DNA from: Sphingomonas sp.
Lineage (GTDB): Bacteria; Pseudomonadota; Alphaproteobacteria; Sphingomonadales; Sphingomonadaceae
DNA: 64,000 bases
NCBI RefSeq assembly: GCF_029239295.1
Contig: NZ_JAQZBC010000005.1
Coordinates: forward strand, 62,001-126,000
Reading direction: 5' to 3'
Part shown: one piece after another, positions 1 to 64,000 of the stretch
Layout: every line of letters starts with the position of its first letter
Position numbering within the stretch: position 1 is the stretch's first letter
Notes under the pieces: model-generated
Databases searched by the model: none
Seen by the model: only the letters and a program-made list of their open reading frames with translations
Told to the model about the DNA's origin: nothing
Translations under genes and position numbers: made by a program

Positions 1-849
1 ATAGAAATCCGCCACACGCGCCAGATGGTCACCGACCAGGAAGCCCTTGATGGTGATCCGCGCGCCGATCACCTTCGCCAGATACTTCAGCGCCTGCGGC
101 TTGCCGTCATTGTAGATGTCGATCATCCCGCAGATGGCGAAGCGGGAATGAAGCCGCGCCGCGAGCAGCGCGGCATCAAGATGGTCGCCGCCGACATTGT
201 CGAAATAGACGTCGATCCCCTGCGGCGCGGCATCAGCAAGCGCCTGAACCACGTTGCCCGCCTTGTAATCGATCACCTTGTCGGCACCGAGGGACTTGAC
301 CCATTCGGCCTTGGATGCACCGCCGGCCGAGCCGATGACGGTCATGCCCTTGGCCTTGGCGATCTGCACCACGGTCGATCCGACCGCGCCGGCGGCGGCG
401 GAGACGAACACGACCTCGCCCTCTTTCGCCTGCGCCACATCGAGCAGCCCGAAATACGCGGTCATCCCCGGCATGCCGAGCTGGCCGAGGAATGCCTCTT
501 CCGGCGCATCGATCGGCGGCAGCTTCTGCACCTGGCTGGCCGGCAGCACGGCTTCTTCGCGCCAGCCCATCATGTGCTGCACCTTGGTGCCGACCGGCAC
601 GTCGGCGGCCCGGCTCTCGATCACTTCTCCGATCGCACCACCCTGCATCGGTTCGCCGAGCGCAAACGGGGGAACGTAGCTTTTCACGTCGTTCATCCGG
701 CCGCGCATGTACGGGTCGACCGAAAGCCAGCGGTTGGCAATCCTCACTTCATTTTCGCCCAGCGGGGCGGACGGCTGGTCGATCAGTTCAAAGTCGCTTT
801 GCTGCGGCATGCCCGACGGGCGCGCTCGCAAGGTCCAGGCGCGTGGCAT
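1..849 (-). CDS. NADP-dependent oxidoreductase, MDR superfamily (3' end outside window)
   Basis: This is a zinc-independent medium-chain dehydrogenase/reductase of the leukotriene B4 12-hydroxydehydrogenase / CurA-like type, expected to reduce activated double bonds or quinones with NADPH. I translated it from the reverse strand; the ORF track misses it because it runs off the window. The N-terminal GroES-like part contains SVDPYMRGRM, and the Rossmann part contains VSAAAGAVGSTVVQIAK followed by the substrate-side motif YFDNVGG. Three in-frame ATGs are stacked at the start; the last one is placed about 6 bases after GGGAG, so I chose it. About 283 residues are present, which is most of a typical 330-345 residue protein; the C-terminus is missing. 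The physiological substrate cannot be read from the sequence. Confidence 0.9.
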   Translation of the reverse strand, partial: MPRAWTLRARPSGMPQQSDFELIDQPSAPLGENEVRIANRWLSVDPYMRGRMNDVKSYVPPFALGEPMQGGAIGEVIESRAADVPVGTKVQHMMGWREEAVLPASQVQKLPPIDAPEEAFLGQLGMPGMTAYFGLLDVAQAKEGEVVFVSAAAGAVGSTVVQIAKAKGMTVIGSAGGASKAEWVKSLGADKVIDYKAGNVVQALADAAPQGIDVYFDNVGGDHLDAALLAARLHSRFAICGMIDIYNDGKPQALKYLAKVIGARITIKGFLVGDHLARVADFY

Positions 850-910
850 CATCATCTCCCAGTTTCTATTGTGCGCCAGGGTTATGCATGAGCGACACCC
901 CAGACGCAAA

Positions 911-935
911 GAGCCCGGGCACAATGCCCGGGCTC
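911..935 (-). terminator. Perfect 10-bp hairpin downstream of the DUF2171 gene
   Basis: GAGCCCGGGC and its exact reverse complement are separated by a 5-base loop. Read on the minus strand the stem is followed by TTTGCGTCT, a weak T tract. It sits 45 bases past the stop codon of the minus-strand DUF2171 remnant, so it most likely terminates that transcript before the oxidoreductase gene. Confidence 0.6.
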
Positions 936-980
936 TCTAGTGCCGGCTGCAGAGGGGAAACAGCCGGCAGCTAGCTCCAA

Positions 981-2104
981 TCAGTAGGTGCCCGAAAAGC
1001 TCCGATCGAGCGACGTGCGTCCCTCGTCCTTGCCGTCAGCCCCGCCGGTACCCTGGGTGCCGTCGGTGCGTGCCTGGGTGCGGCCCTGATCGCTGGTGCG
1101 ATCGCCATAGCCATGCAGCGCCGAGCTGTTTTCCTCGTCCCGCCAGTGCTTCTTGGCTTCCTCGGCGGTCTTGGTCAGCGTCACCTTGGTGTCGACGGTC
1201 GACAGCCAGCTCGACGGGATCGAGTGATGGTGGCCTTCGGCGTCGGCATCGTTCTTGGTCAGCAGGATGCGGTCACCGCGCACCTTGTCCACCGTGCCGA
1301 CATGGCTGCCGTCCAATAGTCGCGATCGAGCGCGGCGATCTGCGAACGGCGCCAGGATCCATAGTCGGAATCGCGGTGATGCGCATGGCGCTCACCATAG
1401 TCGCGCTCGTCCAGCTGCATGTCGGCCTCGCGGCGGCGCTCCGCCTCCTCGTCGCCGAACCAGGAGCGAAGCTCGTCCCCGGCCCGCGCCAGGAAGCCGC
1501 GGTCCTCATAGTCATAGCCTTGCGGCATGCCGCTGTAGCCGCCGCGCCCCGCATGACGCCCGCGATGCTCGTGCCAATCGAAATGGTCGTGCCGCCGGTG
1601 ATCGTCGTGATCGCGGCCGTAGGCGCCATATCCGCCGCGGCCCTGGCCTGCGCCGCGATAATCGTCACGGCCCTGCCATGCGCTGGCGCCATAGCCCTGC
1701 TGGCCACGATCCCAACGGCTGTCGCGCGACTGGCCATAGGTGGAGCGGCCATAGCGGTCGCCGCCATAATCGCCGTCGCGGCTCATCCGCCGGCCGTAGC
1801 CGCCGCTCCAGTCGCGCGTGTCATTGTCGTCATCCCGGCTGCGGTAGTCGCGATCGCGCCGCGAATAGGCGTCGTGGCCGTAATCGCGCTCGCCGTAGGG
1901 GACGAAATCGCTGACATAGTCGCGATCGTCGTCGCGGCCCGGGCGACCACCGCCCCCGCCGCTACCGCTGCCACGCCCAAGCCGGCCGGCAGCCGCATAG
2001 TCACGCGCGCTGGAATAAGTGTAGTCGCGGCCCAATCCATAGTCGCGGCCATAGTCCTGCTCTCGGCCGGCTTGATCACCTCGGCCGTTACGATCGTAAA
2101 CCAT
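981..2104 (-). pseudogene. DUF2171-domain protein disrupted by an internal frameshift/deletion
   Basis: Two minus-strand reading frames together make up one sphingomonad protein family. The upstream frame starts at an ATG preceded by AGGAG and encodes a Tyr/Asp/Arg/Gly-rich, low-complexity N-terminus with many RDYG-type repeats. It then gives SWFGDEEAERRR and QIAALDRDY, and runs out of frame to a stop at 1259. The downstream frame picks up at DGSHVGTVDKVRGDRILLTK, the DUF2171 core, and continues to the typical C-terminal SFSGTY. In homologues as I remember them, the two parts are joined in one frame by a linker of a few tens of residues ending in MEVVG; here that linker is absent. The simplest reading is a deletion with an out-of-frame junction near 1316. 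A TTG at 1316 could restart translation of the DUF2171 part, so a split functional pair cannot be excluded, nor can a sequencing error in repetitive DNA. Confidence 0.7.
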
Positions 2105-2323
2105 GTCCTGAAACTCCTTGCGTGTCGGACGGCGCCGGGTGTCTGCGACCCGATCGCTCTGCCAAACCAAGCAACGACGCACGCTAATGTTCCTGTCGTT
2201 TCGGATGCGCATCGAGGTGCGGGTCGCATCGCGCGCCCGGATCGGCGTGGCAGCAATGATCGGACAAGAAGCCGGGCGCGGAAATGGCGACGATGCACGC
2301 CGCTGATGGCCGGCGAGAAGCCG

Positions 2324-2352
2324 TTGCATCGTAATCGGGAGCGAGCTAATGG
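2324..2352 (+). promoter_or_regulatory. Putative sigma-70 promoter of tRNA-Ala
   Basis: TTGCAT and TAATGG are separated by 17 bases and lie about 29 bases upstream of the mature tRNA 5' end. The spacing is ideal but neither box is a full consensus match, so this is an inference from position and spacing. The 276-base gap that contains it has no other recognisable gene. Confidence 0.4.
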
Positions 2353-2380
2353 CGTCGCTCCGGCTACGCCGGAACCGGGC

Positions 2381-2456
2381 GGGGCCGTAGCTCAGATGGG
2401 AGAGCGCTGCAATCGCACTGCAGAGGTCAGGGGTTCGATTCCCCTCGGCTCCACCA
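2381..2456 (+). tRNA. tRNA-Ala (CGC anticodon)
   Basis: A 76-base cloverleaf reads GCG codons. The 7-bp acceptor stem GGGGCCG pairs with CGGCTCC with one G-T pair, and the CCA end is encoded. The D stem is GCTC/GAGC, the anticodon stem is CTGCA/TGCAG with loop ATCGCAC, and the T stem-loop is AGGGG-TTCGATT-CCCCT. The antisense ORF over it (beginning near 2461) is an artefact. Confidence 0.97.
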
Positions 2457-2602
2457 CCCACCTATGTGCGGCCATGAACGCCGATCGCGCCATACCGACG
2501 GCTCTCTCCAGTATCGCTTTCACGGATCATCGCGGCACCGGCGTGTCAATTCGTGCACCCTCGTGCGTGACTTTCTGGCGCAAGCATCGTTAAGTCGGTC
2601 GT

Positions 2603-3361
2603 ATGAGTGACGATCTGCCAGAAGCGATTCCCGCCGCCACCCTGATCATCTTCCGCGAGGCCGCCGAAGGGCCGCCCGAATTGCTGATGGTCGAACGGGC
2701 CAAGGCGATGGTCTTCGCCGGCGGCGCCATGGTGTTCCCCGGCGGCCGGATCGATCCCGGCGATCACGCCATGGCGGCGCTTCATGGCGGCGGCGACGAA
2801 ACCGCAGCACGCATCGCTGCGATCCGTGAAACGATCGAGGAAGCGGGCTTGCCGATCGGCCTGTCGTCGATCCCCAGTGCCGAAGCGTTGGTGCGGATGC
2901 GCACCGCACTGCATGCGGGCGATTCCTTTGCCGAAGCGCTTGCGGCGGTGGGTGCGACGCTCGATCTGTCGCAATTGGTGCCCTGGGCGCGCTGGCGCCC
3001 GGCCCATCGCAACATGCGCATCTTCGACACGCGATTCTACCTGGCGCAGCTGCCTGCCAATGCGCCCGTGGCCACTGTCGACAAGACGGAGAATGTCCGC
3101 CTGGTCTGGTCGACGGCGCAGCAGGTGCTGGACGATGCCGATGCAGGCAAGCTGGAGGTGATCTTCCCCACGAGGCGCAATCTGGAGCGACTGGCGCAGT
3201 TCACCAGCTTCGCCGATGCCGTGGCCCACGCCAACGACACGCCGATCCGCACCGTAACCCCTTGGTCGGAAACGCGCGCGGGTGAGGAGCATCTTTGCAT
3301 CCCCGATGACGCTGGCTACCCCATCACCTCCGAGGTGATCGCGAGCGCGATGCGGGGTTGA
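2603..3361 (+). CDS. NUDIX hydrolase, NUDT19-like
   Basis: A 252-residue predicted pyrophosphohydrolase acting on a nucleoside-diphosphate-linked substrate. The central helix of the Nudix box is visible as RETIEEAG around residues 75-82, with the preceding glycine loop VFPGGRIDPGD near 44-54. The insertion between those two parts and the overall length resemble the NUDT19/RP2 subfamily, whose animal members hydrolyse CoA derivatives; the substrate here is unknown. The stop codon overlaps the ATG of the next gene (TGATG), so the two are probably co-transcribed. Confidence 0.88.
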   Translation: MSDDLPEAIPAATLIIFREAAEGPPELLMVERAKAMVFAGGAMVFPGGRIDPGDHAMAALHGGGDETAARIAAIRETIEEAGLPIGLSSIPSAEALVRMRTALHAGDSFAEALAAVGATLDLSQLVPWARWRPAHRNMRIFDTRFYLAQLPANAPVATVDKTENVRLVWSTAQQVLDDADAGKLEVIFPTRRNLERLAQFTSFADAVAHANDTPIRTVTPWSETRAGEEHLCIPDDAGYPITSEVIASAMRG

Positions 3362-4113
3362 TGCGCAAGCGGGATCGCGCCGCCCGGCGGGTGCGGCGCA
3401 TCGTTCGCCTGCTCGTCGCGCTGGCGCTGCTCTTCATTCTGGCACTCGTTGTTTATGGCTGGGCGCAGCGGCATCCGCAGGACACGCCCTGGGCGCCGCT
3501 CGACTTGGCGCATCCACCGGGGCTGTTCACCGGGCGAAAGCTGGTCGCGTTGAGCGAAGATTTCCCCCGCTGCCAGGCGCTGCTCGACCGCGCCGGCGTC
3601 GACTATACCGTTCTGCCGGAGCGGCGCGAGGGCGAGAATTGCGGCTATGACAATGGCCTGCGCTTCGCCAGCGACGAACCGCGCATCACGCCCTTCGCGC
3701 CCGCCAGCCTTGGCATTTCCTGCCCCGTCGCCGCCGCGCTGGCGCTGTGGCAGTGGGAGGTGGTGCAGCCCGCCGCCGAACGCCATTTGCGCATGCGAGT
3801 GACCCGGATCGAGCATCTCGGCAGCTACAATTGCCGGCGCCTTTATGGCCGAAGCAGTGGTGACTACAGCCAGCATGCGACCGCCAATGCCGTTGATATT
3901 GCTGGCTTCCGCCTCGCCGATGGCAGCCGGATCAGCGTGCTGGGTGATTGGAAAGATTCCGGCGCCAAGGCGGCATTCCTGCGCGACGTGCGTGATGGCG
4001 CGTGCAAGCTGTTCTCGACCGTCCTGTCACCGGATTATAACGCGGCCCACCGCGATCACTTCCACCTCGATCAGGCGAACCGTGGCGCGATGGGCTGGCG
4101 TTCATGCCGCTGA
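3361..4113 (+). CDS. Extensin-like family protein, membrane anchored
   Basis: A 250-residue protein with the bacterial extensin-like C-terminal domain, a family related in fold to peptidoglycan-active proteins of the D-Ala-D-Ala carboxypeptidase/VanY type. A very basic N-terminus is followed by one hydrophobic segment at about residues 18-37, so the protein is probably inner-membrane anchored with the domain in the periplasm. Motifs seen are HLGSYNCRR, SQHATANAVDI and HRDHFHLD, the last two carrying the His/Asp residues expected for metal binding. The track starts one codon earlier at TTG; I prefer the ATG that overlaps the upstream NUDIX stop. Two cysteines flank the domain and could form a disulfide. 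A role in cell-wall remodelling is inferred from the family only. Confidence 0.88.
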   Translation: MRKRDRAARRVRRIVRLLVALALLFILALVVYGWAQRHPQDTPWAPLDLAHPPGLFTGRKLVALSEDFPRCQALLDRAGVDYTVLPERREGENCGYDNGLRFASDEPRITPFAPASLGISCPVAAALALWQWEVVQPAAERHLRMRVTRIEHLGSYNCRRLYGRSSGDYSQHATANAVDIAGFRLADGSRISVLGDWKDSGAKAAFLRDVRDGACKLFSTVLSPDYNAAHRDHFHLDQANRGAMGWRSCR

Positions 4114-4129
4114 CGCGCGGCGGCGCGGC

Positions 4130-4750
4130 TCAATATGGGAGCGCGGGGCTCTCCACCTTTTCGACCCAATATGGAAAAAACGCCGGCGGGCGCGCGGACC
4201 AGCCCGATGCCGTTGCGGCCGCTTCGCTGATCGATTGCAGCAGGTCGCGGCGCAATTCTGGGTTCAAATGGGGCAGCGCGGCCGCCGAACAGAAGGCACC
4301 GGGCAGCCACGGCCGTGCCGATGCGCCGATCAGCCGTTCGTAGAGGAACCGATACGCAGAAAAGCTGGTGATGCGCCCCTGCCCCAGATCAAAAGCGCTG
4401 AGCCCGATCAATGGCGCGAGGAACTGTTCGACCGCATCGATTCCGCTGTCCTGCGGGATCATCGATCGGATGTCGGGAAGGCGACGGTAATAGCGCGCCT
4501 GCGCCCGGATGCTCGCGGCCTCGACGATATCGCGCGACCAGCGGAACAGCGCGTCCTCACGGTCGAGACCGATGTCCAGGCTGCGACGAATGTAGCGCTG
4601 GGTGGCCGCCGGGAAGCCGGCGAACTCCTTCATTTCCGCCAGGGTCATTGCGCCTTCTGCCGGCCTCATCATCGCGCCCATCGCTCGCCACCCCGCCCGT
4701 GTGTTGGCGATCGGCGGGGCGGTCCCTTGCGGGTCCGCCACGCCGATCAT
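4130..4750 (-). CDS. Hypothetical protein, mostly helical, no family recognised
   Basis: I do not recognise this protein. The minus-strand frame keeps GC-rich third positions throughout, which supports coding. The confident core begins at MTLAEMKEF (ATG at 4648, preceded by AGAAGG at good spacing), giving about 172 residues. ATG at 4750 or TTG at 4789 would add up to 47 residues, and their codon bias is also coding-like, so the start is uncertain. The sequence is soluble, rich in amphipathic helices and has no signal peptide or membrane segment. A Trp/Pro-rich tail (ARPPAFFPYWVEK) is notable. It converges with the extensin-like gene. Confidence 0.55.
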   Translation of the reverse strand: MIGVADPQGTAPPIANTRAGWRAMGAMMRPAEGAMTLAEMKEFAGFPAATQRYIRRSLDIGLDREDALFRWSRDIVEAASIRAQARYYRRLPDIRSMIPQDSGIDAVEQFLAPLIGLSAFDLGQGRITSFSAYRFLYERLIGASARPWLPGAFCSAAALPHLNPELRRDLLQSISEAAATASGWSARPPAFFPYWVEKVESPALPY

Positions 4751-4853
4751 GGAGCCGATACGACCATGCCCGATGTCGCACTGCAACAAGGGATGCGACG
4801 AACCGACATCGCCTTGTTACAGAATGACGGCAGGTGAGGCTTTGGCGCAACAA

Positions 4854-5075
4854 TCAGGCGTCGCGCTGGCGTTCGGCTTCCTCATCATAACCCGACGACT
4901 TGGGCGCATCGCCGCTGCTGCCCGGCTGCGTGTTGGAAGGCGGGTCGGAGGCGTCCATCGATTCATCCAGGCCAGCGTCCAGCTGCGCGTCCTTGTTCTC
5001 CGGGTCCTTGTTCAAGCGCTCGGCAATTGATTCGTCGCGACCGGCATCCTGTGACGGTGGCTGCTGCGTGGGCAT
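4854..5075 (-). CDS. Small acidic hydrophilic protein
   Basis: A 73-residue protein without recognised domains. GGAGAG lies 5 bases upstream of the ATG, a strong ribosome-binding site. The sequence is almost entirely Asp/Glu/Ser/Pro/Gln/Lys, has no hydrophobic segment and looks intrinsically disordered. Short repeats such as AGRDES and AGLDES are visible. Proteins of this composition are common in sphingomonads and often stress-related, but nothing in the sequence proves a function here. Confidence 0.65.
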   Translation of the reverse strand: MPTQQPPSQDAGRDESIAERLNKDPENKDAQLDAGLDESMDASDPPSNTQPGSSGDAPKSSGYDEEAERQRDA

Positions 5076-5115
5076 CGAACTCTCCTTCGTTACCCATCTT
5101 CAACGAACGATTTGT

Positions 5116-5925
5116 CTACCCTGTTCCTTGGTCCCCGCCGCCAGCATCATCGATCCGGCGCACACACACCGTTTGCCGCTGCAGCGTCGCCACGCCGAAG
5201 ATCGTCATGAAGGCAATTTCGGTCGCGTCCAGCCCGACGCCGACCCGTACCAGATCGTCGCCGCTGGCCATTCCGGTCGCGTCGACCAGTCGCCATCCCC
5301 CGTCCAGCCACAGTTCGGCGACCGCGTGGAAATCGGGCGGATCGACGCCCGGCGCATAGGCGCCGACGCATCGAGCCGGGATCTCGCATGCGCGGGCCAG
5401 CGCCACCAGCAGATGGGCATAGTCGCGGCATACGCCACGCCGTTCGGCAAAGGTGGTCAGCGCGCTGCTGCGCCCGTTGCTGACGGCGTTGCTGTAGGTC
5501 ATGTGGCCGCGCACCCAATCGACCAGCGCGGCTGCGAGCGCGCCGCCGCTCAGGCCGGCGAAGGTGTCGCGCACGAAATTCTCGAACCGATCGGATTCGA
5601 TATAGCGGCTGGGAAGCAGGTATCGCACCGCCTCCGCCGGCAGCGCGCGCACCGGCGTTTCCGGCAGCGCCGCCAGATCGATCCGTGGCCGATAAATCGC
5701 GACGATCGCCTGATAGTCGACCACCAGCCGCTGGTCGCCGCGCGCCCAGCAACGCTGGCCGATCCCCTCTTCGCCGGGCAGCGCACGGATCGGGTGATCG
5801 GAATGGATGACAAGCGATTCGCGCTCGATCCACTGGTCGGCGGTGGCCGCAGCCTCGACCTGGAACAGGACGTCGGCGGGCTCGGGAAAGCCGTAATCCA
5901 GATGAACGTCGATCGACAGACGCAT
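5116..5925 (-). CDS. Transglutaminase-like (papain-fold) family protein
   Basis: A 269-residue cytoplasmic protein with a transglutaminase-like core. The catalytic triad candidates are Cys in RRGVCRDYAH, His in DFHAVAEL and Asp in RLVDATG, in the expected order. The N-terminal ~150 residues form the beta-rich module typical of bacterial members. I chose the internal ATG (MRLSIDVHL) because AGGGGGAAAGG lies just upstream; the track start is six codons earlier. There is no signal peptide. Bacterial members can be proteases or amide-bond-forming enzymes, so the activity is open. Confidence 0.85.
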   Translation of the reverse strand: MRLSIDVHLDYGFPEPADVLFQVEAAATADQWIERESLVIHSDHPIRALPGEEGIGQRCWARGDQRLVVDYQAIVAIYRPRIDLAALPETPVRALPAEAVRYLLPSRYIESDRFENFVRDTFAGLSGGALAAALVDWVRGHMTYSNAVSNGRSSALTTFAERRGVCRDYAHLLVALARACEIPARCVGAYAPGVDPPDFHAVAELWLDGGWRLVDATGMASGDDLVRVGVGLDATEIAFMTIFGVATLQRQTVCVRRIDDAGGGDQGTG

Positions 5926-5969
5926 GGGGCCTTTCCCCCTCATCGGCCGGAGGGGTCGGAGCTGAAGGC

Positions 5970-6004
5970 AAAAGAAAAGGCCCGGCAGGTTTCCCCGCCG
6001 AGCC
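5970..6004 (-). terminator. Intrinsic terminator of the Bax-inhibitor family gene
   Basis: Read on the minus strand, an 11-bp GC-rich stem with a GAAA tetraloop is followed by TTTTCTTT. It starts 25 bases past the stop codon. This is the clearest rho-independent terminator in the window. Confidence 0.9.
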
Positions 6005-6028
6005 TCGGTCAGTCCGGATGGTGCTCGC

Positions 6029-6775
6029 TTATTCGCGGTTGCCCAGGAACGAGAGCAGGAACTGGAACATGTTGATGAAGTCGAGATAGAGCGACAGCGC
6101 GCCCATGATCACGGCCTTGCCCATCATGTCGGTGCCGGCAACGTGAGCGTACATCTCCTTGATGCGCTGCGTGTCATAGGCGGTCAGGCCAGCGAACAGC
6201 AGCACGCCGATCGCGCTGATGCCCATCTGCAGCGCAGAGCTCTGCATCCACAGGTTGAGCAGCGAGGCGACGATCAGGCCGACGACGCCCATGATCAGGA
6301 ACGTGCCGAATGCCTGCAGGTTACGCTTCGTCGTGTAGCCGTAGATGCTAAGCGACAGGAACGCGACGGCCGTTGCGAAGAACGTCGTGGCGATCGAGGA
6401 GCCGGTGTAGACGAGGAAGATCGTCGACATCGACAGGCCCATGATGCCCGCGAACGCCCAGAACAGCAGCTGCGCGGCGCCGGTCGACAGGCGATTGATG
6501 CCAAAGCTCAGCACCATCACGAACGCCAGCGGCGAGAACATGATGATATATTTCAGCGGCCCGGGGGTCAGGAACACCGCCGCCGCAAGGCTTTCGCGCC
6601 CGCCGCTGGCGAACAGCAGCGCGACGATGCCGGTGAGCAGTACGCCCGAAGCCATGTAATTGTAGACCGACAGCATGTATTTGCGGAGACCCGCATCATA
6701 TGTCGTTCCACGGGTGCCCGGTACGCTCGCGCCGAACGCGCTCGCGGTCGGACGGGGGTCGGACCAGTTGGCCAT
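6029..6775 (-). CDS. Bax inhibitor-1 / YccA family integral membrane protein
   Basis: A 248-residue protein with about seven membrane segments, matching the TMBIM/YccA family. A hydrophilic N-terminus (MANWSDPRP...) precedes the first membrane helix near residue 38, and the C-terminus carries the family pattern LYLDFINMFQFLL. Bacterial relatives include pH-sensitive calcium-leak proteins (BsYetJ) and FtsH modulators (YccA), so a role in ion leak or membrane quality control is plausible. The track ORF extends far upstream; the true start is the ATG after GAAGGAG. The gene has its own promoter and terminator and is therefore monocistronic. Confidence 0.93.
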   Translation of the reverse strand: MANWSDPRPTASAFGASVPGTRGTTYDAGLRKYMLSVYNYMASGVLLTGIVALLFASGGRESLAAAVFLTPGPLKYIIMFSPLAFVMVLSFGINRLSTGAAQLLFWAFAGIMGLSMSTIFLVYTGSSIATTFFATAVAFLSLSIYGYTTKRNLQAFGTFLIMGVVGLIVASLLNLWMQSSALQMGISAIGVLLFAGLTAYDTQRIKEMYAHVAGTDMMGKAVIMGALSLYLDFINMFQFLLSFLGNRE

Positions 6776-6820
6776 TTCGTATATGCTCCTTCGTCCGGCA
6801 AAAGGGCCGGATACCCACGG

Positions 6821-6849
6821 AATATTGCGCGCGGGGACGCAAAGTTCAA
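6821..6849 (-). promoter_or_regulatory. Putative sigma-70 promoter of the Bax-inhibitor family gene
   Basis: On the minus strand TTGAAC and AATATT are separated by exactly 17 bases, about 46 bases before the start codon. The leader carries a small CCGGC/GCCGG hairpin. The position between two divergent genes supports it; the -10 box is imperfect. Confidence 0.45.
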
Positions 6850-6907
6850 GTTTGGCGCGCTCCAGCAACAGTTCGTCACATGATTTATCGCCCAAGGGAG
6901 CCCGTTG

Positions 6908-7450
6908 ATGCACCGCCTGTTCGTGGCGCTTCGCCCGCCGCCCGCCATTCGCGATGCGCTGATCGACACGATGGACGGGGTGTTGCCGGCGCGCTGGCAG
7001 GATGACGAGCAACTCCACCTTACGCTCCGCTTCATCGGCTCCGTTGATCGCCCGGTCGCGGAGGATGTGGCGCTCGCCTTGTCGACGCTCAGCGCCCCTG
7101 CCCCCACCGTGACGTTGTCGGGTGTCGGCCGCTTCGAGCAGCGCGGGCGCACGGGGGCGCTGTGGGCCGGGGTGGCGCCGCACGATGCGCTGGCGGCGAT
7201 CCACCGCAAGGTCGACCAGGCGATGATCCGCGTCGGTCTGGAGCCGGAGCATCGCGCCTTCCTGCCGCATATCACGCTCGCGCGGCTCAGCCGCGGCGCG
7301 CAGGCGGAAATGGAAGTGGCTGCCTGGCTCGCGCGGCACGCCGCGTTGACCAGCGAGCGGTTCGCGTTCAGCCACCTGATCCTGTACGAAAGCCACCTCG
7401 GCCAAGCCGGCGCCAGCTATGAGCCAATCGCACGCTGGCCCCTCGCCTGA
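6908..7450 (+). CDS. thpR: RNA 2',3'-cyclic phosphodiesterase (2H superfamily)
   Basis: A 180-residue member of the 2H phosphoesterase superfamily that opens 2',3'-cyclic phosphates on RNA ends, formerly called 2'-5' RNA ligase. Both catalytic HxTx motifs are present: HLTL near residues 37-40 and HITL near 121-124. The length fits the family. The ATG at 6908 is chosen over the TTG at 6905 because it sits 7 bases behind GGGAG. It is divergent from the Bax-inhibitor family gene. Confidence 0.93.
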   Translation: MHRLFVALRPPPAIRDALIDTMDGVLPARWQDDEQLHLTLRFIGSVDRPVAEDVALALSTLSAPAPTVTLSGVGRFEQRGRTGALWAGVAPHDALAAIHRKVDQAMIRVGLEPEHRAFLPHITLARLSRGAQAEMEVAAWLARHAALTSERFAFSHLILYESHLGQAGASYEPIARWPLA

Positions 7451-7505
7451 TCGTCTGTTAGGCCCGGCGGCAACGATCGAAAAAACACCATGATACGGGG
7501 GCAGG

Positions 7506-9065
7506 ATGCAGACCGACACGGACGGTGAATATCGCGCCAGTGGTTACGCCTGGTACGTCCTGGCCATCCTGTTCTTCGTGTACATCCTGAACTTTATCGA
7601 CCGGCAGGTGATCTCGATCCTGGCGGAGGACATCAAGCGCGACCTGAACCTGCGCGACGAGGATCTCGGCTTCCTCTACGGCACCGCGTTCGGCGTGTTC
7701 TATGCGCTGTTCGGCATTCCGCTCGGCCGGCTGGCGGACAGCTGGCACCGTGTCCGGCTGATCAGCGTGGGCCTGGCATTGTGGTCGACGATGACCGCGC
7801 TCTCGGGCCTGTCGAAAAGCGGCACGCAGCTTGCCGTCGCACGGATCGGGGTGGGCATCGGCGAGGCGACGGCCAGCCCCTCGGCCTATTCGCTGATATC
7901 CGACTATTTTCCCAAGAAGCTGCGCGGCACCGCACTGTCGATCTATTCCGCGGGCATTTACGTCGGCGCCGGCATCTCGCTCTTCATCGGCGGGCTGATC
8001 GTGCAGAACTGGAATGCGGCCTATCCGAACGGCGGTCCGTTCGGGCTCGCCGGCTGGCAGGCCGCCTTCCTCGCGGTCGGCTTGCCCGGCCTCGTCTTCG
8101 CGGTGTGGATCGCGACCCTGCGTGAGCCGGTGCGCGGCCTTTCCGAAGGGTTGGCGCAGCCGCCGCATCCGGCACCCTTCCGCGAATTCTTCAACGAACT
8201 GATGTCGATCCTGCCGCCGTTCACCCTGATCGGCGCGGCCCGGCTGGGCACCCGCGCGCTCGTCACGAACCTGATCGGGCTGGCGGTGGTGGCAGCGGCG
8301 GTCATTGCGCTGATCAGCATCGGGGAGCCGCTGCCGCAATGGCTGGCGGTCGGCATCGGCTGCTATGCGGTCTTCTCCTGGGCGCTGGCGCTGCGCCACC
8401 GTGATCCGCCGACCTTTGCGCTGATCGTCGGCACGCCGGCATTCCTGTGCACGGTGGTTGCGTATGGCCTGAACGCCTTCCTCAGCTACGCCGCCGGTTT
8501 CTGGGCAGCGCCCTATGCGATGCGCGATCTGGGCATCACGCCGGCAGAGGCCGGGCTGATTCTGGGCGGGCTGGGCGCCGTGTCCGGTTTCCTCGGCGTG
8601 ACCGCGGGAGGCATTCTGGGCGACCGGATGCGCGCCAAGCACCCGGGCGGGCGGCTGATCATGGTTGCGCTGGGCGCGGTGGTGCCGGCACCGTTCCTGG
8701 CGATCGCCTTCACCACCGATACGCCGATGGTGCTCTACGTCTGCCTGTTCCTGGGTCAGTTCACCGCCAGCTGGGGGCTGGGCAATTCAGCCGCCACCAC
8801 GCAGGATCTGGTGCTGCCGCGGATGCGCGGGGCGGCGACTGCGACCTATTTCATCGGCACCACGCTACTCGGTCTGGCGCTCGGCCCGTATCTCGCAGGG
8901 CGTATCTCCTCGCTGACCGACAGCCTGTCGACCGGCATGCTCTCGCTCCTCGTCACCGTGCCGATCACGCTCGCCGCCGCGATCGCCGCCTTCCGTCTGG
9001 TGCCGGAGGCCGAACGCACGCGTGAGGCCCGCGCACGCGCCGCTGGTGAGCCCGACCTCGCTTGA
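7506..9065 (+). CDS. MFS transporter, spinster-like
   Basis: A 519-residue major facilitator protein with about 12 membrane helices. The first helix region contains YILNFIDRQVISIL, and the cytoplasmic loop between helices 2 and 3 contains GRLADSWHRVR, the MFS motif A. A PSAYSLISDYFP segment resembles spinster-type carriers annotated for organic anions or lipids. There is a long central loop between helices 6 and 7, with extra hydrophobic stretches near residues 240-300. The stop codon overlaps the TTG start of the acyltransferase gene, so they are likely co-expressed. The substrate is unknown. Confidence 0.9.
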   Translation: MQTDTDGEYRASGYAWYVLAILFFVYILNFIDRQVISILAEDIKRDLNLRDEDLGFLYGTAFGVFYALFGIPLGRLADSWHRVRLISVGLALWSTMTALSGLSKSGTQLAVARIGVGIGEATASPSAYSLISDYFPKKLRGTALSIYSAGIYVGAGISLFIGGLIVQNWNAAYPNGGPFGLAGWQAAFLAVGLPGLVFAVWIATLREPVRGLSEGLAQPPHPAPFREFFNELMSILPPFTLIGAARLGTRALVTNLIGLAVVAAAVIALISIGEPLPQWLAVGIGCYAVFSWALALRHRDPPTFALIVGTPAFLCTVVAYGLNAFLSYAAGFWAAPYAMRDLGITPAEAGLILGGLGAVSGFLGVTAGGILGDRMRAKHPGGRLIMVALGAVVPAPFLAIAFTTDTPMVLYVCLFLGQFTASWGLGNSAATTQDLVLPRMRGAATATYFIGTTLLGLALGPYLAGRISSLTDSLSTGMLSLLVTVPITLAAAIAAFRLVPEAERTREARARAAGEPDLA

Positions 9066-9796
9066 TCCACCTGACGGCAAGGCTGGCGGCGATCCTCGTC
9101 GCCTTGCTGGTGGCGCTGCCGATCCATCTGCTGTGGCGGCTGCTGCGCCTCCCTTCCCCCTGGCCGCGCTGGTTCCTGGGCGCGATGGGGTGGATCATCG
9201 GCGCGCGGCGGCAAACGACCGGCGTTCCGCTGAAACGCAACGTCGTCTTTGTCTCCAACCACTTGAGCTGGATGGACATCCCGATCCTCGCCGGGCGGAC
9301 CGGAAGCGCTTTTGTCGCCAAGGCGGAGCTGCGCGCCGTCCCGCTGGTCGGCTGGCTGTGCACGCTCAACCGGACGATCTTCGTGCGGCGCGAGGATCGC
9401 ATGGCCGTGACCGAGCAGATCGCGACGCTCCGCGCGGCGCTGTCCGAGGCGTGGGCGGTCACCGTTTTCCCGGAGGGAACGACCGGTGACGGGACGGAGC
9501 TGCTCCCGTTCAAGGCGCCGCTGCTCGCGGTGCTCGATCCGCCGCCGCCGGGCGTCCTCGTTCAGCCGGTGCGGATCGACTATGGCGACGCGACACGCGA
9601 ACTGGCCTGGGTCGGCGATGAGCCCGGCACCGCGCATGCCGCACGGGTGCTGCGACGGCGCGGCAGCTTCACCGCTCGGCTGACCTTCTGCACGCCATTC
9701 GACCCGCGTGACTATCCGGGGCGCAAGGCAATCGCGGCGGAGGCGCGGGCGCGGATCGCGGCGGCCGGTGGCGTGGGGGCCGCAGCTTCGCTATAG
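9062..9796 (+). CDS. plsC: 1-acyl-sn-glycerol-3-phosphate acyltransferase family protein
   Basis: A 244-residue PlsC-type acyltransferase that adds the second acyl chain to lysophosphatidic acid in phospholipid synthesis, or acts on a related lysolipid. Visible motifs are NHLSWMDIP (the HX4D catalytic box, about residues 67-75) and VFPEGTT (acceptor-binding, about 138-144). One N-terminal hydrophobic segment at residues 5-25 anchors it to the membrane. The start is a TTG overlapping the upstream TGA (TTGA); no ATG lies early enough to keep the membrane segment. The gene is followed 10 bases later by miaB. Confidence 0.9.
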
Positions 9797-9806
9797 GGCC
9801 GGCACC

Positions 9807-11129
9807 ATGAAGCCCGCTCCCAAGACCTTCGCCGTCAAGTCCTTCGGCTGCCAGATGAACGTCTACGACGGCGAGCGCATGGCCGAACTGATGGCTGGCC
9901 AGGGCATGACCGCGGTCGATGCCACGGACGCCGATCTGGTCGTGCTCAACACCTGCCACATTCGCGAAAAAGCGACCGAACGGGTGTTTTCGGACATTGG
10001 CCACATCCGCAAGAATCGTCGCGTTAGGGGGGCCGAGGCGCCGATGATCGCGGTCGCCGGCTGCGTCGCCCAGGCCGAGGGCGCGGAGATCGTGCGCCGC
10101 GCAAAGGTGGATGTGGTGGTCGGCCCGCAGGCCTATCATAATTTGCCAAAGCTGGTGGCCGATGCCGCCGCTGGCCTGCCAACTGTCGATACCGACATGC
10201 CGGTGGAATCGAAGTTCGGCGTCCTTCCCGCGCGCCGCAAGGTCGGCCCAACGGCGTTCCTGACGGTGCAGGAGGGGTGCGACAAATTCTGCACCTATTG
10301 CGTCGTTCCCTACACCCGCGGGGCGGAGGTCAGCCGGCCGTTCGCCGCGATCGTTGATGAGGCGAAGGCGCTGGTCGATGCCGGCGCGCGCGAAATCACG
10401 CTGCTGGGGCAGAACGTCAACGCCTGGACCGACGCCGACGGGCGCGGGCTGCATGACCTGATCCGCACGATGGACCGGATCCCCGGCCTGTCGCGGATCC
10501 GCTATACCACCAGCCACCCCAACGACATGGCGCAGGGCCTGATCGACGCGCATCGCGACGTCGAAAGCCTGATGCCGTTCCTCCACCTGCCGGTGCAGGC
10601 GGGCAATGATCGCGTGCTGAAGGCGATGAACCGCAGCCACACGCGCGATTCCTACCTTCGCCTGCTCGACCGGGTCCGCGCCGTACGTCCGGACATCGCG
10701 CTGTCGGGCGACTTCATCGTCGGGTTCCCGGGGGAAACCGACGCCGAGTTCGCCGACACGCTGAGCCTGGTCGACGCGGTCGGCTATGCCCAGGCGTTCA
10801 GCTTCAAATACAGCCCGCGCCCCGGCACCCCGGCGGCCGATCTGTCGGGGCAAGTGCCCGAAGCGGTGATGGTCGATCGCCTTCAGCAGCTGCAGGCCTC
10901 GCTCAATCGCGATCAGCACGCCTTCAACGCCGCCAGCGTTGGCCGGCATTGCGACGTGCTGATTGAACGGCGTGGCAAGCTGCCCGGCCAGATGCTCGGG
11001 AAGTCGCCGTGGCTGCAATCCGTGCTGCTCACCGGCGATTATGCGATTGGCGATCTCGTCACCGTCACGCTGACGCAGGCCGGCCCCAATTCGCTGATCG
11101 CCGTTCCCCGGCTCGACCGCGCCGCCTGA
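9807..11129 (+). CDS. miaB: tRNA-2-methylthio-N6-dimethylallyladenosine synthase
   Basis: A 440-residue radical-SAM methylthiotransferase that converts i6A37 to ms2i6A37 in tRNAs reading UNN codons. The N-terminal UPF0004 domain carries the auxiliary cluster cysteines at about 15, 50 and 86. The radical-SAM cluster motif CxxxCxxC is at 158-165 (GCDKFCTYC). The C-terminal TRAM domain covers roughly 375-437. The track ORF starts 33 codons earlier; the ATG at 9807 gives the normal MiaB N-terminus. It heads the conserved miaB-phoH-ybeY-corC gene order. Confidence 0.97.
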
Positions 11130-11205
11130 GCGATCCTGCCGCGCGCGCCGGCCAAGCGGCTGGGCGATTGCGCGAAATCAGCACAAGGGGGGCTTACACT
11201 CGCCG

Positions 11206-11230
11206 GTCACCGCTGCCACATTGTGGTGAC
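11206..11230. promoter_or_regulatory. Nested inverted repeat upstream of phoH
   Basis: GTCACC and GGTGAC flank an internal palindrome CCACATTGTGG. The element ends 23 bases before the phoH ATG, in the leader region. It could be a regulator-binding site or an RNA hairpin; nothing else supports either reading. Confidence 0.3.
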
Positions 11231-11253
11231 ATGATCCGCTTCCAAGGAGCCCG

Positions 11254-12276
11254 ATGAGCCGCAAGCCCGTAGCCGCCCAGCCGGGCGAGCGTAGCCGCGT
11301 CGAACTGACGTTCGATCGCCCCCAGCTGCTCAGCGCCCTGTTCGGTCAATATGATCGAAACCTGGTGATGCTGGAAAACCGGCTTGGCGTGTACATCACG
11401 GCGCGCGGCAACCGCGTCGGCCTGGAGGGTTCGGCCGAGCAGGTGGCGCTGGCGCGCGACGTGCTGAACGATCTTTATCATCGCATTCAGCGCGGCGAGG
11501 ATGTCGATGGCGGCCTTGTCGACGCTGCCATTGCGATGGCGGCGGAGCCGACGCTGGATGGCATCTTCGCCGCCGACCGGGGCAGCGGCACCGGTGGCAC
11601 CGGCGGCGGTGCGCCTCCCATCATGATCCGCACGCGCAAGAAGACCATCGTGCCGCGCACCTCCGCACAGGCGCACTACATGCGCGAGCTGGTGCACAAT
11701 GACATGATCTTCGCACTCGGGCCGGCGGGCACGGGCAAGACCTACCTCGCCGTGGCGCAGGCGGTGGCGCAGCTCATCACCGGCAGCGTGCAGCGGCTGA
11801 TCCTGTCACGCCCGGCGGTGGAGGCGGGCGAGCGGCTCGGCTTCCTCCCCGGCGACATGAAGGAGAAGGTCGATCCGTATCTCCGCCCGCTCTATGACGC
11901 GCTCTACGACTGCCTGCCCGCCGAGCAGGTGGAGCGGCGCATCGCCAGTGGCGAGATCGAGATCGCGCCGATCGCCTTCATGCGCGGCCGGACGCTCGCC
12001 GATGCCTTTGTCATCCTGGACGAGGCGCAGAACACCACGCCGGCGCAGATGAAGATGTTCCTCACCCGCTTCGGCCAGAACAGCCGCATGGTGGTGTGCG
12101 GCGATCCCAATCAGACCGACCTTCCCGGCGGTGTCGCCGCCAGCGGACTGGCCGACGCGACGATGCGGCTGGAGGGGGTGGAGGGCATCTCGCTCGTCCG
12201 CTTCAGCGCAGCGGACGTGGTGCGTCACCCTATCGTCGGCCGCATCGTCGAGGCATATGAAGGACGCGATGCCTGA
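11254..12276 (+). CDS. phoH: PhoH family ATPase
   Basis: A 340-residue PhoH/YbeZ-type P-loop ATPase. An N-terminal KH-like RNA-binding part (about 15-80) precedes the Walker A box GPAGTGKT at 156-163, and the Walker B region reads FVILDEAQN. A glycine-rich linker near residues 110-120 is probably flexible. The protein is thought to work with the ribosome-maturation endonuclease YbeY, encoded next. AAGGAG sits at good distance before the ATG. There is a separate upstream leader of about 120 bases, so phoH may have its own promoter apart from miaB. Confidence 0.95.
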   Translation: MSRKPVAAQPGERSRVELTFDRPQLLSALFGQYDRNLVMLENRLGVYITARGNRVGLEGSAEQVALARDVLNDLYHRIQRGEDVDGGLVDAAIAMAAEPTLDGIFAADRGSGTGGTGGGAPPIMIRTRKKTIVPRTSAQAHYMRELVHNDMIFALGPAGTGKTYLAVAQAVAQLITGSVQRLILSRPAVEAGERLGFLPGDMKEKVDPYLRPLYDALYDCLPAEQVERRIASGEIEIAPIAFMRGRTLADAFVILDEAQNTTPAQMKMFLTRFGQNSRMVVCGDPNQTDLPGGVAASGLADATMRLEGVEGISLVRFSAADVVRHPIVGRIVEAYEGRDA

Positions 12277-12333
12277 CGCATTGCGGATTTTGGGCCTGAT
12301 CAAACGCGCCACTTTGCTCTACGGACGGCTTCG

Positions 12334-12843
12334 ATGATCGAGATCGCCCTTTCGCACGAAGTCCCCTGGACGCAGGACCAGTGGGAGGCGCTCGCCCTCG
12401 CCGCGGTTCGCGCCGCGATCGGGGCGACCCCCTTTGGCACCATTCTGGATGCCCCGGCGACGGTGGAGGTCAGCATTCGCCTCACCACCAACGACGAGGT
12501 GCAGGAGCTTAATCATCAATATCGTGGCAAGGACAAGCCGACCAACGTCCTGTCCTTCCCGATGGTGCAGTCCGACCTCATCGACACCGTCAGCCAGAAT
12601 TCGGACGACGGCGAGGTGTTGCTCGGCGACATCGTGCTCGCGCACGGCGTCTGCACCGCCGAAGCCGCCGAGCGGGGGATCAGCGTCGCGGACCATGCGA
12701 CTCATCTGATCGTGCATGGCACCTTGCATCTGCTCGGCTATGATCACATCAACGACGATGAAGGGGACGCGATGGAAGCGATCGAGCGTGATGCGCTCGC
12801 CTCGCTCGGCATCGCCGATCCCTACATTATACGAGAGGACTAA
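12334..12843 (+). CDS. ybeY: Endoribonuclease YbeY (rRNA maturation)
   Basis: A 169-residue single-strand metallo-endoribonuclease involved in 16S rRNA 3' end maturation and ribosome quality control. The zinc motif HGTLHLLGYDH is present with His at 128, 132 and 138. A conserved NVLSFP segment lies near residues 71-76. The stop codon TAA is immediately followed by the GTG start of the next gene, indicating coupled translation. Confidence 0.97.
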   Translation: MIEIALSHEVPWTQDQWEALALAAVRAAIGATPFGTILDAPATVEVSIRLTTNDEVQELNHQYRGKDKPTNVLSFPMVQSDLIDTVSQNSDDGEVLLGDIVLAHGVCTAEAAERGISVADHATHLIVHGTLHLLGYDHINDDEGDAMEAIERDALASLGIADPYIIRED

Positions 12844-13749
<906 letters not shown>

Positions 13750-13754
13750 CCCGA

Positions 13755-13801
13755 CGGCGCCCCGCCGGTCGCCTGCATCAGGCCGATCGGCGGGGTTGCC
13801 G
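13755..13801 (+). terminator. Large GC-rich hairpin after corC
   Basis: CCCCGCCGGTCG pairs with CGATCGGCGGGG (one G-T pair), extended outward by CGGC/GCCG and inward by CC/GG around a 7-base loop. It lies 5 bases past the corC stop, between convergent genes. There is no good T tract on either strand, so the terminator role is inferred from position and stem strength. Confidence 0.5.
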
Positions 13802-13853
13802 TGCGTCCTTACCCGCTAGACGACGCCCTGGGGCGCCGCGTCGCGGGCGCTAA

Positions 13854-14135
13854 TCAGCGGAAATTGTCGGCGTAGCTCTGCAGCTTCAGCGTCTTCTGCG
13901 GCGCCGGGATGACCGTATAGGCAAGCCCTTCGCGCTCGGCATATTCGACGGCCGCTTCCAGCGTCGGGAAGGACAGGTTCACCTGCTCGCGGGTGTCCGC
14001 GCCGCCGGCCCAGCCGGTCAACGGATCGGGGCGCTTGGGATCGTCGGACGGGATCTCGAGCTGCCACAGATTGGTGCGGTGCCTGCCCGATTGCATGGCG
14101 TTCTTCGGGCGCTGAAAGATACGGGCGGTCGACAT
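13854..14135 (-). CDS. ETC complex I subunit, NDUFS4-like
   Basis: A 93-residue accessory subunit of NADH:ubiquinone oxidoreductase, homologous to mitochondrial NDUFS4 and found mainly in alphaproteobacteria. It starts with the family pattern ARIFQRPKNAMQSG and ends in SYADNF. LTGWAGGAD and the helix EAAVEYAEREGL are also typical. The track shows only longer frames; the ATG at 14135 is preceded by AAGGGCAGGG and gives the standard N-terminus. It follows hrpB by 10 bases on the same strand. Confidence 0.93.
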   Translation of the reverse strand: MSTARIFQRPKNAMQSGRHRTNLWQLEIPSDDPKRPDPLTGWAGGADTREQVNLSFPTLEAAVEYAEREGLAYTVIPAPQKTLKLQSYADNFR

Positions 14136-14145
14136 GGCCCTGCCC

Positions 14146-16596
14146 TTACCGCGAACCGCGCGCTCTTGCATCGGCATTTTTCGTCCGCAGCGTCGCGGCC
14201 GCCGCGGCGGGATCGTCGGGCCACGGATGGCGCGGGTACCGGCCGCGCATTTCCTTGGCCACCGCGGCCCAGCTTCCCGCCCAGAAACCCGGCAGGTCGC
14301 GCGTCGTCTGGATCGGGCGGCCAGCGGGCGAGGTGAGCGACAGCACCAGCGGGACGCGCGCGGTCCCCACCGTCGGATGCTCGGCCAGCCCGAACAATGC
14401 CTGCACGCGCAGCTCGACGCGGGGGCCACCTTCCGCGCCATAGTCGATCGCATGGCTGCTGCCGGCGGGACTCGTGAAATGGGACGGCGCCATGCGATCG
14501 ATGCGCTGCTGCTCGTCCCAGCTCAGCAGGCCGCACAGGCCATCGATCAACGCGCTCGGTGGGATCGCATCCAGCCGCCGCCGCCCGGCGACCAGCGGCG
14601 GCAGCCAGTCGTTCAGCCGGGCCAGCAGCGATTCGTCGTCGAACGGCAGCCCGGCATAGAGCGCGCGCTGGCGATACGCCGCCGCCCCTGCATGCCACGG
14701 CAGCAGCGCCAGCCCATGCGTCCGCACGCCTTCCACCAGCGCCGCCTCGATCTGGGCCGGATCGGCGCTGCTGTCGGGTCCGCTGCTCAGCCGAATCGCG
14801 CCCAGCCGCCGTTCGCGCAGCGGCCGGACACCGCCCGTCGCAGGGTCGAACTCGGCGAGGCGTCGCGTTTCGATGCGCTCACCAAACAGCGCCGCCACGG
14901 TCTCCTCGTCGATCGCCGCCGCCGACAGGATGCGCGCGCCAGCCGCCATGCCCTGCGTTTCCGCCACCGCCAGCCATGGCTCGCGCGCCAGCGACGATGT
15001 CGGGTCCAGCTTGAACCCGCGTCCGCCGACGGAGGCCCAGCGTTCGCCGCTGGCGTCGCGCCGCCGCGCCACGCGGTCGGGAAAGGCGAGCGCGATCGCC
15101 ACCGCCACGCCGTTGCCCGACGCCGGCGGCGCGCTGGTGGCCGCCGGCATCGATCGCGCCCAACGCTCGGCCAGCTTGCGCGCCGCCTGCGCCTTGGGCG
15201 ATCGATCGCCCCGCCAACGCCGCAGCCGAAGCTCCAGATCGGGGTCATTGCCCCCCAGCCCGCGCTCGCCCAGCAGCACCGCGACCTCCGCCGCTACGCC
15301 GCCCAGCCCCATCTCACCCGCGCGCACCAGCATGTGCGCCAGTCGCGGCGGCATCGGCAGCGCGGCGATCGCGCGGCCATGCGCGGTCGGCCGGCCGTCG
15401 TCATCGATTGCGTCCAGCGCACGCAGCCGCGCGCGCGCCTCGCTGACCGCCGCATCGGGGGGCGGGTCGATCCACGACAGGTCGCGCGGATCGGCGACGC
15501 CCCAGATCGCGCTGGCCAGCACCAGCGCCGACAGGTCCGCCTCCATGATCTCGGGCGGGTCGAAACGCGGCAGCCCGGCGGTCGCGGCTTCCTCCCACAG
15601 GCGATAGGCGACGCCCGGCCCCTGCCGCGCTGCGCGACCGGCGCGCTGATTCGCCGAAGCCTGGCTCGCGCGTTCGGTCACCAGCCGGGTCATCCCCGCC
15701 GCGCGGTCGTAACGCGGCCGCCGCGCCAGCCCGGAATCCACCACGATGCGAATGCCGTCGAGCGTCAGGCTGGTTTCCGCGATCGACGTCGCCAGCACCA
15801 GCTTGCGCCGCCCGTCGGGCTCGGCGCGGATCGCGGCGCGCTGCGCGGCGGGATCGAGGCTGCCGTGCAGCCGATGCAGCGCGACGCCGGGCAGACCTTC
15901 CAGCCGCTCCGCCGTCCGCTCGATCTCCGCCACCCCCGGCAGGAAGGCGAGCACCCCGCCTTCCGCCTCGCTCAGCGCGTGCCGCACTGCCGATGCCACC
16001 GCATCCTCGATCCGGTCGTGCGTCCGCCCGATGTGCCGCAATGTCAGCGGCCAGCTTCGCCCTTCGCTCTCGATCACCGGCGCGCCGCCCATCAACGCGG
16101 CGAAGCGCGCCCCGTCGAGCGTCGCCGACATCGCCACCAGCCGCAGGTCCTCGCGCAGCCCGGCTTGCGCATCGAGCGCCAGCGCCAGCCCGAAATCGCC
16201 ATCCAGACTGCGCTCATGCACTTCGTCGAACAGCACGGCGGACACGCCGGCCAGCTCAGGATCGCGCTGGATTCGGGCGGTGAAAATACCCTCGGTCACC
16301 ACCGTGACGCGGGTCTTCGCCGATCTTTTGGTGTCGAGCCGCGTCGAATAGCCGAACGTCTGCCCCACCGGCTCGCCCGCGAGCGCCGCCATCCGCTCCG
16401 CCGCCGCGCGCGCCGCCAGCCGCCGTGGCGACAGCAACAGCACCTCGCCGGTGCACCAATCCTCCGCCAGCAGCGCCGGCGCGACCGCCGTCGTCTTCCC
16501 CGCCCCTGGCGGCGCGACGAGCACCGCGCCGGATCGGTCGCGCAGCACGTCCAGAAGGTCGGGCAGGACGGCGTGGATCGGCAGGTCGTCGGCCAT
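14146..16596 (-). CDS. hrpB: ATP-dependent helicase HrpB
   Basis: An 816-residue DExH-box helicase of the HrpA/HrpB group. Walker A APPGAGKTT is near residues 28-36 and the DEVH box at 124-127, followed by SAT (VAMSATLDG). The second RecA domain carries the motif VI region SQASANQRAGRAARQGPG. The long C-terminal part is the HrpB-specific domain, ending close to the usual length. The cellular role of HrpB is poorly known. The ATG overlaps the stop of the upstream MBL-fold gene. A long plus-strand ORF over the same region is a shadow. Confidence 0.95.
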   Translation of the reverse strand: MADDLPIHAVLPDLLDVLRDRSGAVLVAPPGAGKTTAVAPALLAEDWCTGEVLLLSPRRLAARAAAERMAALAGEPVGQTFGYSTRLDTKRSAKTRVTVVTEGIFTARIQRDPELAGVSAVLFDEVHERSLDGDFGLALALDAQAGLREDLRLVAMSATLDGARFAALMGGAPVIESEGRSWPLTLRHIGRTHDRIEDAVASAVRHALSEAEGGVLAFLPGVAEIERTAERLEGLPGVALHRLHGSLDPAAQRAAIRAEPDGRRKLVLATSIAETSLTLDGIRIVVDSGLARRPRYDRAAGMTRLVTERASQASANQRAGRAARQGPGVAYRLWEEAATAGLPRFDPPEIMEADLSALVLASAIWGVADPRDLSWIDPPPDAAVSEARARLRALDAIDDDGRPTAHGRAIAALPMPPRLAHMLVRAGEMGLGGVAAEVAVLLGERGLGGNDPDLELRLRRWRGDRSPKAQAARKLAERWARSMPAATSAPPASGNGVAVAIALAFPDRVARRRDASGERWASVGGRGFKLDPTSSLAREPWLAVAETQGMAAGARILSAAAIDEETVAALFGERIETRRLAEFDPATGGVRPLRERRLGAIRLSSGPDSSADPAQIEAALVEGVRTHGLALLPWHAGAAAYRQRALYAGLPFDDESLLARLNDWLPPLVAGRRRLDAIPPSALIDGLCGLLSWDEQQRIDRMAPSHFTSPAGSSHAIDYGAEGGPRVELRVQALFGLAEHPTVGTARVPLVLSLTSPAGRPIQTTRDLPGFWAGSWAAVAKEMRGRYPRHPWPDDPAAAAATLRTKNADARARGSR

Positions 16597-17765
16597 CAGG
16601 GCAGCGCCGTCACCTCGGGCGATCGCAGCGCCGCATCGATCAGCGCCTCGTCCGGCCGGCGCGTCGGCGGCGTGTAGGCCGGTACCTCGACCGGCGCGCC
16701 CACCGTCACCGCGGCAAAGCGCGCCGGATCGCCACCGGTCTGCCGCAGGATTGCGTCCAGCATCCGGGGCGGCGTCTCGCGCCCCTCATAGCTCAAACGA
16801 AACGTGCCCCAGTGGATCGGAATCGCATACGCCGCGCCCAGCCGGTCGAACACGCGCACGGCATCGGCCGGGCCGATATGGCTGCCGGTCCCCATCTGCC
16901 CCGGTACGAAGCGGAACGCGCCGATCGGGATCAGCGCCAGCCGCACCGGGCCATGCACCGCTGCCTCGCGCGGCCATTGGCCGTCACCAAAGCCGGTGTC
17001 ACCGGCGAAAAACAGATTGCCGCCCGGCAGCTTGACGACGAACGAGGACCAGAGCGCCCGGTTGCGATCGCTGAACCATCGGCTACCCCAATGGTGATTG
17101 CGCGAAACAGCCACTGCGACGCCCGGCTTCACCGTGATCGACTGCCCCCAGTCGAGCGCGGCGGCCGGCACGCCCGCCTGGCCGATCACGCTGTCATTGC
17201 CGAGGCTGGTGACGATCCGCGGCCGGTCACGCTGCCACAGCCGCGCCAGCGTCGCCTTGTCGAGATGGTCGTAGTGATTGTGGCTAACCAGCACGAGGTC
17301 GATCTTCGGCAGATCCTCGAACCGCACGCCGGGCGCAGTCACCCGGGTGGGGCCGAAGCCGAACGGCCCGGCGCGATCCGACCAGATCGGGTCGGTGAGG
17401 ATGTTCAGCCCCTGCGTCTGCACCAGCACGCTGGCGTGCCCGATCCAGGTGACCCGCATCCGATCGCCCTCGACGCGCGGCAGCGGCTTGTCCTGCGTCA
17501 CCGGCACCTGCGTCGGCCAGGCGGGTCGCCCGTCGCCGCCGGTCAGGTATCGCCAGAAGAATCCACCGCGGCTGCCACCGGTCGGCGGCCGAACGGTATC
17601 GGCATCTCCGTCGGGATTGAAGAACCGCGCGCCATCGAAATGGCCGCTTGCCGGCCCCTCATAATAGATCCGGTCCAGGAACCGCGGCACGATGGTGATC
17701 GCCAGCAGTCCGCCGATCACCAGGAACAGAACGCCCGTCCCCACCGCCTTCAAAATCGTCCTCAA
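16596..17765 (-). CDS. MBL-fold metal-dependent hydrolase, NAPE-PLD/UlaG-like
   Basis: A 389-residue metallo-beta-lactamase-fold protein. The zinc site HxHxDH is present as SHNHYDHLD (about 161-169). Further ligands are likely in NHHWGSRW, FAGDTGFGDG and PIHWGTF. One N-terminal hydrophobic segment at residues 8-28 tethers it to the membrane. The arrangement resembles the NAPE-PLD-like branch, so a phosphodiester substrate such as a phospholipid is possible but unproven. It is translationally coupled to hrpB. Confidence 0.88.
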   Translation of the reverse strand: MRTILKAVGTGVLFLVIGGLLAITIVPRFLDRIYYEGPASGHFDGARFFNPDGDADTVRPPTGGSRGGFFWRYLTGGDGRPAWPTQVPVTQDKPLPRVEGDRMRVTWIGHASVLVQTQGLNILTDPIWSDRAGPFGFGPTRVTAPGVRFEDLPKIDLVLVSHNHYDHLDKATLARLWQRDRPRIVTSLGNDSVIGQAGVPAAALDWGQSITVKPGVAVAVSRNHHWGSRWFSDRNRALWSSFVVKLPGGNLFFAGDTGFGDGQWPREAAVHGPVRLALIPIGAFRFVPGQMGTGSHIGPADAVRVFDRLGAAYAIPIHWGTFRLSYEGRETPPRMLDAILRQTGGDPARFAAVTVGAPVEVPAYTPPTRRPDEALIDAALRSPEVTALP

Positions 17766-17777
17766 CGCGTCAGCTCC

Positions 17778-18227
17778 TCAGCGCAGCAATTCGTCTGGCA
17801 CCCGTATCGCGCGAACGGACATGTGAACTTCGACCATGAACAGAACCAGGCTGGCGATCAGCAGAACCATCGCCAGAATGAAACACACCGCCAGATACTG
17901 GCCGATGTGCAGTCCGGCCAGCACCGCGACGAACAACAGCGCGACGACCAGGCAGGTCATCACTGCGGATGATACGGCCAGGAACAGCGCGTGGTTGATG
18001 TTGTTCATCCGCCGCGCCAGCAGCCGCAATTCCATCACATGGCGGTCATGCTCCGGGCCGCTGCTGCGCGGGTGAAGCACCTGCAGGCTGCGCGACCGGT
18101 CGACCACGCGTGACAATCGCCCGGCCAGCACGTTCAGCAAGGCGCCGATCCCGGCCAGCATGAACACGGGGCTCACGGACAATTGGATGGTCTGTGCGAT
18201 GGTGAGAACTTCGGGCGAATAGGGCAT
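17778..18227 (-). CDS. DUF2721 family membrane protein
   Basis: A 149-residue protein with three predicted hydrophobic segments: one near the N-terminus (SVSPVFMLAGIGALLNVLAG) and two in the C-terminal half. Between them lies an Arg-rich cytoplasmic-type segment with RLSRVVDRSR and LARRMNNINHAL. This pattern matches the DUF2721 family, whose function is unknown. I start at the ATG encoding MPYSPEVL; the track start is 12 codons upstream and neither has a strong Shine-Dalgarno. The gene ends 12 bases before the MBL-fold gene. Confidence 0.8.
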   Translation of the reverse strand: MPYSPEVLTIAQTIQLSVSPVFMLAGIGALLNVLAGRLSRVVDRSRSLQVLHPRSSGPEHDRHVMELRLLARRMNNINHALFLAVSSAVMTCLVVALLFVAVLAGLHIGQYLAVCFILAMVLLIASLVLFMVEVHMSVRAIRVPDELLR

Positions 18228-18305
18228 CGCTGTTGATCTGGCCTGTTCGCGCCAGCGCAACAAGCAGCAATGGCTTGGTAACTTCGATCAGGATAGGGCG
18301 CGGCA

Positions 18306-19385
18306 ATGACCAGCCATGTCTCGCGTGCTCGAATCGACCGTGCGCCGGAGCCGTGGCATGTCCGCGTGGCGGAGGGGCTGCCCTCCGCGATCGACCATGT
18401 TGCCGCCGCGGCTCCCGCCAGCCACGCCTTTCTGCGACGCGCGTGGTTCGCCGCCGCGGTGGACACCTACGGCGGCCCGGTGCGGACGATCGTGGTGGAG
18501 GCGGGCGGGATGCCCGTCATTGCGTTGCCACTGCGCACGGTGGGGCCGCGCGTGGCCCGGCTCGCCGCGGTGCCGGGCAGCTTCTGGCCCTTCCGCAGCT
18601 TCCCGGCGGCGGCCGATCTCGCGCCCTCTGCGCTCGACGCACTGCTCGACGCACTGGCACGCGAGGTACGCGTGCTGCGCATCGGCCCCGTCTACGATGG
18701 CGACCCGGCGGCATCGCCGCTGATCGACGCGGCGCGCGCACGCGGCTGGAAAGTGATCGATCGCACCATCGCCACCAGCTTCCTGCTCGACATGGCCGCC
18801 GCCCAGGCGGAGGGGATCTGGCCGCGCAATTCGACGCTGCGCAAGAACCGCTTCCACGAAAAGCATCTGGCGGAACATGGCGCGCTCAACTGGTCGTTCC
18901 TGACCGGTGCAGATTGGCCCGCCTCGTTCGATGATCTGGCGGCGATCGAATGGACCAGCTGGATCAACAGCCGCACCGACGGGCGCGACGCCAAATTCAC
19001 CCGGTCGGGTCATGGCGCCTTCTGGCGCGCCGCCGCGGCCGATCCGGTGCTGGCGGGCATGTTTCGCGCCGCGCTGCTGACGGTGAACGGCCGCCCGGCG
19101 GCCTTCTCCTTCGATCTCGATGCCGACGAGCTGAAATATGCCATCGCCAACAGCTATGATCCCGCCTTCGGCAAGCATTCGCCGGGCAAGCTGCTCTATT
19201 ATCGCAACCTCGTGGACGCGTTGGCTCGCGGCATCGCGCGGGTGGATTGGGGCGCGGGGGACAGCGGGTACAAGCGGACGATCGGCGCCGCCGCCGGCCC
19301 GCTCATCCGCGATTTCCTGTTGATCCGCCCCGGCGCATCCGCCGCACTGGCGCCGCTGGTCAGGCTGGCGTGGCAGCGACGCTAG
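18306..19385 (+). CDS. GNAT/FemAB-like acyltransferase (BioF2/CelD-like)
   Basis: A 359-residue predicted acyltransferase of the BioF2-like/CelD acetyltransferase group. The fold is suggested by the C-terminal half, with FSFDLDADELKYAIANSYD and the segment SPGKLLYYRNLVDAL that matches the acyl-CoA-binding helix. In related proteins this domain acts in exopolysaccharide or cell-envelope synthesis. There is no signal peptide. The 3' end overlaps the convergent TetR gene by 26 bases. The specific acceptor cannot be inferred. Confidence 0.78.
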   Translation: MTSHVSRARIDRAPEPWHVRVAEGLPSAIDHVAAAAPASHAFLRRAWFAAAVDTYGGPVRTIVVEAGGMPVIALPLRTVGPRVARLAAVPGSFWPFRSFPAAADLAPSALDALLDALAREVRVLRIGPVYDGDPAASPLIDAARARGWKVIDRTIATSFLLDMAAAQAEGIWPRNSTLRKNRFHEKHLAEHGALNWSFLTGADWPASFDDLAAIEWTSWINSRTDGRDAKFTRSGHGAFWRAAAADPVLAGMFRAALLTVNGRPAAFSFDLDADELKYAIANSYDPAFGKHSPGKLLYYRNLVDALARGIARVDWGAGDSGYKRTIGAAAGPLIRDFLLIRPGASAALAPLVRLAWQRR

Positions 19386-20067
19386 CGCTGGCGGCAACGG
19401 CGGGATCGTCGGTCCGCGCCGGCCCGATCAGGATCGCCTCCACCGCATCGATCATCCCGTCCAGCGCCACCGGCTCACCCCAATAGGGGTGGTCCGGCCC
19501 GGCGCCCGCATCGCGCGCCGCCTCGCGCCCGGCCAGCAACGTGCGCAGCGACAGGCCGGCGAACAGCAGCCGCTGGTTGACCAGGGCATGCGGCAGGTGC
19601 GCCAGCAGCCGATGGAAATGCGCCAGGCAGCGCACATAGCCCTCGGAATGTTCGCCGCCTGCCCATTCGTCGAACATCTGCCGCCGCTCGGTCTGCATGC
19701 TGGTCATGAAACGGAAGTAGGTTTCGCCCTCCCCCGTCTCGCCATGCAATTCGGCATTGGGCACGACCAGCGCGCGCACCACGTCGCGCAGGCTCAACTC
19801 ACCCTTCGCCTCCGCCTCGTCCAGCATGGTCATGCGCAGGTGATCGATCAGGTCGGCACCCTCGACCACCAGTTCGCGCAGCAGATCGTCCTTGCTGCCG
19901 AAATAATAATGGACGGCAGCGGCGTTGCGCTGGCCGGCCGCCTCCACGATCTCGCGCATGCCCACCGCGGCAATGCCGCGCTCGGCGAACAGGCGGCGTG
20001 CCGCGCGCTTCAGTTCGTTACGGGTGGAGCCGCCGCGGCCGGCGGATGGGGGACGCACCAGGTTCAT
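19360..20067 (-). CDS. TetR/AcrR family transcriptional regulator
   Basis: A 235-residue regulator. The N-terminal helix-turn-helix lies at about 31-62, with GIAAVGMREIVEAAG and the TetR-typical HYYFGSKDDLL. The C-terminal ligand-binding domain is long and His/Arg rich. It is divergent from the APH-like phosphotransferase with a 99-base intergenic region, the usual setting for local control of itself and that neighbour. The C-terminal tail is Ala/Val-rich low complexity and overlaps the opposing acyltransferase gene. Confidence 0.9.
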   Translation of the reverse strand: MNLVRPPSAGRGGSTRNELKRAARRLFAERGIAAVGMREIVEAAGQRNAAAVHYYFGSKDDLLRELVVEGADLIDHLRMTMLDEAEAKGELSLRDVVRALVVPNAELHGETGEGETYFRFMTSMQTERRQMFDEWAGGEHSEGYVRCLAHFHRLLAHLPHALVNQRLLFAGLSLRTLLAGREAARDAGAGPDHPYWGEPVALDGMIDAVEAILIGPARTDDPAVAASASVAATPA

Positions 20068-20166
20068 GCGGCAGGACCATCGGCCAAGCGCGCCCGCGGT
20101 TCAAGTCACATGGCTTAGATTGACGCGCCCGGGCACCCCGGCCATGGTAATGCGACCGACTTAACA

Positions 20167-21252
20167 ATGGCGGAGCGGGAGAGAATGGCGGCACTGGCGC
20201 ATGACCGTGAGGCGTGGGCGGAACTCATCGATCTCGACGTGCTTGCGCGCTGGATGGACCGCCAGGGGCTCGGCGACGGCCCGATCACCGGCGCCCAGAC
20301 GCTGGGCGGCGGCACCCAGAATATCCTGCTGCGCTTCGATCGCGCCGGCCGCACCTATGTCCTGCGCCGCCCGCCGCGCCGCCCACGCCCTGAAAGCGAC
20401 GAGGTGATGCGTCGCGAGATGAAGGTGCTCGCCGCGCTGGCCGGGTCGGACGTGCCGCACCCCGGCTTCATCGCCGGTGAGGGCGATCCCGCCGTGCTGG
20501 GCACCGCCTTCTACCTCATGGAGCCGATCGACGGCTTCAACGCCACCGTCGGCCTGCCCGCCTTCCATGCCGAAAGCGCCGACGTGCGCCGCCAGATGGG
20601 CGAGGCGATCGTCGACGGCGCGGTGGCACTGTCGCGGATCGACCCGCATGAGGCGGGGCTGGACGATCTGGGCAAGCTCGACGGCTGGCTCGAACGGCAG
20701 GTGCCGCGCTGGCGCGCGCAGCTGGAGGGTTATGCCAAGTTCGACGGCTGGACCGGGCTGGAGGCGCTGCCCGATGTCGATGCGATCTGCGCCTGGCTGG
20801 AGGCAAACCGCCCGACGACGATGCAGCCGGGGCTGATCCACGGCGATTATCACCTGTCGAACGTCATGTACCGGCCGGATTCGCCCGCGCTCGCCGCGAT
20901 CGTCGACTGGGAACTCGCCAGCCGCGGCGATCCCTTGCTCGACCTCGGGTGGTTGACCGCCACCTGGCGCGACCCTGACGAAAACAGCCCGCGGCTGTCG
21001 GTCACGCCGTGGGACGGCTTTCCCTCGCTCGCCGAGATCGCCGACCGTTATCTCGCCGCCACCGGCCGCACCGCCGCCGAGGCGCGCTGGTACACCGTGC
21101 TCGCCCCCTTCAAGCTTGGCGCGATCCTCGAGGGAAGCCATGCCCGCGCCTGCGCCGGTCTGACGCCCAAGCCGATCGGCGACGCGCTCCATGGGCACAC
21201 CATCTCGCTGTTCGACCGCGCGCTGCGGCGGATCGACAAGCCGCTGCTGTAG
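20167..21252 (+). CDS. APH-like phosphotransferase family protein (ACAD10/11-like)
   Basis: A 361-residue kinase-fold protein. The catalytic loop HGDYHLSN is at about 225-232 and the metal-binding Asp in IVDWELA at 247. The Gly-rich nucleotide loop LGGGTQN is at 46-52. This branch resembles the phosphotransferase domain of eukaryotic ACAD10/ACAD11, which phosphorylates hydroxyacyl-CoA intermediates, and is not a typical aminoglycoside-resistance kinase. The divergent TetR gene suggests substrate-induced control. The gene ends 6 bases from the convergent serine hydrolase gene. Confidence 0.88.
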   Translation: MAERERMAALAHDREAWAELIDLDVLARWMDRQGLGDGPITGAQTLGGGTQNILLRFDRAGRTYVLRRPPRRPRPESDEVMRREMKVLAALAGSDVPHPGFIAGEGDPAVLGTAFYLMEPIDGFNATVGLPAFHAESADVRRQMGEAIVDGAVALSRIDPHEAGLDDLGKLDGWLERQVPRWRAQLEGYAKFDGWTGLEALPDVDAICAWLEANRPTTMQPGLIHGDYHLSNVMYRPDSPALAAIVDWELASRGDPLLDLGWLTATWRDPDENSPRLSVTPWDGFPSLAEIADRYLAATGRTAAEARWYTVLAPFKLGAILEGSHARACAGLTPKPIGDALHGHTISLFDRALRRIDKPLL

Positions 21253-21258
21253 CGCACG

Positions 21259-22419
21259 CTATTCGCTCCGCGCCAGCTTCTCCTCGGTGCGGGTCAGCGC
21301 CGATCGCACGCCGGGCTCGGGCGACACATTGGTGGCGAAATAGGCGACGCCCGTGCCGGCTGCCCGATCGACCCACAGGCCCGATCGCAGGCCATAGGCC
21401 TCCCCCGCGTGGCCGATCCGTGCCCGCGCATCGCCCACCGGATCATCGCGGCAGGCCGGCAGCGGCGTCGCGGTAAAGCTCACCGCCAAGCCATAGCGGC
21501 AGTTGAACCCACCCGCCCGCACGCCGCTTTCGGCCTCCTCATTCTGCACGCCATTGCTGCCGTCAAAGGTCCATTCGGGCGTCGTCAGCACGCGCATCGA
21601 TGCCGGCGACAATAGCCGCACGCCGTCCACCGCCCCGTCGCTCAGCAGCAGCCGGCCGATCGTCGCCAGACCCCGCATCGAAATACGCAGCCCGCCCTGC
21701 GGCGAGAACAAGGCGCCGTTACGCCCCGCCTGCCAGGTGGTTAGGTCGCAGCTCCCGTCCTTCGCCGGCGTCACCGGGCAGCCGGCGATGAACGCCTGCT
21801 CGTCGAGCACCGGCTTTCCCGCCTCATACAGCACCACCGCCCGCGCCTTCGCGTCGGTGCTGCACGTCGCCCAGTTGAAACACGCATCCAGCTTCAGCGG
21901 CGCCAGCACCAGCCGCTGCATCAGCCGGTCGAACCGCTCGCCGGTGGCACGCTCCATCACGCTCGCCACCACCGGAAAGTTGAGGTTGGTGTAGCGGAAG
22001 AACTGCCCCGGCGCATGCTGGCCGTCCCACGCCTTCGGATCGGCGACCGCCCCCTCGACCCCCTCGTCCAGCGCGATCAGATAACCGGCATTGTCGGTCA
22101 GGCTGGAACGGTGCGACAGCAGCAGGCGTAGCGTGATCGGCACGTCGGGAAAGCGCGGGTTGCGCAGCCGCCACCCCAGCAGGTGCGATACGTCGGCATC
22201 TAGGTTCAGCACCCCCTGCTCCACCAGCCGCATCACCCCGATTGCGGTCACCAGCTTGGAGATGGAGGCGATCCGCACCGGATCGTCCGCCGTGACCGCC
22301 CGGCCGGTCGTGGCATCGGCAACCCCGCGCTGGTCGATCGCGCTCACCTGCGCGGTGTCGAACGCCACCCGCACGCTCGCCATCGGTTCACTCGCAGCAG
22401 CCAGCATCATCAGCAGCAT
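21259..22419 (-). CDS. Serine hydrolase, class C beta-lactamase / penicillin-binding-protein-like
   Basis: A 386-residue protein of the beta-lactamase-related serine hydrolase family, acting as an esterase, D-aminopeptidase or carboxypeptidase. The SxxK motif is SISK at about residues 52-55. The second motif is YTN (RYTNLNF) and the third is HAG (IGHAGEAYG) in place of KTG, as in many family VIII esterases. I use the ATG encoding MLLMMLAAAS because GGGGGAGAAGGG precedes it; the hydrophobic N-terminus is short for a signal peptide. Several Cys residues (ACFNWATC, AGCPV, GSCDL) suggest disulfides and therefore periplasmic location. Confidence 0.85.
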   Translation of the reverse strand: MLLMMLAAASEPMASVRVAFDTAQVSAIDQRGVADATTGRAVTADDPVRIASISKLVTAIGVMRLVEQGVLNLDADVSHLLGWRLRNPRFPDVPITLRLLLSHRSSLTDNAGYLIALDEGVEGAVADPKAWDGQHAPGQFFRYTNLNFPVVASVMERATGERFDRLMQRLVLAPLKLDACFNWATCSTDAKARAVVLYEAGKPVLDEQAFIAGCPVTPAKDGSCDLTTWQAGRNGALFSPQGGLRISMRGLATIGRLLLSDGAVDGVRLLSPASMRVLTTPEWTFDGSNGVQNEEAESGVRAGGFNCRYGLAVSFTATPLPACRDDPVGDARARIGHAGEAYGLRSGLWVDRAAGTGVAYFATNVSPEPGVRSALTRTEEKLARSE

Positions 22420-22479
22420 CGGCCCTTCTCCCCCCTCTACCTTCGCGCCCGCTTCCGCGACAGAAAACGATCGACTTAA

Positions 22480-22489
22480 TTGTGCACAA
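22480..22489. promoter_or_regulatory. Perfect palindrome in a divergent intergenic region
   Basis: TTGTGCACAA is a perfect 10-base palindrome lying between the divergent serine hydrolase and GST genes. It could be an operator for a dimeric regulator, but it is short and there is no second copy nearby. Confidence 0.25.
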
Positions 22490-22544
22490 CGGTAATCCTG
22501 CCGCTCATGCTGCCACACACGAGCAGCAACCGGAGAGGACCGCC

Positions 22545-23456
22545 ATGACCATCCTGCTGCATCAGTATGACAGCTCGCCCTTTTCCGAAAAGGTGCGTGT
22601 GTGCCTGGGGATCAAGCAACTCGCCTGGACCGCGGTTGATCAGCCGGTGATCATGCCGAAACCCGATCTGCTCGCGCTCACCGGCGCTTATCGCCGCATT
22701 CCGGTGATGCAGATCGGCGCGGACATTTACTGCGACAGCGTGCTGATCGTGCCCGAGCTGGAACGCCGCTATCCAACGCCGTCGCTGTTCCCGGCCGGCA
22801 ATCCCGGGCTGGATCAGGCGCTGGCGCAATGGACCGACCGCTCGTTCTTCCAGGCCGCGGTGGGCGTTATCTTCGGTGGTCTTGGCGACAAGGTCGATCC
22901 GGCCTTTCGCGCCGACCGCGAGAAATTGAGCGGCGCGCCGTTCAACCCCGAGGCGATGGCCGCCGCCGTCCCCTATATGGCTGCGCAGCTGCGCAGTCAT
23001 GCCGCCTTGATCAGCGAGCAGCTCGCCGACGGTCGCGCCTTCGTGGCAGGCGACCGACCGGGGCTCGCCGACGCCAATGCCTTCTACAATCTGTGGTTCG
23101 TGCGCTCCTTTCATGCGCCCGCGGCAGAGGCGTTCCTCGACCTGCCGTTCCTGTCTCCTTGGTACGATCGAGTCGTGGCGATCGGGCACGGCGATCGACG
23201 CATCGGCAGCCGGGAGGACGCGCTTGAGACCGCCCGCACCTCGACGCCGGCACCAGTCAGCGTCGATCCGGCGGACCGGGCGATGGCGGGCAAGGACGTG
23301 ACGGTCTCCGCCACGGACTACGGGCGCGATCCGGTTGCCGGGCGACTCGTCGGCTCGTCCCCGCATCACTGGTCGATCGCGCGGGAGGACGATCGTGTCG
23401 GGTCGGTCGTCGTCCACCTGCCGCGTCTCGGCTTTGCACTGACCACCACCAGCTGA
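22545..23456 (+). CDS. Glutathione S-transferase family protein
   Basis: A 303-residue protein with an N-terminal thioredoxin-like GST domain (about 1-80; SPFSEKVRVCLG at the usual glutathione-site position and YRRIPVMQIG containing the cis-Pro). The all-helical C-terminal domain contains GLADANAFYNLWF. The length exceeds classical GSTs by about 90 residues; the extra C-terminal part (after ~225) is Thr/Ser/Asp-rich and predicted beta, as in a sphingomonad GST-like subgroup I recall. The catalytic residue is probably Ser rather than Cys. GGAGAGG precedes the chosen ATG. Confidence 0.87.
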   Translation: MTILLHQYDSSPFSEKVRVCLGIKQLAWTAVDQPVIMPKPDLLALTGAYRRIPVMQIGADIYCDSVLIVPELERRYPTPSLFPAGNPGLDQALAQWTDRSFFQAAVGVIFGGLGDKVDPAFRADREKLSGAPFNPEAMAAAVPYMAAQLRSHAALISEQLADGRAFVAGDRPGLADANAFYNLWFVRSFHAPAAEAFLDLPFLSPWYDRVVAIGHGDRRIGSREDALETARTSTPAPVSVDPADRAMAGKDVTVSATDYGRDPVAGRLVGSSPHHWSIAREDDRVGSVVVHLPRLGFALTTTS

Positions 23457-23548
23457 ATCTTGCGCCGCAGCGCCAGTGAATGGCGGAAAGATGCGGAACG
23501 GCCGCGTCGGCAACGATAAATAAACCCTGACGGCGTAACCGGGGTGCC

Positions 23549-25897
23549 GTGAAGATCCCGCTCACCCCCGGTTATCCCTCCGTGTCGCTATGGCAGCTGC
23601 TGGGGATTCGGGAGGGGCAGGACCCTGCCTTGTGGAGCCGCCTGCGCGCTACCCAGCTGTTCGTGGGGCGGCGACTCGCGCTGTTTCTGCTCGCCGCGAA
23701 TCTGTCGGGCGCCGTCGCGGTCACCATCCTGTTCGATCATGGCGTGCCGCATTGGTGGATCGCGACCTGGTTCGTCGGGCTGGTCGTCGTCGCCACGCTG
23801 GTGACGCTTCGCCGCCTAAACACCGGGCATCTGGCGGAGGGCAACGCCTCCTTGCAGGAGCTGCGCGACACCGCGCTCGAGGGGCTGGGGCTGGCCGCGA
23901 TCTGGAGCTTCCCGCCGCTCGTCTTTGCCGCAACTGCGCCCGCCGCGACGTTCGATTTGTGGATGATCCTGTCAGTGCTGATGACGGCCGCCGCGTTCGC
24001 GACGGCACCGCTCGTCCTCGCTGCGCTCACCTTCATCGGCGGGGTGGCGGCCGCCGCCATGCTGTTGTTGCTGCTCCAGCAGGCAGTCATGCCGGCGCTC
24101 GCCACGATGATCTTCGCCGTGCTGCTGATCGCCGCCTGTATTACCCGTGCCCGGTTCCACGTGATGCTGCGCGCGATCGAACTGAACCTGTCCGAAAGCA
24201 ATGAGACCGTCAGCCTGCTGCTCGGCGAGTTCGAGGACGCCCGCGCCGACTGGCTGTGGGAAACCGATGCGCAGCGCCGGCTCTGCCGGGTCAGCGCCCG
24301 CGTTGCCCAGGCGCTCGGCCATACCCCCGACCAGCTGGAAGGCGTGTCGCTGCTCAAGGCGCTCGCCAGGCCCAGCTGGGAAACCGGCGATTTCGCGCCC
24401 GGCCTCCGGCTGCTCGCCGACAAGCTGAAGCGGCGCGAGCCATTCCGCGATCTCGTGCTGCCGGTGGTGGTCGGCGACACGCAGCATTGGTGGGAAATCA
24501 CCGCCAGCCCGCGCTTCGATGAAACGGGCCGCTTCGTCGGCTTTCGCGGCGTCGGCTCGGACGTGACCGAGCAGCGCGCCTCGGCCGACAAGATCAATCG
24601 TCTTGCGCGCTTCGACGCACTGACCGGCCTACCCAACCGTCTGTACGTCAACGAGGCGCTGGGTCGCGCGCTGGCCGACGCCGAACGCTGGGGCGGCCGC
24701 GCGGCATTCATGATGATCGATCTCGATCGGTTCAAGGCGGTCAATGACACGCTCGGCCACCCGATCGGCGACCGCTTGCTCGGCCGCGTCGCCGAACGGC
24801 TGGGCCAACTGATCAACGACAATGAACTGATCGGCCGGCTCGGCGGGGACGAGTTCGCGGTGGTGGTCAATGACGCCAGCGATCCCAAGCGGGTCGAATC
24901 GCTTGCGCGCACGATCATCGACACCCTGTCGCAACCCTATGAGGTTGATCAGCACACGCTCTACATCGGCGCGTCAGTCGGCGTCGCCACCTCGCCGCGC
25001 GACGGGCGCACCGCCGAAACGCTGATTCGCTCGGCCGATCTGGCGCTGTACCGGTCGAAGGACGCCGGCGGCGGCGTCTTCCACGCCTATGAGCCGCAGC
25101 TGCACGTCGATGCGGAGGAGCGCCGCGTACTCGAGATCGCGCTGCGCAAGGCGCTCGATCGCGGCGAGTTGCAGCTCGATTACCAGCCCGTCGTCGACGC
25201 CACGACCGAGCGGCTGGCGGGGTTCGAAGCGCTGCTGCGCTGGCACAATCCCGAATTCGGCACGATCTCGCCCGCCAAGTTCATCCCTATCGCGGAGGAA
25301 ACGCAGCTCATCGGCCCGATCGGCGAATGGGTCGTGCGCACCGCCTGCGAGGAGGCTGCCAAATGGCCCGAGGACGTGCGCATCGCGATCAACGTGTCGC
25401 CCGAACAGCTGCACAATCCCAATTTCGTCGCCGTCGTCGCCCGCGCGCTCGCCAGCACGAAGCTGGCGCCTCACCGGCTTGAGCTTGAGGTCACCGAAAG
25501 CGTCTTCATGCGCGAGGGTACCGGCGCGGTGAAGGTATTGGACCGGATTCTGGAGCTGGGGGTCCGGCTCAGCCTGGACGATTTCGGCACCGGCTATTCC
25601 TCGCTCGGCTATCTGTCGCGCACCCGCTTTTCGTCGATCAAGATCGACCGCAGCTTCGTCACCGCGGCGGCGAAGGGCGTGCCGGAGGCGCTGGCGATCA
25701 TCCGCGCGGTGGTGGCACTCGCCGGCAGCCTGGGCATGGCGACCACGGCCGAGGGCGTCGAAACGTCCGACGAACTGACGCTGATCCGTGCGCTCGGCTG
25801 CTCGAAGATCCAGGGCTTCTACTTCGGGCGGCCGCTGCCGGTGGTCGAGGCACGCGCGCTCGCGGACCGCACGAAGCCCGCCTTTCGTGCCGCTTGA
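23549..25897 (+). CDS. Membrane PAS-GGDEF-EAL cyclic-di-GMP protein
   Basis: A 782-residue composite cyclic-di-GMP protein. An N-terminal membrane part (about 35-210) has five to six hydrophobic segments. A PAS domain follows (about 230-345; WLWETDAQRRL and GFRGVGSDVTEQR), then a GGDEF diguanylate cyclase (about 350-515) with an intact GGDEF signature at 432-436, and an EAL phosphodiesterase domain (about 530-775) with EAL at 560-562 and DDFGTGYSS near 677. Because both signatures are intact, it may be bifunctional or have one domain regulating the other. GTG is the start codon, without a strong Shine-Dalgarno. Its 3' end carries the likely promoter of tRNA-Trp. A link to motility is plausible since flagellar genes lie 28 kb away. 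Confidence 0.93.
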   Translation: MKIPLTPGYPSVSLWQLLGIREGQDPALWSRLRATQLFVGRRLALFLLAANLSGAVAVTILFDHGVPHWWIATWFVGLVVVATLVTLRRLNTGHLAEGNASLQELRDTALEGLGLAAIWSFPPLVFAATAPAATFDLWMILSVLMTAAAFATAPLVLAALTFIGGVAAAAMLLLLLQQAVMPALATMIFAVLLIAACITRARFHVMLRAIELNLSESNETVSLLLGEFEDARADWLWETDAQRRLCRVSARVAQALGHTPDQLEGVSLLKALARPSWETGDFAPGLRLLADKLKRREPFRDLVLPVVVGDTQHWWEITASPRFDETGRFVGFRGVGSDVTEQRASADKINRLARFDALTGLPNRLYVNEALGRALADAERWGGRAAFMMIDLDRFKAVNDTLGHPIGDRLLGRVAERLGQLINDNELIGRLGGDEFAVVVNDASDPKRVESLARTIIDTLSQPYEVDQHTLYIGASVGVATSPRDGRTAETLIRSADLALYRSKDAGGGVFHAYEPQLHVDAEERRVLEIALRKALDRGELQLDYQPVVDATTERLAGFEALLRWHNPEFGTISPAKFIPIAEETQLIGPIGEWVVRTACEEAAKWPEDVRIAINVSPEQLHNPNFVAVVARALASTKLAPHRLELEVTESVFMREGTGAVKVLDRILELGVRLSLDDFGTGYSSLGYLSRTRFSSIKIDRSFVTAAAKGVPEALAIIRAVVALAGSLGMATTAEGVETSDELTLIRALGCSKIQGFYFGRPLPVVEARALADRTKPAFRAA

Positions 25898-25922
25898 ACA
25901 GTCGCGCGCGGGTCGCTAAGGG
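25894..25922 (+). promoter_or_regulatory. Putative sigma-70 promoter of tRNA-Trp
   Basis: TTGAAC and TAAGGG are separated by 17 bases; the predicted start is only a few bases before the mature tRNA. The -35 box overlaps the last codon and stop of the GGDEF-EAL gene. Confidence 0.45.
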
Positions 25923-25934
25923 CCGTGTCGCTGC

Positions 25935-26011
25935 AGGGGTGTAGCTCAGCTGGTTAGAGCGTCGGTCTCCAAAACCGAAGGCCCTCGGTTCGAATCCGAG
26001 CTCCCCTGCCA
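25935..26011 (+). tRNA. tRNA-Trp (CCA anticodon)
   Basis: A 77-base cloverleaf with anticodon CCA in the loop CTCCAAA (stem TCGGT/ACCGA). The acceptor AGGGGTG pairs with CTCCCCT apart from a T-T opposition, and CCA is encoded at the 3' end. The location directly upstream of secE-nusG is a widespread bacterial arrangement. Confidence 0.97.
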
Positions 26012-26096
26012 AGCATCCCGTCCGGCCCCATGACCGGCGCGTTGCTTTCCCGCGCGCCCCGCTGGACATCGCTTTCCCCTACTATGCCCTGCGCCC

Positions 26097-26125
26097 TTGC
26101 TCTTGCCGGCGCGCATCGCTATTTC
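26097..26125 (+). promoter_or_regulatory. Putative promoter of secE-nusG
   Basis: TTGCTC and TATTTC are separated by 17 bases, about 110 bases upstream of the secE start. The 224 bases between tRNA-Trp and secE hold no recognisable gene; this is the best promoter-like pair in it. Confidence 0.35.
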
Positions 26126-26235
26126 GCTGGACGCATCCGACAGCGCGGACGGCTTTTTCACCGTTTCCCTCCAGGGAAGCGGTAGAAGGCTTATGCCCCG
26201 TTTTCGGTATCGAACGATTTTAAAGGCTAAGGCAC

Positions 26236-26433
26236 GTGGCGAAGACGTCCCCGATCGAATTCATCAACCAGGTTCGCGCCGAGACCAAGAAGGTCGTCTG
26301 GCCGAGCCGGCGCGAAACGATCATGACCGGCGTCATGGTGATGATCATGACGACGATCCTGGCGCTCTTCTTCCTTGGCGTCGACACGGTCTTCAACGCG
26401 ATCGTCAACGCCCTGCTCAGCCTGGCCAAGTAA
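26236..26433 (+). CDS. secE: Preprotein translocase subunit SecE
   Basis: A 65-residue single-span subunit of the SecYEG channel. The amphipathic helix reads EFINQVRAETKKVVWPSRRET, with the conserved VVWPSR motif, followed by one membrane helix (residues ~30-55). This is the short, single-helix form usual outside Enterobacteria. The start codon is GTG. It precedes nusG by 22 bases. Confidence 0.97.
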   Translation: MAKTSPIEFINQVRAETKKVVWPSRRETIMTGVMVMIMTTILALFFLGVDTVFNAIVNALLSLAK

Positions 26434-26455
26434 GAAAAAAGGACGCGCCCGCAAC

Positions 26456-26992
26456 ATGCCACGCTGGTACATCATCCACGCTTATTCGGGCTTCGAGGGC
26501 AAGGTTCGCGACTCGATCATGGCCGAGGCGACCCGTATGGGCCTCGAGCAGCTCGTTGAGCGCATCGAAGTGCCGACCGAGACGGTGCAGGAAGCGCGTC
26601 GCGGCAAGAAGGTTCAGGTCGAACGCAAGTTCATGCCGGGCTATGTGCTCGCCAAGCTCGAGATGACCGATCAGGTCTATCACCTCGTCAAGAACACCCC
26701 GAAGGTCACCGGCTTCCTGGGCTCGTCGGGCAAGCCGCAGGCAGTGAGCGAGGCGGAAGCCGCCCGCATGCTGAACAGCAAGGAAGAGGCCGCCGCCGCG
26801 CCGAAGACCAAGATCAAGGTCGATTTCGAGATCGGCGATTCGGTCAAGGTGCTCGACGGTCCGTTCGCCAGCTTCAACGGCACGGTCGAGGAGCTCGATT
26901 TCGACAAGGCCAAGGTCAAGGTGTCGGTGTCGATCTTCGGTCGCGCCACCCCGGTCGAACTCGACTTCGAACAGGTCGAGCGCAGCAAGTAA
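26456..26992 (+). CDS. nusG: Transcription termination/antitermination protein NusG
   Basis: A 178-residue elongation factor that binds RNA polymerase and couples it to Rho or the ribosome. The NGN domain starts with RWYIIHAYSGFE and contains FMPGYVLAK; the C-terminal KOW domain carries DGPFASFNGTVEELD near 140-155. A charged linker (KEEAAAAPKTK) joins the domains. The track ORF starts 27 codons early; ATG at 26456 gives the normal N-terminus. A strong hairpin follows the gene. Confidence 0.97.
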   Translation: MPRWYIIHAYSGFEGKVRDSIMAEATRMGLEQLVERIEVPTETVQEARRGKKVQVERKFMPGYVLAKLEMTDQVYHLVKNTPKVTGFLGSSGKPQAVSEAEAARMLNSKEEAAAAPKTKIKVDFEIGDSVKVLDGPFASFNGTVEELDFDKAKVKVSVSIFGRATPVELDFEQVERSK

Positions 26993-27002
26993 TCGCAAGG
27001 TC

Positions 27003-27043
27003 CGCCTTCCCCCTGCCCATGCGGCAGGCGGGAAGGCGCCTTT
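27003..27043 (+). terminator. Terminator after nusG (probably bidirectional)
   Basis: CGCCTTCCCCCTGCC pairs with GGCAGGCGGGAAGGCG (one bulged C, 5-base loop), followed by CCTTTC. It begins 10 bases past the nusG stop and also lies downstream of the opposing CPBP protease gene. Confidence 0.8.
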
Positions 27044-27080
27044 CGCAGCGCCGGTCACTACCGCGCTGCCCGCGCTTCCT

Positions 27081-27815
27081 TCATCGTTCGCTTGCCCGCC
27101 CGAAGCGGCGCTCCAGCCATGGCCGAACGATCAGCGCATTCACGTCGACCACCGCGTGCAGCAGCATCGCTGCCCATAACAGCCCGGTCGACAGGTACAG
27201 CCATCCCAGGCCCGCACCGACCAGGCTGACCGCGATCATCCCGCCGCGCCCCTGATACAGATGCGCCAGCGTGAACAGCATCCAGCCTGTGACGCAGCCC
27301 AGCGCCGCACTGCCGGTGACGATGGCGGCCAGCAGCGGCACGGTCAGGCGAAAGAACAATTCCTCGGCGATCCCGGCGGTCGCCGCCAGCACGAAGGCAG
27401 CGCCGGTCTCGCGGCGCGTCCGGGCGATCGCTGGCGAGCGGTAGGTGGGGCCGATCACACGCCACCGGCGCCATAGCGATACCGCCAGCAACCCCGCACC
27501 CAGCATGAAGCCGCCGCCGATCGCCAGCGCTGTCTCGCGCAATGCCGCGCCGCCAAGGGGAAGAATGCCAAAGGCGCCGTGAAGCTCGGGCGGCAGCACG
27601 GCCACCGCATCGATCCGGCCGATCAGCGCCAGCGCGACCAGCGAGGTCGCGCCATACATGCCGCCGATGCCCGCGGCCCAGCCGATCGACGCGCGGGGCC
27701 GCGACAGGGAGTCGCCGCGCACCGCACGCGCAATTCGCGCGGCGATGCTGCGCCGGCTCCGTACGCCATGGACGATCAGCGCGATCGCCGCCGCCAGCAG
27801 TACCGCTGCCAGCAT
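27081..27815 (-). CDS. CPBP family intramembrane metalloprotease
   Basis: A 244-residue polytopic membrane protein of the CAAX-protease/bacteriocin-processing (Abi) family. The catalytic Glu pair is in EELFFR (151-156); later motifs are FTLAHLYQG and HAVVDVNAL with the conserved His residues. About seven to eight hydrophobic segments are present. The substrate is unknown; this family has been linked to prenyl-protein processing, bacteriocin immunity and regulated proteolysis. It follows glpX on the same strand with a 41-base gap and probably shares its transcript. Confidence 0.88.
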   Translation of the reverse strand: MLAAVLLAAAIALIVHGVRSRRSIAARIARAVRGDSLSRPRASIGWAAGIGGMYGATSLVALALIGRIDAVAVLPPELHGAFGILPLGGAALRETALAIGGGFMLGAGLLAVSLWRRWRVIGPTYRSPAIARTRRETGAAFVLAATAGIAEELFFRLTVPLLAAIVTGSAALGCVTGWMLFTLAHLYQGRGGMIAVSLVGAGLGWLYLSTGLLWAAMLLHAVVDVNALIVRPWLERRFGRASER

Positions 27816-27856
27816 CAGCGCGCCCGGTTCACCGTAGCCCGGTCACGCGCGCCGCA

Positions 27857-28828
27857 TCAGCGGTCGAGCCGGTGCTCACCCTTCACCCAGCGCACCGTGC
27901 CGGACGAGGCGCGCATCACCACGCTCTCGGTGGTCATGATCTTGCCCTTGCGCTTCACGCCTTCCAGCAGCGATCCGTCGGTCACCCCGGTCGCCGCGAA
28001 GATGCAGTCGCCCTTGGCCAGTTCCTTCAGGTCGTATTGCTTGTCGAGGTCGGTGATGCCCCATTTGCGGGCACGCGCGCGCTCGTCCTCGTTGCGGAAC
28101 AGCAGCCGGCCCTTGAACTGGCCACCGACGCAGCGCAGCGCGGCGCAGGCCAGCACGCCTTCCGGCGCCCCGCCCGATCCCATGTACATGTCGATCGTCG
28201 TGTCGGGATCGGTCGTGGCGATCACGCCGGCAACGTCACCGTCGCCGATCAGCACCACGCCGCAGCCGATCGAGCGCAGCTCGGCGATCATCTTCTCGTG
28301 GCGCGGGCGATCCAGCACGCACACGATGATCTCGTTGGGCTGCAATCCCTTGGCCGCGGCGACTGCCTTCACATTCTCGGTCGGCGACTTGTCCAGGTCG
28401 ATCACGCCCTCGGGCAGACCCGGGCCGACCGCCAGCTTTTCCATGTACACGTCGGGCGCGTTGAGCAGGCAGCCTTCCTCGCCGATCGCCAGCACCGCCA
28501 GGCTGTTGGGGCCACCCTTGGCGCAGATCGTGGTTCCTTCCAGCGGATCGAGCGCAATGTCGATCCGCGGGCCGGTGCCCTGCGCCGCGCCGACCTTCTC
28601 ACCGATGTACAGCATCGGCGCCTCGTCGCGCTCGCCCTCACCGATCACCACCGTGCCGTCGATGTCGAGCGTGTTCAGCGCCTCGCGCATCTTCTCGACG
28701 GCGGCCGCGTCGGCCGCCTTTTCGTCGCCGCGCCCGATCAGGGTAGAGGCACCAATTGCCGCTGCCTCCGTCACGCGCACCATTTCAAGCACTAGAACGC
28801 GGTCGAGCACCTTGCTGGCTGTCGGCAT
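27857..28828 (-). CDS. glpX: Class II fructose-1,6-bisphosphatase
   Basis: A 323-residue GlpX-type phosphatase that hydrolyses fructose-1,6-bisphosphate in gluconeogenesis. Metal and substrate motifs are present: IGEGERDEAPML, ALDPLEGTT, IGDGDVAG and MYMGSGGAPEGVLA. Length and order of motifs match the family throughout. In some bacteria GlpX also accepts sedoheptulose-1,7-bisphosphate. It is divergent from the Lys/Ala/Pro-rich gene. Confidence 0.96.
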   Translation of the reverse strand: MPTASKVLDRVLVLEMVRVTEAAAIGASTLIGRGDEKAADAAAVEKMREALNTLDIDGTVVIGEGERDEAPMLYIGEKVGAAQGTGPRIDIALDPLEGTTICAKGGPNSLAVLAIGEEGCLLNAPDVYMEKLAVGPGLPEGVIDLDKSPTENVKAVAAAKGLQPNEIIVCVLDRPRHEKMIAELRSIGCGVVLIGDGDVAGVIATTDPDTTIDMYMGSGGAPEGVLACAALRCVGGQFKGRLLFRNEDERARARKWGITDLDKQYDLKELAKGDCIFAATGVTDGSLLEGVKRKGKIMTTESVVMRASSGTVRWVKGEHRLDR

Positions 28829-28933
28829 TCAATCCCCCAAAAAATCGTTGTTTCGCCGACGCGATAGGCATGTACCGCCACCGTGTCGAGACGCCGCTTG
28901 CCGGCTGACCGTGGGCGCGCGACAAGTGAACGC

Positions 28934-29542
28934 ATGGCGAAGCTGAAGGTTTATCGCACCCCGGCGGGATTCCACGATGCCTATGTCGCCGCGCCCAGCC
29001 AGAAGGCGGCGCTCGCGGCGTGGGGCAGCAGCGCCAATCTGTTTGCGCGCGGGCTGGCCGAACAAGTCACTGACCCGGCGCTGATCGCCGCCCCGCTCGA
29101 CCGCCCGGGAGAGGTGATCCGGGTCGCACGCACCATGGCCGACGCGACCGATCTGCCACCCGTCAAACGTCGCGCAAGCAAGGACGAAGGCAGGGATGGG
29201 GGCAGGGACGAGAGCAGCGATCAGGCCTCCGGAACGCGAAAAGCGGCCCCATCCGCGAAAGCGAAGCCCAAGGCCAAGAACAAGCCCAAGGCTAAGCCTG
29301 CGCCAAAGCCAAAGCCGAAACCGAGCCGCGCCGCGCTGGACAAGGCAGAGGCTGCGATCGAGGCGGCCGAGGCACGGCACAAGGCGCAGCGCGACGCCCT
29401 CCGGCGCGAGGAGCAGGCGCTCGCCGCCCGCCGCCGCGCGCTGGAAAAGGAGCAGGCGGAGGAACGCACCAGGCTCGACCGCGCCCGGCTCGCCGCGCGC
29501 GGTGACTATGAGGACGCGCTCGACGCCTGGCGCGGCGATTGA
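28934..29542 (+). CDS. Lys/Ala/Pro-rich protein with C-terminal coiled coil
   Basis: A 202-residue protein without a catalytic domain that I recognise. Residues 1-75 look globular (MAKLKVYRTPAGFHDAYVAAPS). Residues ~80-135 are a highly basic Lys-Pro-Ala repeat region (PKAKNKPKAKPAPKPKPKP). The last ~65 residues are a strongly charged Ala/Glu/Arg helix likely to form a coiled coil. This composition is often annotated as TolA-like or cell-envelope biogenesis, but there is no signal peptide or membrane anchor, so DNA or RNA binding is an equally good guess. The track ORF begins 17 codons upstream. Confidence 0.7.
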   Translation: MAKLKVYRTPAGFHDAYVAAPSQKAALAAWGSSANLFARGLAEQVTDPALIAAPLDRPGEVIRVARTMADATDLPPVKRRASKDEGRDGGRDESSDQASGTRKAAPSAKAKPKAKNKPKAKPAPKPKPKPSRAALDKAEAAIEAAEARHKAQRDALRREEQALAARRRALEKEQAEERTRLDRARLAARGDYEDALDAWRGD

Positions 29543-29553
29543 GCCCCGCATCG

Positions 29554-29579
29554 GCGCGTCCAGAACGCGCGTCCAGAAC
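29554..29579. repeat. Two perfect tandem copies of a 13-bp unit
   Basis: GCGCGTCCAGAAC occurs twice head to tail in the 98-base gap between the Lys/Ala/Pro-rich gene and the TRIC-type channel gene. This looks like a local slippage duplication. No further copies were noticed. Confidence 0.7.
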
Positions 29580-29640
29580 GCGGTCGCGAGCGCCACATGC
29601 CCTCCCCCGCCCCGCGCCGATCTGCTAGCCCGATCGGGAC

Positions 29641-30267
29641 ATGGAGCCCGACACCATCCTTCCCGCCTTTGCCCCCTGGTTCGATCTAGCGGGTCTTGCG
29701 GTCTTTGCCGCATCAGGCGCGCTCGCGGCAACGCGGCGCGGGCAGACGATGGTGACGCTGCTCTTCTTCGCGCTGATCACCGGCGTCGGCGGCGGAACGC
29801 TGCGCGACCTGCTGATCGGCGCGCCGGTGTTCTGGATCGTCGATAGCCGTGCGGCCACGGTATGCCTGGCGGTGGGCCTGCTGATCTGGGTCACCCCCGA
29901 ACGCTGGTGGCGCGGGCAGGCGCTCGACTGGTTCGATGCCGCCGGGCTCGCCGCTTATGCGGTATATGGCGCGGCAAAGGCGATCGGCTATGGCGTGCCG
30001 CCCGTCCCCGCCTTCGTCATGGGGGTGGTCACGGCGTGCGTTGGCGGCATCATCCGCGACGTGCTCGCCAATGAACCCTCGATCCTGATGCGCCCCGAAC
30101 TCTACGTCACCGCCGCCGCGCTCGCCGCCGCGCTGTACGTCGGGCTGACCTATCTGGCGCTGCCGGGCTGGATCGCGGCAATTATCGGCGCCTCGGCCGG
30201 CTTTGCGTTGCGCGCCGCGGCGATCCATTGGCAGATCCATCTGCCCGCCTATCGCGGGCGGCGATGA
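29641..30267 (+). CDS. Trimeric intracellular cation channel (TRIC/UPF0126) family protein
   Basis: A 208-residue membrane protein with seven predicted segments made of two homologous halves. The duplicated signature GGG(T)LRDLL / GGIIRDVL appears at about 41-48 and 134-141, as expected for prokaryotic TRIC channels. They conduct monovalent cations, mainly potassium. The gene stands alone on the plus strand and converges with the GNAT gene 15 bases later. Confidence 0.92.
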   Translation: MEPDTILPAFAPWFDLAGLAVFAASGALAATRRGQTMVTLLFFALITGVGGGTLRDLLIGAPVFWIVDSRAATVCLAVGLLIWVTPERWWRGQALDWFDAAGLAAYAVYGAAKAIGYGVPPVPAFVMGVVTACVGGIIRDVLANEPSILMRPELYVTAAALAAALYVGLTYLALPGWIAAIIGASAGFALRAAAIHWQIHLPAYRGRR

Positions 30268-30282
30268 TCGCGCCCCTCCGGC

Positions 30283-30891
30283 TTACCAGGTGAGCGGCTC
30301 GCCCGGCGGCGGCTGAGGGCCGACGTCGGCAAAGCGCCGGAGCTCCTGTGGCGGCGCGTCCTGCTCGCTCAGCGCGCATTGCCACAGGCCAACGTCGATC
30401 CACTGATCCAGCTTGTAGCCGATCGCCCCCAGTGTGCCGATGTAGCGAAAGCCCACGGCCTCGTGCAGCCGGACGGATCGCGCATTGGGCAGCGTGATGA
30501 CGCCCATCGCCTGGGTGAAGTTCTGCACCCGCAACGTCTGCAACAATGCATCGTACAACCGGCGCCCGATCCCGCGCCCTTCCGCTGCCGGCGCCAGATA
30601 GATCGACGTTTCCACCGCATGGCGATACGCCGCCCGTTCGCGAAAGCGGCCGGCATAGGCATAGCCCATCAGCTCCTCGCCTTCCCCGACCTCGCTGGTT
30701 CCCGCGGCCCCCCGCTGCGTCGCCACCAGCCAGGGATACAGGCCATCAGTGCCGGTCATGCGCGCCGCCATCTGCGCCGCATCCGGGGCCTCGGTTTCGA
30801 ACGACACGACGCCGGTCCTCACGAACGGGGCATAGATGCCGGCAATCGCCGCCGCATCATCAGGACGCGCTGCCCGGATCGTCAGCGTCAC
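30283..30891 (-). CDS. GNAT family N-acetyltransferase, phosphinothricin-acetyltransferase-like
   Basis: A 202-residue acetyltransferase of the Pat/Bar/YwnH type. The N-terminal motif IRAARPDDAAAIAGIYAPFV and FETEAPDAAQM are typical, and the acetyl-CoA-binding loop is AEGRGIGRRLYDALL. The C-terminal LPNARSVRLHEAVGFRYIG is the Asn/Arg/Glu-Gly-Phe motif of the family. Such enzymes acetylate small amines such as methionine derivatives or phosphinothricin. Its ATG overlaps the upstream small gene by 4 bases. Confidence 0.9.
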   Translation of the reverse strand: MTLTIRAARPDDAAAIAGIYAPFVRTGVVSFETEAPDAAQMAARMTGTDGLYPWLVATQRGAAGTSEVGEGEELMGYAYAGRFRERAAYRHAVETSIYLAPAAEGRGIGRRLYDALLQTLRVQNFTQAMGVITLPNARSVRLHEAVGFRYIGTLGAIGYKLDQWIDVGLWQCALSEQDAPPQELRRFADVGPQPPPGEPLTW

Positions 30892-31316
30892 CGCTGAACC
30901 GCCACCGTCAGCGCGCTGATGCGCCCGCCTTCCAGGATGCCGCGCAACCGCGCCCGGCGCGATGGCCCGCCGGCCGACGCTTGGGTCCCATAAATGCTGA
31001 TCTCGCCCGTCCCGTCGCTGCGGCAGCGCACGTCGAGCGATTGCGCGTCGGACAATCGCGCCGCCATGCGTCGTACCTCCGCCAGCACGCCGGCATCGAC
31101 CGGCCTGCCGCCGATCGTCAGCCGATCGATCATCACGCTGGTGCCGGCGAGCGGCGCCGCGGTCAGCTGCACCTCATACAGGATCGTATCGCAGGTGAAC
31201 CGCCCCGACAGGGTGCGCGGCGACGCCGGCTGCACCGACACGGGCGGTGCCGCCGGGCTCGCCGTCGGCGCGGCGGGCGCGGCCGCCTGCAGCAGCAGCG
31301 CGCCCAGCACGATCAC
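30888..31316 (-). CDS. Small exported protein of unknown function
   Basis: A 142-residue protein that I do not recognise. A hydrophobic N-terminus of about 11 residues followed by an Ala/Pro-rich stretch looks like a signal peptide with cleavage near AAAPA. The mature part (~35-142) contains FTCDT and LDVRCRS, two cysteines that could pair in the periplasm. The GTG start overlaps the sppA stop (GTGA) and its 3' end overlaps the GNAT start, so translation of the three genes is chained. Confidence 0.65.
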   Translation of the reverse strand: MIVLGALLLQAAAPAAPTASPAAPPVSVQPASPRTLSGRFTCDTILYEVQLTAAPLAGTSVMIDRLTIGGRPVDAGVLAEVRRMAARLSDAQSLDVRCRSDGTGEISIYGTQASAGGPSRRARLRGILEGGRISALTVAVQR

Positions 31317-33190
31317 AGGCCGAACCGCGCCAGCAGCAGGTCGAGCAGCCGGGCATCACCGGCGGTGGCCTGCTGCGGCCCCAGCCCGCCGCACTCCAGG
31401 CAACGTGCCTGTACGCCGCCGCTGATCGCCAGCCGGCGCACATCGCCCGCCGCCTGCGCCAGCATCTGGCGCTGTTCCCAGCCCATGCGCGCCAGCGCAT
31501 CGGCCGGTGCCGCGCCGCTGTCATCGTCGCGGCTGCCGATCTGCTGCACCAGCTGGCTGGCCCAGGTCGGCTTCTTCTCCAGATACTCCGGCTTGGCCGT
31601 ATTGGGGTCCAGCTTGGCGCGGCGCGCCGCTTCCTTGATCGCGTCGTTCAACGTGCCGAAGCGATCGACCAGGCCGATCTGCCGCGCGGTGCCGCCGTCC
31701 CACACACGCCCCTGCGCAATCTCGTCAACGCGTGCCACCGGCAGCTTGCGCGATTGCGACACCAGGCTGACGAACTCGCGATAGCCATGTTCGATGGTGG
31801 ATTGCAGCACCACGTCGGTCTGCTCGTTCAGCCCGCCCAGCAGGTCCGGCTGCCCCGCCAGCGGCGTCAGCTTCACGCCGTCGGTGGTGATGCCGATCTT
31901 GGCCAGCGTCTTTTCAAACGTGGGAAGGACGCCGAAAATGCCGATCGATCCGGTGATCGTCGACGGCTCGGCAAAGATGACATCGGCCGGCGTGGACACC
32001 CAATAGCCGCCCGACGCGGCCAGCCCACCCATCGACACGACGACCGGCAGCCCCTGTCGCTTCGCCTGCAGCACCGCGGTACGGATCTGCTCGGACGCCA
32101 TTACCGATCCGCCCGGCGAATCGACCCGGACGACCAATGCCTTCAGCTTCTTCTGTGCCAGCCCGTCGAGGATGTATTTGGCGATGGTCTCGCCGCCCGC
32201 GGTGCCGGGCGATGCCTTGCCGTCGACGATCTCGCCCGCGACGGTCACCACGCCGATGTCGCCGCCCGTGGGCAGCGGGTTGGCGCTGACATAGGCGTCA
32301 TATTTGATCTGGTTGAACCAGCCAGCGGGCTTGCCGCTCTCGGTGCCCGCCAGCTCGGCCACGCGGCGCCCGAACGCCAGCCGATCGCCGATCTTGTCGA
32401 CCATGCCGGTCGCCAGCGCGACCTTGCTCACGTCACCCCGCGCGGATTGCACCAGCTGCGCCGGCTGCTCCAGCCAGCGGACGATCTGCGCCTTCGGCCG
32501 GGCGCTTGCCACTCCCTGCTTCCACTGCTCCAGCAGCGATCCGTACAGCGCCTCGGACGCGGCGCGCGCCTCCGGGCTCTCGTCGGTGCGGGTGTACGGC
32601 TCGACCGCCGACTTGAACTTGCCGACGCGGAAAACGTGAACGTCGACGCCCAGCTTGTCGATCAGCCCCTTATAGTACAGCCGGCTGCCACCCGGTCCGG
32701 ACAGCGCCACCCCGCCCAGCGGCGCGGTCCAGATCTCGCTCGCCGCCGCCGCCAGGCGATAGCCGCCGTCGGTATAGGCAGTGGCATAGGCCAGCACCGG
32801 CTTGCCCGCCTGCCGCGCGCGGACCAGCGCATCGGCCACTTCGCCCAGGATCGCCGGATAGCCGCCACCGAAGCGGTCAAGGTCGAGGACGATCGCCTTG
32901 ACGCGCGAATCATCCTTCGCCGCGTCGATCGCGCGCACCACGTCGCGCAGACGATATTGCTGGCCGATCTGCTGGCCCGAAACCACCGCCAGCGGCGGCA
33001 CGTCCTCGGGCTGCTCGACGATCGGGCCGTTCAGCGCCAGCACCAGCGCGCCGTTCTTGATCGTCGGCGCGCTGGGCCGCGAATTGAGCGCGGCGAACAG
33101 CAGCGCAAAGAACAGCAGCATCGCGACGAGCACGAGCGCGTCCTTGATGCCGACCAGCAATTTCCACGCGCCGCGAACCAGCTTCATCAT
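31313..33190 (-). CDS. sppA: Signal peptide peptidase SppA, 67K type
   Basis: A 625-residue long-form SppA, an inner-membrane serine protease degrading cleaved signal peptides. One N-terminal membrane helix lies at about 15-32. The tandem S49 domains cover roughly 55-290 and 315-560. The catalytic Ser is in MGGLAASGGYW (second domain) and the general-base Lys is likely in LYYKGLIDKLGV (first domain), matching the split active site of the 67K enzyme. It heads a three-gene overlapping run with the exported protein and GNAT genes. Confidence 0.95.
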   Translation of the reverse strand: MMKLVRGAWKLLVGIKDALVLVAMLLFFALLFAALNSRPSAPTIKNGALVLALNGPIVEQPEDVPPLAVVSGQQIGQQYRLRDVVRAIDAAKDDSRVKAIVLDLDRFGGGYPAILGEVADALVRARQAGKPVLAYATAYTDGGYRLAAAASEIWTAPLGGVALSGPGGSRLYYKGLIDKLGVDVHVFRVGKFKSAVEPYTRTDESPEARAASEALYGSLLEQWKQGVASARPKAQIVRWLEQPAQLVQSARGDVSKVALATGMVDKIGDRLAFGRRVAELAGTESGKPAGWFNQIKYDAYVSANPLPTGGDIGVVTVAGEIVDGKASPGTAGGETIAKYILDGLAQKKLKALVVRVDSPGGSVMASEQIRTAVLQAKRQGLPVVVSMGGLAASGGYWVSTPADVIFAEPSTITGSIGIFGVLPTFEKTLAKIGITTDGVKLTPLAGQPDLLGGLNEQTDVVLQSTIEHGYREFVSLVSQSRKLPVARVDEIAQGRVWDGGTARQIGLVDRFGTLNDAIKEAARRAKLDPNTAKPEYLEKKPTWASQLVQQIGSRDDDSGAAPADALARMGWEQRQMLAQAAGDVRRLAISGGVQARCLECGGLGPQQATAGDARLLDLLLARFGL

Positions 33191-33299
33191 GTTTTCCCGG
33201 GATAATCGTCGATCGATCTAGCCGATGGTGTATGGCATCAGCAATACGCGTCCGCACGAAGGCGGCGCCAGCGGCTGTCCCGCCCCGAAACGCCGCGCT

Positions 33300-34484
33300 T
33301 CACAGCGCCTGCGCCGCCGCCCAGCCGCTCGCCCACGCCCATTGGAAATTGTATCCGCCCAACCAGCCAGTCACGTCGACCGCCTCGCCGATCACATACA
33401 GCCCCGGCACCTTGCGCGATTCCAGCGTCTGCGACGACAGGTCGGCGGTCGATACGCCCCCCACCGTCACTTCGGCCTTGGCGAACCCCTCGCTGCCATT
33501 GGGCACGAAACGCCACCCCGCCAGCGCCTGCTCGGCCGCCGCCAGCTTCGCATCGGCAAGGTTCGCCAGCTCGCCGCGCAGCCCCAGATTGTCGGCCAGC
33601 GCATCGGCCAGCCGCTGCGGCAGCGCACCCGCCAGCAGCTTGCCCGCGCCCATCCGCGGGGTCGCGCGCTTTGCGTCGCGCAGCCACCCCTCGCCCCGAT
33701 CGGGCACCAGGTCGACGATGATCGGGTCGCCATGCCGCCAATAGGACGACACCTGCAGGATCGCCGGTCCGGAGAGCCCCCGATGGGTGAACAGCATCGC
33801 CTCACGGAATGCCGCCTTGCCCGCGCGCGCGACCACCTCGGTCGCCACTCCCGCCAGCGCGCGGAACGGATCGTCCCCGCCCAGCGTCAGCGGGACCAGG
33901 GCGGGGCGCGGCTCCACCACCTTCATCCCGAACTGGCGCGCCAGATCATAGGCAAAGCCGGTGGCCCCCATCTTGGGGATCGAAGGGCCGCCGGTCGCCA
34001 CCACCAGCGCGGGCGCCGTGACCGGACCGTCGCGTCCCGCGCCGATCGCGACGCGAAAGCCGTCCGGGCCATGCTCCACCGCCCCCACCGGGCGACCGAG
34101 CACGAAATCCACCTGCCCCTTCGCGCATTCGTCGAGCAGCATCGCCACGATCTGCCGCGCGGAGCCGTCGCAGAACAATTGCCCCAGCGTCTTCTCGTGC
34201 CACGCGATCCCGTACCGTTCGACCAGCGCCAGGAAATCGGCCGGGGTGTAACGCGCCAGCGCAGAGCGCGCGAAATGCGGGTTGGCCGACAGGAAGCGAT
34301 CGGGCGCGGTACCGACGTTGGTGAAATTGCACCGCCCGCCGCCGGAAATCAGGATCTTCTTCCCCGCCTTCTCGGCATGGTCGATCACCAGCACGCGCCG
34401 GCCGCGCTGCCCGGCGACCGCGGCGCACATCAGCCCCGCCGCGCCGGCACCCAGCACGATCGCGTCGTAATCAGTGGCGGTCAC
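33300..34484 (-). CDS. BaiN/RdsA (HI0933-like) FAD-dependent oxidoreductase
   Basis: A 394-residue flavoprotein. The N-terminal FAD-binding GxGxxG is AIVLGAGAAGLMCA (about residues 8-21), followed by the family marker KILISGGGRCNFTN (about 43-56). A second FAD motif is LYVIGEAVDVTGWLGGYNFQWA near the C-terminus. Homologues are annotated as NAD(P)/FAD-dependent oxidoreductases of unclear substrate; BaiN is proposed to act on bile-acid derivatives, but that is not expected here. It lies 6 bases after the 59-aa gene. Confidence 0.92.
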   Translation of the reverse strand: MTATDYDAIVLGAGAAGLMCAAVAGQRGRRVLVIDHAEKAGKKILISGGGRCNFTNVGTAPDRFLSANPHFARSALARYTPADFLALVERYGIAWHEKTLGQLFCDGSARQIVAMLLDECAKGQVDFVLGRPVGAVEHGPDGFRVAIGAGRDGPVTAPALVVATGGPSIPKMGATGFAYDLARQFGMKVVEPRPALVPLTLGGDDPFRALAGVATEVVARAGKAAFREAMLFTHRGLSGPAILQVSSYWRHGDPIIVDLVPDRGEGWLRDAKRATPRMGAGKLLAGALPQRLADALADNLGLRGELANLADAKLAAAEQALAGWRFVPNGSEGFAKAEVTVGGVSTADLSSQTLESRKVPGLYVIGEAVDVTGWLGGYNFQWAWASGWAAAQAL

Positions 34485-34490
34485 GTTCGA

Positions 34491-34670
34491 TCAGTGCAGC
34501 TTGGCGATCGACAATCCGTCGCGCTTCGCCTGCTCCTTCACCGATTCCTCGCTGCGGGTCAGCGCCTTGGCAATCGCCTTCAGCGCCATGCCCTTCTTGG
34601 CCAGCGTGTGCAGCTTCTGGATCTCGTCCTGCCGCCACGGCTGGCGATGTCGTTCAAAGCGTTCGGCCAT
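34491..34670 (-). CDS. 59-aa basic helical protein, possible HTH (missing from ORF track)
   Basis: I read this one directly; it is below the length limit of the track. The ATG follows GGAAAGACGCC. The product begins MAERFERHRQPWRQDEIQKL and continues as a set of short helices, with KKGMALKAIAKALTRSEESVKEQAKRDGL reading like a tri-helical helix-turn-helix (SANT/sigma-region-4-like spacing). It is very basic. Its position between prfC and a flavoprotein gene, with a 6-base gap to the latter, supports real expression. A DNA-binding role is only inferred from the helix pattern. Confidence 0.75.
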   Translation of the reverse strand: MAERFERHRQPWRQDEIQKLHTLAKKGMALKAIAKALTRSEESVKEQAKRDGLSIAKLH

Positions 34671-34703
34671 GGCGTCTTTCCTACTCTATCCAGCCTTCAC
34701 CGT

Positions 34704-34721
34704 CATCCCGCTCGCGGGATG
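34704..34721. repeat. REP-like palindrome between prfC and the 59-aa gene
   Basis: CATCCCG-CTCG-CGGGATG is a perfect 7-bp stem, 11 bases beyond the prfC stop. It may be a terminator without T tract, or a member of a dispersed palindromic repeat family; no second copy was noticed in this window. Confidence 0.45.
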
Positions 34722-34731
34722 CCGGCGTGTG

Positions 34732-36258
34732 TCACCGCTCGCGCGTCGCCGCGAACGTCACCTTGGAATAGCGATCGGCGATATAGCCGACTTCCCAAAC
34801 ACTTTTCGCCAGGAACACCGGGTTGCCGTCGCGATCCTTGGCCAGCGCGCCGCGGTTGAGATCGGTGAATTCCTTCAGCGCCGCGGGGTCGCTCGACGAA
34901 ATCCACCGAGCGGTATCATAGGGCGACGGCTCCAGATTGGCACCGACCTTATATTCCGCCTCCAGCCGCGACAGCAGCACTTCCAGCTGGAGCTGTCCGA
35001 CCACGCCGATGATCCAGTTCGATCCGATCTCGGGATAGAACACCTGGATCACGCCCTCTTCGGACAGATCGTCCAGCGCCTTGCGCAACTGCTTGGTCTT
35101 CGTCGGGTCCTTCAGCGCGACGCGGCGCAGGATTTCCGGCGCGAAGTTCGGCAGCCCGGTGATCCGCACCCCCGGCTTCTCGCTCAGCGTGTCGCCGACG
35201 CGCAGCGTACCGTGGTTGGGAATGCCGATGATATCGCCCGGAAAGGCCTCGTCGGCGATTTCGCGATCCTGCGCGAAGAACAGGATCGGCGAATGGACGG
35301 CGATCGGCTTGCCATGCCCCGTCGGCGTCAGCTTCATGCCGCGCTTGAACGTGCCCGAGCACAGCCGCATGAACGCGATCCGGTCGCGGTGCTGCGGGTC
35401 CATGTTCGCCTGCACCTTGAAGACGAAGCCGGTCACGTCCTTCTCGTCCGGCTGCACCGGCGCCGGCTCCGCCGGCTGCGCGCGCGGCGGCGGCGCATAG
35501 TCCGCCAGCGCGGCGATCAGCTCGGCCGGGCCGAAATCCTTCAGCGCCGACCCGAAATAGACCGGCGTCAGGTCGCCGGCGCGATACGCCTCGGCATCGA
35601 ACGCGGCATAGCCCGCCTGCGCCAGCTCGATTTCCTCGGCGATCGCCGGCGGCAGCTCGGGCGCATCCTCGACCCGGCCCTGGAACGTGCGGCTGTCGCC
35701 GTCGGGGCGGCTGATGCGGTTGGTCTTCAGGTCCAGCACGCCTTCGAACGTGCCGCCCATGCCGACCGGCCAGCTCATCGGGCAGACATCCAGCGCCAGC
35801 ATGTCGGCGATTTCGTCGAGCAGCTCGAACACCGGCCGCCCCTCGCGGTCAACCTTGTTGACGAAGGTGATGATCGGCACGTTGCGCAGCCGGCACACCT
35901 CGAACAGCTTGCGCGTCTGCGCCTCGATGCCGCGCGCGGCGTCGATCACCATGACCGCCGAATCGACCGCGGTCAGCGTGCGGTACGTGTCCTCGCTGAA
36001 ATCCTCGTGGCCCGGCGTGTCGAGCAGGTTGAAGAACACGCCGTCCTTCTCGAACGTCATGACGGAGGACGTGACGGAGATGCCGCGCTGCTGCTCGATC
36101 TTCATCCAGTCCGATCGTGCGCGCCGGTTTGCCCCGCGCGCCTTCACCTCGCCTGCCAGATGGATCGCGCCGCCGACATACAGCAGCTTTTCGGTCAGCG
36201 TGGTCTTGCCGGCGTCAGGGTGCGAGATGATCGCAAAGGTACGGCGGGGGGATGGCAT
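34732..36258 (-). CDS. prfC: Peptide chain release factor 3
   Basis: A 508-residue translational GTPase that recycles RF1/RF2 from the ribosome. The G1 loop is SHPDAGKTTL (about residues 13-22), G2 lies in QQRGISVTSSV, G3 is DTPGHEDF and G4 is TFVNKVDRE. The rest carries the domain II/III features expected of RF3. ATG at 36258 is chosen because AGGA lies 7 bases upstream; the track uses the adjacent TTG. The C-terminus is of normal length. Confidence 0.96.
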   Translation of the reverse strand: MPSPRRTFAIISHPDAGKTTLTEKLLYVGGAIHLAGEVKARGANRRARSDWMKIEQQRGISVTSSVMTFEKDGVFFNLLDTPGHEDFSEDTYRTLTAVDSAVMVIDAARGIEAQTRKLFEVCRLRNVPIITFVNKVDREGRPVFELLDEIADMLALDVCPMSWPVGMGGTFEGVLDLKTNRISRPDGDSRTFQGRVEDAPELPPAIAEEIELAQAGYAAFDAEAYRAGDLTPVYFGSALKDFGPAELIAALADYAPPPRAQPAEPAPVQPDEKDVTGFVFKVQANMDPQHRDRIAFMRLCSGTFKRGMKLTPTGHGKPIAVHSPILFFAQDREIADEAFPGDIIGIPNHGTLRVGDTLSEKPGVRITGLPNFAPEILRRVALKDPTKTKQLRKALDDLSEEGVIQVFYPEIGSNWIIGVVGQLQLEVLLSRLEAEYKVGANLEPSPYDTARWISSSDPAALKEFTDLNRGALAKDRDGNPVFLAKSVWEVGYIADRYSKVTFAATRER

Positions 36259-36378
36259 CAATGAATCCTGCGAACGTAAGGGCGCGCAGCGACTTCGCGG
36301 TTCGGGCAGACCCCGCGCGGCACGCAGCCGATCGGAGCGTGTCTGGCACGCCCCTTCAACATGCGAACGGCAGAAGGG

Positions 36379-37776
36379 TCAGGAACGCGGAGTCGCGCGC
36401 TCGGCTATATAGGCACTCACCGCGTCAAAGGTAGCGTCCAGCGTCACGAACGATTCCTCGCGCTCGAACAGATCGCCGACGCGCGTCGGCAGCGCCGGGC
36501 TGCGGCCGGTGGCGCGCTCCACCGCCTCGGGGAATTTCGCCGGATGCGCGGTCGCCAGCGTGACCATCGGGCAACCGAACGATGACGCGCGCGCGGCGGA
36601 CAGCGCGATTGCGGTGTGCGGGTCGATCAGGTCGCCGCCATGTTCGTTGGCCCAGCGCATCGCCAGGGCCATGCCGTCGGCATCGACGCTGGCGCTCACC
36701 AGATGCGTCGCCGCGCCGCCATGCTGTGCATTGGTCAGCCGCATCGCGCGCGACGTTTCGAAGCCTTGCATCTGGCTCGCCAATGCCACGCCGTCACGAC
36801 CGCCCAGGTCGAATAGCAGCCGCTCGAAATTGGACGATACCTGGATATCCATCGACGGGGTCGCCGTCGGCACCACCGTGGCGGAGGAATAATCCCCCTG
36901 CGACAGCGCGCGGTGAAGGATGTCGTTGACGTTGGTCGCCACGATCAGCCGCTCGATCGGCAGGCCCATCCGCGCGGCGACATAGCCGGCGAAGACATCG
37001 CCGAAATTGCCCGTCGGTACGCTGAACGCGATCGGGCGCCCCGGCGCGCCCAGCCGGACCGCGGCGTAGAAATAATACACCACCTGCGCCGTCAGCCGGG
37101 CCCAGTTGATCGAATTGACCGCGCTCAGCCGGAACCGCCCGGAAAAGGCGGGGTCGTTGAACATCGCCTTCACCAGCGCCTGCGCGGTGTCGAAATCGCC
37201 GCGGATCGCGATGTTGTGGACGTTGGGCGCGCGCACCGTCGTCATCTGCCGGCGCTGCACATCGCTGACGCGGCCGGCGGGGTGGAGCATGAAGATGTCG
37301 ATCTTCTCGCGCCCGGCGACGGCATCGATCGCGGCGGAGCCGGTGTCGCCACTCGTCGCCCCGACGATCGTCAGCGGCGCGCCGTCGTCATCCTTCAGGA
37401 ACCGCTCGAACAACAGCCCCAGCAGTTGAAGCGCCACATCCTTGAACGCCAGCGTCGGGCCGTGGAACAGCTCCAGCACCCATTGGTCGTGGTCCAGCTG
37501 GCGCAGCGGCGTGACGGCGGCGTGCGAGAAGCGGCCATAGGCCTGTGTGCACAATGCGCGCAGCTCTTCCTGGCTCAGCGAATCGCCAATGAACGGCGCC
37601 ATCACCGCGACTGCCGTATCGACATAGGACAGGCCCGCCATGCCGGCGATCTGCTCGGGCGTCAGCGTTGGCCAGTGATCGGGCACGTACAGCCCGCCAT
37701 CGGAGGCAAGCCCCGCGAGCGTGGCGCCGCGAAAATCGAGCGTCGGTGCCGCCCCGCGAGTGCTGATGTACCGCAT
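36379..37776 (-). CDS. thrC: Threonine synthase
   Basis: A 465-residue PLP enzyme converting O-phosphohomoserine to threonine. The Schiff-base Lys is in FHGPTLAFKDVALQ (about residue 112). The N-terminal MRYISTRG and the phosphate-binding VGATSGDTGSAA are diagnostic of the type with an N-terminal extension. The start is the ATG for MRYIS, two codons inside the track ORF. It lies after SURF1 on the same strand, an order I associate with sphingomonads. Confidence 0.96.
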   Translation of the reverse strand: MRYISTRGAAPTLDFRGATLAGLASDGGLYVPDHWPTLTPEQIAGMAGLSYVDTAVAVMAPFIGDSLSQEELRALCTQAYGRFSHAAVTPLRQLDHDQWVLELFHGPTLAFKDVALQLLGLLFERFLKDDDGAPLTIVGATSGDTGSAAIDAVAGREKIDIFMLHPAGRVSDVQRRQMTTVRAPNVHNIAIRGDFDTAQALVKAMFNDPAFSGRFRLSAVNSINWARLTAQVVYYFYAAVRLGAPGRPIAFSVPTGNFGDVFAGYVAARMGLPIERLIVATNVNDILHRALSQGDYSSATVVPTATPSMDIQVSSNFERLLFDLGGRDGVALASQMQGFETSRAMRLTNAQHGGAATHLVSASVDADGMALAMRWANEHGGDLIDPHTAIALSAARASSFGCPMVTLATAHPAKFPEAVERATGRSPALPTRVGDLFEREESFVTLDATFDAVSAYIAERATPRS

Positions 37777-37915
37777 GAGCAAGCGCGTTAGCCGCGCGCC
37801 GGTGGGGCCGCAACTCTCGCCTCCTTGCGCGCCGGGTATATCAGCTTTGCCGTGGCCGCTTCAGCGACACGCGCAAGTTGCTGTCGCCCCGCTCCGCCGC
37901 CGCCCTGCGTCCGGC

Positions 37916-38524
37916 TCAGGGTCGCGTGGCGAGCCGGCGGCGCAGCGCGATCAGGTAAATGAGCGCCGCGATCCCGGCGAAGAAGAACCATTGCCCGGCA
38001 TAGGCCAGATGGTTGTTGGGGACGAGGCCGACGTCGGGCCGGCTGTTCGCGGCCAGCCCTTCGGCCGGTGCAGCGGCGACCAGCAGCATCTCCTGCGACC
38101 GGCGGCGGAACAGCGTGGCGATCAGCGGCGTCTGGTCGGGCGCATGGCTGATCCAGCCGCGCACCGTGCCGCCGCGCCAGTCGACCATCCGGGTGGGATC
38201 GCGCGTGGTGCCCAATTGCACCTTGATCGGCGCGCCGCCGCCGCGGGTGATGCAGGTGGCGATCAGGCGATAGCCCGCGTTGCCGGCACCCGCGCGGGTG
38301 ATCCCGGTCACCTTGTCGCATTGCGCCACGCTGGGGCGGAACAGCAGGGAATCGTCCGGTTCGGTCGGGAACGGCACGGCCGCGCGCGACGGGTTCGCCG
38401 CCAGCTGCGCCAGTTGCGCCTCCTTTTGCGGCAGGCGCACGCGCAGCTGCCACAGGCCAAGGCCGATCATCGTGGCAACCGCCAGCGCGACGATGATGGT
38501 GGGAATGATCGGCAGCCGCCTCAT
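37916..38524 (-). CDS. SURF1 family cytochrome oxidase biogenesis protein
   Basis: A 202-residue protein with the SURF1 layout: an N-terminal membrane helix (residues ~5-22, including GLGLWQL), a periplasmic domain with VRGWISHAPDQTPLIATLF, and a C-terminal helix containing HLAYAGQWFFFAGIAALIYLIALRRR. SURF1 assists haem a insertion into cytochrome c oxidase. The protein is short for the family because the periplasmic domain is compact. The 139 bases between this gene and thrC contain no recognisable gene. Confidence 0.92.
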   Translation of the reverse strand: MRRLPIIPTIIVALAVATMIGLGLWQLRVRLPQKEAQLAQLAANPSRAAVPFPTEPDDSLLFRPSVAQCDKVTGITRAGAGNAGYRLIATCITRGGGAPIKVQLGTTRDPTRMVDWRGGTVRGWISHAPDQTPLIATLFRRRSQEMLLVAAAPAEGLAANSRPDVGLVPNNHLAYAGQWFFFAGIAALIYLIALRRRLATRP

Positions 38525-38604
38525 GCCGCCCGCCCTGCCTTGTCACTGCCCCCGCTGGCAAGGACGCATCGCATGGTGGGGCTGGCGGCACCCCGAAACG
38601 CGAA

Positions 38605-38633
38605 CGGGCGCGGCTCCGGTGGAGCCACGCCCG
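38605..38633 (-). terminator. Hairpin terminator after ctaE
   Basis: CGGGCGCGGCTCC pairs with GGAGCCACGCCCG (one mismatch, 3-base loop) 33 bases past the ctaE stop. On the minus strand it is followed by TTCGCGTTTC. It separates the cta genes from SURF1-thrC. Confidence 0.6.
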
Positions 38634-38666
38634 CTTGCTTGTCGATCACGCGGATCGGTTGGGTGG

Positions 38667-39587
38667 TCAGCCGTGGACCGGTGCGCCCCAGCCGCCCCAG
38701 ATGTAGATCGAGACGAACAGGAACAGCCACACCACGTCGACGAAGTGCCAGTACCAGGCTGCCGCTTCGAAGCCGAAGTGCGCCTTGGGCGTGAAGTCAC
38801 CCTTATAGGCGCGGATCAGGCAGACGATCAGGAAGATCGTGCCGACCACCACGTGGAAGCCGTGGAAACCGGTCGCCATGAAGAATGCGGCGCCATAGTT
38901 CAGTCCCTTGAACGGGAACGGCGCGTGCATGTATTCATATGCCTGCACCGCGCTGAAGATCAGGCCCAGCACGACCGTCAGCCACAGGCCCTTCAGCACG
39001 CCGTCGCGGTCGCCCACGCCGATCATGCCCCACAGGCCACGCTTCTCGCCGCCGCGCTGGTTGTGGATCAGCGCATGGTGCGCCCAGGTCACCGTGGTGC
39101 CCGACAGAAGCAGGATCAGCGTGTTGAGCAGCGGCAGTTCAAAGGCGTTGATCACCTCCATGCCCTTGGGCGGCCACTGCGCGGCCAGCGCCGCACCCTC
39201 GGTCACGCGTTCCACCGCGCCGTCGACGAAGACGATCGCATCGGGGAACAGCGCGAAATCGAAATAGGCCCAGAACCAGCCGACGAAGAACATCACCTCG
39301 GAGGCGATGAACAGGATCATGCCATAGCGGAAATGCAGCTGCACCACCGGCGTATGATCGCCAGCGCGGCCTTCGCGGATGACGTTGCGCCACCAGCAGA
39401 ACATCGAGAACAGCACGGCCGACAGGCCGGCCAGGAACAGCCAGCCGCCGCCGTTCGGCTTGTCGACATGGCCTCCGTGCATCCACATGATGCCGCCAGC
39501 CGCCATTGCCAGCGCCGAGAAGGAGCTGATGATCGGCCAGGGATCGGGTGGGAGAATGTGGTAATCGTGGTTCTTGGCGCCGGCCAT
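38667..39587 (-). CDS. ctaE: Cytochrome c oxidase subunit III
   Basis: A 306-residue subunit III of the aa3-type oxidase with seven membrane helices. The N-terminus (KNHDYHILPPDPWPI) is standard, and the conserved Glu is in FIASEVMFFVGWFWAYF. Residues near TGFHGFHVVVGTIFL complete the family pattern. It is the last gene of the minus-strand cta run, 40 bases after ctaG, with a hairpin after it. Confidence 0.97.
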   Translation of the reverse strand: MAGAKNHDYHILPPDPWPIISSFSALAMAAGGIMWMHGGHVDKPNGGGWLFLAGLSAVLFSMFCWWRNVIREGRAGDHTPVVQLHFRYGMILFIASEVMFFVGWFWAYFDFALFPDAIVFVDGAVERVTEGAALAAQWPPKGMEVINAFELPLLNTLILLLSGTTVTWAHHALIHNQRGGEKRGLWGMIGVGDRDGVLKGLWLTVVLGLIFSAVQAYEYMHAPFPFKGLNYGAAFFMATGFHGFHVVVGTIFLIVCLIRAYKGDFTPKAHFGFEAAAWYWHFVDVVWLFLFVSIYIWGGWGAPVHG

Positions 39588-39627
39588 CGGGCTCTTCCCC
39601 TGTTGGTACCCTGTGTTTTGCGTTCGC

Positions 39628-40173
39628 TTAGCTGGACGGCTTGCCCGAATCTACCGGGTAAAACGTATAGCTGAGCGTGATCGTCTCGATATCCCGCGTA
39701 TCGGGATCCTCAAGGATTTTCGGATCGACGAAATAGATGACGGGCATCCGCATCGTCTCACCGGGCTTCAGCGTCTGCTCGGTGAAGCAGAAACACTCAA
39801 TCTTGGTGAAATACTGCCCGGCCTGGCCGGGCGTGACGTTGAACGTGGCGGTGCCGGTGGTCGGCACGGCGGCGCGGTTCGTCGCGGTGAAGAACGCCAT
39901 GTTGCGCGCGCCGATCACCACCCGCTGGTTCGGCTGCTCGGGCGTGAAGCGCCACGGCAGCTTGCCGTTGGTGTTGGCGTCGAAGTCGATCTTCATCTCG
40001 CCATTGACGGCGCCGGGCGCGGTCAGCCCGCGCTGCGTGGTGCCGTTGAACCCGGTCACCTGGCAGAACAGGCGGTACAGCGGGACACTGGCGAAGGCGA
40101 GGCCGGTCATGAACAGGAGGCCGAGCACGGCAAAGGCGGCGGTCCGCCCCTTGCCCGAAATACGTGCCAACAT
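39628..40173 (-). CDS. ctaG: Cytochrome c oxidase assembly protein CtaG/Cox11
   Basis: A 181-residue copper chaperone delivering copper to the CuB site of subunit I. One N-terminal membrane helix (about 12-30) is followed by VPLYRLFCQVTGFNG, and the copper-binding motif ECFCFTEQ is present in the periplasmic beta domain. The ATG overlaps the stop of the upstream 44-aa gene (TGATG), so they are coupled. Confidence 0.96.
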   Translation of the reverse strand: MLARISGKGRTAAFAVLGLLFMTGLAFASVPLYRLFCQVTGFNGTTQRGLTAPGAVNGEMKIDFDANTNGKLPWRFTPEQPNQRVVIGARNMAFFTATNRAAVPTTGTATFNVTPGQAGQYFTKIECFCFTEQTLKPGETMRMPVIYFVDPKILEDPDTRDIETITLSYTFYPVDSGKPSS

Positions 40174-40307
40174 CAGTGCGCGAGACCCTCTCTGATCTTC
40201 ACGATGGAGATGGCGAACACCAGCACCACGAACGCGCCCAGCAGGACCGCCATTACGATCGCGCGGCTTTTCTGCCGGCGCTGGATCAGGTCCCGATCAT
40301 CAATCAT
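40173..40307 (-). CDS. 44-aa single-span membrane protein in the cta operon (missing from ORF track)
   Basis: I read this from the reverse strand. A charged N-terminus ([17 protein letters not shown]) precedes one hydrophobic helix ([19 protein letters not shown]) and a short tail. Its ATG overlaps the ctaB stop (ATGA) and its stop overlaps the ctaG ATG (TGATG), so it is chained between the two. Small single-helix proteins at this spot in alphaproteobacterial cox operons (sometimes called CoxF) are recalled but poorly characterised; I do not assign that symbol. Confidence 0.85.
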
Positions 40308-41224
40308 GCTACCCACCGATCGGCGACAAGCGCGCCAAACACTACAAAGAGATACACTATGGAAAATTTGAACAGCGCCTTTTCAGGCAGCATCTTGTCG
40401 TCGTTCGGGGCCGTCGTGCGCCGGGCAACGCGCCATGCCAGCACGCCGAACCACGCCGTCATCGCGCTCGATACCACGCCATAGATCGCGCCGGTCAGGC
40501 CCAGCGGCCACGGCGCCACCGCCACGATCGCCATCGGGATGGTGTACAGGCCGATCTGGTGCCGCGTCACCTTCTCGCCGGCGACGACCGGCAGCATCGG
40601 CACGCCCGCATTGGCGTAATCGGTCTTCACGAACAGCGCGAGCGCCCAGAAGTGCGGCGGCGTCCACAGGAACACGAACATGAACAGCAGCAGCGGCAGC
40701 AGCGCGACATCGCTCGTCGCCGCGGCCCAGCCGATCAGCGGCGGAAACGCGCCTGCGGCCCCGCCGATCACGATGTTCTGCGGCGTCCGGCGCTTCAGCC
40801 AGACGGTATAGATGAGGACATAGAACAGGATCGAGATGGCCAGGATCGCCGCCGCCGCGACGTTCAGCGCCAGGCCCATCAGGATGACCGAGAACGCCCC
40901 CAGGCCGACCCCGAAATGAAGCGCCGACTGGCGCTCCATCCGTCCCGCCGGCAGTGGGCGGCCCATCGTCCGCTTCATCACCGCGTCGATATCCGCCTCA
41001 TACCATTGGTTCAGCGCGCCCGCCGCCCCCGCCCCCAGCGCAATGCACAGGATCGCGGTGAAGCCGAGCACGGGATGGATCGTCACTGGCGCGGCCAGCA
41101 TGCCGCACAGCCCGGTGAAAACCACCAGGGTCAGCACGCGCGGCTTGGTCAGCGCGAGGAAGTCCCGCCAGTCGGCAGGCGGCAAAAGGGGGCTAGCTGG
41201 AGTCATGGAACTGGGGGCGGACAT
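40304..41224 (-). CDS. ctaB: Protohaem IX farnesyltransferase (haem O synthase)
   Basis: A 306-residue UbiA-family prenyltransferase making haem O for cytochrome oxidase. The first Asp-rich motif is [15 protein letters not shown], and the second conserved loop region is [17 protein letters not shown]. About nine membrane helices are present. The start is the ATG encoding MSAPSSM, preceded by AAGAG; the track extends 12 codons further. It begins the cta run here: the ctaC and ctaD genes usually upstream are replaced by a nitroreductase gene. Confidence 0.95.
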
Positions 41225-41274
41225 AGTCTCTTGTCGCGCGGGGGGAAAGTGCGGATGCACGCGATGCTCGGCGA

Positions 41275-41994
41275 TCAGCCGTGCAGCACGTGATCCTTGT
41301 CGCGAACGGTGCGTGCGCTGTTTGCCGGATGCGCCGGATCCTCATAGCCAAAGGCGATGCCGAACAGCAGCTTGTGGTCGTCGCCGACGCCCAGCTCGCG
41401 GTGCACGATCTCGGCATGGTGGCTCAGCGCTCCTTGCGCGCACGATGCAAGCCCGTTCGCGGTCAGCGCCAGCATGAACGATTGCGCATACATCCCGCAA
41501 TCGGCCGCCTCGCGCATCCCCGCCCAGGCCGGGATGAACAGGAACATGGCGTGCGGCGCATCGAAAAAACGGAAATTGCGCAGGAATGATTCGGTCCGCG
41601 CTGCGACATCCTCGCGCGCCACGTTGGTCGCCGCGAACAGCGATTTGGCGGCATCGATCTGGCGCCCGCGATAATGGCCCGGATAGGCGCCGGTCAGCGG
41701 GAAATCGGGGGTCATCTTGGTGCCCGACTTGGCAGCATCGTGAAGCACATTGCGCATCCGCTCCGCGGCGTCGCCCGACACGACATGCGCGGTCCACGGC
41801 TGGACGTTGCAGTTGGACGGCGCCAGCTGCGCCATCTCCATCACCCGCTCCAGCAGCTCGGCGGGCACCGGATCCTTCTTGAACCCGCGCACCGAGCGCC
41901 GCTCGCGCAGCAGCCGCTCCAGCGTGTCGCTGTCGCTGTCGCTGGACCCTGCATTTGCCTGCCCGTTTGTCGCCGCCATTGCCGTCGTCGCCAT
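41275..41994 (-). CDS. Nitroreductase family FMN protein
   Basis: A 239-residue NAD(P)H:FMN nitroreductase-fold protein. The FMN-phosphate-binding pattern [12 protein letters not shown] is at about 33-44 and the family segment [12 protein letters not shown] near 56-67. The C-terminal GFGYED-type sequence is [14 protein letters not shown]. An unusual Ser/Asp-rich N-terminal stretch (SSDSDSDT) precedes the fold. ATG at 41994 follows TAGGAG at 6-7 bases. The length suits the FMN-dependent nitrobenzoate-reductase-like group; the substrate is unknown. Confidence 0.9.
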
Positions 41995-42088
41995 CACCCG
42001 CTCCTAAGTCACTTGTTCGAATCTCCTTGCCTCACCGGCGCCGCGAAGTCACCATCACCGGCAAAAGACCAGATGATGGAGAGGCACG

Positions 42089-43840
42089 ATGTACGACCTG
42101 ATCATTCGGGGCGGCACGATCGTAGATGGATCGGGCGCGGCCCCTTACCGCGGCGATGTGGCGATTTCCGGCGATCGCATCGCCGCGATCGGGACCGTCA
42201 GCGGCCCGGCTCGCCGCGAAATCGACGCCGCCGGAAAGCTCGTCACCCCCGGCTGGGTCGATATCCACACCCATTATGACGGCCAGATCACCTGGGCCTC
42301 GCGCATGGACCCGTCCTCGACGCTCGGCGCCACGACCGTCGTCGTGGGCAATTGCGGCGTCGGCTTCGCGCCGGTCCGCCCGCAGGATCACGACACGCTG
42401 ATTCGCTTGATGGAGGGGGTGGAGGACATCCCCGGTGCCGCGCTTCACGAAGGGCTGTCGTGGGAGTGGGAAAGCTTCGGCGAATATATGGATGCGGTCG
42501 ACAAGCTGCCGCACGACATCGACGTCGCCGTGCAGGTGCCGCACGGCGCGCTGCGCGTCTATGTGATGGGCGAGCGCGGCGCGAACCGCGATCCGGCGAC
42601 GCCGGAAGAGAATGAGGAAATGCGCCGCCTGACCGCGCAGGCATTGCGCGACGGTGCGCTCGGCTTCTCCACCACCCGCACGATGGTCCACCGCACCGCC
42701 GATGGCGATCTCACCCCCACCGTCCGCGCCGCGCGCGAGGAGATGGAGGCGATCGCCCGCGGCATTGCCGATGCGGGCTCGGGCGTCCTTCAATGGGTGT
42801 CCGATTTCCAGGAAATGGATGAGGAGTTCAGCCTGGTACGCGATCTGACGCAGATCGCCGGTCAGCCGTTGAGCTTCTCGATGGTCCAGGCCGATGTCGT
42901 TCCCAACCAGTGGCGCGAACTGACTCAACGCCTCGATGCCGCAGTCGCGGAAGGTTACCCCTTGAAGGCGCAGATCGCCGGCCGCCCGGTCGGGCTGATG
43001 CTCGGGCTGCAGGGCTCGGTTCACCCGTTCATCAGCCGCCCCAGCTATCGCGAGATCGCGGACCTGCCGCTGGCAGAGAAGGTCGCCCGGATGCGCGATC
43101 CCGACTTCCGCGCCCGCCTGATCGCCGAAATGCCAGAGAAGGATCACCCCTTCGTCAATTCGGTCGCCGGCGCGCAGCACAAGATGTTCCGCATCACCGA
43201 CCGCGTGGACTATGAACCCGATCCCTCGACCAGCCTCGCCGCCGAGGCCGAGCGGCTTGGCGTCCACCCCGACGAACTGGTCTATGACGCGCTGCTCGAG
43301 GACGAGGGCCGCGCCTTCCTGTTCTTCCCGATGCACAATTACGTCGAAGGCAACCTCAACAACGTCCACGCGATGATCACCAATCCGAACACGCTGTCGG
43401 GCCTGTCGGATGGCGGCGCGCATGTCGGCGCGATCTGCGACGTCAGCCTGCCCACCTTCATGCTGACGCACTGGTGCCGCGATCGCACCCGCGGGCCGCT
43501 GCTCGACCTCGCCGACACGGTGAAGCAGCAGACCCGCGACACCGCGCTTGCCGTCGGGCTGGCGGATCGCGGCCTGCTCGCGCCCGGCTATCTCGCCGAC
43601 GTCAACGTCATCGATTTCGACCAGCTCGAACTCGGCAAGCCGTACATGGTCTATGACCTGCCGACCGGCGCCCGCCGCCTGATGCAGAAGGCGACCGGCT
43701 ATATCGCCACGATCAAGTCGGGCCAGGTGATCTATCAGCACGGCGAGGCCACCGACGCCCTCCCCGGCAAGCTCATCCGCGGTCGTCAGCCGGCACCCGC
43801 CCCTGCCGCCGGCGCGGGGCGACAGGCGGTCGCTGCCTGA
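42089..43840 (+). CDS. N-acyl-D-amino-acid deacylase-like amidohydrolase (copy 1)
   Basis: A 583-residue member of the D-aminoacylase branch of the amidohydrolase superfamily. The N-terminal strand reads MYDLIIRGGTIVDGSG. The first metal motif HxH is DIHTHYDGQ (about 68-76), the metal-bridging Cys typical of D-aminoacylases lies in VGNCGVGF (about 90), and the late Asp/His motif is [15 protein letters not shown] lies before the ATG. It is longer than classical D-aminoacylases (about 480), with extra sequence in the middle of the barrel. It is clearly paralogous to the gene two positions downstream. The Pro/Ala-rich tail is dispensable-looking. The substrate is unknown. Confidence 0.9.
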   Translation: MYDLIIRGGTIVDGSGAAPYRGDVAISGDRIAAIGTVSGPARREIDAAGKLVTPGWVDIHTHYDGQITWASRMDPSSTLGATTVVVGNCGVGFAPVRPQDHDTLIRLMEGVEDIPGAALHEGLSWEWESFGEYMDAVDKLPHDIDVAVQVPHGALRVYVMGERGANRDPATPEENEEMRRLTAQALRDGALGFSTTRTMVHRTADGDLTPTVRAAREEMEAIARGIADAGSGVLQWVSDFQEMDEEFSLVRDLTQIAGQPLSFSMVQADVVPNQWRELTQRLDAAVAEGYPLKAQIAGRPVGLMLGLQGSVHPFISRPSYREIADLPLAEKVARMRDPDFRARLIAEMPEKDHPFVNSVAGAQHKMFRITDRVDYEPDPSTSLAAEAERLGVHPDELVYDALLEDEGRAFLFFPMHNYVEGNLNNVHAMITNPNTLSGLSDGGAHVGAICDVSLPTFMLTHWCRDRTRGPLLDLADTVKQQTRDTALAVGLADRGLLAPGYLADVNVIDFDQLELGKPYMVYDLPTGARRLMQKATGYIATIKSGQVIYQHGEATDALPGKLIRGRQPAPAPAAGAGRQAVAA

Positions 43841-43915
43841 TGCTCGCCACCTTCCCGGCGATGGCGGCGTCACGCTCGTCTAACGGCGCATGGCATACCG
43901 ATCGGACGGGGCCTG

Positions 43916-44818
43916 ATGGCGGGCGGATCTGACATGCCGCCGCTCATCATCGAGGCCGCGCTGAACGGCGCGACGCCCAAGGCGCGCAATCCCAACGTCC
44001 CGGTCAGCCCGCAGGAACTCGCCAGCGGGGCGCTGGCCGCGATGGAGGCCGGCGCCGCGATCGTTCACACGCATATCGAGCGGATGGACATGACCGGCGA
44101 CGCCGCGGTCGACCGCTATATGGAGGCCTACGCCCCCGTGCTCGCGGCTCGGCCCGACGCGATCCTGTGGGGCACCGTTGCCACCGGCCCCGACGTGGAG
44201 GCGCGCTTCGGCCATTATCGTGGCCTTGCCCGAGCCGGCGTGCGGATGGGCGCGTTCGATCCCGGCTCGGTCAACCTCGGCACGCACGGCCCCGACGGCC
44301 TCCCCGGCGCCTCGGTGCTCTACGCCACCACCTACCGCGACATCGCCTGGCTCGCCGATCTCCACGAACAGGAACGCCTCGGCCCGGCAATAGCGATCTA
44401 CGAACCGGGCTGGCTGCGCACCACTTTGGCCTATGAACAGGCCGGCCGGCTCCCCGCCGGCACCTTCGTGAAGCTCTATTTCGGCGGCCGCTACAATTTC
44501 CTCGATGGAAAACGCAGCAACGTCACCTTTGGGCTTCCGCCCACCGAGAAAGCGCTCGATGCCTATCTCGAAATGCTTGAGGGCTCGTCGCTCCCCTGGG
44601 CAGTCGCCGCAATCGGCGATTGCGTCGTCGAAACCGGCTTGGCGAAGCTGGCGATCGAACGCGGCGGCCACGTCCGTGTCGGGCTGGAGGATTTCGGCGG
44701 CGAGCGTCGCCCAAGCAATCTGGAGCTGATCGCCGAGCTCGTTTCGTTCGCGCAACAGGCCGGCCGCCCTATCGCGACGCCCGAACAGGCGAGCCAAATT
44801 CTCGGCCTGCCACGATGA
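43916..44818 (+). CDS. BKACE family protein (3-keto-5-aminohexanoate cleavage, DUF849)
   Basis: A 300-residue TIM-barrel beta-keto acid cleavage enzyme. Family members condense a beta-keto acid with acetyl-CoA to give acetoacetate and a CoA ester. IIEAALNG at the start, the zinc ligands in VHTHIER and VRVGLEDF at the end of the barrel are typical. YEPGWLRTTL and KLYFGGRYNF lie in substrate-contacting positions. ATG at 43934 (MPPLII) is an alternative start. Because it is flanked by two deacylase paralogues, it probably acts on the carbon skeleton released by them, which would be a keto acid derived from an N-acylated amine. Confidence 0.88.
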   Translation: MAGGSDMPPLIIEAALNGATPKARNPNVPVSPQELASGALAAMEAGAAIVHTHIERMDMTGDAAVDRYMEAYAPVLAARPDAILWGTVATGPDVEARFGHYRGLARAGVRMGAFDPGSVNLGTHGPDGLPGASVLYATTYRDIAWLADLHEQERLGPAIAIYEPGWLRTTLAYEQAGRLPAGTFVKLYFGGRYNFLDGKRSNVTFGLPPTEKALDAYLEMLEGSSLPWAVAAIGDCVVETGLAKLAIERGGHVRVGLEDFGGERRPSNLELIAELVSFAQQAGRPIATPEQASQILGLPR

Positions 44819-44919
44819 GGCCGGCCCCGTATCAGACGTGGCCAATCGTCTCCGCAGACAGGCCAATGTTCTCCGGCAACAGGCCGGACTGACCCCATCA
44901 CGATTCCAGGAGAGGCCAC

Positions 44920-46665
44920 ATGTACGATCTGTTGGTGAAGAACGGCACCATCGTCGATGGCACCGGCGCCCCCCGCTACCGCGGCGATGTCGCGGTGCGG
45001 GGTGACACGATCGTCGCTGTGGGCCAAGTGTCTGGAACAGCACGTGAAACCATCGACGCCGATGGCTGCATCGTCACCCCCGGCTTTGTCGATATTCACA
45101 CCCACTACGACGGCCAGGTCTCCTGGGACAGTGTGTTGGCCCCCTCCTCGATCAACGGCGTCACCTCCGCCGCGATGGGAAATTGCGGCGTAGGATTCGC
45201 CCCCGCCCGCGCCGACAAACACGACTGGCTGATCCAGCTTTTGGAAGGGGTCGAGGACATTCCCGGCACCGCGCTGGCGGAGGGGCTGACGTGGAATTGG
45301 GAGAGTTTTCCCGATTATCTCAATGCCTTGAGCGAGCGTGAATATACCATCGATCTCGGCGCCCACATGCCCCACGCAGCACTTCGCGCCTACGTCATGG
45401 GCGATCGCGGCGGTGACCATCTGGCCCGCCCGACGCAGGGCGAAATAGATCGCATGGCCAGCCTGACCGCCGAGGCGATGGAGGCCGGCGCGCTCGGCTT
45501 CTCCACCTCGCGCACCCACGCCCACCGCAGCCGCGACGGGCTCAACATCGGCACGCTGACGGCCGAGGATCCCGAACTGCTCGGCATCGCCGCCGCGCTG
45601 CGCACCACGGGCAAGGGCGTCATCCAGTTGATTTCTGACGCTTATCTCACTGCCGACGATGATTTTGCGGCGGCCGAGCTCCAGCTGATTCGCCGCCTCG
45701 CCACCACCAGCGGCCGCCGCGTTTCCTTCACCGTGCAGCAGACCGACGACGCGCCCGATCGCTGGAAAAGCATTTACCGCGAGATTGATCAGATGGTTGC
45801 CGACGGCCTTCCGGTCAGCGCGCAGGTCGCGCCGCGGCCGATCGGCGCGATCCTCTCCTTCGCCTCCACCACCAACCCGTTCGTCGTATCCGGAACCTAC
45901 CGCCGCATCGCCTCGCAAAGCGCCACCGTCGATGCGCGGCTCGAGGCGCTGGCCGATCCCGACGTGCGCTCTGCGATCCTCGCCGAACATGCCGGCTTCC
46001 ACGCCAGCGAAGGCTTTATCGCGCTGATCACACGCGGTTTTTCGCGCATGTTCCGGATGACCGACCCGGTCGACTACGAACCGCACGAAAGCCAGTCGAT
46101 CGCCGCAGAGGCCGCGCGCGCCAATGTTGATCCCGCTGCCTATGTCTACGACGCCCTGATGGAAGAAGGCGGACGGCGCCTGCTGTACATGCCGCTGATC
46201 AACTACGCCCGCGGCAATCTGGACGATGTACACGGCATGATGACCGGCAATCATGTGCTCTACGGCTTGTCTGACGGCGGCGCGCATTGCGGCACCATTT
46301 GCGACGGCAGCTTCCCCACCACGACGCTTGCGCTCTGGTCGCGCGGCAACAAGGCGGGCCTCAGCACCCCGATCGAATCGCTGGTCCACGGCTACAGCCA
46401 GAAGAACGCCGCGCATGTCGGCTGGCACGATCGCGGCGTGCTGGCGCCCGGCTATCTCGCCGATCTCAACGTGATCGCGCTCGACGACCTTGCGCTTGCC
46501 CCGCCCGAAATCGTGCAGGATCTGCCCGCCGGCGGCACCCGCCTCCTCCAGCAACCGCGCGGCTACGAATGGACCGTGAAGTCCGGCGTCCCGACCTTCG
46601 CGCGCGGGGAATGGACCGGGCGCACCCCGGGCCGCTTGGTACGCGGCGCTCGCACTTTGAGCTGA
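44920..46665 (+). CDS. N-acyl-D-amino-acid deacylase-like amidohydrolase (copy 2)
   Basis: A 581-residue paralogue of the gene at 42089, colinear along its length. The shared features are [36 protein letters not shown] and GLSDGGAH. Divergence is concentrated in the central section (about residues 210-310), which should shape the substrate pocket, and at the C-terminus, where the Pro/Ala tail of copy 1 is missing. GGAGAGG precedes the ATG. All metal-site motifs are intact, so both copies should be active, possibly on different substrates. Confidence 0.9.
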
Positions 46666-46690
46666 GTCGAAGCGCTTCCGGTGCATCGGC

Positions 46691-46725
46691 AGGCAAGGCG
46701 CGCCCGGCTATAGCGGCCCTTGCCT
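46691..46725 (+). terminator. Possible hairpin terminator after deacylase copy 2
   Basis: AGGCAAGG and CCTTGCCT form an 8-bp stem around a GC-rich 19-base loop containing GCTATAGC, starting 26 bases past the stop. There is no T tract, so this is tentative. The rest of the 178-base gap to queA shows no gene. Confidence 0.4.
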
Positions 46726-46843
46726 TCCGGTCGGCCGGCGGCATAGGCGAGCGGCGAGGCTGCTGCCGGCGACGATCGCGCCGGCGCGCCGCCGTCCGGC
46801 GACCATGATCGCCGCCCCGCCATGTTGGACAGCGCCGCCAGAT

Positions 46844-47869
46844 ATGAACGTCGACCTTTTTGATTTTGATCTTCCCGCAGAGCGTATCGCGCTGCGCCCC
46901 GCCGCGCCGCGCGATTCCGCTCGGCTGCTGGTGCTCGACGGCGCGACGACGCGTGACCGGATCGTGTCCGACCTGCCCAGCGAATTGCGCGCGAACGACA
47001 TCCTGGTCTTCAACGACACGCGCGTCATTCCGGCGCAGCTTGAAGGAACGCGCGGCGAGGCACGGATCGGCGCCACGCTGCACAAGCGAGAGGGGCCGCG
47101 CCGCTGGCGTGCCTTTATCCGCAATGCCAAGCGGCTGCGCCCCGGCGACACGATCGATTTCGGCGCCGGGGTAACCGCAGTCGCCAGCGACCGCGCGCAG
47201 GACGGCAGCTTTGCGCTGGACTTCGCCGGCGACGAACCCGTCGAGTTGCTGCTGGAGCGTGCCGGTCGCATGCCGCTGCCGCCCTATATCGCGGCGAAGC
47301 GCCCGACCGATGCACGCGACGCAGACGATTATCAGACGATGTTCGCGCGCGAGGCCGGCGCCGTCGCCGCGCCGACCGCCGCGTTGCATTTCACGCCTGA
47401 TCTGATGGCCTCACTCGATGCCGCGGAAATTGCCCACACCACCCTCACCCTTCACGTCGGTGCGGGCACCTTCCTGCCCGTGAAGGCGCAGGATACCGCC
47501 GACCACCAGATGCATGCCGAATGGGGCAGGATCGACGCGCCGACCGCTGATCGCCTGAACGCCGTGCGCGCGGCCGGCGGCCGGGTGATTGCGGTCGGCA
47601 CCACCTCGCTTCGCCTGATCGAAAGCGCCACCGATCAGAATGGCGCGATCAGGCCGTTCGAGGGCGATACCTCGATCTTCATCACGCCCGGCTATCGCTT
47701 CCGCGGGGTCGACGGTCTCTTGACCAACTTCCACCTCCCCCGCTCGACGCTGTTCATGCTGGTTTCGGCGCTGATGGGGCTGGAGCGGATGCAGGGGGCC
47801 TATGCGCATGCGATCGCGCATGGCTACCGCTTCTACTCCTATGGCGACGCCTCGCTGCTGCTCCCCTGA
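46844..47869 (+). CDS. queA: S-adenosylmethionine:tRNA ribosyltransferase-isomerase
   Basis: A 341-residue enzyme of queuosine biosynthesis that transfers and isomerises the ribosyl group of SAM onto preQ1-tRNA, giving epoxyqueuosine. It starts [20 protein letters not shown] and shows [12 protein letters not shown], then [21 protein letters not shown] and [16 protein letters not shown], all characteristic. The ATG at 46844 is preferred over the track start 13 codons earlier, which lacks the family start. Its 3' end is 12 bases from the convergent TlpA-like gene. Confidence 0.97.
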
Positions 47870-47881
47870 CAGCTGACCGGG

Positions 47882-48487
47882 TCAGCTTGCGGCGATCAGG
47901 GCGGTCGACTCGGCGTCGGCCCAATCCTTCGCGCCGCTCACCCGCCAAAGCTCGCGCCCATTGGCGTCCAGCATGATCGTCATTGGCAGGTTCGCCTTAT
48001 AGGCCAGGCTCAGGCCAAGGTCCGGATCGACATAGGGCACCAGCCGCGTCAGGCGCTGCTCGGCAAAGAACGGCGCGACCTTTTCGCGCTGCATGTCCTG
48101 GCTGACCGCCAGAACATGCACCTTGTCGCCCGCAATCGCCGCCGCAGCGTTGAGGCTGGGCATTTCCTTGATGCAGGGCGCGCACCAGGTCGCCCACAGG
48201 TTCAGCAGCACGGGCTTCCCGCGAAAGTCCGCCAGGCTGATCTTCTTGCCCGCCGGATCGAAGAAGGTGACGGTCGGCGCCGCTTCGCCCTGATGCGACC
48301 GGTCGATCTTCCCTGCGACACTGCCTGCGGGCTTGTTTCCGACGACCTCGTCCGACGTCACCTCGTCCGGGCTCATGCCGTTGGTGGCAGCGACGTTCGC
48401 TTGCTCACCGGCGGGCGTTTGCTTATCGCAGGCCGAGGCTGCGAGCGCGGCCGCAAGGAGAAAGACAGTTCCCGAGCGCGAAGACAT
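47882..48487 (-). CDS. TlpA/ResA-type thioredoxin-like lipoprotein
   Basis: A 201-residue envelope disulfide reductase. The N-terminus [20 protein letters not shown] is a lipoprotein signal with the acylated Cys at about 20. A ~45-residue acidic linker follows, then the redlxin-type fold with ATWCAPC (Cys at about 102 and 105) and the cis-Pro in NLPMTIML. Such proteins serve cytochrome c maturation or oxidase assembly. The ATG is chosen for the lipoprotein signal; it overlaps the argH ATG on the other strand at CATG, so the two genes share start-codon bases. Confidence 0.92.
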
Positions 48488-49871
48488 GAGCGGTTCCAAC
48501 CAGATGTGGGGCGGACGATTTGCCGAAGGGCCGGCCGCGGTCATGCGCGAGATAAATGCCTCCATACCCTTCGACAAGCGAATGTGGCGGCAGGACATCC
48601 GCGGGAGCCAAGCGCATGTCGCGATGCTCGCCAAGCAGAACATCATCGGCGCCGATGATGCGGCGGCGATCGCACGCGGGCTTGAGGCTGTTCAGGCGCA
48701 TTATGAAGAGGTTGGTGTCGCCGAAGACCTCGTGCTTGAAGACATCCACATGCAGACCGAAGCACGGCTGGCCGAGGCGATCGGGCCCACTGCCGGCCGC
48801 CTGCATACCGCGCGCAGCCGCAACGATCAGGTCGCGACCGATTTCCGCCTCTGGGTGCGCGACGCGATCGATCAGACACTTGCCGCGCTTGCCGCTTTCC
48901 AGCGCGCGTTGCTGGATCGCGCCGATGAACATGCCGCAAGCGTCATGCCTGGCTTCACGCATCTCCAGTCTGCGCAGCCGGTGACGCTCGGTCATCACCT
49001 CATGGCCTATGTCGAAATGGCGCGCCGCGACGTCAGCCGCTTTACCGACGCGCGCGTCCGCATGAATCAGTCGCCGCTCGGCTCCGCCGCCCTCGCCGGC
49101 ACGGGTTTCCCGGTCGATCGTCACGCGACGGCCGCAGCGCTGGGGTTTGACGGTCCAACCCGCAACTCGCTTGATGCCGTGTCCGACCGCGACTTCGCGA
49201 TCGAGTATCTCACCTGCGCCGCGCAATGCGCGCTTCACCTGTCGCGGCTGGCCGAGGAGTTCGTGCTCTGGGCGTCGCAGCCGTTCGGCTTCGTATCGCT
49301 CAGCGACCAATGGTCGACCGGCAGCTCCATCATGCCGCAAAAGCGCAATCCCGACGCGGCGGAGCTGGTTCGGGGCCACGCAGGGCGCATCACCGGGTGC
49401 CTAGTCAGCCTCATGGTGACGATGAAGGGGCTCCCGCTGGCCTATTCAAAGGACATGCAGGACGACAAGCCGCCGGTTTTCGAATGCCACGACCTGCTTG
49501 GCCTCTGCCTTGCCGCGATGACGGGCATGGTGGAAAGCGCGACCTTCCGCACCGATCGGATGCGGGCGCTGGCAGAAAGCGGCTTTGCCACGGCGACCGA
49601 CCTCGCCGACTGGCTGGTCCGCGAGGCCGGCATCCCGTTCCGCGAAGCGCATCACATCACCGGCCGCGCCGTGGCGCGCGCCGAAGCGGCAGGCGTCCGG
49701 CTCGATCAATTGCCGATCGAGGATCTCGTCGCGATTGACGCGCGGATCGACCGTCGCGTTTACGACGTCCTTTCCGTCGACGCATCAGTCGCCAGCCGGA
49801 CGAGCTTTGGCGGCACTGCTCCGGACAATGTGCGCGCGGCCGTTCGCGAAGCGCGGGAGGCACTGGCATGA
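48486..49871 (+). CDS. argH: Argininosuccinate lyase
   Basis: A 461-residue enzyme of arginine biosynthesis cleaving argininosuccinate to arginine and fumarate. The N-terminus [16 protein letters not shown] is standard and the fumarase/aspartase signature is [12 protein letters not shown] (about 280-291). The track ORF starts 51 codons upstream inside the opposing gene; ATG at 48486 gives the family start, although its ribosome-binding site (GAAG) is weak. It heads the plus-strand run argH-lipoprotein-lysA-cysG-type-corA linked by short overlaps. Confidence 0.96.
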
Positions 49872-50101
49872 GAGCCGCTATCCTTCTTGCCGCCGCCCTG
49901 CTGAGCGCCTGCGGCTCTTCGCGCGGCTTGCGCCCCGCGGAGGGGGAACGCCTGCCCGTCGCCCCTTATGGTGCGACGGCAACGCCAACTCCGGCAGAGC
50001 TCCTGACCCCCTCGCCCCAGGCCCGCCCGGGCCGCAGCGACGAAGTGCTGCGCAATTCAGAACAGCGTCGCAGCGACGAATTCGATCTCCCGCCAAGGTA
50101 A
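49868..50101 (+). CDS. Small lipoprotein between argH and lysA
   Basis: A 77-residue protein whose first 14 residues ([14 protein letters not shown]) form a lipoprotein signal with Cys15. The mature part is Pro/Arg/Ser-rich and probably unstructured. ATG overlaps the argH stop (ATGA) and the stop lies 3 bases before lysA. Many proteobacteria place a tiny lipoprotein (LptM-like) at this spot near lysA; the CG..RGL..P pattern after the Cys is loosely similar, but homology is not established. Confidence 0.85.
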
Positions 50102-50104
50102 CCA

Positions 50105-51361
50105 ATGGACCATTTCGCTCTAGTCAACGGCGAGCTTCACTGTGAAGCCGTCCCGCTCTCGCGCATCGCGGCAGAGGTGGGAACGCCGGTTTATGTCTAT
50201 TCCGCCAGCACCTTGCGCAATCAGGCCCGCCGTTTCCGTGACGGGCTGAAAGGCGTGGCGAAGGTCCACGTCGCCTATGCCGTGAAAGCGAACCCGAACA
50301 TCGCGGTGCTCAACGTCCTGGCGCGTGAGGGTTATGGCGCCGACGTGGTGTCGGGTGGCGAGATGGCACGCGCACTGGCTGCGGGAATGCCGGCCAAGGA
50401 CATCGTCTTTTCGGGCGTGGGCAAGACTCGCGCGGAGCTGATCGGCGGGATCGAGGCCGGGATCGGGCAGTTCAACATCGAGCTGGAAGAGGAAGGCGTT
50501 GTGCTGGCGCAGTTGGCCGCGGAACGCGGCAAGACCGCCAGTGCCGTGCTGCGGGTCAATCCGGATGTCGATGCCGGCACGCACGCCAAAATTTCGACCG
50601 GCAAGCGCGAGAACAAGTTCGGCGTGGCGATTGACGAGGCGGCCGGCATCTTCGGTCGGCTGTCTCAGCTGGATGGGCTGAACCTGCGCGGCGTGGCGAT
50701 CCATATTGGCTCGCAGTTGCTGAACCTGGCACCGCTAGAGGCAGCATTCGAGCGGATCGGCGCCTTTGTCGCCGAATTGCGCGCCGCTGGGCACACGATC
50801 ACCCACGTCGATCTCGGCGGCGGTCTGGGCGTCACCTACAAGGACGGCGATGTCCCCCCCGACCCCGCCGATTTCGGCGCCATGGTCGCGCGGGTGACAC
50901 GCGACTGGAACGTAACGCTGATGTTCGAGCCAGGCCGGGTGATCGCCGGTAATGCCGGCGTGCTGCTGACCGAGGTGATCTGGGTAAAGCCGGGGGTCAC
51001 TAGTCCCTATGTCATCGTGGACGCGGCGATGAACGACCTAGCGCGCCCGGCGCTGTATGATGCGTGGCATGACTTTGCCGCCGTACGCCCGACCGGTGAG
51101 CGGATGGTCGCCAATATCGCAGGCCCCGTGTGCGAAACGGGCGACACCTTCGCGCGCGATCGCGACATTGACGCCGTACGGTCCGGGGATCTGGCGATCT
51201 TCCGCACTGCCGGGGCATATGGCGCGACCATGGCGTCGACGTACAACTCACGCCCACTGGTGCCCGAAGTGCTGGTCGACGGCGATCGCTACGCGGTGGT
51301 CGCAGACCGGATTTCGGCCGAGACGATCCTCGCTGCCGAGCGCGTACCGGACTGGTTGTGA
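50105..51361 (+). CDS. lysA: Diaminopimelate decarboxylase
   Basis: A 418-residue PLP enzyme catalysing the last step of lysine synthesis. The PLP Lys is in YAVKANPN (about residue 61); further motifs are HIGSQ, FEPGRVIAGNAG and the dimer-interface CETGD. Fully colinear with the family. The stop overlaps the GTG start of the next gene (GTGA). Confidence 0.97.
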   Translation: MDHFALVNGELHCEAVPLSRIAAEVGTPVYVYSASTLRNQARRFRDGLKGVAKVHVAYAVKANPNIAVLNVLAREGYGADVVSGGEMARALAAGMPAKDIVFSGVGKTRAELIGGIEAGIGQFNIELEEEGVVLAQLAAERGKTASAVLRVNPDVDAGTHAKISTGKRENKFGVAIDEAAGIFGRLSQLDGLNLRGVAIHIGSQLLNLAPLEAAFERIGAFVAELRAAGHTITHVDLGGGLGVTYKDGDVPPDPADFGAMVARVTRDWNVTLMFEPGRVIAGNAGVLLTEVIWVKPGVTSPYVIVDAAMNDLARPALYDAWHDFAAVRPTGERMVANIAGPVCETGDTFARDRDIDAVRSGDLAIFRTAGAYGATMASTYNSRPLVPEVLVDGDRYAVVADRISAETILAAERVPDWL

Positions 51362-52137
51362 CCCTCCACAGCCTGCCGATCTTTGTGCGGCTAAACGGCC
51401 GTGCGGTGATTCTGGTAGGCGACGGGGAGGCAGCAGCGGCCAAAAGGCGCCTGCTGGAGCGCGCCGGCGCGGTCATTTTGGCCGAACACGAGCGTGCACC
51501 GGCGCAGGACAGCCTCGACCCGCGACTGGCAATCGTCGTCGATGATGAAGCCGCGGTTGCACGGCTGAAGGCACGCGGCATTCTGGTCAATGCGGTCGAT
51601 CGGCCCGAGCTGTGCGACTTCACCCTGCCGGCGATCGTCGACCGCAATCCCGTGTTGGTTGCAATCGGCACTGGCGGCGCCTCGGCCGGCCTGGCGGCGG
51701 CGCTGCGCCAGAGGCTCGAGGGACTGCTGCCGGTGAACCTGGGGCGGCTGGCGGATGCGCTTTACGCGGCCCGCAGTGCGTGGCGCGCGCGCTACCCCGA
51801 TGCGACCCCGCGGCGGCGAGCGATTGCGAGCGCCTTGGCGCCGGGCGGAGCGCTGGACCTATTGGCGGACTTTGCTGCCGGCGAAGCATTGCCCCCGGGG
51901 CGGGAACTTTCCGACGCCAGAGAACGTCGTGTCGAGCGAATGATCCTGGCCTCCCCCGATCCCGACGATCTGACGCTGCGCCAGGCGCGGCTGCTGGCGA
52001 ACGCAGATCGGGTGACGCATGGCGATGACGTACCCGCGGCGATCCTCGATCGCGCGCGCGCCGATGCGGACCGCCTTGCCTGCGCGGTCCCTACTGCCGC
52101 CCTGCCTGGGCTCACAGTCGACGTGAGAATGGCGTGA
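51358..52137 (+). CDS. Precorrin-2 dehydrogenase/sirohydrochlorin ferrochelatase-type protein with SUMT remnant
   Basis: A 259-residue protein homologous to the N-terminal half of CysG (Met8-like), which oxidises precorrin-2 with NAD and inserts iron to form sirohaem. The NAD site is RAVILVGDGEAAAAKRRLLERAGA near residues 15-38, and VAIGTGGASAGLAAALRQRLE is the CysG dimerisation segment. After about residue 208, ILASPDPDDLTLRQARLL followed by ADRVTHGDDVP and DADRL aligns by eye with the first ~50 residues of the SUMT methyltransferase domain of full-length CysG. The rest of SUMT is missing, so the methylation activity must come from another gene. GTG start overlaps the lysA stop. Confidence 0.85.
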   Translation: MTLHSLPIFVRLNGRAVILVGDGEAAAAKRRLLERAGAVILAEHERAPAQDSLDPRLAIVVDDEAAVARLKARGILVNAVDRPELCDFTLPAIVDRNPVLVAIGTGGASAGLAAALRQRLEGLLPVNLGRLADALYAARSAWRARYPDATPRRRAIASALAPGGALDLLADFAAGEALPPGRELSDARERRVERMILASPDPDDLTLRQARLLANADRVTHGDDVPAAILDRARADADRLACAVPTAALPGLTVDVRMA

Positions 52138-53084
52138 GCGGCTTTGGCTACCGCCTCGAGAATGACGAGGCGAGCAAGGTCCCCGTTCGCGATGCGCTGG
52201 CCAGCGAAGCACCGCTCGTGTGGGTCCACCTGACCGATACCGCCGAACATGCGCAGGCATGGCTGCGCGATGAGGCCAAGCTGCCCGACTATATCGTCGA
52301 TCCACTGACCGCACAGGAAACTCGCCCGCGCTGCGACGCTATCGACAATGGCGCCTTTCTGAATCTGCGCGGCCGCACCGACGAGGAGATGGATTCGTCC
52401 GACATGCTCGCGTCGGTACGTATCTGGATCACGAAGGGGCGGGTGATCTCGGTCACGCGTAAGCATTTGCTGGCGCTCGACGTGGTGGAACAGGATGTAT
52501 CGGGGGGCCGGGTGCGCGATCCCGGTGATCTGATCGCTGCCTTCGCGACCGCGATCACCGCCGATCTCGACCCCGTGGTGGCTGACCTGGGCGACGATCT
52601 CGATGATTGCGAGCAGCAGCTAGATGCCAAGAAGGTGTTCGCGCTGCGCCGGAACGTCACCCGGGTGCGGGTGGAAGCGATCAGTTACCGACGCTTCCTC
52701 AACCCGCAGCGCGCGGCGCTGGAACAGATGGCAAAGCTGGATGGCGACTGGCTTCAGCCGGATGACCGCGCGCACTTGCTGGCAGCGGCAGATCGCGCCG
52801 CACGCATGGCGGAGGAAGTGGAGGCCATCCGCGAACGAGCAAGCCTGATGCACGAGGCGCTGACCGATCTTCGCGCCGAACAGCTCGATCAGCGAAGCCT
52901 GATGATCTCGATCGTGGCGATGGTGTTCCTGCCGCTCACCTTCATCACCGGCCTATACGGCATGAACGTCGAAGGATTGTGGTTCGCGCAGCAGCCATGG
53001 GCATTCGACGCCATTATCGGCCTGTGCGTTGCCATTTCCCTGGCCGTCGTCGCGTGGTTCATGGCGCGCCACTGGCTACGCTAG
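52134..53084 (+). CDS. CorA-family divalent cation transporter
   Basis: A 316-residue 2-TM-GxN transporter. The long cytoplasmic N-terminal part is followed by two C-terminal membrane helices; the pore signature YGMNVEG lies between them (about 275-281). ZntB-like features (a short loop after GMN without the usual MPE sequence) mean zinc export or import is as likely as magnesium. GTG start overlaps the preceding stop (GTGA). It ends the argH-led run. Confidence 0.9.
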   Translation: MSGFGYRLENDEASKVPVRDALASEAPLVWVHLTDTAEHAQAWLRDEAKLPDYIVDPLTAQETRPRCDAIDNGAFLNLRGRTDEEMDSSDMLASVRIWITKGRVISVTRKHLLALDVVEQDVSGGRVRDPGDLIAAFATAITADLDPVVADLGDDLDDCEQQLDAKKVFALRRNVTRVRVEAISYRRFLNPQRAALEQMAKLDGDWLQPDDRAHLLAAADRAARMAEEVEAIRERASLMHEALTDLRAEQLDQRSLMISIVAMVFLPLTFITGLYGMNVEGLWFAQQPWAFDAIIGLCVAISLAVVAWFMARHWLR

Positions 53085-53114
53085 AAGGCGGCACCTGCCG
53101 ACGAGCTCCCTCGG

Positions 53115-53513
53115 TCACGCGGCGCGAGCGGCGCGCCATGCCTCTGCGATTTCGGACAGCGTGTCGGCGACGTCGCGAAACGGCTTGCCGTCATGCCCCA
53201 GGCTTGCCTCGATCACTTGCTTGCGCGCGCCAGCGTAGAGCCGGCCGAGGGTGACGGAGACCTCACCGCCGCGTTCAAAATCAAGGTTTGCTTCCAGCGC
53301 GAACAGGATTGCGGTCGCACGCGTGACCCGCTCGCTCTTGACCGCAAACTTGCGGTTTTCCGCCGCCCAGGCGGCGACGCGCAGCGCCTGGCAAAGCTCC
53401 TCGTAGAGAAGCTGAACCAGCGCCGGACCGTCCGCATTGGCGGTGCGGCCGGCGAGGTCGATACGACGATAGGTCTGCGCGGGATCGCGCAGTAGGGCGG
53501 ACGCGTACGCCAT
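53115..53513 (-). CDS. fliS: Flagellar export chaperone FliS
   Basis: A 132-residue all-helical chaperone that binds flagellin before export. The N-terminal MAYASALLRDPAQTYRRIDLAGRT and the segment LVQLLYEELCQALR match FliS. ATG overlaps the fliD stop (TGATG), which confirms the start and couples the two genes. It is the last gene of the minus-strand flagellar block. Confidence 0.9.
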   Translation of the reverse strand: MAYASALLRDPAQTYRRIDLAGRTANADGPALVQLLYEELCQALRVAAWAAENRKFAVKSERVTRATAILFALEANLDFERGGEVSVTLGRLYAGARKQVIEASLGHDGKPFRDVADTLSEIAEAWRAARAA

Positions 53514-55012
53514 CAATTATCGCCCTTGGTCCACGCCTTGATCTGATTTTCCATGAAGGTCTGCGTCGACTTGTACGCCGCAACGCGCGCGTTCATCGAC
53601 GCGAACTGCTGCGTCAGCCGCGTCGTCATCTTTTCCTGCTGCAGTTCCAGCTTGTCCTGCTGATCGACCAGATCGCTCTTCGCTTGGTTGTAGCGGGTGG
53701 TCGATGCGCCGAGGCCGTAGAGCGTGCTGGTCGCGTTCAACTTGATGGAATTCATCGCGGCCAGCACACCCGTGCCGTCGGAGGAATTGGAGAACATCGC
53801 CTCCAGCGAACCAGGAAACTGGTTGATCGCGCGGGTCAGCTTCTCGCTGTTGACCGACAAGGTACCGTCACGATTGGTGCCCACGCCGATCTCGGCCAGC
53901 GTTCGCGGGCTACCCGGTGCGGCACCGGGCAGGATCTCACGCAAGGACAGCGACTTCAGGCTAGCGAGCATGTTCTTGGCGCCGCTGTCGTTGCGCAGTT
54001 CGCCCGAGATCGGATCGGTCTGCTTCTTCAGTTCGGCAAGCACCTGATTGTAGGTGAAGACGAAATCCTCGACCGCGTTGGTAAGGGCGGTCGTCGGCGT
54101 GCTCGACGTCAGCGAAACCGGAACCGTGGATGTCGTCAACAGATCCAGCTTCACGCCGTCGATCAGGTCGGTAACGCTGTTGGAGGGGCGCTCCACCCTG
54201 ACGCCATCAACTGTCAGCACTGCATTACCGGCCGTGCTGGTGATCGTCATGCCGCTACCCGTGGGGCCGACCGCAAACTGCGCCAGCTTCGTCGACGGAT
54301 CGATCGAGGTCTCCAGCGTGAATGCCTTGGCGCTGCCGGTATCCCCCTTCAGCGACAGATAGGCGCGGCCGTCTGCGTCGGTGACTACCGAAGCCGTCAC
54401 CCCCGCCTTGCGCGCGTTGATCGCTGCAGCGATCGAAGTGATCGATGCGTCCTTTACCTCGATCTCGATCGGGTCGCCCGTGGTGGACACCCCTGTCATC
54501 TCGCCCGTTTGGGGATCGAGCACCGCTGTGCCGACCTTCAGCACGAACGTGCCGGAACCCAACACTTCGGTCTTGCTCGCCACACTCGCCTTGGAAACCG
54601 CCGCCTGACCCGTGGCGAGCCGATCGACGCCAATGCTGGCGTTGAACCCCGTCAGCTTCGCGCCCGAGATGGGCGTCGCCGACAATATGCTGCTGTTGGA
54701 GCTGACCGGCTGAGACTGCAGCGTTCCGCCCTTCACCAGCGTCTCCAGCGCGGCGGTGAAATCGGTGATCATGTTCTTGAGCGTCGACACGCCCGATAAT
54801 TGCGCCGTGAGCTTCTCGGAACGCGCGGTGATCGCCGCGTTCTTGGCGGCGAATTGCGCCTGCACCAGGCTGGTTACCAACGTATCGGTATCCACCCCGG
54901 AGCCGGTGTTGAGCGAGGTCAGCAGCGCGCTGGCCGCCGACTTCGTGACGCTCGTCGTGCTCGGCGTCGGGGACGGGGTGGGCGTGGCGCCGGTGCTGGA
55001 GACGGTGGTCAT
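53513..55012 (-). CDS. fliD: Flagellar hook-associated protein 2 (filament cap)
   Basis: A 499-residue cap protein assembling flagellin at the filament tip. An N-terminal Ser/Thr/Pro spacer precedes the conserved coiled-coil start NTGSGVDTDTLVTSLVQAQFAAKN. The FliD_C domain ends with a coiled coil rich in Gln/Lys (QAKSDLVDQQDKLELQQEKM) and AYKSTQTFMENQIKAW. A 70-base gap to flhB means it may be transcribed separately. No cysteine is seen, as usual for exported flagellar proteins. Confidence 0.95.
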   Translation of the reverse strand: MTTVSSTGATPTPSPTPSTTSVTKSAASALLTSLNTGSGVDTDTLVTSLVQAQFAAKNAAITARSEKLTAQLSGVSTLKNMITDFTAALETLVKGGTLQSQPVSSNSSILSATPISGAKLTGFNASIGVDRLATGQAAVSKASVASKTEVLGSGTFVLKVGTAVLDPQTGEMTGVSTTGDPIEIEVKDASITSIAAAINARKAGVTASVVTDADGRAYLSLKGDTGSAKAFTLETSIDPSTKLAQFAVGPTGSGMTITSTAGNAVLTVDGVRVERPSNSVTDLIDGVKLDLLTTSTVPVSLTSSTPTTALTNAVEDFVFTYNQVLAELKKQTDPISGELRNDSGAKNMLASLKSLSLREILPGAAPGSPRTLAEIGVGTNRDGTLSVNSEKLTRAINQFPGSLEAMFSNSSDGTGVLAAMNSIKLNATSTLYGLGASTTRYNQAKSDLVDQQDKLELQQEKMTTRLTQQFASMNARVAAYKSTQTFMENQIKAWTKGDN

Positions 55013-55082
55013 GTTGCCTTCTTAAACGACCGCCCTGAGCGAAGTTTTAGCGCATCCTGAGCGGTGCGGCTTGATAGGCGCC

Positions 55083-56216
55083 TCAGTGTAGCGCCGCGCC
55101 GTTTTCGTCGAAGCGCGCACCCGCCGGGACATCGATCGGGGGCAGCGGCGCCTGCCCGCCAGCGGCGGCATTCAGGTTGAAGACGAACGCCAATACGGTC
55201 GCGATTGCCATGTAGAGATCATCGCGGACCTCCTGGTTCTCGCGGCTGGTGTAATAGACCGCACGCGCGAGCATCGGATACTCAAGGATCGGCACCGCCA
55301 TCTCACCGGCAAGTTCGCGGATCGCGAGCGCGGTTGCGCCGCGGCCCTTGGCCACGACCACTGGCACCGAATCGCGCCCGCGATCGTAGCGTAGCGCGAC
55401 CGCGAAATGCGTCGGGTTGGTCAGCACCACATGCGCTTCCGCTACCGCCCCGCGGGTGGAGCGCGACAGCATCGCATGCTGGCGGGCGCGGATCTGCGCC
55501 TTGATCTCGGGATTGCCCTCGCTCTCCTTATGCTCGTCCTTCTGCTCCTGCTTGGACATGCGCAGCTTCTTCATGCGCTGGAAAATCTGCAGCGGCACGT
55601 CGAGGAACGCGATCGCGACCAGACCCATCGACATCACGATCATCAGCGTCGTCAGGGTCCCGCCGAGAGCGTCCACCGCGGCGCCCAGATCCGCGCGCGC
55701 AAGCCCCAGCGTCGTTCGCGCACTGCTCATCAGCAACCATGCGCCGATCGACCCCAGCAACGCCACCTTCAGCAACGATTTGCCCAGTTCGATCCAGCCG
55801 TTCATGCCGAATATGCGCTTCAGCCCGGAAGCTGGATTGATGCGATTGCCCTTCGGCGCCAGCAGGCCGGCATTGAACTGGAGCGAGCCAAGCGCAGCCT
55901 GACTGGCCACTCCGGCCGCTACCACGATCGCGAACAGGGTGCCGAATGCCGGCAACAGCTTCCATCCGGCGGCGGCAAGCGGGCGGAACGGCTGGAAATC
56001 CTCCACGTCGCCGCGCGTAAACTGAAAGCTTTCGGCCATCACACCCTTGCAGGCGGCGACCAGCGACGGGCCGAAGAAGACGAGCCAAGCCACACCGGCG
56101 AGCGCGACGGCTGCGGTCGCGAACTCTCGGGATTTGAGAACGTCACCCTTTTTCCGCGCGTCCTTCAGACGCTTGGGTGTCGGGGCTTCTGTCTTTTCGC
56201 CGAACTCATCAGCCAA
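55083..56216 (-). CDS. flhB: Flagellar export switch protein FlhB
   Basis: A 377-residue export-apparatus protein that switches substrate specificity after hook completion. Four membrane helices lie between about 35 and 210. The autocleavage motif NPTH is intact at 267-270 (VVLTNPTHFAVALRY). The basic linker KKLRMSKQEQKDEHKESEG precedes the cytosolic domain. Its start overlaps the fliR stop by 8 bases. Confidence 0.97.
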   Translation of the reverse strand: MADEFGEKTEAPTPKRLKDARKKGDVLKSREFATAAVALAGVAWLVFFGPSLVAACKGVMAESFQFTRGDVEDFQPFRPLAAAGWKLLPAFGTLFAIVVAAGVASQAALGSLQFNAGLLAPKGNRINPASGLKRIFGMNGWIELGKSLLKVALLGSIGAWLLMSSARTTLGLARADLGAAVDALGGTLTTLMIVMSMGLVAIAFLDVPLQIFQRMKKLRMSKQEQKDEHKESEGNPEIKAQIRARQHAMLSRSTRGAVAEAHVVLTNPTHFAVALRYDRGRDSVPVVVAKGRGATALAIRELAGEMAVPILEYPMLARAVYYTSRENQEVRDDLYMAIATVLAFVFNLNAAAGGQAPLPPIDVPAGARFDENGAALH

Positions 56217-56982
56217 GTACCAGGCTCCGTGCCGCTTCCAGGCCCTCGCGCACGATGACCAGCATGTAATCGCCCATCGCCGGGAACGCCGCTGCCATCG
56301 CGATCACGCCGACAGCCAGGCTGGCCGGCAGACCGATCGAGAACAGGTTCAGCGCCGGCGCCGACCGCGAGATCATACCGACGACCAGATTAAGGCAGAG
56401 TAAAAGAAAACCCACCGGCAGCGCGAGCAGCAGCCCGGCGAAGAAAGCGTAGCCGCCAAACAGCGCAATATCGCGCAACTGGCCGGGCGCGAGCCAAGCG
56501 GCGCCCGGCGGCAGCGCGGTGTAGCTGCGCGCAACGGTATCGACGAGGACGAGGTGACCGTCGATCGACAGGAACAGCAACGTCAGCAGGATCGACAGGA
56601 ACTGGCCGATTGCTGGCGAAGAGCGCCCGGAATTGGGATCGATCATATTGGCAAAGCCGATCCCCATCGATCCGCCGATCACCTCGCCCGCGATCAGCGG
56701 CGCGGCAAAGGCGATCTGGAGGATGAAGCCGAGCGCGAGCCCGACCAGCGCCTCGGCCGCGATGGCCAGGAACGTCGCAACCGCGAACACCTGCGGCGGG
56801 GGCGTCACGTCGTGCATCCCAAGCACCAGCACACCAACCGCGCCGGCGAGCACTACGCGTACCTGAAGCGGAACCGACACGTTGCCGAACACTGGCGCTG
56901 CGACAAAGGCCGCGCCGACGCGCACCATGACGAAGATCAGCGCCCATAGCTGCGGCTCGATCGAGAGGCCGAACCCTAGCAT
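56209..56982 (-). CDS. fliR: Flagellar export gate protein FliR
   Basis: A 257-residue membrane component of the FliPQR gate with about six hydrophobic segments. Conserved features are GEVIGGSMGIGFANMIDPNSG and IGLPASLAVG near the C-terminus. It lies between fliQ (69-base gap) and flhB (8-base overlap) in the usual order. Confidence 0.96.
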   Translation of the reverse strand: MLGFGLSIEPQLWALIFVMVRVGAAFVAAPVFGNVSVPLQVRVVLAGAVGVLVLGMHDVTPPPQVFAVATFLAIAAEALVGLALGFILQIAFAAPLIAGEVIGGSMGIGFANMIDPNSGRSSPAIGQFLSILLTLLFLSIDGHLVLVDTVARSYTALPPGAAWLAPGQLRDIALFGGYAFFAGLLLALPVGFLLLCLNLVVGMISRSAPALNLFSIGLPASLAVGVIAMAAAFPAMGDYMLVIVREGLEAARSLVLG

Positions 56983-57051
56983 GATTCAGCCGCCCTGCCC
57001 GGCGCGCCGCCCGCGGCGACGACAAACAGGATCACGGCGCGGCTCACCGGC

Positions 57052-57324
57052 TCAGCGCACCAGGTCCGGAATACGTTCGAATATCGAGACAGTGAAATCG
57101 CTGAGCAGCCCGAGGATCATCGCACCGAAGATCACCAGCGACAGGCCGACCACGATCAACTTGGGCACGAAGCTCAGGGTCTGCTCCTGGATCGAGGTTG
57201 CCGCCTGGATCATGCCCAGGATCAGGCCCGACACGAGCGCGGGGATCAGGATCGGAGCCGCGGCGAGCGCCAGCACCCAGAGCGTCTGGTTCGCCACGGT
57301 CAGGAAGTAATCTGCGTCTACCAT
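57052..57324 (-). CDS. fliQ: Flagellar export gate protein FliQ
   Basis: A 90-residue protein with two membrane helices (about 15-38 and 52-75). The conserved loop GMIQAATSIQEQTLSFVPKL between them is diagnostic. The gene stands 69 bases from both neighbours, wider than the tight overlaps elsewhere in the block. Confidence 0.97.
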   Translation of the reverse strand: MVDADYFLTVANQTLWVLALAAAPILIPALVSGLILGMIQAATSIQEQTLSFVPKLIVVGLSLVIFGAMILGLLSDFTVSIFERIPDLVR

Positions 57325-57393
57325 GCTGAATTCCGACTTCTCACCTGTGCCGTGGGGGCGCTGTACGCGAGCAACGCACTATTTTGCCGCGGG

Positions 57394-58275
57394 CTAGGTG
57401 GCGAAACTGTTGGCGAGGCTACCCATCGTCAACGCCCAGCCATCGACCAGCACGAACAGCAGCAGCTTGAACGGCAGCGAGATGATCGTCGGGCTCAGCA
57501 TCGCCATGCCAAGCGCCATCAACACCGTCGCCACGACCAGATCGATCACCAGAAACGGCAGGAAGATCAGGAAGCCGATCTGGAATGCCGTCTTGAGCTC
57601 GCTGGTCACAAAGGCGGGCAGCAGCACCGAATAAGGAATGTCGTTGGGGCTGGCATAGGGGCCGGACTTTGCCATTTCGGCAAACATCGTCACGTCCTTA
57701 ACCCGCGTCTGCTTCGCCATGAAGGCGTGGAGCGGCGCGCCGGCGGTCTTGATCAGATCAGTCCCGCCCATCTGTCCCGCCGCATAAGGCTGGATCGCGG
57801 TCGTATTGATCTGGTTGATGACCGGCGCCATCACGAAGAACGACAGAAACAGGCTGAGGCCGATCAGCACCTGGTTGGGCGGCGTCTGCTGCAGGCCCAG
57901 CGCCTGGCGCAGGATCGAAAGCACGATGATGATCCGGGTGAAGCTGGTCATCATCAGCAGGATGCCCGGCAGGATGCTGAGCAGGCCCATGATGATGAGC
58001 ACCTGCAGCGACAGCGACATCGATCCCGAACCGTTCGCGCCGCCACCCAGCTGCCCCAGCGCGCGATCGATCGCGTCGCCCGCGCCCGGTGCGGCGGACG
58101 CCGGCGGCGCAGGCGCAACCGGCGCGCCCTGTGCCAGTGCGGGCATGGCGACCATGGCGGCTACTAGGAATGCAAAGGCGATCAGCAGCACCTTGCCCCA
58201 GGGAAATTCGGCTGGACGCGGGCGCCGTGCGTCGCGAAACAGGGCCGGCCCGTTGCCGATGCGCGTGACGCTCAC
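57394..58275 (-). CDS. fliP: Flagellar export gate protein FliP
   Basis: A 293-residue FliP with an unusually long N-terminus. The GTG start overlaps the fliO stop, and about 20 charged residues precede the signal-type helix [21 protein letters not shown] Pro/Ala-rich linker follows. The conserved core contains [32 protein letters not shown], then [17 protein letters not shown], ending in [18 protein letters not shown]. An internal start before the helix would give a more usual length, so the true start is uncertain. Confidence 0.95.
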
Positions 58276-58541
58276 GACAGGGTCCGGGGCGCATCCGCGC
58301 GATCAACCAGCGTCACTCCGCCACGACCGACCGATACCAGCAGCCGCTTGCCCTCGAACTCCACCACAGCAAGCCGCAGCCCGGGCGAGATCATCATCGT
58401 TTCCTTGACGTTGATGAGGCGCGTGTCGGTACGGCCCGGCATCCGGCTTTCGAGCCGGCGCCAGAGATACAGGCACCCGATCATCAGACCGCACACCAGC
58501 GGCAGCAGGACGATCAGCTTCAGGATGTAGGACCACATCAT
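58272..58541 (-). CDS. fliO: Flagellar biosynthetic protein FliO
   Basis: An 89-residue single-span protein that helps assemble the FliP ring. The membrane helix (about 5-27) is followed by the soluble FliO part with [24 protein letters not shown]-type sequence. It is at the short end for the family. The stop overlaps the fliP GTG (GTGA), and it follows fliN by 9 bases. Confidence 0.88.
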
Positions 58542-58550
58542 CGCGGTGGA

Positions 58551-58853
58551 TCAGCCGCGCTTGTCGGGATTGACGAGCTCGGTCATGCGCACGCCGAAGC
58601 GGTCGCCCACGGTCACGACTTCGCCGCGGCCGATCAGTGTGCCGTTGACGAAGACGTCCAGCAGCTCATTGGCCTGACGATCGAGTTCGATCACGCTCGA
58701 TTCGCCGAGCGCCAGCAATTCGCGCAGCGTCAGCTGGGTGGAGCCGATCTCCACCGTCAGCTTTACGTCGACGTCCTGCAACAGGCGGAAGTTCGCCGCC
58801 AGGGCGCCGTCGCCCATGTCCTTTGGCGGGAAACCGCCGCTCATGTCGTTCAC
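58551..58853 (-). CDS. fliN: Flagellar C-ring protein FliN
   Basis: A 100-residue FliN comprising the SpoA domain: VDVKLTVEIGSTQLTLRELL, then GSSVIELDR-type sequence with NELLDVFVNG and GEVVTVGDRFGVRM. The N-terminal part before the domain is short (about 25 residues), close to the minimal form. The GTG start overlaps the fliM stop (GTGA). Confidence 0.95.
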   Translation of the reverse strand: MNDMSGGFPPKDMGDGALAANFRLLQDVDVKLTVEIGSTQLTLRELLALGESSVIELDRQANELLDVFVNGTLIGRGEVVTVGDRFGVRMTELVNPDKRG

Positions 58854-59788
58854 TGGGTCAATCCTTCGAGAGAAGCGAGCGAGGTCAGTTTGATTGCGGC
58901 ATGGCCATTCGACGTGCCCACGGTGCCGGTGCCAAGGCGATCGTTGCCGACCATCACCGGCACATCCTGGCCAAAGCTGATCGGGATCACGTCACCGGGC
59001 TGAAGCGACATCAACTTCGACAGGCGGATCGTCGGCTCCGCGAGGACCGAGCGCACCGGGAAGCGGATGTTCATTGCCGCGCGGGTGAGCGCGGTCTGCC
59101 ACAGCGCATCCTCCGCCGCAGCCTTGGCGACGACCTTGCCGGTCAGCGCGGTGCCGTGCGGCTTCAGCGCCGTGACCGGATAGACGACATCGACAAAGGC
59201 TGGCTTGCCCTGCCCCGGCGCGATGCCGAAGCGGGTCACGATCATCGCGTCCTCACCGTCGAAATCGGACAACATCGAGGCATTCGCCTCGCACCGCCCA
59301 ATCGAGAAGCTGACACGCGCCAGCGGTTCCCAGGCGGCCGTCAGCGGACGGGCGATCATCTGGCCCAGCCGCCCGACCATCGCTTCGGCGGCGGGGGAGA
59401 ATTCGCGCGGCAACTCGGCCGGCGCGGCGCCGGTGCCCCCGAAGAACAGATCGAGCAGTTCGAGCACGAACTTGCCGTCCAGCACCAGCAGCGCGGTGCG
59501 ATCATCCATGCCCATCGGCAGCCACGCGGTCAGCTTGTCGGGCCGCTCCGCGCGATAGTCGGCGAACCGTTGTACCGACAGCGGCTCCGCCCAGGCCCGC
59601 ACCTCGTCGCGCAACAGCGGCTCGAACACGCCGCGCATGCCCCGGGCGAGACGCGCCGAGAGATGCTGCAGCGTGTGCAGATCGCCGAACGGATTGAGCT
59701 TCGCCTGTCCGAGCACGCCGAGTTGAACCGGCATTGCGCGGGATCGCTCGCGCCGTTCGCGCGGGGAGGAGGACGTGCCGTTAACCAT
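58850..59788 (-). CDS. fliM: Flagellar motor switch protein FliM, without the usual N-terminal CheY-binding peptide
   Basis: A 312-residue FliM. The middle CheC-like domain contains the FliG-contacting FFGGTG (about 114-119), and the C-terminal SpoA domain has LSKLMSLQPGDVIPISF. Typical FliM proteins begin with LSQxEIDALL, the CheY-P docking peptide. Here the protein starts MVNGTSSSPRERRERS and goes into the middle domain at about residue 40. An in-frame TGA lies two codons before the ATG, so no upstream extension is possible. The gene overlaps fliN and follows fliL by 6 bases. Confidence 0.95.
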   Translation of the reverse strand: MVNGTSSSPRERRERSRAMPVQLGVLGQAKLNPFGDLHTLQHLSARLARGMRGVFEPLLRDEVRAWAEPLSVQRFADYRAERPDKLTAWLPMGMDDRTALLVLDGKFVLELLDLFFGGTGAAPAELPREFSPAAEAMVGRLGQMIARPLTAAWEPLARVSFSIGRCEANASMLSDFDGEDAMIVTRFGIAPGQGKPAFVDVVYPVTALKPHGTALTGKVVAKAAAEDALWQTALTRAAMNIRFPVRSVLAEPTIRLSKLMSLQPGDVIPISFGQDVPVMVGNDRLGTGTVGTSNGHAAIKLTSLASLEGLTQ

Positions 59789-59794
59789 GCACGT

Positions 59795-60409
59795 TCACTG
59801 AACAACGAAATTGGTAAAGTAGACGTTACCAACGCCGCCAAAGCCTTCCTTTTGCTTCAGCGTCGTGTTGATTGATGCGACCAGCCGCTTGGCCAGCGCC
59901 ATCTTGCCCTGCGAGGTGAAGACCTGGTCCTCGGTCGTGTCGCCCAGCGTCATCAGGATCGCCGAGCGAATCGCGATGTCGTTGGCCTTGATGTTCTGGA
60001 TGACCTTCTCGTCGTAGGGCGTGGAGATGGCGATGCCGACCTGGATGAAGTGCACCGACTCCTGGAGGTTGGCGGTGAACTCCTTTTCCAGCGCATAGTA
60101 ATTGGACGCATAAGGCTCCCCGCCCATGCCGTCCGGCGTCGGCTGCCCGTCATGGCTCGCCTCTTCGCCGCCGCCATGACCGCTGCCTTCGCTACCAGCA
60201 CCCTCCGGCGCCTTTTGCTCGCTCTTGGGCACGAGCTTCGGCTTGTTCGGATCCGCCACATGCGCGGCGCCCCCGACCATGCCGGATCCGGCCGCGTAAA
60301 GGCCTGCGCCAACGCCGCCGCCGACAAGCACGAGGCCGCCGACCGCCAGCACGATGATCTTGCCGAGCTTGCCCTTCTTCTTGGGCTCAGCCTGTTCCTT
60401 GTCACTCAT
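59795..60409 (-). CDS. fliL: Flagellar basal body-associated protein FliL
   Basis: A 204-residue stator-associated protein. A Lys-rich N-terminus precedes one membrane helix (about 16-38), then a Gly/Glu/His-rich periplasmic linker (residues ~50-95), then the conserved FliL domain with TANLQESVHFIQVGIAIS and the ending VYFTNFVVQ. The linker is longer than in enteric FliL. It follows fliK by 20 bases. Confidence 0.93.
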   Translation of the reverse strand: MSDKEQAEPKKKGKLGKIIVLAVGGLVLVGGGVGAGLYAAGSGMVGGAAHVADPNKPKLVPKSEQKAPEGAGSEGSGHGGGEEASHDGQPTPDGMGGEPYASNYYALEKEFTANLQESVHFIQVGIAISTPYDEKVIQNIKANDIAIRSAILMTLGDTTEDQVFTSQGKMALAKRLVASINTTLKQKEGFGGVGNVYFTNFVVQ

Positions 60410-60429
60410 TGATCAAACGCCCCTGGTGT

Positions 60430-62622
60430 TCACGCGATACGTTCGTCGGATGCCGCCGCGTCGCCGCTGGTGGCGGCACTGGCCGATCCCTTGATGGTGG
60501 AAGGCGCCCCGGGGGACGCGCGCTGTTGCTGGTGTTGGTGCTGCCCTGTGCCGCTCCCCTCGCCCAGTTGCGCCGAAAGCTTCAGTCCGCGGGCTTCCGC
60601 AAGCTCGACCAGCTTTGGCTGTGCCTCAGCCAGCAGCTGCCGTGTTTCGGGCGCCTGTGCGGTCATCTGAACGGTCACGGCGTCGCCATCCCGCCGAAGC
60701 GACACATCGATCGCGCCCAGCTTGTCGGGAATAAGACGGATGCTGGTATCGGCCGCATCGAGCGCGTCGCGCAGCATTTCGATCCTGCCGATCATCTTCA
60801 TGGCCCAGTCGTTGTTCGTCATGACGACCGCGCCGGCTCCGGCGGCAGAACCTGTCGAAAGATCAGCGGGCATGGCGCCAAGCGGCGCGAGCGCGGGCCC
60901 ATTGGGTTCGATCCGCAACTCGTCGCGGACCGCCTGATGGATGGCGGCCGCGAAAACCTGCGCAGCAGGCGCAATCGCCGGAACGGTGGGTGCGAGTGGT
61001 TGCGGCTGAGGCGTCGCGACGACAGGCGCTTGCCCGACAGGCGCTACGCCGGCCGACACGGGCACCGGTGCCGCCGCTTGTGCCGCAGGCGAGGCGAGCG
61101 GCGTGACAGCAGGCACTTGCGCGACAGGTGCTGCGGCGGCCGACACGGGTACCGGTGCCGTCGCTTGTGCCGCAGGCGAGGCGAGCGGCGTGACAGCAGG
61201 CGCCTGCGCGTCCGGCGCTGCGCCGGCCGATACGGGTACCGGTGCCGTCGCTTGTGCCGCAGGCGAGACCAGCGGTGGGACAGCGATCGATGCAGCCACA
61301 GCAAGCGGCTGCGGTGGCACGCTGTTCATTGCGGACAAGGGCTGCGACGGCGCCACCCCGCGCATGCCTGATACGGGTATATCGATGGTGACGCTCGCCT
61401 GCTGCGGCAGGCGTACTGGCACCACTGCAAGCGGCGAGACGATCGGGTCGAACTGGCGACTGCGAGACAATTGCGGGCGGGTTACCGCCGGAGCCACCGT
61501 ATCCGCGCCAGGCTCGACTTGTTGAACCGTGAGCGACGCTGCCTGCGGCTGCTGGGCGGGCGCCAGCATCACAGCGGGACGCGCGAGTGGCTCAGCGTCA
61601 ACCTGCGCCTGCGCCGGCATCGTCACCGCCGCCATCGGTGGCAGCGATGCAGTGTCGCTGATCGGCACCGGAGGGTCTGCGGCATGTACCGCAACACTCG
61701 AGATTTGGCGCTGGGCTTCCGGCGCGGCTGGAGGCACGCTCGCTTCTGGCGCGGGCGTAGTGTCAAGCGACGGCCGTACTGCGGTGGTGACCACCGTCTG
61801 GCCAGTGACCGCGTTATCAACTGGTGATGTCGGCAGCTCTGGCGGCATCGATACCGACGAAGCGTCGACCGAGCGCATAATCGGCAACTCCGCCGCCCGG
61901 ACGCCAACCGATTCGAGCGGCTCTACTAATGCCGTCGACACGTCAGGTCGCGCGGGAGTGGCAGCAGCGTCAGGCGAGCGCATGGCTGTCACCTCCCCGG
62001 CGGGGAGGGCTACGGATGCGAGCAATGAGGCCTTCCCAGTCGCCAATGCCGTCGGAACTGCCAACGCGCGCGTCGCGGCCGGCTGCTGAACGGTGTCGGC
62101 AACGGGCAATGGCGTCACGATCGCTGGCGCGGTCGCCACTGCACCGATGTCCACCTCATCGGCCACCGCTGGCGACGGCAATGCTGGCGCGGCGGCCACC
62201 GGCGCACCGGCGCCGCGCGTCGCGTAAACGTCAGATGTCAGCCGCTCGCCGACCGCAAGGTCGGTACTCGCACCACCGTTCGTCGCGCCGGGCGCAGGCG
62301 CGGCCGCAAGCGGCACCGTCTGCCAGAACGACGTCATCATCCATGGCGCCAACAAGCCATCTGACGTCGGGTCATCGTTGCCGGAGCTTGCCGGCAAGGT
62401 CTTGCCGCCCCCCGCATCCTCTTGCCGGGACATGCCGGGGGAGGCGCCGAGCACCGCCGGGATCGGCAACAGCGATGCGAATAGCGCCGCGTCGCCCGTG
62501 CCTGCCCCGACATTGGCGACCGAACCTGCCCCCGGCCACACCGGCACGGCACCCGGGAGCGGCGCCACGCCGGTAAGCGCAGCGCCTGATGGTGCGTGGG
62601 AGTGGAAGGAGATCAACGTCAT
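60430..62622 (-). CDS. fliK: Flagellar hook-length control protein FliK
   Basis: A 730-residue molecular ruler and specificity-switch trigger. Most of it is low-complexity Ala/Pro/Val sequence, including a three-copy 29-residue repeat. The conserved FliK_C domain lies near the end: SIRLIPDKLGAIDVSLRRDG and EAQPKLVELAEARGLKLS, followed by a Gln/His-rich tail. The length is far above enteric FliK (~405 residues). The track start is a TTG at 62664 touching the fliJ stop; I chose the ATG at 62622 although neither has a good ribosome-binding site. Confidence 0.9.
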   Translation of the reverse strand: MTLISFHSHAPSGAALTGVAPLPGAVPVWPGAGSVANVGAGTGDAALFASLLPIPAVLGASPGMSRQEDAGGGKTLPASSGNDDPTSDGLLAPWMMTSFWQTVPLAAAPAPGATNGGASTDLAVGERLTSDVYATRGAGAPVAAAPALPSPAVADEVDIGAVATAPAIVTPLPVADTVQQPAATRALAVPTALATGKASLLASVALPAGEVTAMRSPDAAATPARPDVSTALVEPLESVGVRAAELPIMRSVDASSVSMPPELPTSPVDNAVTGQTVVTTAVRPSLDTTPAPEASVPPAAPEAQRQISSVAVHAADPPVPISDTASLPPMAAVTMPAQAQVDAEPLARPAVMLAPAQQPQAASLTVQQVEPGADTVAPAVTRPQLSRSRQFDPIVSPLAVVPVRLPQQASVTIDIPVSGMRGVAPSQPLSAMNSVPPQPLAVAASIAVPPLVSPAAQATAPVPVSAGAAPDAQAPAVTPLASPAAQATAPVPVSAAAAPVAQVPAVTPLASPAAQAAAPVPVSAGVAPVGQAPVVATPQPQPLAPTVPAIAPAAQVFAAAIHQAVRDELRIEPNGPALAPLGAMPADLSTGSAAGAGAVVMTNNDWAMKMIGRIEMLRDALDAADTSIRLIPDKLGAIDVSLRRDGDAVTVQMTAQAPETRQLLAEAQPKLVELAEARGLKLSAQLGEGSGTGQHQHQQQRASPGAPSTIKGSASAATSGDAAASDERIA
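61018..61275 (-). repeat. Three tandem copies of an 87-bp unit inside fliK
   Basis: The block GGCCGACACGGGTACCGGTG (or one-to-two base variants) recurs at 61051, 61138 and 61225, a period of 87 bases or 29 codons. Each unit encodes AQAPVPVSA-type sequence followed by VTPLASPAAQA. The copies are nearly identical at DNA level, pointing to recent expansion or homogenisation. Confidence 0.9.
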
Positions 62623-62664
62623 TGTGGTTGTCGGTCGCTCGTCAGGGAATAACCGACGGAACAA

Positions 62665-63081
62665 TCAGCAAGGATCGTGCCGAACCTTGCGCGTCGGTGG
62701 CGCATCCTGCAGCGCGCGAATGGCGCGCAATGCCGCCTCCGCCTCGCCCTGCGCGATCAGCTTCTCGACCGCGGTCTGGTCGCGCTTGGCCGAACGGGTC
62801 GCTTCGGCGGCACGATCCGCCTCGGTCGCTGCGTTACGCACGCGATTCTCGACGACCTCGGCATTGCGGTGCAGCTTCTCGCGATAATGCGCCATCGCGG
62901 CGAAGGAGACGCCTGCCCCTGCCCCCGGCCCGGGCGCAACCGCCGAAGCGAGCTGGGCAATGCGCTGCGACAGCGCGGTCTCGCTCGCGACCTGTTCCTG
63001 CGCGCGCGATTCGGCGGCGCGCGCCATGCCGAGCTGGAGAGTGCGGACGCGGTGAAGGCGCTGTAGCTTCTTGTTATCCAT
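62665..63081 (-). CDS. fliJ: Flagellar export protein FliJ
   Basis: A 138-residue coiled-coil protein in the FliHIJ ATPase complex. It starts MDNKKLQRLHRVRTLQLGMARAA and is almost wholly charged helix. A Pro/Gly loop (APGPGAGAG) sits near residue 55, in the turn of the hairpin-like coiled coil. I use the ATG for MDNKK, four codons inside the track ORF; it overlaps the end of fliI by 8 bases. Sequence identity in this family is low, so the call rests on position plus coiled-coil nature. Confidence 0.85.
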   Translation of the reverse strand: MDNKKLQRLHRVRTLQLGMARAAESRAQEQVASETALSQRIAQLASAVAPGPGAGAGVSFAAMAHYREKLHRNAEVVENRVRNAATEADRAAEATRSAKRDQTAVEKLIAQGEAEAALRAIRALQDAPPTRKVRHDPC

Positions 63082-64000
63082 CGCCGAACACACCGGTCAG
63101 CTCGGTCACGGCGTCGTCGAGCGACACGCTGGCATCGGCATCCTGGCGGATGAATTCCATCACCGCGGGGTGGTAGGCAATGGCCGCGTCAATCGCCGGA
63201 TCGGCACCCGCGCGATAGGCACCCATCAGCACCAGATCACGATTTTCTTCATAGGTCGCCAGATGCCGTCGCAGAACACGGGCGGCCTGAACGTGCGGCT
63301 TGCCCGCTATGTCGGTCATCACGCGGCTGACCGATTTCGACACGTCGATCGCCGGATACACGGCGTGTTCGGCGAGTGCGCGGCTCAGCACGATATGGCC
63401 GTCGAGGATCGAGCGCGCGGAATCGACGACCGGATCGTTTCCGTCATCGCCATCGGCCAGCACGGTGTAGATCGCGGTGATCGCGCCGCCGGTGTTCACG
63501 TCCGTGCCGGCACGCTCGATCAGATTGGGCAGCATCGCAATGGCAGATGGCGGATAGCCACGCGCCGACGCCGGCTCGCCCAGCGCAAGGCCGATCTCAC
63601 GGCCAGCATGCGCCACGCGGGTCAGGGAATCCATGATGAGGAGGACGTTCTTGCCCTCGTCACGAAATGCCTCAGCAATCGCCGTGGCGCGCAGCGCGCC
63701 GCGGATGCGCAGCACCGGCGAATGATTGGCCGGCACCGCGACGACGACCGAACGCTGGCGCGCCTCGCCCGCCACCTTGGTTTCAAGAAAGTCGGCGACT
63801 TCGCGGCTACGTTCACCGATCAGGCCGATCACGATTACATCGGCCTTGGCGGCACGCACCATCATGCCGAGCAGAACCGATTTGCCGACGCCCGAACCGG
63901 CCATGATGCCAACACGCTGGCCCTTGCCGATCGTCAGCAGGCCGTTGATCGCGCGCACGCCCACGTCCAGGGGCTCAAGCACACGGCCCCGATCAAGCGG
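63074..64000 (-). CDS. fliI: Flagellum-specific ATP synthase FliI (5' end outside window)
   Basis: The C-terminal 308 residues of the flagellar export ATPase. Walker A is GIMAGSGVGKSVLLG, close to the window end; Walker B is VLLIMDSLTRVAHAGREIGLALGEP, and SARGYPPSAIAMLPNLIERAG is the F1-beta-like signature. GSITAIYTVLADGDD-type sequence is present as GGAITAIYTVLADGDDGNDPV. The reading frame is open to the last base of the window. It overlaps fliJ by 8 bases. Confidence 0.96.
   Translation of the reverse strand, partial: PLDRGRVLEPLDVGVRAINGLLTIGKGQRVGIMAGSGVGKSVLLGMMVRAAKADVIVIGLIGERSREVADFLETKVAGEARQRSVVVAVPANHSPVLRIRGALRATAIAEAFRDEGKNVLLIMDSLTRVAHAGREIGLALGEPASARGYPPSAIAMLPNLIERAGTDVNTGGAITAIYTVLADGDDGNDPVVDSARSILDGHIVLSRALAEHAVYPAIDVSKSVSRVMTDIAGKPHVQAARVLRRHLATYEENRDLVLMGAYRAGADPAIDAAIAYHPAVMEFIRQDADASVSLDDAVTELTGVFGDG

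Follow-up and report, generated by a model that had tools for sequence, protein, structure and literature searches.

D-aminoacylase (1m7j, 1v4y) and N-acyl-D-Glu deacylase (3gip) share a fold made of a small beta-domain plus a TIM barrel. In D-aminoacylase, His220 and His250 together with Cys96 are reportedly the ligands of the essential zinc, while the HxH motif and the last Asp are said to form a weak metal site. Enzymes of the BKACE family (PF05853) are represented by Kce (2y7d) and by BKACE15 of P. denitrificans (8rio), and the D-tartrate-type cis-epoxysuccinate hydrolase (5zmu) is also close to the enzyme described below. Replacement of E171 with Leu abolished the activity of P. denitrificans BKACE15 (PMC11961710). 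PF05853 also includes groups without BKACE activity, G6 and G7 (PMC4922564). No description of a BKACE paired with an amidohydrolase in catabolism was found in the open-licence literature. In a 64,000-nucleotide stretch of Sphingomonas sp. DNA (the window), a BKACE-family gene lies between two amidohydrolase genes, amhA and amhB (Table 1), and this AmhA-BKACE-AmhB module, shared by certain bacteria of soil and water, is conserved and apparently undescribed.

Table 1. Features of the AmhA-BKACE-AmhB locus, in window positions
Feature	Position	Strand	Remark
AmhA	42089..43840	+	583-aa Amidohydro_3 protein, intact ORF
BKACE-family (PF05853) gene	43916..44818	+	300 aa, intact ORF
AmhB	44920..46665	+	581-aa Amidohydro_3 protein, intact ORF
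Gap BKACE/AmhB	44819..44919		101 bp; site of an IclR-family regulator gene in relatives, absent here
Nitroreductase, divergent	41275..41997	-	neighbour in Sphingomonas only; probably outside the module

The open reading frames and the Pfam domains agree that the trio is real, intact and colinear, as a first, sequence-only reading of the window had described it. AmhA and AmhB match Amidohydro_3 (5e-52 and 1e-44) and the middle protein matches BKACE (2e-51), all far over the cut-off. Most BKACE orthologues use as their start the Met equivalent to position 43931. The intergenic gaps within the trio are 75-101 bp, and promoter and terminator prediction across it gave results at the level of shuffled sequence. 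In the 3.47-Mb genome, the two amidohydrolases are the sole ones of their type and the PF05853 gene is also the sole one. The divergent nitroreductase gene and ctaB lie upstream and queA lies downstream, and none of these looks like a pathway partner. The nitroreductase was considered as a fourth member of the module and was rejected, as it is found in the Sphingomonas flank only.

Co-conservation of the three genes, the lack of which the sequence-only reading had named beforehand as a possible refutation, was found, the order being kept in several lineages. Genome contigs were scanned with the middle protein, which gave 37 loci. The full AmhA-BKACE-AmhB order occurs in Sphingomonas (the window and L002, L003, L004, L006, L007 and L008), in Polymorphobacter (L009, L010 and L011) and in Phenylobacterium (L016, with L017 cut by the contig end), and in S. 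dokdonensis and a Caulobacteraceae MAG parts of the trio run out at contig breaks. The flanks vary among Sphingomonas, Polymorphobacter and Phenylobacterium/Caulobacteraceae, while the order of the trio is constant, and in most relatives AmhA and BKACE almost touch, with a spacing near zero. A gene of the IclR family is located between BKACE and AmhB at seven loci (L006, L008, L011, L014, L016, L017 and L024). Because the order stays constant while the flanks change, and because the IclR gene lies inside the trio at these seven loci, the trio is a genuine co-inherited module. The IclR gene is missing from the clade of the window and from one Polymorphobacter lineage; its position between BKACE and AmhB appears to be the ancestral state, with loss in the clade of the window. 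Relocation of the regulator within the window genome was rejected, since the closest IclR there is merely 36% identical and is thus no clear orthologue.

The dN/dS values against close relatives, 0.06-0.14, show purifying selection on each gene of the trio. The distance matrices of AmhA, BKACE and AmhB agree (r 0.92-0.98), which shows that the genes of the trio are not shuffled among lineages, although shared descent alone would also yield such agreement. A BKACE with at least 74% identity is present in 4 of 251 genomes of the family, exactly those that have an AmhA with at least 80% identity, and both a close BKACE and a close AmhA are missing from the remaining genomes sampled in the genus of the window. 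At the thresholds used, Amh-type genes were found in 102 of 385 Alphaproteobacteria vs 11 of 385 for this BKACE, and they mostly occur without BKACE. Relatives of AmhA with 60-69% identity are solitary (L076-L078), those of BKACE with 43-50% identity mostly lack Amh (L084-L087), and for a BKACE with 67% identity at L013 no Amh neighbour of either kind was found. The pathway link of the trio is therefore firm in one clade only, as the relatives of Amh and BKACE are usually unpaired elsewhere.

The middle protein scores 175.5 bits with PF05853, against a curated cut-off of 24.8, and resembles Kce and BKACE15 in fold, zinc triad, and catalytic Glu and Arg. Among 30 aligned proteins, the zinc ligands H53 and E258 are conserved in all and H51 in 29, and E163, at the position of the catalytic Glu, is conserved in all 30. 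R254 is kept in the clade of the window and is replaced by His in 7/30; His stands in place of Arg254 in the BKACE genes of L019-L023, L025 and L037, which are mostly actinobacterial. In P. denitrificans BKACE15, E163 and R254 correspond to E171 and R254. This mapping runs through E143 and R226 of Kce and relies on an offset of 28 residues that is the same for both. The enzyme nevertheless differs from Kce and BKACE15, with 29% identity at most, and it has D115-P-G-S where Kce has N-A-G-T and no equivalent of the amine-binding E14 of Kce. With the Kce equivalog it reaches 112.9 bits, far below the cut-off of 382, and for none of the named BKACE models that it matched does it attain the NCBIfam cut-off. 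The retained zinc triad, Glu and Arg make BKACE catalysis plausible, as had been claimed. Since PF05853 has groups without this activity, conversion of a beta-keto acid and acetyl-CoA to acetoacetate and an acyl-CoA by the middle enzyme is no more than likely.

The predicted structure of AmhA (pLDDT 88) has D-aminoacylase 1m7j as its best PDB match, and its neighbours are D-aminoacylase, the D-acylase of Klebsiella pneumoniae, PpOngB and N-acyl-D-Glu deacylase, at 20-25% identity. The Amh proteins share with 1m7j and 3gip the fold, the HxH motif, the GNCG cysteine and the SDG aspartate, but they are about 100 residues longer, 24% identical, and without the histidines of positions 220 and 250. 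The claim of intact metal motifs was therefore half right: the motifs that had been listed, like VGLEDF in the BKACE protein, are present, and AmhA retains H60 and H62 (HxH), C89 (GNCG Cys) and D441 (SDG Asp), but the two further metal-ligand positions of D-aminoacylase have no His. H220 and H250 are invariant in the D-aminoacylase reference, which comprised five proteins from annotated plasmids, whereas a profile-profile alignment placed no His in either column in 83/83 Amh proteins. Between residues 202 and 426, no column has His in at least half of these 83 rows. Two histidines of the Amh proteins are new relative to 1m7j and 3gip, H201, which is near-invariant (95%), and H445, which is invariant, and they could join a different metal site. 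As AmhA and AmhB lack two metal-binding residues needed by D-amino-acid deacylase chemistry, they are probably not enzymes of this kind, and the known D-aminoacylase catalysis cannot simply be assumed for them.

AmhA and AmhB are 48% identical. Identity falls to 28-38% over residues 201-350 against 54-64% over residues 1-200, so the two differ most in the middle of the barrel, as had been noticed from the sequence alone. In the tree they form separate, well-supported clades that each track the host lineages, with AmhB on a long stem, and this separation rules out a recent tandem duplication. The earlier suggestion that the two enzymes have diverged and probably act on different substrates is upheld.

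The genomic context of Amh relatives was sampled in 11 annotated plasmid stretches centred on them. Genes of acyl-CoA metabolism are present in seven of the 11, most stretches include SDR, P450, flavin monooxygenase or TonB genes as well, and one has a gene of the Asp/Glu racemase family; none of the 11 contains an aminotransferase gene. One plasmid relative adjoins genes for acyclic terpene utilisation, and that of Novosphingobium sp. ES2-1 adjoins an acyl-CoA/enoyl-CoA/CoA-transferase run. The amidohydrolases of sphingomonad catabolic plasmids (such as pNL2 SARO_RS19105 and ES2-1 IM701_RS20485) belong with the Amh proteins of the trio to one clade of about 580 residues, at 44-51% identity, but they have no adjoining BKACE in the stretches read and likely act on other substrates. 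An amidohydrolase of Caenibius tardaugens, whose relation to the Amh clade is uncertain, is strongly induced by cholate and was proposed to hydrolyse conjugated bile salts (PMC12882949). The catabolic character ascribed to the module is in keeping with these neighbourhoods. In sphingomonads the clade is common, often with several copies per genome, and it also occurs on catabolic plasmids. Public records often annotate it as D-aminoacylase, yet it lacks residues which that annotation presumes. With two zinc ligands absent, this label is likely a systematic misannotation. Public plasmid records carry it for members at L096:11959-13728 and L111:7986-9737.

We tentatively favour, at a little under an even chance, a catabolic operon in which the Amh hydrolases free a beta-keto acid and BKACE makes acyl-CoA and acetoacetate from it. 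The trio would be the structural part of a small operon once under IclR control. In this view AmhA and AmhB are not D-aminoacylases but putative metal-dependent hydrolases that form a distinct clade within the amidohydrolase superfamily. They would act on two related substrates of cyclic, ester or amide type, which they would open or trim, and this hydrolysis would release the free beta-keto acid. BKACE would then condense it with acetyl-CoA and cleave the product to acetoacetate and a new acyl-CoA, with no ATP spent, and the acyl-CoA would enter beta-oxidation. Three points of this scheme are inferred: the action of the amidohydrolases upstream of BKACE, the bond that they break and which beta-keto acid is released. 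The BKACE partner has a definable chemistry and offers a route to the substrates of Amh, as the beta-keto acid of BKACE should be the Amh product. A wider proposal, which we consider rather unlikely, is that the Amh proteins of about 580 residues make up a large class in which the metal site has been rebuilt and the bonds hydrolysed are C-C or ring bonds of alicyclic, terpenoid or steroid-like compounds, and that in this operon two such enzymes are coupled to BKACE for ATP-free formation of acyl-CoA from a ring-derived free beta-keto acid.

A rival view of the middle step is that the enzyme is an epoxide hydrolase or another side branch of PF05853, serving ring catabolism beside the hydrolases. 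The profile of its subfamily has cis-epoxysuccinate hydrolase as best match (1.8e-38 vs 1.4e-30 for Kce), the model is as close to this hydrolase (TM 0.83 vs 0.76 to Kce), and the invariant D115 aligns with the hydrolase Asp that reads Ala in entry 5zmy. However, of the acidic pair of the hydrolase only the Asp (APVDLGS) is matched, by D115, and the Glu (LLFELTD) is replaced by the invariant Y188. Glu163, the position of the BKACE catalytic base, is invariant here and is Thr in the epoxide hydrolase, and R254 is retained in the clade of the window, so that this assignment is unlikely. It is also quite unlikely that the trio is a neighbourhood kept by descent, with an unrelated job for each enzyme. 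Such a history would fit the many relatives of each gene that lack the other two, and descent by itself predicts the agreement of the trees, but it accounts poorly for an order that three families share despite changing flanks, with almost no space between AmhA and BKACE, for all-or-none presence in the family sample, and for similar pairings in Frankia and at L099.

The sequence-only reading had AmhA and AmhB as N-acyl-D-amino acid deacylases, with a separate enzyme removing the amine and BKACE cleaving the keto acid. The closest solved structures do include deacylases of this kind, but at such low identity and with both zinc-site histidines missing this is improbable. In addition, an ordinary alpha-amino acid deaminates to an alpha-keto acid, which is no BKACE substrate, the lineages examined showed no gene for a transaminase, a D-amino-acid oxidase or an amino-acid transporter next to the trio, and the amidohydrolase relatives lie in clusters of acyl-CoA, terpenoid or steroid type. 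A further candidate role is the degradation of N-(3-oxoacyl)-homoserine lactones or of a different beta-keto amide, from which Amh would release a beta-keto fatty acid for activation by BKACE. By inference, such a two-step route could account for the presence of both an amidohydrolase and an enzyme of beta-keto acids. With no quorum-sensing genes, no homology evidence and two of the usual zinc ligands absent from Amh, it is highly improbable.

At L099, a distant sphingomonad locus, BKACE adjoins one Amh-like gene and a second lies close by. Two TonB receptor genes are also present there, as are genes for a PQQ dehydrogenase and for a luciferase-like monooxygenase; this stretch (L099:2096-19001, Sphingomonadaceae) is a diverged version of the module, likely with uptake genes. 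The AmhA-BKACE pair of Frankia (L019) has in its neighbourhood genes of FMO-like monooxygenase, zinc dehydrogenase, AMP-binding enzyme and acyl-CoA dehydrogenase type. In Polymorphobacter, a third amidohydrolase gene lies directly downstream of the trio (L010:11347-13053, partial in L009), and beyond it come genes for alpha/beta hydrolase and FAD-dependent oxidoreductase. The product of this third amidohydrolase gene is 32% identical to AmhA, and its nearest sampled relative is actinobacterial (L037).
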